Origin: a virus
Reading direction: 5' to 3' (one strand)
Virus record (IMG/VR): IMGVR_UViG_3300042559_001243
Span: 1-38,353 of that record
DNA: 38,353 nt
Shown here: positions 1 through 38,353 of the stretch, piece by piece
Numbering within the stretch: the first letter of the stretch is position 1
Layout: each line of letters begins with the position of its first letter
The notes under the pieces: generated by a model
Seen by the model: only the letters and a program-made list of their open reading frames with translations
Databases searched by the model: none
Told to the model about the DNA's origin: nothing
Position numbers and translations under genes: made by a program

Positions 1-127
1 CCGCCTGTATCTGTGTTTACAATGTTCGCTTGTACATTGCCCGCCGGTTTGCTCTCGCTTACAAGAAAATCGTTTGAGCCAAGGGTTGTTGTCCCAATAC
101 CCACATTCCCAGAAGCGTCCCAATAAA
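1..127. repeat. terminal direct repeat, left copy (circular contig overlap)
   Basis: These 127 bases are identical to 38227-38353. The tail fibre reading frame continues without a break when the two copies are merged, so the molecule is circular or circularly permuted with a unit of about 38,226 bp. A repeat of exactly 127 bp is a typical large k-mer length for short-read assemblers, so I read it as an assembly overlap and not as a biological terminal repeat. This fits a headful-packaged genome but does not prove it. Confidence 0.95.
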
Positions 128-809
128 TGCCACCAGTGGAAAGTCTGTCCGGTGTTACAGAACCAGTCGCCAATTTGGCGTTGGTGACGGCACTGTTGGC
201 GATGTCTGCTGTGGCGATACTCCCAGCAGTGATCAGCAACGCTTTGGCTGCAACCAAGGAGGCCGCTTGCACAAACGGTACTAACGGTGCACTGATAGCT
301 GTGCCGCCTGTGCCCGTTGCCACAATGACGTTGCCAGAGCTATCGAACGCTAGGTAATTACCCGCACGAGTCCCCACATCTGGAACCGTTGTTGTCAGGC
401 CAATATCAGAATCAGGCAGTTTAATAGATAGGTCAATTTTGTCCGTTGTGTTTTGTGCTATGAGTGTCAGCTTATCTAAACCGCTTTCAATCGAAGCCGC
501 TGGCAAAATATCAGCGCGTGGGTAGCTTCGTGTTTGCGTAACGGGAATATTGAGCGTTAACAAAATATCTTGCGTGGCCGAAGGAATCTTAAGCGCGTTA
601 ATAATGGTGACGTTGGACGTTGTGTTGCTAACGATGGTAACGGTGTAGTCAACACCTAGAGTAAGTGTTTCAACGACGGCACTTGTTGAACGTGTCAGGA
701 TTTTAACATCAAGAAAATCCTGATCGAGTACGTTATTATCAAAGGCAAAAACAGTTGTGACCCCGTTGCCCATCAGCCTGAAAATTGTTGGTAACGCTCC
801 GACTGTCAT
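1..809 (-). CDS. tail fibre protein, N-terminal part (continues at 38226-37743)
   Basis: This is the first 269 codons of a tail fibre gene whose remainder lies at 37743-38226. Joined across the circle it encodes about 430 residues. The ATG at 807-809 follows an AAAGGTG ribosome-binding site. The N-terminus (residues 1-130) resembles the T7 gp17 N-terminal attachment domain: a beta-rich segment with VDYTVT, then YPRADILPAASIESGLDKLT, a pattern typical of podoviral fibres that bind the tail nozzle. A linker follows, then IYWDASGNVGIGTTTLG, the hallmark repeat of many fibre shafts, which sits on the contig junction. It follows the internal virion proteins and precedes fibre-associated genes. Role: receptor binding at the virion surface. 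The fold assignment comes from recognised motifs only. Confidence 0.88.
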   Translation of the reverse strand, partial: MTVGALPTIFRLMGNGVTTVFAFDNNVLDQDFLDVKILTRSTSAVVETLTLGVDYTVTIVSNTTSNVTIINALKIPSATQDILLTLNIPVTQTRSYPRADILPAASIESGLDKLTLIAQNTTDKIDLSIKLPDSDIGLTTTVPDVGTRAGNYLAFDSSGNVIVATGTGGTAISAPLVPFVQAASLVAAKALLITAGSIATADIANSAVTNAKLATGSVTPDRLSTGGIYWDASGNVGIGTTTLGSNDFLVSESKPAGNVQANIVNTDTG

Positions 810-845
810 AAGGGCACCTTTGTGTAAAATTTCTTTATCATAAAA

Positions 846-3224
846 CTATTTCCAAAGCCATTCTTGATTAAAGGTTTTCTGCATATCGCGTTCTGCCCTG
901 TTCATAAATCCGGGGTTCATCTGCTCCTGCATTTCAAGCAGCAACAAATGATCTAGAGGGCCGCGAATGTAGAACAGGTTGTTCCCAGGTATTGAGCTTA
1001 TTGCCATCATTACGGCGGCACGAGTTGAACCTTCACCGCGAATAAGAGATGACCACAACTTGATTGCTTTGTCATTGCCAAATGTTGGCCCCAATAAGAA
1101 CGAAGAAAAATCTTTTCCGTAAGATGAAAAGTCAGTCAAAAACACGTCAGTCAGGATTCCCGCCCCGCCGCCTCGCGCTATAGAAGCAAGAATAGTCTCT
1201 GTTTTCAAAGGGTCTTTTGGCGATTTCCCGTTAAAAAGATCGCTCATAACTCCTGACAAATAACCAAAAGCACTTGTTAACAATAATAATGTTATTAGCC
1301 CCCCTATATCAGGTTTCCCGCGCCCATACCATGCTTGCCCCAGAACTTTGGTAATAACAGAAACAGGGTAGCTTTTATATTGAGCAGCTAACCGGAAAAA
1401 TTCACCCCTTGGCGTGCCTCGCTTGGTGTTCCCAAACGTCAAAATTCTTCTTTCTCTAGCTCCGGGATTCAGAACCGCCGATTCTCTTCTGTCAAAAAAA
1501 TATCCAGATAATTTTTCAGCAACGGCTTGATCGGAAATTTTATCCGCCAAAACGTAAGCCCGGCCATCCTCAAGGGTTGTTACTGCCGCCCGCATGGTGT
1601 CCCAATCTTTTTTTGTTATGTCGTATTGACTGAAAAATCGTGCTGTGTCTGCGTCTAAAGCATCAAACTCAAGCCCTGCTTTAAGGCCAAGCCAATGCGA
1701 CATAGTATGTACAAACCCCCCTTGGTGAACATCCGTCCACCACGCTTGGAGATTAAGCCTAAAAAACAATCGTACTGCCTTTGAAGCAAAACCATTAATA
1801 TCATCGCTAAGACTAAAATTCCTACCTATATTGCCAATAACAGATTCAAAATACACCCCGGACATAGACGCAAATTCAATGCGGTCCTGCTTGTTTTTAA
1901 ACCCATAACCAATATCTACCACTGATTTTGTTAAAGCCGACAGCCAATTCTTTCCTTGGTTGCGATACTCAAAAGCTTTAATCGGAACATCTCCAATGTA
2001 GGAAGCTATTGCTTTCCCAAGCATTGTGACAATATTATACGCCCTAATGTTTGATGACACGGTAGCCAAGGTTGCGTTGGCGGGGATTCTTTGTTTCTCC
2101 ATTGCCCCGGTAATAAGTTGTTCTATCTTGTCGTCATCTCCAGCCCGTGCGTCAACAATGTTACGGTTTTTTTCTTTTATCGAGCGATATACCTCTTTCA
2201 TCATGGCTTCGGGGTTAGTGCCAAAACGCTCCATTAAGGCAATGTTGTCGGCGTTGTACGTTATCGAATCAATGACACCTTCGTGGAAGCTACGCATTCC
2301 CAAAGTGTTGTTCCATTCTTCCCAAGACTCGTAGTCTTTAAAAATATATTGCCGACGTTGGGATAGCTTTTTGGCAAGATCGCTTGGCCCCCAAAACTGG
2401 AAAAACTTTTCATCTTCTTTTTCGGCTTTGTACACTCCATCAAGTCGAACACCAGAAAGCTGCGCGTCATATCCATTTGAAAGAGCTTTATCAAGGTCTT
2501 CATAGTCACCGCCAAAACTTCTGTCTTTATCGAGGCGTGAGCGCATAAACTCAATAAAATTGGGCTTACCCATTTTTCGCATCGCCACCAGATCGGGACG
2601 TTGGGGCATAACGTACCCCGGCAGTTTTTGAATATCGGCCCCTAATTTAATTAGACGCAACCGCTGCTTTTCCCGCACGTCGTAGATTATCTGGGCGATC
2701 CTGTTTGCTTGTTTGTTGCCGCCTTTTGGCGGCTGGTCATAAGTTAAATCCCAAACTGCACGGCCTATTTCAGAAGACAGCTTGCCGTCGGAAAAAAGGT
2801 TTAGCAGTCCTTCTTTTGACAGGTTTCCCACAATTTCATTTAGGTACGTTGCCCGAACCGCGTGTTTGTTTACCTCAAGCGAGTTTTTCCCGCCGGGTAA
2901 CGGGGTGTTAATTCCCTCAAACATAGCCTGAAAAGCCAGTGTTATTGACGGATTAAATTCTTTATTATCAAGCATATCCTGAATAAAAGTTTCATTCTTC
3001 TTTTTTAAAATGACGTTGCGGGCATAATTGCGCTTGATGATTTCCGCGTTTTCTTTGATGGTTTGCAAGTTTTCGGCAACAACTTCGTCAACGGCATCCT
3101 CATAGCTTTGCCCAGTTTCCTTTGAGCGACGCTTTGCCTTCTGGTCAACGTCCTTAGCCATTTTGCGCGCCTGCGGCTCGGTTAAACCGGATTGCTCTAC
3201 AATGCGTTTGATGCAATCTCTCAT
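846..3224 (-). CDS. large internal virion / DNA ejection protein (T7 gp16-position)
   Basis: A 792-residue protein, last of a run of virion proteins before the tail fibre, in the place where T7-like phages encode gp16. The N-terminal 100 residues are charged and probably helical. The body carries scattered hydrophobic segments, including around residues 660-690 (LITLLLLTSAFGYLSGVMSDLF) and a Gly/Ala stretch near 705. Such proteins are stored in the capsid and form a conduit across the envelope during DNA ejection. The ATG follows an AGAGG site and starts 1 bp after the previous stop. No catalytic motif was recognised, so the role rests on size, position and composition. Similar proteins are often annotated only as hypothetical or internal virion protein D. 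Confidence 0.65.
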   Translation of the reverse strand: MRDCIKRIVEQSGLTEPQARKMAKDVDQKAKRRSKETGQSYEDAVDEVVAENLQTIKENAEIIKRNYARNVILKKKNETFIQDMLDNKEFNPSITLAFQAMFEGINTPLPGGKNSLEVNKHAVRATYLNEIVGNLSKEGLLNLFSDGKLSSEIGRAVWDLTYDQPPKGGNKQANRIAQIIYDVREKQRLRLIKLGADIQKLPGYVMPQRPDLVAMRKMGKPNFIEFMRSRLDKDRSFGGDYEDLDKALSNGYDAQLSGVRLDGVYKAEKEDEKFFQFWGPSDLAKKLSQRRQYIFKDYESWEEWNNTLGMRSFHEGVIDSITYNADNIALMERFGTNPEAMMKEVYRSIKEKNRNIVDARAGDDDKIEQLITGAMEKQRIPANATLATVSSNIRAYNIVTMLGKAIASYIGDVPIKAFEYRNQGKNWLSALTKSVVDIGYGFKNKQDRIEFASMSGVYFESVIGNIGRNFSLSDDINGFASKAVRLFFRLNLQAWWTDVHQGGFVHTMSHWLGLKAGLEFDALDADTARFFSQYDITKKDWDTMRAAVTTLEDGRAYVLADKISDQAVAEKLSGYFFDRRESAVLNPGARERRILTFGNTKRGTPRGEFFRLAAQYKSYPVSVITKVLGQAWYGRGKPDIGGLITLLLLTSAFGYLSGVMSDLFNGKSPKDPLKTETILASIARGGGAGILTDVFLTDFSSYGKDFSSFLLGPTFGNDKAIKLWSSLIRGEGSTRAAVMMAISSIPGNNLFYIRGPLDHLLLLEMQEQMNPGFMNRAERDMQKTFNQEWLWK

Positions 3225-3225
3225 T

Positions 3226-4890
3226 TCAACCTCTGGTAAAGCATGTTTTTATAACATCCATTGCCTTAGATGTCATCTTGTCCGGTATCGTGCTCACAGC
3301 GTTTTGGTAATCGTCAAACTCTTCTTCGGTTATAATTCCTTGGTCGCGCATAGATTTAATCTCTTCGTCAGCGGTTGTGTCTAGGTACTCGTCCGATTGC
3401 TTTATTTCCGCTTCAAGCTGGTTTTTTGTAGGACCGCGCTCGATAACGTCGTAGTTGATAAGGGTGTCATTGCGGTAATCAAAAGCGTTTTTGTTGTGAT
3501 TTTTAATTATGTTTAAATTAATGTCATCCGCTTCCTGAATGGCAATTTTCTGCAAGGCGTGTTCTTGCCGGGCTTGTTTTAAAACATCGGCAATCTCGGC
3601 TGATTTATTGTTAATCTCTAAATTGTTCTGCGCTAACTGCTCGCGCAAGCGGACAATATCAGGCTCTCGGAAGGTTTTAATAGATTTGCGGATCGTGTCT
3701 TTCTCTTTCAGTAAGCCGTCAATGGCAGTTTGTTTTTCCGCCTTGTCCTTGCCTTTAAGATTCTGCATGTCCTGTTGCAGGGTTTGAATTTTAGCATCAA
3801 TCTCTTCAATGGCTTTTGTTTTGGTGTCGATCTCATCCAAAGCCGTTTGTATGTTTTCTGATCTTTGCTCTATGTCTTTAATAGATTTAAACAAAACAGG
3901 GTTCAACTCTTCGGCTATTTGGGGAACGGTTTTTAGCCGCGAGATGCCGTTCTCCATCAGGAACTTCATGCGCGGCAAGCTAATGTCCGCTGCACGGGCT
4001 GCGGCCATGAAGTTAGCCAAGGACTCGTCTTTGAGGTGCACCACGTTTGAGCGCAATGATGCCTGCGCTTCAACTGCGTCAATATTCACAGCTTGCCCTA
4101 ACGCTTTTTGCGTAGAGGCCATGTCGATCTCATCGGCCACCACCTCTGTGGCCTTACTGCGGAACCGCTCTAGCTTGCTCTGCATGAAGGGAGAGAGCTT
4201 TGATGCTGCTGCTCCAACAGCAGGGACAATCCCGCCAAATGCGGCAGATGTGGCGATATTGAACAGGCTGTCTTGCAGTGTGTACTCTTGAAAAAGCCCT
4301 TTTGCCGTACTCTGGTTGCCCGGCTCTACCACCGCCCCAGCAACAATACCCTCACCAACGCCAATCCCTACTTTTTGGCCAAGTTTAAGAGAACGCCGTA
4401 GTTGATAGGCGCGTCTCACCGTGTTGCCAAGGGCACCAATAGAACCAAGCCCGGCAGTACCAGCAGACACAGCTACCCCGACAGCAAAGTTTTTAGGCTC
4501 TACAATCCCCGTGGCAAACGCTGCGCCAAAGCCAAGTATGCTTTGAAAATTAGATGCCTCGGCACGAATTTTGCGCCGGGCAATAACAGCATCGTTAAAT
4601 TGTTTGAGTTCCTTTGCGCTTTCCTCTGTCATCCCCTCCGTCCAAGGAATGCCCTCACTGTATAGGTCAGGGTTTGCTTTGTACTGTTCTTCGGATATTT
4701 TGGTGCCCGTCTGCTTGGCTTCTTCAACCCTGCTTAACGTCCGGTCGGCTCTATATGTTCCTACCCCGTAATAAGCCTCGCCTGCATAAGCCGATACCAC
4801 TGCACTTGTACGCGGTTTGAAAAGCTGGGTGTCCTGCGACTCCCCAAAGTCTGTGCGCTGCTGCTGTGGTGTGTTCCAAAAGCCGTACAT
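3226..4890 (-). CDS. internal virion protein with hydrophobic and coiled-coil regions
   Basis: 554 residues. The N-terminal third has Gly/Ala-rich hydrophobic stretches at about 118-160 and 175-235 (for example GIGVGEGIVAGAVVEPG and FGGIVPAVGAAASKL) that could insert in a membrane. Residues 335-450 are a long charged coiled coil rich in K, E, Q, D and I. The start codon overlaps the stop of the upstream gene (TAATG), so translation is coupled. This mix of membrane-active and coiled-coil parts, placed between two other ejection-type proteins, suggests a component of the ejection apparatus. No enzyme motif was seen. Family identity is inferred from position; the sequence itself is not one I recognise. 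Confidence 0.6.
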   Translation of the reverse strand: MYGFWNTPQQQRTDFGESQDTQLFKPRTSAVVSAYAGEAYYGVGTYRADRTLSRVEEAKQTGTKISEEQYKANPDLYSEGIPWTEGMTEESAKELKQFNDAVIARRKIRAEASNFQSILGFGAAFATGIVEPKNFAVGVAVSAGTAGLGSIGALGNTVRRAYQLRRSLKLGQKVGIGVGEGIVAGAVVEPGNQSTAKGLFQEYTLQDSLFNIATSAAFGGIVPAVGAAASKLSPFMQSKLERFRSKATEVVADEIDMASTQKALGQAVNIDAVEAQASLRSNVVHLKDESLANFMAAARAADISLPRMKFLMENGISRLKTVPQIAEELNPVLFKSIKDIEQRSENIQTALDEIDTKTKAIEEIDAKIQTLQQDMQNLKGKDKAEKQTAIDGLLKEKDTIRKSIKTFREPDIVRLREQLAQNNLEINNKSAEIADVLKQARQEHALQKIAIQEADDINLNIIKNHNKNAFDYRNDTLINYDVIERGPTKNQLEAEIKQSDEYLDTTADEEIKSMRDQGIITEEEFDDYQNAVSTIPDKMTSKAMDVIKTCFTRG

Positions 4891-7142
4891 TAGAAGCGTG
4901 GCTCCGGCTCTTCTTCAAGAAAACGTCGATATTTATCTTCTTTTTCTTTTTTTTCTTTGTTTTCTTGTCCTTTAAGAAGCTGCTCAAACGAGATATCTAT
5001 TTCCTTTCCGGCTTTATCCACAAGAACATTGCCGTCTATTGACCGGAATTTGTAGCCAGTCTCTCTTTCATTCAGGAACGGCGCGGCAATATCTTGAAGC
5101 TCATAAATTTCTTTATCCCGCTGATTGACCATTTCGGGCAGTGATTCTTTAAGAAAGGTCTCAATGCTATTCTCAATCTGGCTGGCCGAATAAGCCGTTG
5201 GCACTCGGAACTTTGCATCGTTGACCTCGGCCACCTCGTATGAGCCGTTAAAAGGTTTCATGGCAAATTCCACTGCATTGCTTTCAGATGAGGTTTTGCG
5301 CTGTAGCATTCTTGCCATAGACAGTGATTCAACAACGTCTATTTTTTCCTGCACGTCTTCAAAGGATTTGCCTTCATTTAAGATGGCCGCTTGCAAGTCC
5401 TCGGTTTTATCTTTTACTTTGCTGGTTAAGCTGGATTTTAAAAATCCGCCTTGCTGGTACAGATCGTTTAAGGCAGTCTTACCAGAACGCGAGACATTAA
5501 TTAACAGCTCGATGTGTTCTTTATTTTCAGGTCTTCCGCCGTGGGCTAGGGACATTGCGGCTTCCATAGCAGGGGTAATGCTTTTGTTTCTTTTTAGGTC
5601 TTGAATGGCATTTGGGGTATATTCTTTATATTCGTTAAATAGTTTGTTGAATTGGCTTAATGCTTCGTCTGCGTTGTTAACTTGTGCAAGAGCCACGCCA
5701 AAGCCTACAGCTTGATGGTTTGTTAAAACACTGGCGTTTTCTTTATCAATGCCCAAAGTCCGTACTTGCGCGTCCACTATTTCGCCGGGCGTTCCTGCGC
5801 CTATTTCAATAGCGGCTTTTGCTTTGTCGGCCAGAATGTTTTTGAGCACAACCTCTTGCTGGTTTAGTTTCTCGCCAGCAGAAAGGTTGCCGTAGTACCC
5901 GCCGCCGCCTTGAATGGGCAAGTTATTAAGCCTATTTTGCCAGCCTTGAAGCTGGTCTTCATATTTTTCTGGGTCATTTTTGGCAAGGCGCACGTACTCC
6001 TGCCGCCGCATCTCAATCAGTTCTTGCGGGCTAGAACCGTCCTTAGCTGCTTGTATAAGTTTATTTCTAAAAGTGGTGCCGTGATTTACTACGCCATCGG
6101 CAACAATGTCCTGCACTGGCAGCGGTAAATCGCCAATCTTGTATTTGTCGTAAAACTCTTTTTTGTAAAACTGCCGGGCATACGCCTCACCAGCGGCTTT
6201 GCCTTGGGTTTCCGTAATCCGTTTTGCTTCGTCGTGTTCTTTTTCAAAAACGCCTCGATTAATGCCATATATTGCAGGGTGTCCTGATTTCCCATCCTTT
6301 TTTCTATATCCGCCTTCGTTACGCATGATAATATCAAGCGAACGGTCGGCGTTCTCTACGGGGTTTCCATCTAATTGAATCTCGTTCAGTTTCTTAATGT
6401 CCGGTGTTTTTTCCCAGACGGTCTTTTGCAGCTTTGTCAACTCTTCGCCTGTAAAATATGCTGAGAACTGCCCCGACGCTAGCAACTGCTGCGCTCGTTG
6501 TGCATCCACTGCCATTGCCCCGTAGATGTACTTTTGCGCCGCCTCGGTGCGTATTTTGCTATCAAAGTCTTGCAGCTTATCGTCGGCCAAAACCCCGGTT
6601 CCAGAAATAATTGTTGCGTCAATGTTCTTGGCAATCTCGTTAAAGTCCTCACCGCGTTGCCCGTAAGTGTAGCTAAGTTCGGTCAGCGTGTTGCCCGTCT
6701 GGTTAATCTTTGAACCAATTAACTCAATTTTGCGTCCGTTTTCCCAATTAAGGTTGCGCTCATAGTCCCGCACATTGCTCTCTGCAACGCTAAGATTGTA
6801 GGCTTCTTGAACCGACGAAGGCAGTGTTTTAAGCCGTTCCGCGTCTTTCTTCTGCTGCTCTTTTTCAAAAAACCGCCCGTAGCCTTCAGGGTTGTTCTGA
6901 AACATCTTCTGGGTAGCGTCTATGGAATCAATCTTTTCACGCTCACGCTGGATCAGAGCATCGTTTAGCGTGACTTTATCGTTTTCTTTTTGGATGTTTA
7001 GGCTAACATTGGCTGCTTGTTCAAAAAGCGCAGATGCTTGTTGCCCTGTTGACGCGGCTCTTTGTATAGCCCCGCTGTCCGTAAAAGACGGTGTTGCCGC
7101 TCTGCGTATAACCACTTGGTCGTAGCCGGGTACTGTAGGCAT
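4890..7142 (-). CDS. internal virion protein with GH108-type muramidase domain
   Basis: 750 residues. Residues 268-370 match the glycoside hydrolase 108 / phage lysozyme pattern: IIMRNEGGY, with Glu276 as the likely catalytic acid, then a YGINRGVFE segment corresponding to the usual YGIT motif, and VADGVVNHGTTF near 347-358, corresponding to the family's MAVNHG segment. The N-terminal 250 residues and the region after 400 are long, polar and helical, as expected of a virion structural protein. The likely role is local cutting of peptidoglycan during DNA entry, comparable to the transglycosylase of T7 gp16 but with a different fold. It is coupled to the next gene through a TAATG overlap and follows the gp14-like gene by 9 bp. 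Confidence 0.75.
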   Translation of the reverse strand: MPTVPGYDQVVIRRAATPSFTDSGAIQRAASTGQQASALFEQAANVSLNIQKENDKVTLNDALIQREREKIDSIDATQKMFQNNPEGYGRFFEKEQQKKDAERLKTLPSSVQEAYNLSVAESNVRDYERNLNWENGRKIELIGSKINQTGNTLTELSYTYGQRGEDFNEIAKNIDATIISGTGVLADDKLQDFDSKIRTEAAQKYIYGAMAVDAQRAQQLLASGQFSAYFTGEELTKLQKTVWEKTPDIKKLNEIQLDGNPVENADRSLDIIMRNEGGYRKKDGKSGHPAIYGINRGVFEKEHDEAKRITETQGKAAGEAYARQFYKKEFYDKYKIGDLPLPVQDIVADGVVNHGTTFRNKLIQAAKDGSSPQELIEMRRQEYVRLAKNDPEKYEDQLQGWQNRLNNLPIQGGGGYYGNLSAGEKLNQQEVVLKNILADKAKAAIEIGAGTPGEIVDAQVRTLGIDKENASVLTNHQAVGFGVALAQVNNADEALSQFNKLFNEYKEYTPNAIQDLKRNKSITPAMEAAMSLAHGGRPENKEHIELLINVSRSGKTALNDLYQQGGFLKSSLTSKVKDKTEDLQAAILNEGKSFEDVQEKIDVVESLSMARMLQRKTSSESNAVEFAMKPFNGSYEVAEVNDAKFRVPTAYSASQIENSIETFLKESLPEMVNQRDKEIYELQDIAAPFLNERETGYKFRSIDGNVLVDKAGKEIDISFEQLLKGQENKEKKEKEDKYRRFLEEEPEPRF

Positions 7143-7151
7143 AAAGTACCT

Positions 7152-7610
7152 CTACATTTTACTATATATGCTTGCAGCGTTGCCAGCGTTAGAAAGTCCG
7201 CCGCCAATACCTTGTATAAACGCTTGCCGCCCCGATGCTTTCAAAGCGTCCGCTTGCATTCTGCCCTCAATGCGGCGGGTAGAAGCCGATAGACTGCCAG
7301 AACGCAAAGTTTCCTCGACGTTGCTAAGCCCAGCCCTGCGCGTAGCTTCCATGACCATTAATGGCGAACCCGTAAGGTCAACGCCATTCTTTAGAAAGGA
7401 CACCACCTGTCTGCGCCGTACCGATTCCGCTTCACGGCCAACAGCCAATGCTTCCTTGCTTGATGCCCGCGCTTCTTCTTCTGCCGCAAGATTGGCCATA
7501 GCCTCGTTTTGGACGGCTTGTTTTTTTGCTTCTTTATTGGCCTGTACGCCGCCAGCAATGCTAGAAACTGCTGCTAAGCTTGCCAGTGCGAGTGCGGCTG
7601 CCGCTGCCAT
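7152..7610 (-). CDS. small internal virion protein (T7 gp14-like)
   Basis: 152 residues. The N-terminus is an Ala-rich hydrophobic helix (residues 1-22), followed by a long Ala/Glu/Arg helical region and a central segment, VVSFLKNGVDLTGSPLMVME, which I know from small internal virion proteins of many podoviruses. The C-terminus is Gly/Ala-rich. Proteins of this class sit in the capsid core and insert in the outer membrane during infection. The gene starts the block of ejection proteins, 5 bp after the stop of a GNAT-like gene. Confidence 0.75.
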   Translation of the reverse strand: MAAAAALALASLAAVSSIAGGVQANKEAKKQAVQNEAMANLAAEEEARASSKEALAVGREAESVRRRQVVSFLKNGVDLTGSPLMVMEATRRAGLSNVEETLRSGSLSASTRRIEGRMQADALKASGRQAFIQGIGGGLSNAGNAASIYSKM

Positions 7611-7615
7611 ATCCC

Positions 7616-8002
7616 CTAAACCCCTAGAATGTAGTTTGTCATGTTGGAATCGGTCTTTTGAAAGCCGCCTTTCTCAAGCCGTCGCCCCATTGCCGCACTT
7701 TTTAAAGTGCTCATCACTGCTACCCCGCCTAGTTCCTTTGCTTTTGAAGCAATACTTTTTGTCATTTCTTCAATGCATATTTTTCTATTTTTTGATTTTT
7801 TGCAAGAGATATAGTTTTCCGCCCAGATAATGGGGGTGTCGGTTAAATACAGGAAAACAGCGCAGACAGGGTTGCCCTCGTCGTCGCACACCACAACACT
7901 ATTTTTGGGAAGGAACATATAAGGAATAGGCTGCCAGCCCCATGATTCCCACCATTGTACAAAAAGCGGGTAATCGTCTTCGGTGTGGTTGCGAATAAAC
8001 AT
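7616..8002 (-). CDS. GNAT-like acetyltransferase domain protein
   Basis: 128 residues. The start (MFIRNHTEDDYPLFVQWWESWGW) and the order of predicted strands and helices, ending in SAAMGRRLEKGGFQKTDSN, look like a short GNAT fold of the kind found between tail and ejection genes in podoviruses. The usual acetyl-CoA loop (Q/RxxGxG/A) is not clear, so binding of acetyl-CoA is uncertain. The ATG overlaps the nozzle stop codon (TGATG). It is the second GNAT-like gene in the virion region; the other is at 16313-16783. Substrate unknown. Confidence 0.55.
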   Translation of the reverse strand: MFIRNHTEDDYPLFVQWWESWGWQPIPYMFLPKNSVVVCDDEGNPVCAVFLYLTDTPIIWAENYISCKKSKNRKICIEEMTKSIASKAKELGGVAVMSTLKSAAMGRRLEKGGFQKTDSNMTNYILGV

Positions 8003-10572
8003 CAGTTACTCACTGTAAAATACGGGACAACTAATTGTATATAACACGGGAACGGAACATCTTGAACAAAAATTACTCGTTTTGATTTTGACCATGTACC
8101 ATCTCGCGCATCAACGGTCTCGTTGGCGTATTTTACTTTGATGTCTCCCGTAAACGGAAGCGGCGGTCTGTCCATCTGCATGTTAGCGGTTCGAGCTTCA
8201 ATCTGGTTTAACCTATAGCGGCTTGTCCCATAGCGCACGTACATCGAATTTAAGAACCGAAGCCCTACTTCGTAAAGAGATTTGGGTTTTGTTTGTGATA
8301 CCCCCGTTGTGCCCCCGCCCTCAAGCTCGTTTGTTTCCACCTCTCCCGTGTAGGGCAAACCAATATGAAAAACAGACGCTTGCCTTTCCAAAGTAACCAC
8401 ACCGCCAGTCACGACAACTTGCGGGTGCTGGCCGCCATCGGCAACAACCGATACTGTTTTGCCCTCAAGGTGCATCAAGCCACCAACAGCATTAGTTGTG
8501 ATGTACCATTCCCCAGCGGGTATAGCTGTCACACTGTTAAACGCTTCCACAATAGTACAGGTGACGCTTGTGGAACTGTTATAGGCGGTAATTATAGCAA
8601 CCCCTGTTTCGTACCCGGTAACGCTTTTGCGGATAATCTCTGAACCCACCATGTCCGCTGTGAACACACTGCCAGCGGCCGTAAACACTATTCCGGTGCC
8701 CGTGGTCGCGCCCGGTGTTATTGCTTGTGTAGCAAAGACAGAACCGTCGTATGTGACCGCAGAATCAAGGTAAACGTATTGTTTCTGGGCTTCATAGGTT
8801 GCTCTGGCAAAGGCGGCTTTATCGGCGGCTTCATCCCCGGTAAAGAAATCTTCCCGCATCGGATAAACGATTGTATCGGCCATGTACTCTACATTGTACC
8901 TATCAACGCCGTTGATTGTTCTTTTTATGCACGCCCATAGCTGCCCGTCATCGTGTAGCCGTGTTTGGCTGCACACGCTTTTAAAATCTCCGTCGGTTGA
9001 ATGAAGGTGCCAGCCGCTTATGCTTTCCGTGCTGCTGGTTGTCATCCCCACTAGCTTTCCGTCTTCCCGCACCGCCCACAGAATATCGTTGCTGCCCTCA
9101 ACGTAATCAAACTGCGATATTCCCTCATAGGTGAGATGTTCTGAAATCTCGTTTCTATTTACGGGGACATATCTGTCTTGTTCTAGGCTGTACTCAAAAG
9201 AGCGCATTGTGCTTTTATCGCCCTGCAAATAATACAAAAGAGAACCCCGGCCTATAGGGTTAATGTCGTCGACGCCGTAACTGTTGGTTGGTTTAATTGC
9301 AAGACTCGAAGGCGTAACAATATTATCAATACCACTTGTTGCAAAAAGTACGTCGTTTGTTGCTCCAATAGTGAGGAACTTATCGGTTCCGGCCAGCCAT
9401 TCAATCTTTGCGGCCCCGTAAATTTGATACTCAATTCCTTCGTTTGCTTCTGGTTGCGCCCCGGGAGACAAATCAATCTGCAAAGTAAAATCATCTAGAT
9501 TCCCAGCGTTACTGCCAAAAAGCGTGTTGGGTTCATTTGTGCTGCCCCCATAAAAAAGCCGCCGATCATAGAATCCCACCGCGCCGGGGTAAGTCCCAGC
9601 GGATAAAAACGGTGCCGCCGCTGACGAGACTTTCCTGACGATACCCCCGCCCGTGTACGCCGCATAGCCAGACGAATCTAAGCCAACAAGCTGAAACGTG
9701 TTTGCACCCGTGTTGACAGCGGCAATGGTAAATTCCCGCTCGTTAATTTCGGTCATGCCCGTGGCACTGTTAATAAAAACCGTGTCACCATTAACAAAAG
9801 AATCGCTCCCGGTGTAGGTCAACACAGCCGGGTTAGCCAATGTCACCGCGCTAATAACCTGTGCGTTTTGCCGTGTTTTCCGTATGGGGGAATGATCGGC
9901 GAACGTCCAGCTTGTGGGGCTGGTGTACGTTAGCTTTTTTGGCGGGTATGAAGGGTGGGCGATGTAAAGTACGTTTTTTTCTTGGGCAAACTTTAACGCC
10001 TCAAGGTCTGCGGTTGCATAAGTAGTGACGATCTCCATCACCTTCTCAATAGTGCCCCCAGACGTATAGGCCGGGAATGCCGTTGAGTTTACTCCTGCAA
10101 GCTCAAACGTGTTTGCACCGACGTTGACGTTGGCAACGATATACTCATTGTCGTTTAGGTTGGTCATGCCGGAAATATTGCCCAGCAATACACTGTCGCC
10201 ATTGGCAAAGGTGTCTGCGCCGCTGTAGGTGACAACGGCGGGGTTAGCTTGCGTAATCCCGGTAATATTCTGCGCCGCAAAGCGTACCTGACCGTTGTTT
10301 CGGTAGAACCGGATAGCGTTTTGCGTAAACTCCAGCGTGAAACTTGCACTGTCAATAAACCTGAATTTATACAGCCACGCGGGCTGATTGTTCTTTGTCT
10401 GGGCTGCGTAGTAAAACCCAGGTCTGAAGAACACACCCCCAGCGGCTTCGACAATGAAGTTTCTTACCCGCCGCGCCCCTTTGTAGGTTATTTGGAGATC
10501 GTGCCTAGCGTAGAATTTAGGCGCGATTTCTCCAGCGGAAAAATCCGGTTGTGACGTGTTGACGCTAACCAT
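8002..10572 (-). CDS. tail nozzle / tail tubular protein B (T7 gp12-like)
   Basis: 856 residues. The start (VNTSQPDFSAGEIAPKFYAR, then Y-GARRVRNF and the GGVFFRPGF segment) is diagnostic of podoviral tail tubular protein B, which forms the nozzle below the gp11-type gatekeeper ring. Two related blocks of about 76 residues at 102-178 and 238-314 share the order ANPAVxTYxGxDxFxNGDxVxxxxxxGMTxxNxxE...GANTFxLxGxxS, and resemble the FCCH-like domains annotated in many phage nozzles. The gene overlaps the upstream tail tube A gene by 8 bp and the downstream GNAT gene by one base. The role call is firm; the function of the duplicated domains is not known. Confidence 0.9.
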   Translation of the reverse strand: MVSVNTSQPDFSAGEIAPKFYARHDLQITYKGARRVRNFIVEAAGGVFFRPGFYYAAQTKNNQPAWLYKFRFIDSASFTLEFTQNAIRFYRNNGQVRFAAQNITGITQANPAVVTYSGADTFANGDSVLLGNISGMTNLNDNEYIVANVNVGANTFELAGVNSTAFPAYTSGGTIEKVMEIVTTYATADLEALKFAQEKNVLYIAHPSYPPKKLTYTSPTSWTFADHSPIRKTRQNAQVISAVTLANPAVLTYTGSDSFVNGDTVFINSATGMTEINEREFTIAAVNTGANTFQLVGLDSSGYAAYTGGGIVRKVSSAAAPFLSAGTYPGAVGFYDRRLFYGGSTNEPNTLFGSNAGNLDDFTLQIDLSPGAQPEANEGIEYQIYGAAKIEWLAGTDKFLTIGATNDVLFATSGIDNIVTPSSLAIKPTNSYGVDDINPIGRGSLLYYLQGDKSTMRSFEYSLEQDRYVPVNRNEISEHLTYEGISQFDYVEGSNDILWAVREDGKLVGMTTSSTESISGWHLHSTDGDFKSVCSQTRLHDDGQLWACIKRTINGVDRYNVEYMADTIVYPMREDFFTGDEAADKAAFARATYEAQKQYVYLDSAVTYDGSVFATQAITPGATTGTGIVFTAAGSVFTADMVGSEIIRKSVTGYETGVAIITAYNSSTSVTCTIVEAFNSVTAIPAGEWYITTNAVGGLMHLEGKTVSVVADGGQHPQVVVTGGVVTLERQASVFHIGLPYTGEVETNELEGGGTTGVSQTKPKSLYEVGLRFLNSMYVRYGTSRYRLNQIEARTANMQMDRPPLPFTGDIKVKYANETVDARDGTWSKSKRVIFVQDVPFPCYIQLVVPYFTVSN

Positions 10573-11200
10573 TAAAATAGTGCCGGGTAGTATCGCGCAC
10601 GCCTAGAGAACGTCGTGCGTTGCGGTTAACACTAACTCGCCTGACTTCTGGCGGGTGCTCTTGGCCGTCAATGCCCGTCGCGTTCTTGATCAAGGTTTTG
10701 CGGATAGCACTAAGCCGCTCAATGTTGGAATTGTTCTGCGTGATCGAGTACGCAAGAGACAGGGCAATTTCTACTGCAAGAAGCTGAATAAAAATATTAT
10801 CAAAAGCCAAAACATTTTCTACATCAGAAATGTAAATTATCCGGCACACGGTAGCATCGGAATAACGCAGCATAATGCTTTTGTTTTCAAAGAAATAATC
10901 TGAAGCCGCGTAGATCATATCGTCTTCGTTTACCACCCGCAGCAGCCTGATAAAATCAGCGGTGACGGGAAAGGCGGCGGCGGCACCAAACAGAGGGATT
11001 GTTGAACTTGCGCTCAATTCTGCTCTTTTTATGGCAAAATTCCACGGGTGCATTCTAAGCAACATCCGGCGGTTAACGTCATACCACCGAGCGCATTTTT
11101 CCTCGGTGCTTGTCTGAGGTGAAGATATATCCGAAACAAAACCGCCTTGGAGTAAATCCAAGGCCATGTTGCAGATGTCTGTTGATGATGTGACCGCCAT
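10565..11200 (-). CDS. tail tubular protein A / gatekeeper (T7 gp11-like)
   Basis: 211 residues, the normal length for this family. Recognisable features are ICNMALDLLQGG at the start, then ARWYDVNRRMLLRMHPWNFA, which is the family signature (the R-x-x-L-R-x-H-P-W-N-F-A motif), and a helical C-terminal half with IALSLAYSITQN. It forms a dodecameric ring between portal and nozzle. An AAAGGGGG ribosome-binding site precedes the ATG, and just upstream of that lies a strong hairpin at 11214-11244. It overlaps the nozzle gene. Confidence 0.9.
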   Translation of the reverse strand: MAVTSSTDICNMALDLLQGGFVSDISSPQTSTEEKCARWYDVNRRMLLRMHPWNFAIKRAELSASSTIPLFGAAAAFPVTADFIRLLRVVNEDDMIYAASDYFFENKSIMLRYSDATVCRIIYISDVENVLAFDNIFIQLLAVEIALSLAYSITQNNSNIERLSAIRKTLIKNATGIDGQEHPPEVRRVSVNRNARRSLGVRDTTRHYFNG

Positions 11201-11213
11201 TAAACCCCCTTTG

Positions 11214-11244
11214 CGGCCAGCAGGAAGTTATCCCCTACTGGCCG
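11214..11244 (-). terminator. strong hairpin between surface-protein gene and tail tube A
   Basis: An 11-bp stem with one T-G pair (11214-11224 with 11234-11244, arms CGGCCAGCAGG and CCTACTGGCCG) closes a 9-base loop. It lies between the gene ending at 11255 and the ribosome-binding site of the gene starting at 11200. No T-run follows on either strand, so it is not a typical intrinsic terminator. It may instead protect the 3' end of the abundant capsid/decoration mRNA, or act as a weak attenuator that lowers tail expression. Confidence 0.5.
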
Positions 11245-11254
11245 GGCGCGAAGT

Positions 11255-11746
11255 TTAGTTAAAAACAAAAATACCTCTGACGCGGATGGTTCCGGCAGCG
11301 GTTCCTACCGTGGTAGCGGTAAGAGCGATGTCGTAAGAATCATCAGGGTTAGTAGCCCCAGAAAGAGAAGCCAGCGTACGGACTTCGCCCAACGTCAAAG
11401 CCCCAAGCCCGACGTTGTTAGCCGTATCAATTGTTCTTGCTGTAGCCATTGAAACTGCCGAAGCCAAAGCCGCAGCGCTTACTACTGCGCCAAGGTTAGC
11501 ACGATACAGGCCTAAACTATAGGAAGTGCCCCCCGTGATTGCAGTATTATGCACTTCAATACTGACCGGGACGGCGTTAGAGGGTACAGAAGCAAAAACG
11601 CGGAAAATACTTCCGTCATCGTCTGCGGCTGCCACACTAACGGTTGAGACAAGAATGAACGGCTCCGAACCAGAGCCTACTTTGTAGGCTTCGGTTTTTT
11701 TGTTCAAAACAAGGTTAGCATCTGTGTATTTATTTTCTACGGGCAT
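11255..11746 (-). CDS. beta-rich virion surface protein, possible head decoration or fibre
   Basis: 163 residues. After a short polar start (MPVENKYTDANLVLNKK) the chain is made of alternating small and beta-branched residues (V, T, A, S, G), as in capsid decoration or head fibre proteins. It lies two genes after the major capsid protein and before tail tube A, the usual place for capsid-associated proteins. I do not recognise a named family. It and the 150-residue upstream neighbour have similar composition and may act together. Confidence 0.5.
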   Translation of the reverse strand: MPVENKYTDANLVLNKKTEAYKVGSGSEPFILVSTVSVAAADDDGSIFRVFASVPSNAVPVSIEVHNTAITGGTSYSLGLYRANLGAVVSAAALASAVSMATARTIDTANNVGLGALTLGEVRTLASLSGATNPDDSYDIALTATTVGTAAGTIRVRGIFVFN

Positions 11747-11769
11747 GGTAATAACTCCTGTGAATAATG

Positions 11770-12222
11770 TTAAACGGTTGCACTAAAGACGGTGACGGCA
11801 GTGCCAGAACCAACAGCGTTAATCTTAACTCTGAACAAGCCAGCAGCCACGTCTTCAATCTCAACGTAGGAACCGCGTAAACCACCTTGAGTGGTGGCGT
11901 TAAAAGTAATGGTGTCTGATGTTGCGGTTGTTGGAAACGCACCATGAGATGTAGCTGCAACTACAGCCAAGCCCTGCATTACGTCTGTTGAGTTGGCAAC
12001 ACGGATGATAATAGAGCCAGAGGTTTGACTAACAGATGAGAAAAAGCAGTAATTGTTGCCCGTCCCAGTAGCCGCCGGGAGAACATAAGTGCCCCCGGTA
12101 GCAATATTGAGAAGAATCAACCGTCCTGCATGTTGCACGGCATTGAGAGTAAGAGCCGCACCAGCAAGAATGGTTGGCCTGTTCTCAAGGGCTGTAAGCC
12201 TTTTGTAAATGTTAAGAGACAT
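11770..12222 (-). CDS. beta-rich virion protein downstream of the capsid gene
   Basis: 150 residues. The short N-terminal helix (MSLNIYKRLTALENRPTIL) is followed by LTLNAVQHAGRLILLN and repeated G/T/S/V beta strands. A short helix that could trimerise, followed by a beta domain, is typical of head fibres or decoration proteins. The TGGAGGGATG site gives strong translation, as expected for a structural protein made in many copies. It starts 14 bp after the capsid stop. The exact role is inferred from place and composition. Confidence 0.5.
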   Translation of the reverse strand: MSLNIYKRLTALENRPTILAGAALTLNAVQHAGRLILLNIATGGTYVLPAATGTGNNYCFFSSVSQTSGSIIIRVANSTDVMQGLAVVAATSHGAFPTTATSDTITFNATTQGGLRGSYVEIEDVAAGLFRVKINAVGSGTAVTVFSATV

Positions 12223-12236
12223 GGTTCATCCCTCCA

Positions 12237-13112
12237 TTAAGCCGTAGTCGTTACACGTTGGACTTTTTTGCCCTCGGTGCGAACCGCGCCAATTTCCAAT
12301 GTAACAATAACTTGGTATGTTTCATGTACATCAGTTCGTTTTTCAATTTCAACGGTCATTTCTTGCGAGATACCCAGCGCAATCCCGTCCTGCGCCATAG
12401 CAATCAATTGCCGTTGGCTTGAGGCTACAGGGATAATTGGAAGCGTTGCGTTCGCAGCAAAAACAACAATATCCATGCCAAGGGCTTGGGTAATGCGGCC
12501 TTTTTCAACAACAAAGTTTCTGGAAAAATCACCAGAGGTAAGCTCATTCTCCCGCATCAAGCGGGTGTGCTCAATCCCGGTCATGCCGATGGCAATTCGC
12601 TCATTGTCTTCAATGTCGTTGTCAATGAAGTTTTGCTTGATTTCCAACAGTTTCTCATAGGTTAACCCGGCAGTTGCGTCTACAGTGATGCCGCCGTCGT
12701 TGGCGTATGTAACCGTGGTTGCAAAATCTCGGCCTGTTGCAATGTCCGCAAAAGCCGACTGCTGAATAATTCGGTCATATTGACGAAGAGCAGCGTTAGC
12801 AACTGCATTAGCGTAGTTGTTTCTAGGATCAACAAGCATCCCGCGAACATCAGACTTATCAATAGGAAGAACGCACGTAAAGCGTTTCCGGTTAAGCCTA
12901 CGGCGGGTGTGTTCAATATCATCAAACACCACTTTAGGAGAACGCCCTTGCAGTTCCCGCATCTCGACGGTACCAAGGCCATCATAGGCCAAGAGGTCGC
13001 CCGTCATCATAAGTGGTTTAATGTATGGGCGATACCGTGCGCTTTTTTGCTGCGCGGCCACATGCACCATCTCGCTAAATTGCGTTACTAATGCTGGATC
13101 AATAGTCGTCAT
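12237..13112 (-). CDS. major capsid protein (HK97-type fold expected)
   Basis: 291 residues. It follows the scaffold gene. Recognisable pieces include VHVAAQQKSARYRPYIKP, FDDIEHTRRRLNRKRF and DIATGRDFATTVTYANDG, which match a podoviral capsid family (Phage_capsid_2-like) seen with this type of portal. The C-terminal part (IEKRTDVHETYQVIVTLEIGAVRTEGKKVQRV) has the strand pattern of a P-domain. It forms the icosahedral shell. It is preceded by a 137-bp gap with a hairpin near the scaffold stop, which may set expression apart from the scaffold. Confidence 0.82.
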   Translation of the reverse strand: MTTIDPALVTQFSEMVHVAAQQKSARYRPYIKPLMMTGDLLAYDGLGTVEMRELQGRSPKVVFDDIEHTRRRLNRKRFTCVLPIDKSDVRGMLVDPRNNYANAVANAALRQYDRIIQQSAFADIATGRDFATTVTYANDGGITVDATAGLTYEKLLEIKQNFIDNDIEDNERIAIGMTGIEHTRLMRENELTSGDFSRNFVVEKGRITQALGMDIVVFAANATLPIIPVASSQRQLIAMAQDGIALGISQEMTVEIEKRTDVHETYQVIVTLEIGAVRTEGKKVQRVTTTA

Positions 13113-13227
13113 TGGAATGCCTCATGATTGCTGGAATGGTTGAACGAAATATTTTCTATCGTCCCCGGTATCCAACAATATGGGCGGGTTATTAACCTCG
13201 TGGGCGCAAAGCGGTGTCCACTACAAA

Positions 13228-13250
13228 ACGGCTTATAGTATAAAAGCCGT
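13228..13250 (-). terminator. hairpin at the end of the scaffold gene
   Basis: A 7-bp inverted repeat (ACGGCTT and AAGCCGT, loop of 9 bases) starts at the scaffold stop codon and is followed on the minus strand by TTTTG. The T-run is too short for an efficient intrinsic terminator. It may be a partial terminator or an RNA-processing or stability element between scaffold and capsid. The rest of the gap, 13113-13227, shows no clear gene or promoter. Confidence 0.4.
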
Positions 13251-14071
13251 CAATTTGCAAGCCCTAGTTTTTTATCAAATTCTCTTAGCTTGTTAATTGT
13301 TTCTCTGTATTTTGGATTGAATGGGTCTCTTGCTTCTGGTGACATCCGCAAGGCAGCAGCCTCTTTGTGTAGGTCACCAATACTGATATTGTTAACACTT
13401 TTTGTTCCGTCTGGCAATTTTCCTTCTGCCCCATATTCTTTTCTAATTTTGTTTATCTCATCGTGCAGACTGTTGGCCATTGCAATAATGCCAACAAGCG
13501 CATCGGGGTTGTTGGCGGCCTTTTGTAGGCTTGCACGGACGCTTTCAGGAACGTGCTTAACAATCATATCTTCGGCAATGCCTTGCGCGACGGTGGCTTT
13601 GTCTCCAAACTGCGCTTTTAGTTGCTCGTCAAACTTTTGGTTCAGCGTCTGCTCATTGCGCTTGGCCGCATCAGTCTCTGATTTAATGTACGCCTTCCAT
13701 AGTTGGTCGGCTTGCTTTTGAGGCAACCCAGCATCAAACATGAGCTGCTGTGCCAGTTTCTTGGCTTCGTCAAGGTTAGCGCCTTCCGGCAAACCTTCCA
13801 CGTCGCTGAATGTGTATTTGTCGGCAGACTCTGGCCGGGCGATGTTATAATATTTATTCCATTCCTCATCGGGGGCATCAGAGGCGGGTAAGCCAACAGG
13901 CTTTTTCCCCAACAAGGATTGTGCGTTATCCAATGTTTTCCACAGGTCATCCGGTGTCTTGATTTTCTCAACCCAGCCTCGTGCCTTGTATTCTTCCGGC
14001 ACAGTAAAGGACGGCGTTGGCGGTGTCTCTGTCGCAGGGGTTACGGGTTGCGCTGTGGTTTCTGTGGTCAT
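13250..14071 (-). CDS. capsid scaffolding protein
   Basis: 273 residues, acidic, Pro/Thr-rich at the start (residues 1-25), then mostly charged helices rich in A, K, E, D and Q. The segment PEEYKARGWVEKIKTPDDLWKTLDNAQSLLGKK is a signature of podoviral scaffold proteins. The C-terminus (FNPKYRETINKLREFDKKLGL) is a basic helix of the kind that binds coat protein. Placed between portal-linked genes and the capsid gene. It overlaps the upstream gene by 4 bp. It guides procapsid assembly and is not expected in mature virions. Confidence 0.85.
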   Translation of the reverse strand: MTTETTAQPVTPATETPPTPSFTVPEEYKARGWVEKIKTPDDLWKTLDNAQSLLGKKPVGLPASDAPDEEWNKYYNIARPESADKYTFSDVEGLPEGANLDEAKKLAQQLMFDAGLPQKQADQLWKAYIKSETDAAKRNEQTLNQKFDEQLKAQFGDKATVAQGIAEDMIVKHVPESVRASLQKAANNPDALVGIIAMANSLHDEINKIRKEYGAEGKLPDGTKSVNNISIGDLHKEAAALRMSPEARDPFNPKYRETINKLREFDKKLGLAN

Positions 14072-14364
14072 GGTTTTGTCCTCTCGCTAGGATTAACTGG
14101 CTTCAGGCCAGTCTTCTTTTCAGCCCCTCGACGGTAGCCAAATTCTATATCAATCAAATGCTCATTGCGTATAAACCCGCGCAAGTACAGGTATGCCCGG
14201 CGCAAGACAGCGTTTGCGTAAGTCTGCTCGATAGAGTCATTGACGGCAATATCTTTGTTAAATCCTGAATATTCGCACAAACAAGCAAGCACAATCTGCC
14301 CGTCGGTGGTGGCGGCAACCCTGTTGATTGCCTCTCTGAATGATTCCTCGGTAACGATTATCAT
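14068..14364 (-). CDS. Bbp19-like small phage protein
   Basis: 98 residues. The pattern FREAINRVAATTDGQIVLACLCEYSGF, then ANAVLRRAYLYLRGFI, resembles the Bbp19-type family found between portal and scaffold in many podoviruses. Function is not established; it is assumed to act in head assembly. It overlaps both neighbours by 4 bp, so it is translationally coupled to portal and scaffold. Confidence 0.6.
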   Translation of the reverse strand: MIIVTEESFREAINRVAATTDGQIVLACLCEYSGFNKDIAVNDSIEQTYANAVLRRAYLYLRGFIRNEHLIDIEFGYRRGAEKKTGLKPVNPSERTKP

Positions 14365-16049
14365 TGGCCTTTAACCCTTGCTTCTGCATTGGCGGCTTTT
14401 TCTGCAATCGTTGCCAGTTGCTCTCCAGCGGCTAAACCCTGTTGTTGCTGCATCTGCTGCTGTTTTGCGGCTTGTGATGCCTCAAATTCTTCTTCTGTTT
14501 TTAATACGTTGCTAATGCCTCTAATTTTGAAAAATTCTTCTTGGATTTTCTTTGTATTAATGCGCTCCATAAGTTCAGGATTAACCTGATAGTTGTTTGC
14601 CGCAATGGTCAAAGCTTCAATCATGGCCCGGTATTGGTCTGCGCTGTAAGCAAGGGCTGCCCGTGTCTTGTAGTTTATTTTGTATATATCCTTACCTTCA
14701 GCCAGCTTTTTGGCAATGCTGTCCGGTAAGTATTTTGGTGTTCCGCCTTCTATGAGAATTTTCTTTTCTTCTTCTGTTCCACGGCCAACACCAAGTTTTC
14801 CACTTCTAAAAAGCAAGGAAACGCCGCGCTCAATGGCTTGCTGAAATATTTGGATTTGCCTGTTAAAGATTGGAGACGCCGAAGCAAGTTTTGTTTGATC
14901 TCGTATCTGGGCTTCACCAAGGGTCATCTCTGTGGGGTTATTTAAATCAAGAAGGCGATCAATTAAAAAATGCTGTGAGATAGATTCCCGCAGTTGCTCT
15001 AAGCGTTTTTCTGCCCACGGGATATTAGGAGGGCTGCCAATGTCAAACACCGGGTTGCCCGTTATGTTGCCGCTTGAGTTAAAAACACTAACTGTACCTG
15101 CACTAAAATCTATGCTTCCACCACCAAAATCACCATCGCTCATGACCCCTTTGGGCATGTCTAGGATTTTCTCGGTGGCAACAATCAAGGCTTCGCGCAA
15201 CGCATTTGCTTCCCTGATGTCCGGAAGTGCGTCCATTGCCGGGCTGCGTCCCATATCCTCATAGGAGAGCTTTGACCAACGCCCAATAGCGATTGGTAGC
15301 TCCCAGAACCCATCTTCTTTAAGCAAATGGCAATCTTTATAACTTAGATGACACCCATAGAACGGCATAGACTTCTGGCCTTTTTCGGCCTCTTTCTTGT
15401 CGCGCTTCTTGACGTGAAACAAAACAGGAAACATCTTATCGGTTTTGCCGTTTTTGTAAGCGTCCTGAATGAGTTTGCCGCAATTCTCTATCCCGTACTC
15501 ACCGACAATCCGCTCAACGCTCCACTCAAAGAAAATATTAAAACCGATAACAACGCCGCCTTTGCCTGTTATAGGATAGGTTTCTTTAACGGAATATGGG
15601 CTGAAAAATAAATCCGACTTTTCCCCGTCCTCGGTGCCGACACCGCTAGTGCCGAAAACAATCTGATCGTACATATACGCATCAAGAGACGCGGCAAGAT
15701 TGGCGCGTGGGTCATCAAAAGCCGCATGAACCTTTTTGTTTAGCTTAATAAAAAATGTTTTTTCTTCATCATTAATTTCATCATCATCACTAACGGGCGC
15801 AAGTTCAAAAACATTACCCGCAGAACCCGGCCACAACATTCCCAGCAATGCCGACGAGGATATTTTAGCCGCCGCCGCTCCAGTAGCATCAAAGATGCGA
15901 TCAACAAGAAATTCACCGTTTGACGGCTGCCCGGTGAAGTTCTGACGGTTCATGGCAATGTACTCGCCAAGCACTTGATACATATTGTCAAAGTTAGAAC
16001 GCCGTGATTTAGCAGCGTCAAATTCTTTCTTGAGTTTGGTATAATCCAT
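14361..16049 (-). CDS. portal protein (podoviral head-tail connector)
   Basis: 562 residues, within the usual range for T7 gp8-like portals. Recognisable parts: the N-terminal helical start with R-S-N-F, then LVDRIFDATGAAAAKISSSALLGMLWPGSA, an early-domain signature; the middle region WELPIAIGRWSKLSYEDMGRSPAMDALPDIR, highly typical of these portals; and LNNPTEMTLGEAQIRDQ in the wing. The C-terminus is Gln-rich and helical (QQQMQQQQ), fitting a barrel region. It forms the dodecameric ring through which DNA passes. It follows a Gly-rich small protein directly. Confidence 0.92.
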   Translation of the reverse strand: MDYTKLKKEFDAAKSRRSNFDNMYQVLGEYIAMNRQNFTGQPSNGEFLVDRIFDATGAAAAKISSSALLGMLWPGSAGNVFELAPVSDDDEINDEEKTFFIKLNKKVHAAFDDPRANLAASLDAYMYDQIVFGTSGVGTEDGEKSDLFFSPYSVKETYPITGKGGVVIGFNIFFEWSVERIVGEYGIENCGKLIQDAYKNGKTDKMFPVLFHVKKRDKKEAEKGQKSMPFYGCHLSYKDCHLLKEDGFWELPIAIGRWSKLSYEDMGRSPAMDALPDIREANALREALIVATEKILDMPKGVMSDGDFGGGSIDFSAGTVSVFNSSGNITGNPVFDIGSPPNIPWAEKRLEQLRESISQHFLIDRLLDLNNPTEMTLGEAQIRDQTKLASASPIFNRQIQIFQQAIERGVSLLFRSGKLGVGRGTEEEKKILIEGGTPKYLPDSIAKKLAEGKDIYKINYKTRAALAYSADQYRAMIEALTIAANNYQVNPELMERINTKKIQEEFFKIRGISNVLKTEEEFEASQAAKQQQMQQQQGLAAGEQLATIAEKAANAEARVKGQ

Positions 16050-16313
16050 TTAGGCAGTTACCCGCTTTAGGAATTTACGCCGCTGTTCGTCGTCTTCGGT
16101 GATCGCCGGGGTTACAGGGCGCACTTTCTGCGCTCCCGCTGCTGCTGCATTTTCAAGGTTAGCCTGATTTTGCGCGGCTTTATCCAGCTCTTGCCGGGCA
16201 ATTTGTTTTTGCTGTTCGCGTAACCGCTTTTGTTCTTCCTCAACAGAAGTGCCGCCGCCGCCGCCGCTACCGCCAAGCCCTGCTAATCCTGCCAAACCAC
16301 CAAAGCCAGACAT
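16050..16313 (-). CDS. small Gly-rich protein with charged helix
   Basis: 87 residues. Residues 1-22 are a glycine-rich stretch (GFGGLAGLAGLGGSGGGGG), followed by a Q/E/R/K-rich helix. It is squeezed between the GNAT gene (one-base overlap) and the portal gene (adjacent). Low complexity but with a clean reading frame. Many podoviruses carry a similar small gene before the portal. Function unknown; it may bind the portal or terminase. Confidence 0.55.
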   Translation of the reverse strand: MSGFGGLAGLAGLGGSGGGGGTSVEEEQKRLREQQKQIARQELDKAAQNQANLENAAAAGAQKVRPVTPAITEDDEQRRKFLKRVTA

Positions 16314-16783
16314 TAAAACCCCCTTAAGTTAAGAATAAATCTACCGCTGCCTATATCACAAAAATTATATTTTTTGAACAAATTAAAAAAAAGCCTTTCG
16401 TTTTTTAATCCCATGCCGTTTTCCGCCGCTGCATAAATCCAGCCACACCCATTTTCCTTAAACCCTTCAACCATGGCTCCAACAAGCATCCGCGCCGCCT
16501 TTGTTCCGCGATGACTCTGTGCAATGTAAAACATATCAAACGCACCACAAGGTTCTTTCCACCAAGTCTGCCCAAAAAACCCAAAAGAAACACCAACTAT
16601 TTTATCTTCGTCACAAACAACCACTGCTACATAGTTTTGCGCTTGAATTATATTAGCCAATGATTCCACAACTGTTTCATGGTCTATAGGAACGGCTATT
16701 CCTTGGGCGGCCTCTTTGCTATATGCGTGAATTAACAACGCTAAAGCTGGTAGATCATGCAGTGTTGGTTTACGCGCTATCAA
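16313..16783 (-). CDS. GNAT-family N-acetyltransferase
   Basis: 156 residues. The chain has the GNAT order: N-terminal strand and helix (IARKPTLHDLPALALLIHAY), VAVVVCDEDKIVGVSFGFF, then FYIAQSHRGTKAARMLVGAM, which contains the acetyl-CoA binding loop (HRGTKAA, around residues 90-96) followed by the expected helix. It overlaps the large terminase gene by 4 bp. A GNAT gene at this place is common in podoviruses, and its substrate is unknown. It may be carried in virions or modify a host protein. Confidence 0.75.
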   Translation of the reverse strand: MIARKPTLHDLPALALLIHAYSKEAAQGIAVPIDHETVVESLANIIQAQNYVAVVVCDEDKIVGVSFGFFGQTWWKEPCGAFDMFYIAQSHRGTKAARMLVGAMVEGFKENGCGWIYAAAENGMGLKNERLFFNLFKKYNFCDIGSGRFILNLRGF

Positions 16784-18093
16784 CGTAAACTTCCCAGCTT
16801 GGGGCGTGTTGGCATGATGATTTTATTCTGGGTGCTGTAAAGGACTTGTTTTTTGGCAATTAATCCTTGCTGCGGCTGTGCTTTATATTCCATTGCTTGT
16901 GCAAGATACCGCCATGCGTCGCTTGCGTCTGTAGCCCAGTTTTGCATAGGGTTAGGCTTAAACGTCAATCTATTCTCGTCATACTCATAGGCATAGTGCA
17001 TCATTGCGTGCAGTCCATTTGAGCACGCCTTGGAATCAATCCATGCTTCTTTGAGTAGTGAGCGGCCTTTCTCGATTCCGGCCTTAATCGACAACATAGG
17101 TAGAATCTTGTTAGGATGACCAGCAAGGCGTAGTTGCTCGCTTATTGAACCTTTCATGCCCAGCCGCTCGTGAACCCCATCGTGGGGCAGGTAATGCATC
17201 CCGTAGAGGTATCCCTTACCATTAAGAACCTTTGCTAGCTCCTCGATGTCTGCATCGGCTCCAAATGCTTCGTAGTAGTCAAACACTCGCACTTGCTGCC
17301 CCACCATTTGGGCAAACCAGATGCAAGTGCCGTGCTGCTTGCCTAAGTCCCATGCAGTGATGACGGGAACACCTGCCTTGTACGGCACATCGGTAATACG
17401 TCCGGCCTCTCGTGCTCGTTCAATGTACACGCTGTAGATGGTGCCGCTGTACCTGGTATCGGGTTCACCTTCCCAAACGTGGGCATAAGCAATGGTATCG
17501 TCACGCTCTAGCCTTATGCGCTCGTTGTTCAGTGTCTCGCTAAAGTTAGGATTGTCGCGCCATGAGACTTTCTTGACAAAAGCACTGTCTGGCTTGTTAA
17601 CAATAAACCGTTGATACGTTGGGTCGGTGACGTTTTTGGTGTTAAAGCTAATCCATATTTGAGAACCGTTTTTCCTGATGGTGGGCAACAGTGTTTCATA
17701 GGAATGCTCGCTTGTGTTCTCGGCTTCCTCAATCCAGCAGATGTCCACGCCCTCGGTAGATTTAATCTCGGTCGCATTGTACTTTAAGCCTTTAAACATG
17801 ATTTCAGTGCCGTTTAAAGCTTCGATAGTGGCCTTCTTAATGCGCCAGAAGCTTTCAAGATTATATTGCTGTATTAAGTCGCTGAACAGCTTGTGTACTG
17901 ATGTCTCAATGCTCTTTTGCAGCTCACGGGTGGCAAGGATGCGTAGCTTGCTTTGTGCCCCCAGTATCAAGAGAGCACGGGCAAAGCTATGACTCTTTGC
18001 GCCGCCGCGCCCCCCATAATAAACCTTATAACGGTACTGATTGTCAAAAAGCTCTTTAAACGCCCTGGGGATGTGGATATTGGTTTCCGTCAC
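16780..18093 (-). CDS. terL: terminase large subunit (PBSX / Terminase_3 type)
   Basis: 437 residues. Walker A YGGRGGAKS is at 26-34 and Walker B VDICWIEEAE at 116-125, with the SFNTKNVTDP coupling-type segment at 149-158. The C-terminal RNase H-like nuclease starts at ITAWDLGKQHGT, with Asp249 as first metal ligand, continues with HYLPHDGVHE, and ends with DASDAWRYL. It packages DNA into the procapsid. The GTG start overlaps the stop of the small gene upstream (GTGA). This terminase lineage is more typical of headful-packaging phages than of T7, which agrees with a circularly permuted genome. Confidence 0.95.
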   Translation of the reverse strand: MTETNIHIPRAFKELFDNQYRYKVYYGGRGGAKSHSFARALLILGAQSKLRILATRELQKSIETSVHKLFSDLIQQYNLESFWRIKKATIEALNGTEIMFKGLKYNATEIKSTEGVDICWIEEAENTSEHSYETLLPTIRKNGSQIWISFNTKNVTDPTYQRFIVNKPDSAFVKKVSWRDNPNFSETLNNERIRLERDDTIAYAHVWEGEPDTRYSGTIYSVYIERAREAGRITDVPYKAGVPVITAWDLGKQHGTCIWFAQMVGQQVRVFDYYEAFGADADIEELAKVLNGKGYLYGMHYLPHDGVHERLGMKGSISEQLRLAGHPNKILPMLSIKAGIEKGRSLLKEAWIDSKACSNGLHAMMHYAYEYDENRLTFKPNPMQNWATDASDAWRYLAQAMEYKAQPQQGLIAKKQVLYSTQNKIIMPTRPKLGSLR

Positions 18094-18263
18094 GGGTAAA
18101 CTATTTTAATATTTCTGCGGCGAAATTTATCTTCTTGAGTTTTTATTTTGCTTTGGTAGTTCAAAAACTCTACTGGAGAAAACATTGCATAAAGTTCTAA
18201 AAATTCACCTTTGTGCCCAAAAGCGCTTTTTCTTCGAAAAATGGGGTTTATTGTACTACTCAT
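18090..18263 (-). CDS. 57-residue protein between small genes and terminase
   Basis: A short reading frame starting at the ATG at 18263, which overlaps the stop of the upstream 88-residue gene (ATGA), and ending in a stop that overlaps the GTG start of the terminase. The protein starts MSSTINPIFRRKSAFGHKG and continues with EFLELYAMFSPVEFLNYQSK and a basic tail. Overlaps on both sides strongly support that it is real, although no clear ribosome-binding site is seen. It and the upstream protein both end in Tyr-Pro. Unrecognised; it may assist the terminase. Confidence 0.6.
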   Translation of the reverse strand: MSSTINPIFRRKSAFGHKGEFLELYAMFSPVEFLNYQSKIKTQEDKFRRRNIKIVYP

Positions 18264-18526
18264 GGGTAAGCTGCTTTGATGCTAGCGCGTAACTTCTGTT
18301 TAATAATATCACGTTTTTTTTTGCAATCTAACACATCTGCGGATGTTCTGTGTTCATCTCTAATCATTTTTTCAAGGCTATATAAAACCACTGCATAAAA
18401 ACCTACAGATAAATCTATTGCGCCGTATTCGTCCCCTGTTACGTTAGAAAAATCTATAGGCTCTTCATCAAACGTGTGTTTGATCGGGCGTTTTTTCTTA
18501 AACGGAGTTGTCTTTTGTTCGTTCAT
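18260..18526 (-). CDS. 88-residue protein upstream of terminase
   Basis: Basic N-terminus (KTTPFKKKRPIKHTFDEEP), a central hydrophobic helix (IDLSVGFYAVVLYSLEKMIRDEH), then a basic helical end. The ATG overlaps the previous stop (4 bp) and its own stop overlaps the next start. No family was recognised. The position just before the large terminase would allow a role in packaging, for example as part of a small-terminase complex, but this is inference. Confidence 0.55.
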   Translation of the reverse strand: MNEQKTTPFKKKRPIKHTFDEEPIDFSNVTGDEYGAIDLSVGFYAVVLYSLEKMIRDEHRTSADVLDCKKKRDIIKQKLRASIKAAYP

Positions 18527-18975
18527 GACGCTTGCGCGTATTTCTTGGATTTCTTCGCCTTAGCCAGCAATGCAGCGGCTTCCTCTGCTTCTTCTTCTTC
18601 CTCTTTGCGCTCGAGGACTTTCTTTACGGCGCGCTTTAAGGCATCCATTTTCCCAGTGATAGAACGATACGCGGAAAGGTTTTCCGGCAAGCAAGCGTTT
18701 GATACTGCCGTTTGAATCAGTTTTTGGAACTCTTCATCGGCTGGGACTTCTTTGCTTTTCTTGACTTCGACAATTTGACACGTGTTCCAGGCGCGGTATT
18801 TAGGGTTTTGCCCTTTCAGTCGGTCATTGAGAAAGGCGTGTTGAATGACAGAGCGGCATTCTTCAGGGGTACTAATTTCAGAAATAAGCAAAAAATCTTC
18901 CTGATACGGCTCCAAATACGTAGAGCTGCCCTCGCTTATGAACATTTCCCCGGCAACCGTCACAGAATTTGCCAT
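18523..18975 (-). CDS. acidic/coiled-coil protein in the packaging gene cluster
   Basis: 150 residues. The first 80 residues are mixed, including a PEECRSVIQHAFLNDRLKGQNPKYR segment. Residues 110-145 form a highly charged helix (KVLERKEEEEEAEEAAALL) followed by a basic tail. The ATG follows AGGGGGAATTT, a strong ribosome-binding site. It lies between the DNA-binding-like gene at 19027 and two small genes before the terminase. No family recognised; it could be an unusual small terminase subunit. Confidence 0.5.
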   Translation of the reverse strand: MANSVTVAGEMFISEGSSTYLEPYQEDFLLISEISTPEECRSVIQHAFLNDRLKGQNPKYRAWNTCQIVEVKKSKEVPADEEFQKLIQTAVSNACLPENLSAYRSITGKMDALKRAVKKVLERKEEEEEAEEAAALLAKAKKSKKYAQAS

Positions 18976-19026
18976 AAATTCCCCCTAATGTTTTGCCTTT
19001 TAACTGTTTTTAACTTGGCTGTCAAC

Positions 19027-19311
19027 TTAATCAAATGTAACTTTGATAGAGTGCTGAACGGGGCCGCCGTCAACTCCAGTTTGTTCAGTGCGTTGTAGCT
19101 TCGGAACGTGATATTCTAAGAACCCCTGAAGAATCTTAAGAGCCTCGGCCGGGTCTTTTGCCGCAACGTCTGCAAGCCATTTGTGAATCTGATCCACGTT
19201 GTCCTCAAGGAACAGCTTGACCATGTCTCGCACATAGGTTGTGCTTTTGTTGGGGACCCCCGGTGGTCTTCCGGGTCCGGGTTTTGGGTTCGGGTTTCCA
19301 CTTCTTGCCAT
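19027..19311 (-). CDS. small DNA-binding protein, candidate small terminase (DUF5681-like)
   Basis: 94 residues and first gene of the late operon. The N-terminus (GNPNPKPGPGRPPGVPNKST) is a Gly/Pro/Arg AT-hook-like arm of the type seen at the start of DUF5681 and related phage proteins. A helical core (VRDMVKLFLEDNVDQIHKWLADVAAKDPAEALKIL) follows, then a short tail. Such proteins commonly sit before large terminases and are often assigned as small terminase, but two or three other genes here separate it from terL. The ATG has no ribosome-binding site and lies 6 bases after the -10 box of its promoter, which suggests a leaderless mRNA. Confidence 0.6.
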   Translation of the reverse strand: MARSGNPNPKPGPGRPPGVPNKSTTYVRDMVKLFLEDNVDQIHKWLADVAAKDPAEALKILQGFLEYHVPKLQRTEQTGVDGGPVQHSIKVTFD

Positions 19312-19317
19312 ATCGTT

Positions 19318-19346
19318 GTTATAGCTTGTTTTTTAAACAACTGCAA
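19318..19346 (-). promoter_or_regulatory. late promoter with dyad in the spacer
   Basis: Minus strand: TTGCAG (19346-19341), a 17-base spacer, TATAAC (19323-19318). The spacer starts with the inverted repeat TTGTTTAAAAAACAA (6-bp arms, 19340-19326), then GC, then the -10 box. A dyad between the boxes is a classic operator position. Transcription would begin at or next to the ATG at 19311. It is the only good promoter found before the whole structural operon. The call is by inspection of consensus boxes. Confidence 0.6.
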
Positions 19347-19420
19347 CACTTAGTAGTTTATCTGTTATACTCAATCACAACCCCTTGTTTCCCCACAACA
19401 ATATATTTTTAAAAAACCTA

Positions 19421-19449
19421 TTGACAGGTGACTTAGTCACCGCTATACT
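19421..19449 (+). promoter_or_regulatory. strong sigma70-type early promoter with operator in the spacer
   Basis: Perfect -35 TTGACA (19421-19426), a spacer of exactly 17 bases and TATACT (19444-19449). The spacer consists of the 15-bp dyad GGTGACTTAGTCACC (7-bp arms around one base, 19427-19441) and GC. RNA should start near 19456, leaving a leader of about 40 bases with GAAGGA before the ATG at 19495. A protein bound to the dyad would block polymerase, so the promoter is probably tightly controlled. It faces away from the late promoter. Confidence 0.8.
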
Positions 19450-19494
19450 GTTTTCATAGACGGCAATCAAGCCAACAGACGAAGGATAAACATC

Positions 19495-19899
19495 ATGGCC
19501 TACATAAGCCAAGAGCGCAAAAAACAGATGCAAGCAAAGATTGCTCCTTTACTCAAAGAGTACGGCGTTAAAGCAACTCTTTCTATTAAAAATCATTCGG
19601 TACTTAAATTGAATATTAAAAACGCGTCGTTAGATTTTATTGGCAATTACAACGAGATTGCTAAAAAATTTAACCGCCGCGAACGTAACGAGAACATTCA
19701 AGTAATTGCTTCCTATGTTAGTGAAAAAGGTAACTCTTGGTTTTCTGGCCGTCCTTTAGAGTTTTTGCAAAAAGCATTTGCAATCTTAATGGATGGTAAT
19801 CACGACAACAGCGAAATTATGAACGATTATCACGATGTGGGCTGGTATGCTTACGTTAACATCGGGCAATGGAATCGCCCATTTGTTCTTACCGCCTAA
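19495..19899 (+). CDS. conserved phage/plasmid protein of unknown function
   Basis: 134 residues, first gene after the strongest promoter in the window, with GAAGGA 8 bases before the ATG. The start MAYISQERKKQMQAKIAPLL, the segment YGVKATLSIKNHSVLKLNIK and the end DYHDVGWYAYVNIGQWNRPF match a family I know from phages and plasmids, with no assigned function. It is compact, mixed alpha/beta and without catalytic motifs I can name. Its position as the first early product suggests host takeover or anti-defence, which is inference. Confidence 0.75.
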   Translation: MAYISQERKKQMQAKIAPLLKEYGVKATLSIKNHSVLKLNIKNASLDFIGNYNEIAKKFNRRERNENIQVIASYVSEKGNSWFSGRPLEFLQKAFAILMDGNHDNSEIMNDYHDVGWYAYVNIGQWNRPFVLTA

Positions 19900-19926
19900 T
19901 CAACCACCCAACAAAGGAATAACCCC

Positions 19927-20010
19927 ATGCGCCTTGCAACTCACATTTTAGCTTCCCTTCTTAACTTCACGCTGATCTTAGCCGCCACGGTGTACTATGC
20001 CACAAACTAA
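19927..20010 (+). CDS. 27-residue membrane peptide
   Basis: The ATG at 19927 is preceded by AAAGGA. The peptide MRLATHILASLLNFTLILAA continues with TVYYATN and is essentially one membrane-spanning helix. It overlaps the next gene, whose ATG lies inside it (19997). Phages often carry such tiny membrane peptides with effects on the host envelope or on lysis. Function unknown. Confidence 0.5.
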   Translation: MRLATHILASLLNFTLILAATVYYATN

Positions 20011-20155
20011 AGAACAACGCTACAAAGCCAAGCTATTAGCCAAAGGCTACGTGCGCCGTAGCTACATCCTCCCCCCCTGTGTAGCGGCCATGGTAGCTGC
20101 GGATATTGTCCGGTACATGGCGGAGTATAATTTAACCCACAAACCAAAGGAATGA
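19997..20155 (+). CDS. 52-residue basic protein
   Basis: The ATG lies within the end of the preceding peptide gene (14-bp overlap), suggesting coupled translation. It starts MPQTKEQRYKAKLLAKGYVR, then RSYILPPCVAAMVAADIVRYM, a short hydrophobic helix. The basic N-terminus could bind nucleic acid. Unrecognised. An AAAGGA site at its end serves the next gene. Confidence 0.5.
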   Translation: MPQTKEQRYKAKLLAKGYVRRSYILPPCVAAMVAADIVRYMAEYNLTHKPKE

Positions 20156-20159
20156 AATC

Positions 20160-20456
20160 ATGTTAGAAACAATTGGCGTTGTTATTGCAACCGCAGTAAT
20201 CACAAACGTGGCTTGGTGGCTTTTATACACACCCAAAATTCAACCCCATGAAATTGATTTATTGCGCGCTGAAATCCTTAAGGTGGATTCTAAAATCCAC
20301 GAATTGGCTAGCTACATAGAATTTCAAACACCAGAGGGGCTTTTAGATATTCAGATTAATTTAAGAAAAGCACGGCAAAAAATGCAAGAAGCCGATGATT
20401 ATGCCAACGGTATTAAGGTTGTTACAATTGAAGCTACACCACCGGATAAGCCTTAA
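20160..20456 (+). CDS. membrane-anchored coiled-coil protein
   Basis: 98 residues. Residues 4-25 form one transmembrane helix (IGVVIATAVITNVAWWLLY), followed by a charged helix with heptad-like spacing (IDLLRAEILKVDSKIHELAS ... LRKARQKMQEADDYA). AAAGGA precedes the ATG. It ends the short plus-strand cassette and overlaps tail to tail (23 bp) with the minus-strand gene ending at 20434. Function unknown; it resembles small phage membrane proteins that face the cytoplasm. Confidence 0.6.
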   Translation: MLETIGVVIATAVITNVAWWLLYTPKIQPHEIDLLRAEILKVDSKIHELASYIEFQTPEGLLDIQINLRKARQKMQEADDYANGIKVVTIEATPPDKP

Positions 20457-20811
20457 TCTCGCGTATGAGGCGAGCTAACCCTTCAGTAAGATTTTTCTCA
20501 AAAAACTCCACTGTTTTTTGAAGATTTATCAAGCAGTAAGAAAAGCAGTAACTTTCAAATTCATCTCCTATAAGCTCTTGCCGTTCTCTAGGGAATGTAA
20601 AATTAAAGCGTATTTTCCTTGCCTCGGCAAGTTCAAACAACGGTTCAAAAAAACCTTCAGGCTGCCAACGCAACCAAAATTCTGAATTTCCACAGTAAAT
20701 CTCACCTAGCTTTAAGAATTGCTGAACCCGTTGATCAAAAAAGCAAGCAAAGTGCAGTGCGTTTTCAAAATCTGTTCCTTTAAATTCCTGTTTTAAAGCC
20801 TCTGTAAGCAT
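20434..20811 (-). CDS. hypothetical protein, last gene of the replication operon
   Basis: 125 residues, mixed alpha/beta with many aromatic residues (FENALHFACFFDQRVQQFL, EFWLRWQPEGFFEPLFELA). The ATG follows AAAAGGA. It lies at the downstream end of the minus-strand operon that starts with the XRE regulator, and its 3' end overlaps the converging plus-strand gene. A small hairpin (CTCGC/GCGAG, 20458-20474) lies in the overlap zone. No family recognised. Confidence 0.5.
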   Translation of the reverse strand: MLTEALKQEFKGTDFENALHFACFFDQRVQQFLKLGEIYCGNSEFWLRWQPEGFFEPLFELAEARKIRFNFTFPRERQELIGDEFESYCFSYCLINLQKTVEFFEKNLTEGLARLIREIKAYPVV

Positions 20812-20912
20812 CTTTCTATCCTTTTAGCTACTACCCTAGCCGGGTATATGGTTAACATGGTCTGGCGGTCATTAAACTGGCCTTAGCGACGATTCTAATC
20901 CGTCACCTAGGC

Positions 20913-21179
20913 TTAAATTTTTTTAATCGGGAAACCCATCCTTCTAATAAGCTCCCATGTTTCAGGTGTGCTCCCTCCTTCAACTAAAAAGGAAAGCACA
21001 TCAGCCAAATCCGCCAGCATCACCTTGTCGCCCACCCCCGTTTTCTGGCGAATGTCTGCGATAACCTTTAGCAAATACATCTCATTGGGAATATTATCAA
21101 AATGGCCTTTTTTGTGCCATTCCATCATTACCTTGTTTAGCTCTTCTAGGTGTTCATCAGTGTTTTGTGGTTCGTACAT
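20913..21179 (-). CDS. hypothetical protein downstream of helicase loader-like gene
   Basis: 88 residues, mostly helical and acidic (MYEPQNTDEHLEELNKVMME, then VGDKVMLADLADVLSFLVEGG). The ATG follows an AAAGGA-type site, 37 bp after the preceding gene. It belongs to the minus-strand operon with replication genes. No recognisable domain. The 101-bp gap to the next gene contains a cloverleaf-like segment discussed among the findings. Confidence 0.5.
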   Translation of the reverse strand: MYEPQNTDEHLEELNKVMMEWHKKGHFDNIPNEMYLLKVIADIRQKTGVGDKVMLADLADVLSFLVEGGSTPETWELIRRMGFPIKKI

Positions 21180-21216
21180 GGTTAAATCCTTTCTAGTGGT
21201 TGATAAAACTTGATTA

Positions 21217-21804
21217 TTAATCGTCGCTGCTGTCTTCCAACAACAAGGGGGCGGCCTTGGCTATCAGCGCAATCTCCTCTTGCTGCCGTTCATAGGCGTG
21301 CTGGTCATTTTGCGAGGCAAGCCTATAATCCTTAATAGTATCAAACGCCCCGGTATATTCTGACCAATTCTGATTGCGTTTCTGCCAGTCAAGAGCAGCG
21401 ATGTACTCGGCATAGCTCACTCGTGGCTTAGGCGGGTTCAAAATGGCCGTGATATGCGCCGGGGTGGGGAACTCCTGCGTGTTCTGTAGGTGGATTTTCA
21501 GCGCGTATTGCACCTGTTCGGGGGTGTACTTGCCCTCAAAGGCGAATTTAAACCCGGCAATGACAGCAGGCAAGTTAACCGTTTTCCCGTAGGTTTTTTG
21601 CATCTCTTCTAGAAAAACAAAGGTTTCACTCAAGTTAGCTTCAGCCTTTGCTTCCCATTTCTGCGGCTCTCTCTTCAGCGGCGGCCTTGCGTTTGAGGTC
21701 TGCGATAAACTGGAGGTTGATTGCTTGCTGTCTGTCTCGCTCTTGCTGGAAGCTTGGCTTCGATTGAGGGTAATTTCTTGCATTACTTTGTTGAAAGGGT
21801 TCAT
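21217..21804 (-). CDS. helicase-loader-like replication protein
   Basis: 195 residues from the ATG at 21804, which has GGAG 8 bases upstream (an ATG 12 bases earlier lacks a site). Residues 1-55 are polar and disordered. Residues 60-130 carry FVFLEEMQKTYGKTVNLPAVIAGFKFAF ... YALKIHLQNTQEFPTPAHI, the pattern of phage replication proteins of the G39P/helicase loader-like type (a helical bundle ending in Pro-T-P-A-x-I). It follows the initiator-like gene, as lambda P follows O. The first 164 bp overlap the initiator gene in another reading frame, which is unusually long. Confidence 0.55.
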   Translation of the reverse strand: MNPFNKVMQEITLNRSQASSKSETDSKQSTSSLSQTSNARPPLKREPQKWEAKAEANLSETFVFLEEMQKTYGKTVNLPAVIAGFKFAFEGKYTPEQVQYALKIHLQNTQEFPTPAHITAILNPPKPRVSYAEYIAALDWQKRNQNWSEYTGAFDTIKDYRLASQNDQHAYERQQEEIALIAKAAPLLLEDSSDD

Positions 21805-22540
21805 TTTTAACTCCATCGGTTAGTGTTTCATTTGACTCGTAAACGGTTAGCCATGCGCTAAGGATGGCTCTTTCAATCAGTTTAGTGGGGTCATGGCCTT
21901 TATGATATAATTCTGTGATTTTATTTATTAAAAGCTCTTTCGCATGGGCAGTCATAGGTTTTTTCATGATTGCACGATTGGCAAAAAAAGCGTTCAAGGC
22001 GGCTTCCGGGATGTGATCTGGAATCACTAACGGGGATTCTGGCGGTTTTTGCTTTCGAGGTTTTTTCTTCACCGGGGGTTCAACAACCGAATCGAAATCT
22101 TCAACCGTCTCCTTCCCCCCTTGGGGGGTTAGGGGGGTTAGGGGGGTTTCTTTCTTTCTTTCTTTCTCATTCTCAATACCAATATCAGTATCAGTATCAG
22201 TATCAGTATCAGTATCGGCTTTTTTGGGTTCCTCTGGGTTATTCTGGGTTCCCAAAAAACCCACTGGGTTATTTGGGTTATTCTGGGTTTCCGGAATTTT
22301 TGGCCTCCCTCCCTTTAAACCATTGTTTTTGTTCCTTTCAATAATTGACGCATATTTCCCATTATCTCTTTCTAAATTTGATTTAATAAAACTAAAGGCC
22401 ATCTGAACGACAGGATCGAGTTCTGGAACGTTTCCGGCGTTAAATTTAAAGATCGCTTTGAGGAGTTTTCCGGCCTGCTCATCGGTTAAAAGATCGATGT
22501 GCTGCTCATAGTCCTGATACAGGATGAAGCTTTTTTTCAT
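21641..22540 (-). CDS. replication initiator-like protein (DUF6291 N-terminus)
   Basis: 299 residues from the ATG at 22540, which follows GAAGGA. Residues 1-80 (FILYQDYEQHIDLLTDEQAG, then NGLKGGRPK at 73-81) match DUF6291, common at the N-terminus of phage replication proteins. Residues 82-170 are a low-complexity linker: NNP repeats, a run of Asp-Thr, TPLTP, then a Lys/Pro tract. The C-terminal third is helical. The linker is encoded by a dense set of DNA repeats that may be the origin itself, as in lambda O. It is followed by a helicase loader-like gene. The role is inferred from domain, order and repeats. Confidence 0.65.
   Translation of the reverse strand: MKKSFILYQDYEQHIDLLTDEQAGKLLKAIFKFNAGNVPELDPVVQMAFSFIKSNLERDNGKYASIIERNKNNGLKGGRPKIPETQNNPNNPVGFLGTQNNPEEPKKADTDTDTDTDTDIGIENEKERKKETPLTPLTPQGGKETVEDFDSVVEPPVKKKPRKQKPPESPLVIPDHIPEAALNAFFANRAIMKKPMTAHAKELLINKITELYHKGHDPTKLIERAILSAWLTVYESNETLTDGVKNEPFQQSNARNYPQSKPSFQQERDRQQAINLQFIADLKRKAAAEERAAEMGSKG
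22120..22400. other. candidate replication origin inside the initiator-like gene
   Basis: Plus-strand order: GGGGGGTTA twice plus GGGGGGTT (22123-22148), TTTC five times (22147-22166), TATCAG five times and TATCGG (22183-22218), and GGGTT at 22226, 22236, 22246, 22266, 22275 and 22285, that is, one per helical turn with one turn skipped. Right of this, 22321-22400 has only 22 G/C in 80 bases by my count. Iterons beside an AT-rich stretch within the initiator gene is the plan of lambdoid origins. The repeats could also be simple low-complexity coding DNA. Confidence 0.45.
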
Positions 22541-22547
22541 GGGGTAT

Positions 22548-22600
22548 TCCTTCGTCTGTCCTTCGTCAAAAAAAGATGTGGCAACCCGTCCGACGAAGGA
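22548..22600 (-). promoter_or_regulatory. candidate RNA switch controlling the initiator ribosome-binding site
   Basis: On the minus-strand RNA, TCCTTCGTC (22600-22592) is perfectly complementary to two copies of GACGAAGGA: copy 1 at 22567-22559 and copy 2 at 22556-22548. Copy 2 is the ribosome-binding site of the initiator ATG at 22540. Pairing with copy 1 leaves the site free; pairing with copy 2 hides it. The two 9-bp stems exclude each other. This would allow translational control of the initiator. No ligand or regulator is known. Confidence 0.45.
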
Positions 22601-22697
22601 GAGATTGGGCTTTCGGCCTTGCAAAACCTAGCCACGTTTAAACGCTATACCAAGCGGCGGTTAAAATCAAGTTAAAACTCCAAAGCCCGCGCCACCG

Positions 22698-23123
22698 TTA
22701 AGCTAACAAGCTAATAAAATCGTTTACGTGCGTTATTGACTCAATCAAATCATTATCAGACGTGGTTATGTTTATGCCGTGCCTTTCTTTGACGTAACTA
22801 CGTTTCAGCTTGCTCTCTGCTGTGTCATAACCCTTGGTATCGTGGATTAAAACCATTACGTAGGAACCACATTCTATAAAAATTTCAAAATCCGCCGTGT
22901 ATTTACCGCCGCCGGGCATGGGAAAACTGGGCTGCTGGGGTAGCCAGCCGCGAATCTTGCCAACACGCTGTAGGTTGTCCAGTAACGCCGCTGTGGCCGC
23001 CTCTGCCTTGCTGTGGTACGTCCTGCCCCCGTACTCTGTACGCACGTTGCCGTATTTTGACCGTTTCTTAGGCTTGGTTTTTGTAAGTGCCTGATATTCA
23101 ACGGCGGTCATGCGGTCGGTCAT
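22698..23123 (-). CDS. DUF1064 family PD-(D/E)XK-like nuclease
   Basis: 141 residues. SKYGNVRTEYGGRTYHSKAEAA (residues 22-43) is the DUF1064 signature, with Glu41 as a likely active-site acid. YTADFE (75-80, Asp78) and VLIHDTKGYDT (91-101, Asp95 and Lys97) complete a PD-(D/E)XK-like core. Members are found in phage replication or recombination regions and are thought to cut branched or specific DNA. It lies just before the initiator-like gene in the same operon, separated by a 157-bp leader. Activity is predicted, not known. Confidence 0.75.
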   Translation of the reverse strand: MTDRMTAVEYQALTKTKPKKRSKYGNVRTEYGGRTYHSKAEAATAALLDNLQRVGKIRGWLPQQPSFPMPGGGKYTADFEIFIECGSYVMVLIHDTKGYDTAESKLKRSYVKERHGINITTSDNDLIESITHVNDFISLLA

Positions 23124-23126
23124 GGC

Positions 23127-23312
23127 CTACTCCTCCCCGGCTTTGCGGAGGATTGCTCTGGATGTGAGCCTGCGTTTTAAATCTACGAACTGCTCGAAAA
23201 CGACATCAATCTGAACCTGCAAATCATCCAGTCGTTTTTTAACAATCCAAGTAAAAACGGCAATCGCCGGAACAAGGGCAGCGGCGGCGGCTAGGGCGAT
23301 GATCTCAATCAT
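23127..23312 (-). CDS. small membrane protein with coiled coil
   Basis: 61 residues. One N-terminal transmembrane helix (IIALAAAAALVPAIAVFTWIV, residues 3-24) is followed by a charged helix (KKRLDDLQVQIDVVFEQFVDLKRRL). It overlaps the GapR-like gene by 4 bp upstream. This single-helix anchor with a coiled coil is similar in plan to the protein at 20160-20456, though the sequences differ. Function unknown. Confidence 0.6.
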   Translation of the reverse strand: MIEIIALAAAAALVPAIAVFTWIVKKRLDDLQVQIDVVFEQFVDLKRRLTSRAILRKAGEE

Positions 23313-23563
23313 ACAAATAACCTCGGCAATTCCCGCTGTCCTACTTCGGCGGCGTATAATTCCAAGATAGCGGCCAGTTCCTCGGCTTTGGCAGGATCGG
23401 CGGCGCGCAGCTTAATGAGCCGTTTAAGAACCTTTAGATCGTAGCCGTCCGCTTTTGCCTCTGCAAAAACCTCCTTGAGGTCTTGCTTGAGAATCGCCGC
23501 GTCTTCATTGATACGCTCGATGCGTTCAACAATGCTGGTTAGTTTGCTATTGGGGATGGTCAT
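23309..23563 (-). CDS. GapR / DUF2312-like DNA-binding protein
   Basis: 84 residues from the ATG at 23563, which follows AAGGAG. LTSIVERIERINEDAAILKQ, then DLKEVFAEAKADGYDLKVLKRLIKLR and DPAKAEELAAILELY match GapR/DUF2312 over the full core. GapR is an alphaproteobacterial nucleoid protein that encircles overtwisted DNA ahead of replication and transcription and stimulates topoisomerases. A phage copy next to the replication genes could help its own replication fork or compete with host GapR. It is the best host-range clue in the window. Confidence 0.85.
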   Translation of the reverse strand: MTIPNSKLTSIVERIERINEDAAILKQDLKEVFAEAKADGYDLKVLKRLIKLRAADPAKAEELAAILELYAAEVGQRELPRLFV

Positions 23564-23564
23564 G

Positions 23565-23762
23565 TTATTCTCCTTGCTCGGTTGGTTCTGGGGGTGGCAA
23601 TAAAGGATGCCAGTGTGTAAACTGTTGCACAATGTGGTTATGTCCCATACTTCCGTCAGGGTATAAATAACTCACTGTTTGTTTTCCCCCGTATTGCGGT
23701 GTATAAAAATAACAGCTACTTCCATCCTTAGGCGCGGTGTCTATTGGTTGCCACTGTGTCAT
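23565..23762 (-). CDS. DUF551-like small protein
   Basis: 65 residues from the ATG at 23762; an ATG two codons upstream lies directly on the AAAAGGA site and is less likely. It has the family pattern WQPIDTAPKDGSSCYFYTPQ at the start and FTHWHPLLPPPEP at the end, typical of the DUF551 family of short phage and proteobacterial proteins. Function unknown. Its start overlaps the end of the XRE regulator gene, so the two are co-expressed. Confidence 0.75.
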   Translation of the reverse strand: MTQWQPIDTAPKDGSSCYFYTPQYGGKQTVSYLYPDGSMGHNHIVQQFTHWHPLLPPPEPTEQGE

Positions 23763-23764
23763 AG

Positions 23765-23956
23765 TCATTCCTTTTCAAAAAAATCTTTGGGTTTAACTTT
23801 GTCGTTTGTGGCTTTCATAATTTTTTGCATCATTGACCACGATGGTTTTTTTACACCATGCAGCATTTGGTTTAAATACGCCACATTACAGCCAATCTTT
23901 TCAGCAAGTTCCGTCTGTGTCATCTTTTCCCGTTCTTTATAATCTATAAGTTTCAT
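23765..23956 (-). CDS. Cro/CI-type XRE-family transcriptional regulator
   Basis: 63 residues from the ATG at 23956, with AGAGG upstream; a GTG two codons earlier is less likely. Residues 11-40 form an XRE helix-turn-helix: MTQTELAEKIGCNVAYLNQMLHG, then KKPSWSMMQKIMKAT. The protein is of Cro size and has no peptidase or dimerisation domain. It heads the minus-strand operon with the GapR-like and replication genes and lies opposite the early operon. Two matching dyads upstream (23994-24031) are the obvious candidate operators. No integrase is present, so it may set the timing of replication and early genes rather than lysogeny. Confidence 0.8.
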   Translation of the reverse strand: MKLIDYKEREKMTQTELAEKIGCNVAYLNQMLHGVKKPSWSMMQKIMKATNDKVKPKDFFEKE

Positions 23957-23993
23957 AAGCACCTCTTAATTATGTGTACACCATTAATGTATT

Positions 23994-24031
23994 TTTGCCA
24001 AGGGCAAATATTTTTTTGCTGTTAGCAAAAA
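23994..24031. promoter_or_regulatory. paired operators between XRE regulator and early operon
   Basis: Two inverted repeats share the form TTTGCY-N3-RGCAAA: TTTGCCAAGGGCAAA at 23994-24008 and TTTGCTGTTAGCAAA at 24015-24029, the second extending to 19 bp (24013-24031). Their centres are 21 bp apart, two helical turns, so two dimers would bind the same face. They lie upstream of the -35 box at 24038 and within the likely promoter region of the regulator. An 8-bp palindrome GTGTACAC at 23974-23981 lies closer to the regulator gene. Confidence 0.7.
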
Positions 24032-24037
24032 TAATTG

Positions 24038-24065
24038 TTGACAACTTGCAGCACGGTGGTACTAT
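24038..24065 (+). promoter_or_regulatory. early operon promoter
   Basis: Perfect -35 TTGACA (24038-24043), a 16-base spacer, and TACTAT (24060-24065, 4 of 6 matches). RNA would start near 24072, just before AGGAAGGA and the ATG at 24091. This supports 24091 as the true gene start, since earlier in-frame start codons lie upstream of the RNA start. The promoter sits directly right of the paired operators. Confidence 0.5.
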
Positions 24066-24090
24066 GGGGGCAAGAGGAAGGAACATCCCT

Positions 24091-24471
24091 ATGTCGCCAG
24101 AAGCCTACGAAAACGCTCTTGATCGCCAGTACGATGATCACGTTGCTGAAATGGAAGAAATGGGTTTTGATAAAGAGGCCGCCGAATGGTACGCCTATGA
24201 AGATTTTAACGACACCCGGATCGACAATCTTCAGGATTACTTTTTCAACGAAGACGTGTTCCAGAAATCCGAAGCCCTGCGGTTGCGGGATGGCATCGGC
24301 CAGCATTCATGGGCTGCGCTGGATAGCGTCCTAACCCACGGCACAGACAAAGAAATTGCCGATTATATGCGCTCGATTCGGGATGTTGTAACCAAGAAAG
24401 CTGACCTGATTAAAAGCCGCCGCATCTGGCAGGCTTTGAACGCCCCGCTGCCCGGGGAGGTGCGGCCATGA
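24091..24471 (+). CDS. hypothetical acidic protein, first gene of the main early operon
   Basis: 126 residues from the ATG at 24091, 8 bases after AGGAAGGA. It is acidic and helical, with MSPEAYENALDRQYDDHVAE and many D/E/Y/F residues, and a more basic C-terminal part (VTKKADLIKSRRIWQAL). Acidic, compact early proteins of phages are often DNA mimics or inhibitors of host proteins, but I recognise no family. The stop overlaps the next ATG by 4 bp. Confidence 0.6.
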   Translation: MSPEAYENALDRQYDDHVAEMEEMGFDKEAAEWYAYEDFNDTRIDNLQDYFFNEDVFQKSEALRLRDGIGQHSWAALDSVLTHGTDKEIADYMRSIRDVVTKKADLIKSRRIWQALNAPLPGEVRP

Positions 24472-24671
24472 ACCCCGCCCAAAAACTTATCGACAACGCC
24501 AACTGTATTTCACTTTCCCTAAAAGGTTTGTTTATGGAGCGAGAGTTGCAAAGTATTTTTCTTAAAAACTTTGATCTAATTGGCGATGAAAAAATAGACG
24601 CACAGTTAAGATTAAAAAACCTTAACTGGCAAATATCAAGAATAGCCCAAAAATTAGGAGTAGAGTCATGA
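24468..24671 (+). CDS. hypothetical protein
   Basis: 67 residues, helical, with alternating hydrophobic and charged positions (LIDNANCISLSLKGLFMERE, then LKNLNWQISRIAQKLGVE). It overlaps both neighbours by 4 bp. The end, ending ...LGVES, and the following TTAGGAGTAGAGTCATG sequence resemble the end of the gene at 28586-28936 (LGVEL with TTAGGAGTAGAGTTATG), which suggests an old duplication of gene ends or shared origin of the junction. Unrecognised. Confidence 0.55.
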   Translation: MNPAQKLIDNANCISLSLKGLFMERELQSIFLKNFDLIGDEKIDAQLRLKNLNWQISRIAQKLGVES

Positions 24672-24886
24672 ACACCAACAATAAACCATTAAAAATTTTC
24701 GACAAACAAGAATTGTATCATTATGTTTATGGGGTAAAAACTCTTGGCAAAAACCCCGAAATGGAGGGCAACTGCTCAGAGCTACGGGGCAACTGCTCAG
24801 AGCTACGGGGCGACTTAGACCTGATAACCACTAAGCAACGCGAGGAAAATTCCTATATCCTTTTTTATAAGGAGGTGCAGTCATGA
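24668..24886 (+). CDS. small protein with internal tandem repeat
   Basis: 72 residues. It starts MNTNNKPLKIFDKQELYHYV and contains GNCSELRGNCSELRGDLD around residues 34-51, produced by an exact 21-bp tandem duplication. The next gene starts with the same MNTNN, also after an ATGA overlap. Unrecognised. The repeat looks recent because it is identical at DNA level. Confidence 0.55.
   Translation: MNTNNKPLKIFDKQELYHYVYGVKTLGKNPEMEGNCSELRGNCSELRGDLDLITTKQREENSYILFYKEVQS
24766..24807 (+). repeat. exact 21-bp tandem repeat, two copies
   Basis: Copies at 24766-24786 and 24787-24807 are identical, and a third begins (GGGC). The unit encodes GNCSELR, and each copy contains the small dyad GCTCAGAGC. 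It keeps the reading frame. It is either a slippage product or a repeated peptide motif with a role in binding. Confidence 0.9.
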
Positions 24887-25188
24887 ACACAAACAACCGC
24901 CGTTTTGTTAGCTGGGAAAAAGAGGCCGACGGCACACAGCTAACGCCAGATGAGATGTTGCGAATTATGACACTAAAAGCCAAGGCAGCTCGTGACGGGG
25001 AAGGTTTCCATGCTTACTCGCAGTATCTTATGGCCGACGGCAAGGTGTTTGAACGCAAGCACAGTAATTCAAATATTTGGCTTGCCGTTGCCTTGGCAAT
25101 GATTGCCGGAAGCGCAATAGCCGTGCTGGAAATATCCGGTTGGTTGCCGCAGATGCTCCCTACAGCGTTAGGCGGGGGGCAGTTGTGA
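24883..25188 (+). CDS. C-terminal membrane-anchored protein
   Basis: 101 residues. The first 65 residues are soluble and polar (MNTNNRRFVSWEKEADGTQL). Residues 66-90 form one hydrophobic helix (IWLAVALAMIAGSAIAVLEI), followed by a short tail. The ribosome-binding site AAGGAGG precedes the ATG. It overlaps the previous and following genes. A soluble domain with a C-terminal anchor facing the cytoplasm fits a host-interaction factor, but function is unknown. Confidence 0.6.
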   Translation: MNTNNRRFVSWEKEADGTQLTPDEMLRIMTLKAKAARDGEGFHAYSQYLMADGKVFERKHSNSNIWLAVALAMIAGSAIAVLEISGWLPQMLPTALGGGQL

Positions 25189-25298
25189 TTATCCTTCGCC
25201 AGTTCTGGTACTACAGGCGGTTGCGCTTTCCATTGCGCCTTGCTTGGAGATTTGCACTTAAAACCCTAGGCCACGCGCCGCATCAAAGGAGACGTTGA
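25185..25298 (+). CDS. 37-residue highly basic peptide
   Basis: The GTG at 25185 overlaps the previous stop (GTGA), the same junction style used by other genes here. The peptide begins MIILRQFWYYRRLRFPLRLA and continues rich in Arg, ending QRRR. Its tail encodes the AAAGGAGA ribosome-binding site of the next gene. High Arg and aromatic content could mean nucleic-acid or membrane binding. It is short, so the call rests on the overlap structure. Confidence 0.4.
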   Translation: MIILRQFWYYRRLRFPLRLAWRFALKTLGHAPHQRRR

Positions 25299-25299
25299 A

Positions 25300-25455
25300 A
25301 TGAGTGACATTGAAAATTTAAAAAAGGAAATAACGTTTGCGCTGCAAGAAATTGGAGAGACATTCCAAGCTCAAGACAGCATGAACAGAGTTTTTCTTAA
25401 GGCAATTAAAGAGATCAAAAAAGCCATGGAAGATATTAAGGAAACATTGAAATGA
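25300..25455 (+). CDS. 51-residue coiled-coil protein
   Basis: The ATG at 25300 follows AAAGGAGACGTTGAA. The protein (MSDIENLKKEITFALQEIGE, then SMNRVFLKAIKEIKKAMEDI) is a single amphipathic, strongly charged helix. Its stop overlaps the ATG of the YqaJ exonuclease gene, so it is coupled to recombination genes. It may be an accessory factor of the exonuclease; this is inferred from position. Confidence 0.6.
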   Translation: MSDIENLKKEITFALQEIGETFQAQDSMNRVFLKAIKEIKKAMEDIKETLK

Positions 25456-26132
25456 CCATCACTTACCACGCCGACGTTTTCCAAGGTTCGGACGAATGGC
25501 TTGCATTGCGCTGCGGTGTGCTAACGGCCAGCAAGATGAAGGATATTTTGACTTCTACATTTAAAATTGCTGACAACAAAACGTCTCGCGATCTTGTTTT
25601 GGAAATAGCCGCACAGCGCATCACCAACTACATCGAACCTGAATGTATCACCGCTGATATGATTAGAGGCCAAAACGACGAAGCTTTTTTCAAAGAAGAG
25701 TATTATTATAATTATGGAAAAAATCTTCACGATATTGGCTTTATTACTAACGATAAATGGGGTTTTACCATTGGTTATTCCCCAGACGGCCTTGTAGGAA
25801 CCGAAGGTCTTATTGAGGGAAAATCACGCAAGCAAAAATTTCAATTACAAACCATTGTTGAAGGCGTTGTCCCAGACGAGTTTAAAGTTCAAATTCAAAC
25901 AGGGCTTTTGGTTTCAGAGCGTAAATGGTGCGATTTTATTTCATACTGTGGGGGAATGCACATGCTTGCACTTCCAGTAGAGCCAGACCTTGAAATACAG
26001 GGCAAAATTATTGAGGCCGCAACACGCTTTGAACAGGCCGTTTCTGAAAAAATAGAGCAATTTAACGCCCGGTTAAAAAGCAATATGCGGCTTACTTACT
26101 CAAAACGCAGAGTCATGGAGGAGATGATCTAA
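25452..26132 (+). CDS. YqaJ-like viral exonuclease/recombinase
   Basis: 226 residues. Motifs of the lambda-exonuclease/YqaJ fold are in order: QGSDEWLALRCGVLTASKMK (Arg20, TAS 25-27), Asp112 in SPDGLVG, Glu122 and Lys124 in EGKSR, and Gln147/Gln149 in KVQIQTG. It degrades the 5' strand of double-stranded DNA to give 3' tails for annealing. The next gene, overlapping by one base, encodes the usual partner. It probably works in phage recombination, repair and concatemer formation. Confidence 0.92.
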   Translation: MTITYHADVFQGSDEWLALRCGVLTASKMKDILTSTFKIADNKTSRDLVLEIAAQRITNYIEPECITADMIRGQNDEAFFKEEYYYNYGKNLHDIGFITNDKWGFTIGYSPDGLVGTEGLIEGKSRKQKFQLQTIVEGVVPDEFKVQIQTGLLVSERKWCDFISYCGGMHMLALPVEPDLEIQGKIIEAATRFEQAVSEKIEQFNARLKSNMRLTYSKRRVMEEMI

Positions 26133-26719
26133 TGAGTGACATGCTACAAACCATAGTCCCAAAAAGCGACCAGCTTAATGCGGACGATTTTTTAGGCAGA
26201 GAGCCTAAGACAATAACAATCACCAATGTAAAAGTGACCCCGGGTGTGCAGCAAGCGGCAACGGTGAACTTTGAGGGCGACAATGGGAAGCCGTGGAAGC
26301 CGTGCCTTTCAATGCGCCGAGTTCTTGTACTTATCTGGGGCGATAACAGCAAAAATTATATTGGGAAAAAACTTACTCTGTACCGTGACCCCACTGTTAG
26401 ATACGGCAAAGACCAAGTTGGTGGGATAAGGATCAGCCACATGAGCCATCTTGATGAAACCAAAACACTGGCTTTGACAGAGACAAGAGGGAAGGCGCGG
26501 ACATGGGTTATACGCCCCCTAGAGGAACCCAAGATTGACCCCGCTGTAAAGGCCGCTGGTGACAATGCAGCCGGGCAGGGTGTTGTAGCCTACCGGACGT
26601 GGCTAGAGACGCTGGAGCCTTCTGTAAAGCAAACTGTGCGGGGTTTTCATGCCGGGTGGTCAGCAACGGCCAAAGCATACGACGAAGCAATAGTTAACAG
26701 CGAAGAGGTGCAGCCATGA
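26132..26719 (+). CDS. recombination-associated protein, probable ssDNA-binding partner
   Basis: 195 residues. The segment SDQLNADDFLGREPKTITIT, followed by FEGDNGKPWKPCLSMRRVLV and LTLYRDPTVRYGKDQVGGIRISHMSH, belongs to a conserved phage family found directly after YqaJ exonucleases. The beta-rich first 125 residues would fit an OB-like single-strand-binding role. The C-terminal part is helical. Function is not proven; in other phages it occupies the place of a recombination mediator or single-strand-binding protein. Confidence 0.7.
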   Translation: MSDMLQTIVPKSDQLNADDFLGREPKTITITNVKVTPGVQQAATVNFEGDNGKPWKPCLSMRRVLVLIWGDNSKNYIGKKLTLYRDPTVRYGKDQVGGIRISHMSHLDETKTLALTETRGKARTWVIRPLEEPKIDPAVKAAGDNAAGQGVVAYRTWLETLEPSVKQTVRGFHAGWSATAKAYDEAIVNSEEVQP

Positions 26720-27069
26720 CTAGCAACGCAGATAAAAAAATGGAATTGTTTTTAATTGCTTTGGCGCATTTAGAGCCAGAGCAATTGCCAGACGCGCAAC
26801 GGGCAATGATTAACGCACTGCAAGTGGGCTTTTCCAGATTAAAACAAGATCAAAATGAGTTGACTCGTGTAATGAGTTCTCTCGCTACTTATGCAGTATT
26901 GGGTAGAAAACAAGCCTTGCCAGCGTCAATTCTCAATGATCTTGCTTATTTTATGGAAACTTATTCCAATAGCAACAACGCGGAAGCGATAGCAGAAGAA
27001 ATCAGAAAAACACAGCCATATAATGCAATGGCAGCATCTAAAAAAAGGAGAAATTATGACCACCGATAA
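26716..27069 (+). CDS. hypothetical helical protein
   Basis: 117 residues, almost all helical (MELFLIALAHLEPEQLPDAQ, LQVGFSRLKQDQNELTRVMS), with a basic tail (ASKKRRNYDHR). It overlaps the upstream gene by 4 bp and the next start by 14 bp. No recognised domain. It may belong with the recombination genes by position. Confidence 0.55.
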   Translation: MTSNADKKMELFLIALAHLEPEQLPDAQRAMINALQVGFSRLKQDQNELTRVMSSLATYAVLGRKQALPASILNDLAYFMETYSNSNNAEAIAEEIRKTQPYNAMAASKKRRNYDHR

Positions 27070-27310
27070 CACTCCCATCAAACTATCCCTGTACCACGGA
27101 CGATTTAGCCAAGCTTTTATTGATGCCGAGCTTAATAACCGTTTGGGAACAAACAACCACGACGAAAATCAATATCTTAGATTTGGGGAATATCGTGGAC
27201 TTAGATATAGGGAAGTCCCCGATTATTATTTGGATTGGATGGTGTTCAAACAAGTAAAGACCCGTTCTGCCCTTCTAGAAATTAAACGCCGTATGCTTGG
27301 GAGTAACTAG
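27056..27310 (+). CDS. DUF3820-like small protein
   Basis: 84 residues from the ATG at 27056, preceded by AAAAAAGGAGAAATT. The core LRFGEYRGLRYREVPDYYLD with WMVFKQV after it matches the (F-G-K/E-Y-K/R-G-x-x-x-x-x-V/L-P-x-x-Y-L-x-W) pattern of DUF3820 and of the C-terminal part of some phage exonuclease X-like proteins. The motif probably binds DNA or nucleotides; function is not known. It overlaps the end of the previous gene. Confidence 0.65.
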   Translation: MTTDNTPIKLSLYHGRFSQAFIDAELNNRLGTNNHDENQYLRFGEYRGLRYREVPDYYLDWMVFKQVKTRSALLEIKRRMLGSN

Positions 27311-27312
27311 CC

Positions 27313-27555
27313 ATGACCCCCTACGAACCCAACCCCGCCAAGGCAATATCCGATTGCAAGGGCGATATTAACAAGCTGGCGATGAAGGGCGAGATTGCGG
27401 AATCTGCGTTTAGGTCTGCTTTGATTCATATTGAGGCGTTGCTTTTTGAGTTATATGGAGACGGACTTTTAGAGCCTCCCTTGTGGACTCTTTCGGCACA
27501 GAACGCGCACACGTTCCTCAACGCGGCTAAATTTAAAAATGGAGAGGTATCATGA
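27313..27555 (+). CDS. hypothetical protein
   Basis: 80 residues: MTPYEPNPAKAISDCKGDIN, then a helical region with AESAFRSALIHIEALLFELY. It starts 2 bp after the previous stop and overlaps the next ATG by 4 bp. Its helical pattern is compatible with a small dimeric protein. Unrecognised. Confidence 0.55.
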   Translation: MTPYEPNPAKAISDCKGDINKLAMKGEIAESAFRSALIHIEALLFELYGDGLLEPPLWTLSAQNAHTFLNAAKFKNGEVS

Positions 27556-27791
27556 ACCACCAAACCGCCGAAACAAAGCTGGAGTTTTCTTTGCGCGAAC
27601 AGGAACGCGAGCGCATAGAAAAAGAGAAGGCACGATTTTATTTGAGCCGCCTGATTAAAACAATCAAAAGCTGTCCGCCGCACGTTGCGTTTTTTGTCAC
27701 CAGTACACCAGAGTTTGAGGCCGCCGATGCGTACCTAAACCCGCCCGTGGTCAAGAAGCCGTACGCCAATGATGAAGAAGGGAGGAATTGA
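27552..27791 (+). CDS. hypothetical protein
   Basis: 79 residues. A highly charged helix (EFSLREQERERIEKEKARFY) is followed by a compact segment (IKSCPPHVAFFVTSTPEFEA) and a Pro-containing tail. GGAGAGGT lies before the ATG. It overlaps the upstream stop by 4 bp and is followed closely by the next gene, whose ribosome-binding site GGGAGGA lies in its final codons. Unrecognised. Confidence 0.55.
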   Translation: MNHQTAETKLEFSLREQERERIEKEKARFYLSRLIKTIKSCPPHVAFFVTSTPEFEAADAYLNPPVVKKPYANDEEGRN

Positions 27792-27792
27792 G

Positions 27793-28296
27793 ATGGCTTA
27801 CAGTGACTACGGCGGATTTGCCTATAAAAACGGCGTTCGTGAGGACTCTCGCAGCGACGTTGAACTTTCACCAGAGGGCCTTCGCAGTACGCCCGGTCAG
27901 TGGCCGGGATTTACAAGCACAGCACCCGGCAGGAAAGAATGTTTCCACGTTATCCTTGGCTCTGGGCCAATATTTGTTGGCCTATACAAGCAAACAATGA
28001 TTACTATTTTTCGCGGATCAGAACGTGTTGAAAATCTTTACTGGGACGAAAAAGCGGGATTGTTTTTATCGCGCAAAGTGGACGGCGTTCTGATTGAAAT
28101 GCGCTGGGAAGTAACCGATAACCACTACCAATATGTTCGGATGATAGAGCCGAACGAAACCGTGTGGACGGGTTTTTCGGGTTACGGGGTCGGCGCGGGG
28201 CTGGAGGACGGTGGGCACGGCTTCAGTACTGCTGAGTGTGTCGGGCGGCTTGAGAATATATTTGAGACCATTACCAACGAAGGAGAAAAGTCATGA
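27793..28296 (+). CDS. hypothetical beta-rich protein
   Basis: 167 residues from the ATG at 27793, with GGGAGGA 7 bases upstream. The protein is rich in aromatic and beta-forming residues (ECFHVILGSGPIFVGLYKQT, VDGVLIEMRWEVTDNHYQYV) and has Gly-rich turns near the end (GYGVGAGLEDGGHGFS). One of the larger early proteins without a recognisable family. It might be a binding protein or a fold of about 150 residues with enzymatic function, but no motif supports this. Confidence 0.55.
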   Translation: MAYSDYGGFAYKNGVREDSRSDVELSPEGLRSTPGQWPGFTSTAPGRKECFHVILGSGPIFVGLYKQTMITIFRGSERVENLYWDEKAGLFLSRKVDGVLIEMRWEVTDNHYQYVRMIEPNETVWTGFSGYGVGAGLEDGGHGFSTAECVGRLENIFETITNEGEKS

Positions 28297-28589
28297 ATTG
28301 CCTTCCGAACTGCTGGGTAGTAGCAGATGATTTGCCGCCCACAGTCACACCCCTCGACAGTAGGGCGGTAAAACTGCAAGAGCAACTAGAGTACGCGGAA
28401 GAGATTATCCGGCGGTTCTACAAAAGAGACCGCACATGCAAGCAGTGCTATGCTGGCGATTACAGCGTTTCGCACGAGGGTGACGTGACGTTTGAAGACC
28501 GCCTTATGGACAAAATGGCCGAGCTTTACCTTGCCGGGGCGAAAACCCCCGCCGAGTTCGTGAAGGCGCAAGCAGGAGAAAAACCATGA
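28293..28589 (+). CDS. hypothetical protein with CxxC motif
   Basis: 98 residues. RDRTCKQCYAGDYSVSHEGD in the middle has Cys-x-x-Cys but no obvious second pair, so a complete zinc finger is not shown. A helical segment precedes it (VKLQEQLEYAEEIIRRFYKR). It overlaps both neighbours by 4 bp. Unrecognised. Confidence 0.55.
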   Translation: MNCLPNCWVVADDLPPTVTPLDSRAVKLQEQLEYAEEIIRRFYKRDRTCKQCYAGDYSVSHEGDVTFEDRLMDKMAELYLAGAKTPAEFVKAQAGEKP

Positions 28590-28936
28590 GACACACACTT
28601 AGAGGCGTTTTAATGGCTCTTCGTACCCTTCCAGAGTCTTATCAGGACACGGGCTTTTGTGATGTGCGGGTAGCATTGGATGGTGACGCGATAATTGTTG
28701 CCACGCGAGACTACCCGGCAATGTATTTTCGGCAAGGGACATGGGAAACCTTGGTTGTCAAACACCGGGATAAAGTTGCTTTTGATAAGGACTTTAATTT
28801 TTCAGTAACAAAAAAACCAGACGAAGCTAACGAAATAGCAACCATTTTAATGGATTGTAACAACCTCATCAACCAAGCCGCCAACCTTCGGGCTAAACTG
28901 GAAGAAATGCGGGAAAGATTAGGAGTAGAGTTATGA
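28586..28936 (+). CDS. hypothetical protein
   Basis: 116 residues starting at the ATG that overlaps the previous stop, with AGGAG upstream. The first half is beta-like (CDVRVALDGDAIIVATRDYP), and the second half has a helical coiled coil (NNLINQAANLRAKLEEMRER). The 3' junction TTAGGAGTAGAGTTATG is nearly the same as at 24652-24670. Unrecognised. Confidence 0.55.
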   Translation: MRHTLRGVLMALRTLPESYQDTGFCDVRVALDGDAIIVATRDYPAMYFRQGTWETLVVKHRDKVAFDKDFNFSVTKKPDEANEIATILMDCNNLINQAANLRAKLEEMRERLGVEL

Positions 28937-29307
28937 CCACCACTGTAGACTTAAACCGCCCGCGTGTCACCGTCTGGCGTGTTTTCAAAGTGTACTGCTT
29001 CGTTGTGGGCTTTGGCACTACGGTGCTGGCCGCACACCTGACGATGGCAAAGCTTTATGACGGCACTTGGCAAAAAGTGTCGCCGCACGTTGGCTTTCTG
29101 GGAGCCGAGGTTGTGCAGATGGCTGGGAACACTGTTCTGTTCGAGCCAGTTCCTAAACGCACCGAGACTGCGGCTGTTAACCCAGCAAAAGACCCACGGC
29201 CGCCACTGTTCGACGCTTGCAAGGACAAAGCCCCAGCCGGGCAAGAAGAAATCCGGCTGAGGGAATGCGAAAATCAACTCAAGTCATCAGTGGAGAAACG
29301 GTCGTGA
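28933..29307 (+). CDS. membrane-anchored hypothetical protein
   Basis: 124 residues. Residues 14-38 (VWRVFKVYCFVVGFGTTVLAAHL) are a transmembrane or signal-anchor segment. The rest is polar, with a Pro-rich stretch and two Cys near the end (FDACKDKAP and LRECENQL), which could form a disulphide if exported. It overlaps the previous gene and the methyltransferase gene. Function unknown. Confidence 0.55.
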   Translation: MTTTVDLNRPRVTVWRVFKVYCFVVGFGTTVLAAHLTMAKLYDGTWQKVSPHVGFLGAEVVQMAGNTVLFEPVPKRTETAAVNPAKDPRPPLFDACKDKAPAGQEEIRLRECENQLKSSVEKRS

Positions 29308-29738
29308 ACGACGTACATTTCAGCTCCGCAACCGATATGTGGGAAACACCACAAGCGTTTTTCGATGCATGGAACAAAGAGTTCAACTTTGATTTGGACG
29401 TTTGCGCCACGGACGAGAACGCAAAATGCCCTCTTTACTATACGAAAGAAAAAGATGGCTTATCCAACCGATGGGCGGGCACGGTTTGGATGAATCCACC
29501 CTACGGGAAAGAGATAATCAAGTGGATGCGGAAAGCATACGAATCTGCCCGTGACGGCGATGCAACCGTCGTGTGCTTGGTTCCGGCGCGCACCGACACC
29601 GCTTGGTGGCATGACTATGCCATGAAAGGTGACATTACCTTTATCCGTGGCCGTCTTAAATTTGGTAAAGCCAAAAACAGCGCACCGTTTCCAAGTGCGG
29701 TGGTGGTTTTTGAGCAAGCAGTGAGGGGGCGGAAATGA
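29304..29738 (+). CDS. dam: Dam-type phage DNA N6-adenine methyltransferase
   Basis: 144 residues from the GTG at 29304, which overlaps the previous stop (GTGA). The chain has all hallmarks of the phage Dam family: HFSSATDMWETPQAFFDAWN, FDLDVCATDENAKCPLYYT, the catalytic NPPY motif in WMNPPYGK (residues 64-67), VCLVPARTDTAWWHDY and RGRLKFG...APFPSAVVVF. It transfers a methyl group to adenine in phage DNA, which protects against host restriction or marks DNA for packaging and replication timing. The recognition sequence cannot be read from the protein. Confidence 0.93.
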   Translation: MNDVHFSSATDMWETPQAFFDAWNKEFNFDLDVCATDENAKCPLYYTKEKDGLSNRWAGTVWMNPPYGKEIIKWMRKAYESARDGDATVVCLVPARTDTAWWHDYAMKGDITFIRGRLKFGKAKNSAPFPSAVVVFEQAVRGRK

Positions 29739-30181
29739 CTGACACTTACAATAAAGAACGTGATGCCGCTCTTGACCGTGCCTTAGAGCGATTGAACATA
29801 GATTGGAAGGAGCAGTTCTCTACAGTTTATGGCCCTATTCAGGCGTATTGGTTCTTTTGGGACAGAATAGAAGATATTGACTACCTTAACCTAGAAATCG
29901 TCTTTTCTAAAAACCCGAAAGTTTGTTATCAATCATTGAAGAGGGCCATAGGGACAAGAGATCAAGATTTCCGCAACAAAGATATTATAGAATTGAGCTT
30001 GGAATGCGTCTCAGACATTTTTGAGACGGTTAAAAAGGAAGGTAAGATTATGAGAACTCCCCCAAGTTATACCCGAAAAGAGGAGGCTACTGCCTACTAC
30101 GACGCATCAAGACACGATGAAGTCGTCACTCTATTCCACCGCCGGGAGCTGGTGGTTAACGAGATTGAGAAAAGGAAATAA
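29735..30181 (+). CDS. hypothetical protein
   Basis: 148 residues, mixed charge, with aromatic-rich FSTVYGPIQAYWFFWDRIED near residues 29-48 and a basic C-terminus. The start overlaps the methyltransferase stop by 4 bp. No family was recognised and no catalytic motif seen. It may be linked with DNA modification through its position only. Confidence 0.55.
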   Translation: MTDTYNKERDAALDRALERLNIDWKEQFSTVYGPIQAYWFFWDRIEDIDYLNLEIVFSKNPKVCYQSLKRAIGTRDQDFRNKDIIELSLECVSDIFETVKKEGKIMRTPPSYTRKEEATAYYDASRHDEVVTLFHRRELVVNEIEKRK

Positions 30182-30183
30182 CC

Positions 30184-30477
30184 ATGTACATCACAGAGGA
30201 AAAACGACAACTTTACGTTCCACTTCAGGCCGAAGCTATTTTTCACACAAAGACAGGGATTGTTGTTTTTGTCGGGGCTGAACTTGGCGACGACATGGAC
30301 AATATCCTTTGCCGAAAGGGATGTATTGAATTGCCAATGACGGATATTATTAACGATGCTGTAAACGACATTGTTCAAAACAGCGATGAAACTCAGCGAT
30401 ACGCCGCCCAAAAAACCATTGCGGCGTATTTGAGAATGCTGGCGGCAAATTTAGAAGTGGAAGGGCAAGAGCCATAA
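30184..30477 (+). CDS. hypothetical protein
   Basis: 97 residues. It starts MYITEEKRQLYVPLQAEAIF with beta strands, followed by helices in the second half (AAQKTIAAYLRMLAANLEVE). Its stop (TAA, 30475-30477) overlaps an ATA triplet that may be the start of the next gene. Unrecognised. Confidence 0.55.
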   Translation: MYITEEKRQLYVPLQAEAIFHTKTGIVVFVGAELGDDMDNILCRKGCIELPMTDIINDAVNDIVQNSDETQRYAAQKTIAAYLRMLAANLEVEGQEP

Positions 30478-30896
30478 CCCACCCTTTCACCCTAGCCGCC
30501 CGTGCCCCGCGCAAGTGCGGTATATGCTTCACGGTGTTTACCCCACCTAGGAGGCATTCTCAATACTGCACGGTCGATTGTGCAAACATTGCAAGCAGTC
30601 AAAATCAAACAGGGAAACCAAAAATGACCATTGTTAAAAGACCAAAGATATATCCCAAAATATGCGCTCATTGCGGCACAGCTTTTAAAGCTGAAAAAAT
30701 AAGCCAAGCAACCTCAAAATCTTATACGTTAGAGCCGTCGGATATTTGCAGGGACAAAAGCTTTTATTTAGAAAGGGCTAAAGCGTTGCTGGCCGCTGTA
30801 GAAAGTGGTTCAATAAATTTGCTATTTGTCGGGCAAGAAATGAAAAACGCAATTTCAAGAGCGCAAGATTTAGTAAATAGGAGTAATGGGATATGA
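30474..30896 (+). CDS. two-zinc-finger protein, NinG-like N-terminus, unusual start
   Basis: An open frame without ATG, GTG or TTG in its first 20 codons runs from 30474. ATA at 30474 overlaps the previous stop (ATAA), the place where ATGA occurs in most junctions of this operon, with GGAAGG upstream. From there the protein has RKCGICFTVFTPPRRHSQYC with TVDC after it (Cys pairs as in NinG-type N-terminal fingers), then a second knuckle, KICAHCGTAFKAE, and a helical end. If ATA is not used, the protein would start at ATG 30624 (90 residues) or GTG 30534 and lose half or all of the first finger. The first part may be a remnant of ninG. NinG proteins act in phage recombination. Confidence 0.5.
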   Translation: MTHPFTLAARAPRKCGICFTVFTPPRRHSQYCTVDCANIASSQNQTGKPKMTIVKRPKIYPKICAHCGTAFKAEKISQATSKSYTLEPSDICRDKSFYLERAKALLAAVESGSINLLFVGQEMKNAISRAQDLVNRSNGI

Positions 30897-31459
30897 GTAA
30901 CTGGACAAATTTAAATTCCATAATTCAGTTTGACAATTATGAATTTAAAAGAATTTTAGAAAAATTAGAAAAAACAGAACCAGACGATGAACCGTTGCAT
31001 ATTTTAAGCATTCTCGAAGAATGCGATTATTGGTATGCGGTGAATTGTTTAAACACAATTAAAAATTATAATGGCATTGCTGATTTTGCTATAAAATGTG
31101 CGGAATCGTCTATTGAATTTTATAAATTAATGTTAAAAGATTGCTCTTACCTATCAAACTTCATTGAAAAGGCAAAGAATAGAGAAATTAATTTTTATTG
31201 CCTCAAAGATTTAAAGAGCCATGCCAATAATCTTTTTCTAAAATATGGTTGGGGTTGTTACGAAAAAGCTACCGAGTCCGTCATGTATGCTTGCATGAGT
31301 TCTTTTTACGCGCAAAGAAAAGACGTTAACCTAACATGGAAATGGGCATACTGGGCTGCTGGAGATGCTATTAAAGCTGCAAGACATGAAGACCGAGAAG
31401 AAAATGAATATGAAAAACAAAAACAATTTTTTAAAGAAATATTTAAGGAGAGGTTATGA
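30893..31459 (+). CDS. AT-rich helical protein with Imm5-like pattern
   Basis: 188 residues. The DNA is far richer in A and T than the flanking genes and uses AAA, ATT and TTT heavily. The C-terminal third, SVMYACMSSFYAQRKDVNLT then WKWAYWAAGDAIKAARHED with E...Q...F following, is like the repeated small-residue helices of putative immunity-type (Imm5-like) proteins found in bacterial and phage genomes. This is a weak resemblance. It overlaps both neighbours by 4 bp. Signs of recent transfer; function unknown. Confidence 0.5.
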   Translation: MSNWTNLNSIIQFDNYEFKRILEKLEKTEPDDEPLHILSILEECDYWYAVNCLNTIKNYNGIADFAIKCAESSIEFYKLMLKDCSYLSNFIEKAKNREINFYCLKDLKSHANNLFLKYGWGCYEKATESVMYACMSSFYAQRKDVNLTWKWAYWAAGDAIKAARHEDREENEYEKQKQFFKEIFKERL

Positions 31460-31701
31460 ACATCACCCCATGCCCCGCTCCGTTTGACAGGTACGGTTAC
31501 GATGAAATGGGCGCGTTGTACAAAGCGACACCAGTTTATTCCTACAAGGGCAGCCAGAAAAAAGTTAATTTTTTGCCTTGGAAAAGACTAACGCCAATTA
31601 AGTTTTTCTTAAAAGGTGGGATGTGTTACTTTGTGCGATTAAAAAACGTGTCGTATAGTTTTCATTCTAAAACAAAGGTTTTTAAAGAGGTGAAGAAATG
31701 A
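31456..31701 (+). CDS. hypothetical small basic protein
   Basis: 81 residues: NITPCPAPFDRYGYDEMGAL, then a basic, aromatic second half (KRLTPIKFFLKGGMCYFVRL). An AAGGAG site lies upstream and the start overlaps the previous stop. It is part of the AT-rich stretch at the end of the early operon. Unrecognised. Confidence 0.5.
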   Translation: MNITPCPAPFDRYGYDEMGALYKATPVYSYKGSQKKVNFLPWKRLTPIKFFLKGGMCYFVRLKNVSYSFHSKTKVFKEVKK

Positions 31702-31726
31702 AAAATGGAAAAGGGAGTTAACCCCT

Positions 31727-31948
31727 ATGTGCCACCGTATTTGCTATTACCCTTATCCAGGCGGGACAAGAAAAGAAATAGTCACAATGCAAACAGAAAG
31801 CGGGAAAGATATAACTTTTGAAATACATTTTGGAGGAACGCCTGAAACTTATGAAAAACAGTATTTAGCAAAGCATTCTGATCCATTTAAGCTTGTGTAT
31901 TTTAAACATGAATCTTTTTGGGACAAAGTAAAAAAGTTTTTTTGCTAA
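31727..31948 (+). CDS. hypothetical small protein
   Basis: 73 residues: MCHRICYYPYPGGTRKEIVT, then beta-rich DITFEIHFGGTPETYEKQYL and a basic aromatic end (FWDKVKKFFC). GGGAGTTAACCCCT lies upstream of the ATG. It is AT-rich like its neighbours. After it, 31949-32099 has no clear gene, one copy of a 22-bp direct repeat and an imperfect hairpin (AGCC/GGCT arms near 32009-32046). Unrecognised. Confidence 0.5.
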   Translation: MCHRICYYPYPGGTRKEIVTMQTESGKDITFEIHFGGTPETYEKQYLAKHSDPFKLVYFKHESFWDKVKKFFC

Positions 31949-31950
31949 CC

Positions 31951-31972
31951 CCAATACATCGCCCCATCTGCC
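31951..31972 (+). repeat. 22-bp direct repeat, left copy
   Basis: This segment matches 32257-32278 at 20 of 22 positions; the shared core is TACATCGCCCC. The two copies flank the gene at 32100-32288. The right copy encodes QYIAPSA in a possible small membrane ORF, while the left copy runs into a stop in that frame. It may be a decayed duplicate or the trace of an insertion between the copies. Confidence 0.75.
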
Positions 31973-32099
31973 TGAAAGAAAATGATCGCTGATTTGCTAT
32001 GCTGGCTCATACGACCGAAGCCTCTATAGGTTCCACGCCGATAGGCTAAAAACTTAACGCAATACAACCATAAAGAAATTTCCTTGTAAAGGATTTTAC

Positions 32100-32288
32100 A
32101 TGAACCACATTTATGAAGACAACCGCGGCGTTTTACATTCCTGTGAAAGCACAGAAGCACACCGAGGTATTGTTTTGGTATGGACAAAATGCGATAAGGA
32201 CGTGCCCAGCAATGAAAGTTTTTTGTCTTTGGAGAAACCTAATTGTTCTGCATGTTCCAGTACATCGCCCCCTCTGCCGCCCTCCTAG
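32100..32288 (+). CDS. small protein with Cys pairs, last plus-strand gene
   Basis: 62 residues. GTAAAGGATTTTAC precedes the ATG. The chain reads MNHIYEDNRGVLHSCESTEA, VLVWTKCDKDVPSNES and PNCSACSSTSPP. Cys at 15, 31 and the pair CSAC could bind zinc. It lies between the two 22-bp repeats, apart from the tightly overlapping early genes, so it may have been inserted. Unrecognised. Confidence 0.5.
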   Translation: MNHIYEDNRGVLHSCESTEAHRGIVLVWTKCDKDVPSNESFLSLEKPNCSACSSTSPPLPPS

Positions 32289-32350
32289 CTTGGCTGGTTT
32301 TTATGCTACCTCCCCACGCCTTTATATTTTTCAAAAGTTCTCATTTATGA
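32252..32350 (+). CDS. possible 32-residue membrane peptide
   Basis: An ATG at 32252 opens MFQYIAPSAALLAWLVFMLP, then PHAFIFFKSSHL. It is one hydrophobic helix. It overlaps the previous gene in another frame and ends inside the 3' end of the opposite HNH gene. No good ribosome-binding site is present (GGAG is about 16 bases away), so this call is weak. The sequence is shared with the right 22-bp repeat. Confidence 0.25.
   Translation: MFQYIAPSAALLAWLVFMLPPHAFIFFKSSHL
32257..32278 (+). repeat. 22-bp direct repeat, right copy
   Basis: Matches 31951-31972 with two mismatches (A/G at base 4 and A/C at base 16). See the left copy for context. Confidence 0.75.
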
Positions 32351-32847
32351 CCGAGGGCACTGTGCTTTTTAAAGCAACCTGAATTATTTTCAGCTTGTTC
32401 CTTGGGGGTTGCCCAACGACAGTTTTCTTTAAAATAACCTTGTTTGGTGTCTATTCTGTCTATGGTTTTTCCAATAGGACGTTCGCCCATATCATTTAAA
32501 AAATTGGTATAATCTGACCATCTTTCACAAACAGTTATCCCTTCCCCGCCATACCATTTGTAATTATCGGCCGTTTTCGTATAACAACGAGAGCGCATTA
32601 ATTTCCATGTTTTATAAGTCTTTGTTTTATTGGCTTGGCCGTGTTTATAATTAGTGAAAACTGTCTTTCTATAACAACCACATGATTTTGTGGCTCCCGT
32701 TTTAAGTTTGCACCCAGCGACAACAGTTATTTCTCCGCAATCACATAAACATTGCCAGTAAGCAGAAGCTTTTGACAATGCCTTAACTTTATCAACTACC
32801 AAAAGGCGATTAAATTTTAATCCAATCAAACTTACAATTTTTCCCAT
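32341..32847 (-). CDS. HNH homing endonuclease-like protein
   Basis: 168 residues. The N-terminal zinc ribbon is WQCLCDCGEITVVAGCKLKT followed by KSCGCYR (Cys33, 35, 37, 56, 58). Then comes HGQANKTKTYKTWKLMRSRC, GGEGITVCERWSDYTNFL and the TIDRIDTKQGYFKENCRWAT core of the HNH/AP2-type family. Such genes are mobile and cut DNA at a defined site. It stands alone at the end of the late operon behind its own promoter, and has no ribosome-binding site before the ATG. It may exclude related phages. No intron or inserted gene is seen near it. Confidence 0.85.
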   Translation of the reverse strand: MGKIVSLIGLKFNRLLVVDKVKALSKASAYWQCLCDCGEITVVAGCKLKTGATKSCGCYRKTVFTNYKHGQANKTKTYKTWKLMRSRCYTKTADNYKWYGGEGITVCERWSDYTNFLNDMGERPIGKTIDRIDTKQGYFKENCRWATPKEQAENNSGCFKKHSALGHK

Positions 32848-32854
32848 ATAAAAC

Positions 32855-32883
32855 AGTATAACCGTTTATGGGATTGATTGCAA
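32855..32883 (-). promoter_or_regulatory. promoter of the HNH gene, leaderless
   Basis: Minus strand: TTGCAA (32883-32878), a 17-base spacer, TATACT (32860-32855). Only seven bases separate the -10 box from the ATG at 32847, so RNA would start at or one base before the start codon. No ribosome-binding site is present. The boxes closely match the late promoter (TTGCAG, 17, TATAAC). Confidence 0.65.
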
Positions 32884-32884
32884 T

Positions 32885-33283
32885 TTATTTGCTCACGCCC
32901 TTGATCTTTTCCCAACTACGCCCACCAGTGTAGCCCAGATACCCAACGCCAAATAATTGCAGGTAACTGTCAGGGATGGCCGCAAGCCAATTGTGGAAGC
33001 CTTGAATGACATTGTTGGCAACATCAGGCTTAAACGCAAACAAAACGGCCATGGGAAGGCTTGTGAGAATAAGCAAATAGATAATATAGAGGAAGCTAGG
33101 CCGCGCCCTCGAAGTCCACGGATCGCTAGATTGAGCTTCCGCAAGTATGGCCGACATCCTAAGTTGGGCCGCTGCTAATTCGGCTTGCAGCTTGTTTTTC
33201 TGTTCTTCTGTGGCGTCCGGCCAGATGCGCGTGACCGCCGAGTTTACAAGGTCTATTACTGCACCGATGGGATCAATCGCCAT
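32885..33283 (-). CDS. holin, GTA 3TM type
   Basis: 132 residues. A charged N-terminal half (ATEEQKNKLQAELAAAQLRM) is followed by DPWTSRARPSFLYIIYLLIL, a membrane helix at 64-84, a second hydrophobic segment at 105-118, and GYTGGRSWEKIKG at the end. The SRARPxFLY motif and GYTGGRS are typical of the GTA_holin_3TM family, found in alphaproteobacterial phages and gene transfer agents. It forms lesions in the inner membrane and lets the endolysin out. It starts 4 bp after the endolysin stop. Confidence 0.85.
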   Translation of the reverse strand: MAIDPIGAVIDLVNSAVTRIWPDATEEQKNKLQAELAAAQLRMSAILAEAQSSDPWTSRARPSFLYIIYLLILTSLPMAVLFAFKPDVANNVIQGFHNWLAAIPDSYLQLFGVGYLGYTGGRSWEKIKGVSK

Positions 33284-33287
33284 TGTC

Positions 33288-33686
33288 CTAACCTTTCATT
33301 TGGAAGTGGGGAAACTCAACAAACCTTGACCCCGGCGCGCCGTACCAATTCAGGCCAAGTCCCATACCAATTTTACCTAATTCCTGCCATGCGGGATGAC
33401 CAGCGTCCCATTGAGGTTTGCCGTCCACAAGGGGCACCACGTCAAAGGCTTTCGCTGCGGGCTGGCCGTTCAGCGTGAAATTGTGCGCCGACTGCCCGGC
33501 CTTGGCTCTCGTCACGATGCGCCCAGGCGTTGTCCGCCCTTGGGCATAGAGCGCGTCCTGCTCGGCGTTGCTGCGGTAGGTGCAAGTGATGAGCACGTCA
33601 ATGTTTTGCTCCTCCGCTTGCGCCAGAAAAGCCCGGCACAGCGGCTGTAGATCTGGGTGTAGGTCTTCGATTTTACGACTGGCCAT
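33288..33686 (-). CDS. endolysin, M15-type peptidoglycan peptidase
   Basis: 132 residues. Zinc-binding pattern of the VanY/M15 family: YRS (Arg38 region), GQSAHNF (His68), AKAFDVV (Asp82) and EFPHFQM (His127). The segment ARPSNAEQDALYAQGRTTPG-like start (SNAEQDALYAQGRTTPGRIV, 39-58) is typical of phage L-alanyl-D-glutamate peptidases. There is a small insertion between His68 and Asp82 compared with the usual spacing. It cleaves peptide cross-bridges in the cell wall. No signal peptide, so it depends on the holin next to it. Confidence 0.9.
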   Translation of the reverse strand: MASRKIEDLHPDLQPLCRAFLAQAEEQNIDVLITCTYRSNAEQDALYAQGRTTPGRIVTRAKAGQSAHNFTLNGQPAAKAFDVVPLVDGKPQWDAGHPAWQELGKIGMGLGLNWYGAPGSRFVEFPHFQMKG

Positions 33687-33689
33687 ATA

Positions 33690-33893
33690 TTAATCCAATT
33701 TGTAATTTTTGACGCTCAATATATTTTTTTCATCTTTGTACATAACAACCGCTTTTATCAGCAGCACTTCCTTATTTAAATACTCATCCGCAAGAGCATC
33801 AAAAAACTCCATTGCGCGGGTATCTATCGGCTCGCGGTAGTCTTCAAGACTCACCACATTGCCGCCGTTATCATTGGCTATAGTAGACACCAT
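33690..33893 (-). CDS. small hypothetical protein in the lysis cluster
   Basis: 67 residues from the ATG at 33893, which has GGAGGA 7 bases upstream; a GTG eight codons earlier is less likely. It reads MVSTIANDNGGNVVSLEDYR, then an acidic helix and DEYLNKEVLLIKAVVMYKDE. It overlaps the end of the upstream membrane protein gene and lies 3 bp before the endolysin. Unrecognised. Confidence 0.5.
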   Translation of the reverse strand: MVSTIANDNGGNVVSLEDYREPIDTRAMEFFDALADEYLNKEVLLIKAVVMYKDEKNILSVKNYKLD

Positions 33894-34465
33894 ACGCAGT
33901 TCCTCCAAGGTCTCCACGGCTTGCCTTTATTGGCGCGGATTTTCTCCGCTTTAGCACGCGAGATAAAGCGCACCTCAAAGCCTCGTTTAACATCAAAACC
34001 GTTTATCTCATTGCAAAATCCATTGCGAAACCCATAAAACCGCCCGTCTATCTCAATGCACGTCTGTTTAAGATCGCCGCCTAAAAGGCACGCCAGCACG
34101 TCTAGAAACGTCGTGGGTGTCTTGTAATAGGCCACACAATCGGATTGCTCGCGGCCAGAGCGTACAATCGAATTTAAACCTATCAGGGCTAGGATCGTTG
34201 TCTCAATAATGGCCCACCAAGGGTGGTAGATAGAGACACCAAAAACCATCCCTACAAGCTGGTCTGCAACCCATACTACAGCCATTAACGCGATTGCCGC
34301 GCTTAATATCCTGTGTCGCACTTTGGTGACTCCACACGCTCCTGCCAAGGATAAAGCGCATAGAGTCACCAAAATACCTAAGAAGTAAACGTCTGAAGTG
34401 CCCTCACCGAGAAAGTCTGCCAAGTGAGGCAAAAACAATCCGGCAAGAGCAACCAGGTGCAGCAT
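33878..34465 (-). CDS. multi-helix membrane protein in the lysis region
   Basis: 195 residues. Three to four transmembrane helices in the first 100 residues (MLHLVALAGLFLPHLADFLG, VYFLGILVTLCALSLAGACG, RILSAAIALMAVVWVADQLV, WWAIIETTILALIGLNSIV). The cytoplasmic C-terminal domain (TPTTFLDVLACLLGGDLKQT, then IDGRFYGFRNG) has Cys residues and a basic end. It is coupled to a 35-residue gene by a TAATG overlap. It may take part in lysis or superinfection control; no family was recognised. Confidence 0.55.
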   Translation of the reverse strand: MLHLVALAGLFLPHLADFLGEGTSDVYFLGILVTLCALSLAGACGVTKVRHRILSAAIALMAVVWVADQLVGMVFGVSIYHPWWAIIETTILALIGLNSIVRSGREQSDCVAYYKTPTTFLDVLACLLGGDLKQTCIEIDGRFYGFRNGFCNEINGFDVKRGFEVRFISRAKAEKIRANKGKPWRPWRNCVWCLL

Positions 34466-34572
34466 TAAGACTTTTTGCCGGGCTTCTTGACTGGGGCGGG
34501 CTTCTTATTCTCGCCTAGCCGTCCTGCCATTGATTTAGGGGGTGCTTTGTGACCGCCGTTTGCGCGTGACAT
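34465..34572 (-). CDS. 35-residue basic protein
   Basis: The ATG at 34572 follows ATAAGGAGAAAATT, a strong site. The peptide begins MSRANGGHKAPPKSMAGRLG and ends with a Lys/Pro tail. Its TAA overlaps the ATG of the membrane protein downstream. It is disordered and strongly basic. Unrecognised, but the ribosome-binding site and overlap support it. Confidence 0.6.
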   Translation of the reverse strand: MSRANGGHKAPPKSMAGRLGENKKPAPVKKPGKKS

Positions 34573-34582
34573 AATTTTCTCC

Positions 34583-34981
34583 TTATTGCGGCAAAAAACT
34601 ATTAGCGGCAGTGCCAACAGCCGTGCCTATTTTATGTGCATACTTTAAACTCATTGTGCCGACAAGTAAAAGTATTGTTGATAAACATAGAGAAACAATG
34701 CTTGCCCAATAAGCAATACGCTGCCTGTCTTGCAATAAACGAATAGCATCGTCTTGTTTTGCTTGTTCAGATAATAATTTAGGTAAAAATTTTTCCGTAA
34801 AAGAATTTTCTAGTTTAAGAATTTCAATACGCAAGTCCTTTACAGATTCTGCCGTGGCCATACTATCCATCTTGTCGTCAATCTCATCAAGGCGTTTTTC
34901 GATTTTATCCAGCGTTTTGCCTTGCTCGGTGATCAATGTTTCGGTGCGCGTAATGCGCTCAAGGTGCACAACTTCAACCAC
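34583..34981 (-). CDS. coiled-coil protein with C-terminal membrane anchor
   Basis: 132 residues starting with GTG after AAGGAGG. Residues 10-85 form a coiled coil (ITEQGKTLDKIEKRLDEIDD, LRIEILKLENSFTEKFLPKL). Residues 90-112 form a membrane helix (YWASIVSLCLSTILLLVGTM). The layout is like XhlA-type lysis-associated proteins or a spanin-like protein, but no lipobox is present. It lies between two membrane proteins in the lysis region. Confidence 0.6.
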   Translation of the reverse strand: MVEVVHLERITRTETLITEQGKTLDKIEKRLDEIDDKMDSMATAESVKDLRIEILKLENSFTEKFLPKLLSEQAKQDDAIRLLQDRQRIAYWASIVSLCLSTILLLVGTMSLKYAHKIGTAVGTAANSFLPQ

Positions 34982-35309
34982 GTTTTGCCTCCTTAAACCG
35001 TTTATAAACGCCGATTAGTAGAATAATACAGAGCAATACAGTTAAAAAGCCGGGCGCAGTAATAAAGAAAGCCCCGATGCTCCAAAAAGTAATATCTGTT
35101 ACACTATCCCTCCATTTGCCTCCTTGATAAAGATCGTAAACTTCCTTGCCGATGGCAAACATAAGCACCACGGTGATGTTAAAATTCATCATGCCGACGA
35201 CACCAAGTCCAAAATGACCAAGCTGGTTTAAAGACCATGTGTACCAGTCACGGCCTTGGTCATCTGGTCTGCCCAGTTCTTTTGTGACGGTAGTCCATAG
35301 GGTGGTCAT
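34974..35309 (-). CDS. small membrane protein with two to three helices
   Basis: 111 residues from the ATG at 35309, which overlaps the previous stop (ATGA). After a polar start (TKELGRPDDQGRDWYTWSLN), helices follow at about 28-55 (LGHFGLGVVGMMNFNITVVL) and 70-105 (FWSIGAFFITAPGFLTVLLC). It ends with a basic tail. It may be a second holin or an antiholin. It overlaps the coiled-coil gene downstream by 8 bp. Confidence 0.55.
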   Translation of the reverse strand: MTTLWTTVTKELGRPDDQGRDWYTWSLNQLGHFGLGVVGMMNFNITVVLMFAIGKEVYDLYQGGKWRDSVTDITFWSIGAFFITAPGFLTVLLCIILLIGVYKRFKEAKRG

Positions 35310-35683
35310 AATGGAGGAAACCAATTTGCTGCTTGAAGTTGAGCCATTGTCTGCGTTGTAGTTCCTAAGCTAGCAGGCATAATTGTAAGAGAATTAATAT
35401 AAGTTCCTATTGCCGCTGTAATGGCATTTTGCAACGCAGTTGATTCAGCTCCTGTAATTGTAGTCATCAAAGCGGTTGCGGCTGATGGGTTGACACTTGC
35501 ATCAACTTTAAGGTCTGCAATATTGGAAAACCCCAATGCAAGAGCTGTGCCGTTGTGTTTTTGAATTACTGGTGCGTAAAATTGAGTCACAGCTCCGTTT
35601 GATGGCCTGGCAATCAACCATAACGCCTTGCTAATATTTTTTGCATAATTGAAATCAGTAGTGTTAAGCAACAGATATAGCAT
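35306..35683 (-). CDS. hypothetical virion-associated protein
   Basis: 125 residues, rich in Ala, Thr, Asn and Ser, with LYLLLNTTDFNYAKNISKAL at the start and ALQNAITAAIGTYINSLTIM later. Composition and position after the lectin-like gene suggest a fibre- or tail-associated protein. It overlaps the upstream gene by 20 bp. No family recognised. Confidence 0.5.
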   Translation of the reverse strand: MLYLLLNTTDFNYAKNISKALWLIARPSNGAVTQFYAPVIQKHNGTALALGFSNIADLKVDASVNPSAATALMTTITGAESTALQNAITAAIGTYINSLTIMPASLGTTTQTMAQLQAANWFPPL

Positions 35684-36503
35684 AATACGCTCCTTGGTTG
35701 CGCTCTAGTGTTTGGCGGTTAGAGGCGGAAAGTATTGAATTAAACAAAACAATTTCTTGAATTGTTCCAACAAAATTATAAATTCCTCCACCTAAAGACC
35801 CCAGCGTTGACGATTGAGAAACGGCACTATTTAATGTTCCTGTTGATGATGTCCCAATAACGCCATTTTTCCAAATTATTATACTGCCAGTTTGATATGT
35901 GGCGGAAGTTTGTATTTTTTCATTGGCGGTATATGCTATGGTTGCATCACCGGTTGGAATTGGCACTGCAAGCCCTCTTGCTTTAAGAAAGTTAGCTTCT
36001 ATAAAAAGTGATCCCAAAGTATTAGCAAGACCAATTTGTAAAAACCCCGAATTATTTGCAAAAGTTGATCGTCCCACACATCCTAAAGATAAAGTTCCTG
36101 AATGCGAAAATGTAAAAGAAAAATCTTGTGTCCCAAGAAATTCAATCGCAGGCATTCCACTATCAACAACAATGGTTCCACCATTTACAATTCTTGGTTG
36201 GGACAAAGCCGTCGCTTGCGTTGCATTAACGCTTCCTACTTGATCATACCATGTAGTGACAAAACCATTGCCTGCTCCAACAAAAGCTAACAAGGCTGCC
36301 ACATTTAAATTAGAACCAACAAAACCTATATCTAACGTAGTATTGTCGCTGCTTCGTCTAACTTGAATAGCTTTAGTGGCAGATGCTGACAAACGGCGTA
36401 GGCTATAAGCAGCGGCTGGAGACACAGAAAGCTGCCCAAGCACGGGAGCAGGGTAAACCGAATCTCTTTCTATGCTCATGCCGGACATTCCAAGAAAAGG
36501 CAT
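35664..36503 (-). CDS. lectin-like (AbfB/concanavalin-type) virion protein
   Basis: 279 residues from the ATG at 36503. AAYSLRRLSASATKAIQVRR followed by SSDNTTLDIGFVG and FVTTWYDQVGSVNATQAT matches the start of arabinofuranosidase-type lectin domains (AbfB catalytic-fold relatives) that occur in phage tail proteins. The rest has beta-sandwich features (IWKNGVIGTSSTGTLN, GTIQEIVLFNSILSASNRQT) like LamG/concanavalin domains. Probable role: binding or cutting of surface sugars on the host. It lies with fibre-associated genes and starts 1 bp after the previous stop. Confidence 0.7.
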   Translation of the reverse strand: MPFLGMSGMSIERDSVYPAPVLGQLSVSPAAAYSLRRLSASATKAIQVRRSSDNTTLDIGFVGSNLNVAALLAFVGAGNGFVTTWYDQVGSVNATQATALSQPRIVNGGTIVVDSGMPAIEFLGTQDFSFTFSHSGTLSLGCVGRSTFANNSGFLQIGLANTLGSLFIEANFLKARGLAVPIPTGDATIAYTANEKIQTSATYQTGSIIIWKNGVIGTSSTGTLNSAVSQSSTLGSLGGGIYNFVGTIQEIVLFNSILSASNRQTLERNQGAYYAISVA

Positions 36504-36504
36504 G

Positions 36505-36792
36505 TTAATATTCCGCAATTATGTTTGTCGCCGTGGTTCCAGTTGAATTGACGCGAGTAATAAATCCTCCAAATACAAAACCAGACGGTACATTAACATA
36601 AGTTACTGCGGTACTCCCGGGTTCATATACAACAGATACGTTACCCCCTGTCCCAACATATAACCGTCTTGCTGGAGAAAAAGGCAGATCGGCTCCATCA
36701 TTAGGAGTTACCGCTCTAGCCCCTATTGCAGGGCCAGTGGCATGTGCTCCTGCTTTGTATATTGGGTTAACCCATTGTGAAAATAAAGGCAT
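36505..36792 (-). CDS. conserved beta-rich virion protein
   Basis: 95 residues. GARAVTPNDGADLPFSPARR, LYVGTGGNVSVVYEP and FGGFITRVNSTGTTATNIIA form a pattern I know from small conserved proteins in tail or head regions of many phages. It may be a spike-tip or decoration protein. An AGGAGGATACT site precedes its ATG. No assigned function. Confidence 0.6.
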   Translation of the reverse strand: MPLFSQWVNPIYKAGAHATGPAIGARAVTPNDGADLPFSPARRLYVGTGGNVSVVYEPGSTAVTYVNVPSGFVFGGFITRVNSTGTTATNIIAEY

Positions 36793-36821
36793 AGTATCCT
36801 CCTATTAGTAGTTAAAGTTTA

Positions 36822-37484
36822 TCATACAATGGCAAAGGCTGCGACAAAGAAATCATGCACATCTTCCGGGGCAACACCAAGAGCAGCAGACACTAAAGGA
36901 ACAAGGGCTTCATCTTCCGCAACCTCGGTGAAATTAGCCCATTTACCCCGTGCAAGTCCATCGTTTGGGGGTGTAAGCGAATCAAACGCCGTTGCCAACG
37001 CCGCAGGAAGGAGCGCACGGTTAGCGGCTTGCTCGGCGGTGACGTAACCGTTCTCTTGCAATACGGTGAAAAACTGCACGGCAGAAACCACATAAACATA
37101 CGCCGGGGGCGTGTAATCGGGGGCGTAGGCTGCAATTTCTGCCGCCGTGGTAAGCGCGTCCAGCGCAGGAATTGCCACTTGCGGCACGTCATCTAATTTA
37201 GTGTTCCATTCCCCCGCTTGGCGTTCCAATCCCCGATTCCTCTTATTATTGCCCTTTGCCGTGGCGACGTTGCAATAATCGTATAAGGCGTTTCTATGCG
37301 CCCGTATCAACGCCAGACGCGCTGTGCGTAGGGCGGCAAGGTCAGCAACCCATTCTGTGCCGTCCCATGTGTAGGTTACTGGCAGGGACTGGTCAGGAAG
37401 GTTTACCGTTACGCCAGCAGGGGCGGCGACGGTGGGGCCAGTGATGGTGAAAACTCGATTAGGATTAACCGTGACGATGCTCAT
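36822..37484 (-). CDS. tail fibre assembly / DUF4376-like protein
   Basis: 220 residues. A short N-terminal beta region (TITGPTVAAPAGVTVNLPDQ, then TYTWDGTEWVAD) is followed by LRTARLALIRAHRNALYDYC, AGEWNTKLDDVPQV and an Ala-rich helical region. The W-D-G-x-x-W plus R-R-L-I/N pattern is as seen in fibre assembly proteins and DUF4376. It lies two genes after the tail fibre. A chaperone role or a place in the fibre complex is likely. Confidence 0.55.
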   Translation of the reverse strand: MSIVTVNPNRVFTITGPTVAAPAGVTVNLPDQSLPVTYTWDGTEWVADLAALRTARLALIRAHRNALYDYCNVATAKGNNKRNRGLERQAGEWNTKLDDVPQVAIPALDALTTAAEIAAYAPDYTPPAYVYVVSAVQFFTVLQENGYVTAEQAANRALLPAALATAFDSLTPPNDGLARGKWANFTEVAEDEALVPLVSAALGVAPEDVHDFFVAAFAIV

Positions 37485-37492
37485 AAATTCCC

Positions 37493-37729
37493 CTAAAAAC
37501 TCTGTCCCGGTGCGCCAACACCGTCAGTTAAATCAGCGGCGTTGACTTCCCATAAAGCGCGGGTATTGCGGGCAGGAAGGTCGGCAACGTCAATAATCTT
37601 AAACGGCTTACCTTCCGGCACGTCTTTTTCCGCAATGGCTTGCATACTATATTGCGCCAAAGCTTCGGGTGCTGGGTAAATTACAGCAACCCCGTTATTG
37701 TCGTTTTGGTAAATAATGCATTGAGCCAT
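37493..37729 (-). CDS. conserved fibre-associated small protein
   Basis: 78 residues: MAQCIIYQNDNNGVAVIYPA, EKDVPEGKPFKIIDVADLPA, ALWEVNAADLTDGVGAPG. This is a widespread small phage protein found next to tail fibre genes and having no assigned function. It lies 13 bp after the tail fibre stop. The end (VNAADLTDGVGA) is especially typical. Confidence 0.7.
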   Translation of the reverse strand: MAQCIIYQNDNNGVAVIYPAPEALAQYSMQAIAEKDVPEGKPFKIIDVADLPARNTRALWEVNAADLTDGVGAPGQSF

Positions 37730-37742
37730 AAATTTTTATTCC

Positions 37743-38353
37743 TTACCTAAAAATAGCAACACAGAAATATATTGGATCGTACGCAGCATCAAAATTATTG
37801 CGACACCAAACGTTAACGTTCGAGGTAGAAAATGCCCCAGAACCTAGTTGGTCGTTGTGTCTTTCCGCCGCAGCAACTACAGAATAATTTGCATTAGGCA
37901 TCGCGTTTTGGAAGTTTACGGTGTAATCACCAGTTCCATTATCAGTGATACTAGACACATTCCCGCTCCCCCTAATAGCTACCGTTCCTTGACCATTAAA
38001 GTTAACCCATGCCCTGCAGCCATAGGCTGGTGCAACTGATCCATAACCTGAATTAAAAAGAAAATTTCCGCTGGTATCAAAACGCCCACGCTCTACGCCA
38101 TTGGTCAAAAATATAAAAGGGTGATTTGACCCCGTTGCCGTCCCTGTCTGACCTAAAGAGTTTCCATAACTACTAAGCAGTGTCTGAACAGCTCCTTGAC
38201 TGGCAAAAACATAACTCCCAGATGTCCCGCCTGTATCTGTGTTTACAATGTTCGCTTGTACATTGCCCGCCGGTTTGCTCTCGCTTACAAGAAAATCGTT
38301 TGAGCCAAGGGTTGTTGTCCCAATACCCACATTCCCAGAAGCGTCCCAATAAA
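37743..38353 (-). CDS. tail fibre protein, C-terminal part (continues from position 1)
   Basis: The C-terminal third of the tail fibre that starts at 809. It starts in the shaft motif SGNVGIGTTTLG and runs through NDFLVSESKPAGNVQANIVN, GVERGRFDTSGNFLFNSG, CRAWVNFNGQGTVAIRGSGN and DNGTGDYTVNFQNAMPNANY to the end. The last 90 residues are a widespread fibre tip module (WVNFNG...VAIRGSGNVSSITDNGTGDYTV). The tip contacts the receptor and is the part most likely to decide host range. Bases 38227-38353 repeat 1-127. Confidence 0.9.
   Translation of the reverse strand, partial: YWDASGNVGIGTTTLGSNDFLVSESKPAGNVQANIVNTDTGGTSGSYVFASQGAVQTLLSSYGNSLGQTGTATGSNHPFIFLTNGVERGRFDTSGNFLFNSGYGSVAPAYGCRAWVNFNGQGTVAIRGSGNVSSITDNGTGDYTVNFQNAMPNANYSVVAAAERHNDQLGSGAFSTSNVNVWCRNNFDAAYDPIYFCVAIFR
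38227..38353. repeat. terminal direct repeat, right copy
   Basis: Identical to 1-127. It should be removed once when the sequence is closed to a circle. See the left copy. Confidence 0.95.

Follow-up and report, generated by a model that had tools for sequence, protein, structure and literature searches.

In lambda, the replication origin lies inside the initiator gene O, in its linker code (PMC5043065, PMC7466680). The binding domain comes first and the iterons follow it; next are a purine/A-rich tract, a palindrome, the C-terminal domain and finally the P gene. In SPP1, gene 38 (gp38) is an initiator gene with oriL, which consists of direct repeats and an unwinding element, and a second similar origin, oriR, is located about 13 kb away (PMC6316719). 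Iteron plasmids of the RepA/RepE/TrfA type have helically phased direct repeats adjoining an A+T-rich region (PMC5043065).

We analysed a phage record of 38,353 bp over its whole length (hereafter, the window), in which terminase, portal-like and tail genes are present. Based on the fact that distant relatives keep evenly spaced DNA repeats despite peptide change, we consider it very probable that its DUF6291 gene encodes a replication initiator of the phage and holds, in its linker DNA, a lambda-type embedded origin bound by DUF6291.

The DUF6291 locus beside lambda, SPP1 and iteron plasmids

The features of the locus are, by position in the window:

21217..21816, minus strand: downstream gene that overlaps the DUF6291 gene and stands where a helicase-loader gene would be expected
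21641..22540, minus strand: DUF6291 gene, putative initiator, 299 aa, ATG at 22540 (the listed start is a TTG upstream of this ATG)
21641..22120, minus strand: code for the C-terminal domain, which matches PHROG 678 'replication initiation O-like' when searched alone (E 8.9e-12)
22115..22148, minus strand: C-run/G-run hairpin element, coding strand CCCCCCTAACCCCCCTAACCCCCCAAGGGGGG, a shorter form of which recurs in phage initiator linkers
22147..22167, minus strand: AAAG purine tract (plus strand TTTC), flanked by array and hairpin; its lambda counterpart, a purine/A-rich tract, occupies the equivalent place
22183..22216, minus strand: GATACT hexamer array (TATCAG on the plus strand), coding for Asp-Thr, putative DNA unwinding element
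22226..22289, minus strand: iteron zone with six AACCC(A) units in direct orientation on the coding strand, 10, 9 or 20 bp apart, and one in inverted orientation, on a grid common to relatives
22258..22270, no strand assigned: central palindrome AACCCACTGGGTT (coding strand AACCCAGTGGGTT), enriched in the family in two codon frames
22298..22540, minus strand: code for aa 1-81, the N-terminal DUF6291 domain and putative iteron-binding domain, with NKNNGLKGGRPK at its end

The gene product matches the PF19808 (DUF6291) profile with an E value of 1.9e-29 and 102.1 bits, against a curated cut-off of 27.2. An AlphaFold2 model of the DUF6291 domain consists of three helices (pLDDT 88). Comparison of this model with the PDB gave no fold match above chance, for which reason a winged-helix origin-binding fold was rejected, and a PDB sequence search with the domain returned marginal hits only. 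Given a three-helix model without PDB match, the DUF6291 domain family is a candidate, as yet unproven, for a new origin-binding fold. Viral matches of the domain are DUF6291 proteins, some of them named replisome organizer or DnaD domain; DUF6291 is not mentioned in the literature searched. The downstream gene was considered as P and set aside because it had no match in family searches, and it carries no recognisable loader signature. In relatives, annotations and sequence place DnaB-type helicase, DnaC-like or P genes often at the position after the DUF6291 gene.

A sequence-only reading of the window had proposed a lambda-like origin made of phased repeats in this gene, and the repeats that it listed were recovered. 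Six GGGTT units start on the plus strand at 22226, 22236, 22246, 22266, 22275 and 22285 (spacings 10, 10, 20, 9 and 10 bp), five exact TATCAG copies lie at 22183-22212, and TTTC (5.2 copies) and GGGGGGTTA (2.9 copies) occupy 22147-22167 and 22123-22148, all inside the linker code of the gene with the PF19808 match. In coding-strand order, the AACCC spacings are 10, 9, 20, 10 and 10 bp. That reading had missed an inverted AACCC unit at 22258-22262, which creates the central palindrome, as well as three further GGGTT units with 9-bp spacing within the G-run repeats (22126, 22135 and 22144). Nowhere in the record are AACCC/GGGTT units denser than in the linker; no second cluster was found elsewhere in the window, where one isolated pair lies outside the gene, at 28170. 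The window also contains a 21-bp tandem repeat (2.4 copies, 96%) at 24766-24815, inside a small early gene.

The comparison with lambda held part for part when lambda was examined identically. The parts follow one another as binding-domain code, phased iterons, easily melted array, C-run/G-run hairpin (in the window) and O-like C-terminal domain, with the iterons between the two domain codes and, in the family profile, the A+T/purine-rich tract on the side of the C-terminal code. The lambda palindrome that follows the A/T-rich tract, with arms of 12 bp, has its counterpart in the window hairpin, and lambda O and the window gene product are of 299 aa each, from genes of nearly the same length. 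The units differ: lambda iterons are 18 bp long at 20-24-bp spacing, while DUF6291 words have 5-6 bp, recur every 9-10 bp and include one inverted unit at the centre. By the searches made, the DUF6291 N-terminal domain is unrelated to lambda O, matching other PHROGs and not 277; BLASTP gave no match of the window C-terminus to lambda O despite its membership in the O-like PHROG 678, and sequence homology failed to place the protein in the lambda O family over both domains. Iteron plasmids share with the DUF6291 linker phased direct repeats and an A+T-rich region. Their iterons are longer units and their initiator is another type of protein; unlike in these plasmids, the DUF6291 origin would lie inside the gene, with a best period of 9.85 bp. 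The likeness to SPP1, taken from its published description, is a second copy of iterons and array in two DUF6291 phages (below), about 23 kb and 15 kb away; such a second module is found in those two records and not in the window.

DNA-level conservation of the iterons

Relatives were drawn from phage records, viral contigs and bacterial genomes. The AACCC-type test set contains 46 non-redundant DUF6291 genes with a GGRP-type tail, which were compared with a null model in which codons are redrawn or shuffled while the peptide is kept (2000 synonymous shuffles). The 46 linkers contain 167 ACCC sites versus 44.5 expected (sd 5.5), and 76 site pairs at 9/10 bp versus 4.9 expected (sd 2.2; maximum of 14 in the 2000 shuffles), which excludes chance at the family level. 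AACCC spacings are 9-10, 19-20 or 29-30 bp. All three codon frames are used (44, 71 and 52 sites), and in each of them the base preceding ACCC is A in about 100% of cases. Central palindromes (ACCCAGTGGGT) number 22 in the 46 loci against 0.12 expected and are translated as NP[VL]G[FYLS] in 11 and as [KE]P[ST]G[LF] in the other 11, in two codon frames. Likewise, AAACCCAA is read as KPK, ETQ/KTQ or NNP in its three frames, and phages of Pseudoalteromonas, Shewanella, Vibrio and Aeromonas as well as metagenomic phages carry the same word and spacing in other codon frames. The sequence-only reading had taken the linker peptide for a by-product of DNA selection and proposed to align relatives; the alignment bears this out, with conserved DNA repeats at helical spacing and drifting peptides in distant phages. 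One word in three frames and one palindrome with two translations rule out selection on the peptide. A DNA-level function of the iterons is thus close to certain, and the conservation of the linker is, from these alignments, best described as selection on DNA rather than on peptide.

The grid extends beyond the AACCC type. Another 42 non-redundant DUF6291 loci, outside the AACCC class, keep the spacing of about 10 bp: five-base self-matches peak at lags 9/10, 19/20, 29/30 and 38/39, with z of 21 at lag 10, 17 at lag 20 and 14 at lag 29. Where the iteron zone reaches a z of 46, neighbouring code gives no comparable signal (2.2 and 0.4 for the domain, 1.1 and -0.2 for the C-terminal part). Iteron words elsewhere in the family include ACCAA, CCGAA, GCAAA, ATAAC, ATACC, ACGAA and TAGCG, among others; no repeat word could be assigned in several DUF6291 loci, some of them within the 42. 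Such changing words on one grid would be the pattern expected of co-evolution between a binding protein and its sites. The period that best fits the iteron zones, taken over 30 AACCC-type loci, is 9.85 bp, well short of 10.5; successive sites would rotate around the helix, which might point to wrapping or to a filament-like complex. On the domain tree, itself poorly resolved, AACCC-type loci cluster (16 changes versus 28 with shuffled labels). The tail type (aa 70-81) goes with the word, AACC[ACG] being found with 44 of 50 GGRP tails and with 1 of 33 other tails (p 8e-16); because the loci are related and the codons of GGKQ-type tails overlap the repeat word, a recognition rule between GGRP tail and AACC words is suggestive only.

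Searching viral contigs with a DNA-only pattern, AACCCAGTGGGTT-N(1-30)-AACCC-N(4-5)-ACCC, returned 60 places, of which 43 lie directly 3' of a DUF6291 domain. Those examined among the remaining matches were repeats of other kinds, T-run hairpins by structural genes and a single gene whose N-terminus differs (L202). AACCCACTGGGTT with terminator-like T-run hairpins is seen in L209, L210, L219, L232, L248 and L251; in L209 and L219 these hairpins sit after a phage structural-type gene.

Two loci (L002 and L006) combine the C-terminal domain of the window with other N-termini and have other linker repeats, and DUF6291 genes with C-terminal domains of PHROG 270, 1408 or 428 keep phased iterons, suggesting that iterons and N-terminal domain travel together. 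L202:4428-5348 is an exception: this replication-type gene has AACCC palindromes in its linker but another N-terminus, and no DUF6291 domain was found in its record. Stand-alone copies were found in two records. In 2799112729_000001 (L227:8784-8882), a 99-bp second copy of iterons and array is 98% identical and lies about 23 kb from the gene. In 3300014756_000035 (L233:11638-11781), a second copy, about 15 kb away and diverged to 78.5% over 149 bp, keeps the iterons and has lost the reading frame; this record has a single DUF6291 domain.

The proposed melting side and the C-run/G-run hairpin

With the last iteron as the anchor of an alignment of 36 loci, DNA stability is lowest 15-60 nt downstream, where the array is. 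Codon choice within the array is biased, with AGT for 88% of serines versus 18% elsewhere and GAT for 98% of aspartates versus 67%, and the hexamer copy number in near relatives is 4, 6 or 9 (range 4-9). The AT-rich region of the origin had initially been placed at 22321-22400. This stretch is indeed A/T-rich in the window, where 22310-22399 has 67-80% A+T and the most A/T-rich 30 bp (22370-22399, 0.80) are on the other side from the array; but the putative melting region of the family is the array, at 22147-22216 on the side of the C-terminal code. As an unwinding element, 22321-22400, which encodes the conserved DUF6291 domain, was rejected on the family stability profile. The array thus appears to be the family-wide melting region, on the side matching lambda, whereas the window by itself has as much A/T or more on the opposite side.

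The GGGGGGTTA G-runs, which the sequence-only reading had counted among the repeats of the origin, proved not to be part of the DUF6291 iterons and form a separate hairpin found in many other initiator linkers. Among DUF6291 loci it occurs in the window and L001 only; the loci examined that carry it are window 22115-22148, L174-L198 and L258-L330. Searched as DNA in viral contigs, the hairpin CCCCTWACCCCCNAAGGGG gave at least 119 stretches, and its backward-read control pattern gave 0 matches. Among the matches listed, 44 of 70 non-redundant places lie in a same-strand frame of at least 200 aa, in all three codon frames (26, 7 and 11). Of the genes scanned individually, 17 of 20 match phage replication-initiation, O-like, replisome-organizer or DnaD-like families, and many such families were matched when the 44 genes were scanned together. 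The element usually follows a purine-rich, low-complexity tract, and some of the remaining places resemble intergenic repeats. We propose only tentatively, and with more doubt than confidence, that initiator linkers are generally overwritten by a modular origin, whose parts would be initiator-specific iterons with a period near 9.85 bp, an unstable array and, whatever the type of binding domain, the shared C-run/G-run hairpin CCCCTWACCCCCNAAGGGG, serving a common step (for instance strand loading or primosome assembly); such a module would be exchanged with the binding domain and could be copied as a second origin.

Alternative readings and proposed mechanism

The sequence-only reading had named cumulative GC skew as a check, and the minimum was found at 21422, 0.8 kb from the window iterons. 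Minimum and iterons are also near each other in three phage genomes, at 46 and about 261-300 in phiA005, at 34225 of 34257 and about 799-830 in Pseudoalteromonas phage PS_L5, and at 35316 and about 34464-34494 in Shewanella phage ZP9; these minima roughly coincide with gene-orientation switches, which are a confounder.

Could the iterons instead be operators through which the DUF6291 protein autoregulates its own gene, with replication starting elsewhere? An autoregulator would also be expected to have sites in or near its own gene, and stand-alone copies 15-23 kb away could be operators too. We nevertheless judge this quite unlikely: the sites are some 250 bp past the start codon and come together with an unstable array, with O-like or other replication-initiation C-terminal domains and with helicase genes, and the stand-alone copies hold iterons plus array. 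It is more improbable still that the repeats reflect selection for a disordered peptide linker or microsatellite slippage instead of selection on DNA. Array copy number does differ among near relatives, as slippage would have it, and the array alone may slip; the peptide-level explanation of the iterons is contradicted by the use of one word in three frames, the spacings of 10, 19, 20 and 29 bp are not multiples of three, and the same palindrome, ACCCAGTGGGT, gives N-P-V-G-F in some phages and K-P-S-G-L in others.

We give equally little credence to the idea that palindrome and repeats act at the RNA level, be it in termination, attenuation or the control of translation. A hairpin can form from AACCC-AGT-GGGTT with a following T, similar T-run sequences stand beside structural genes in other phage contigs, and single sequences fold somewhat better than their shuffles. 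Against this, many relatives have no T-run after the palindrome, helical phasing is meaningless for RNA structure, and the folds of relatives disagree, on which ground RNA structure was rejected as the explanation. An initiator gene with an embedded origin is, by contrast with these readings, supported at the sequence level by DNA-level iteron conservation, clade-specific words, array instability, replication-gene context and second copies.

For the steps of binding, melting, helicase loading and origin firing we reason by inference, with melting and loading modelled on lambda. The phased AACCCA iterons, together with the central palindrome, would be the binding sites for several DUF6291 domains. 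The resulting nucleoprotein complex would strain and melt the A/T-rich GATACT/AAAG tract on the side of the C-terminal code, the O-like C-terminal domain would recruit a helicase or loader, and the host replisome would then replicate the phage genome.

On this reading DUF6291, a widespread domain hitherto of unknown function, would acquire one, and origins are predicted to about 100 bp for many phages and prophages from Pseudomonadota, Bacillota and Bacteroidota. The hairpin, as a separate element, may be one more component that origins have in common; no description of such a component was found in the literature searched. The initiators of the family differ in iteron word and share one grid, a natural collection from which a recognition code could be derived. 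More broadly, a low-complexity linker in a phage replication protein can be the trace of a function exerted by the DNA.
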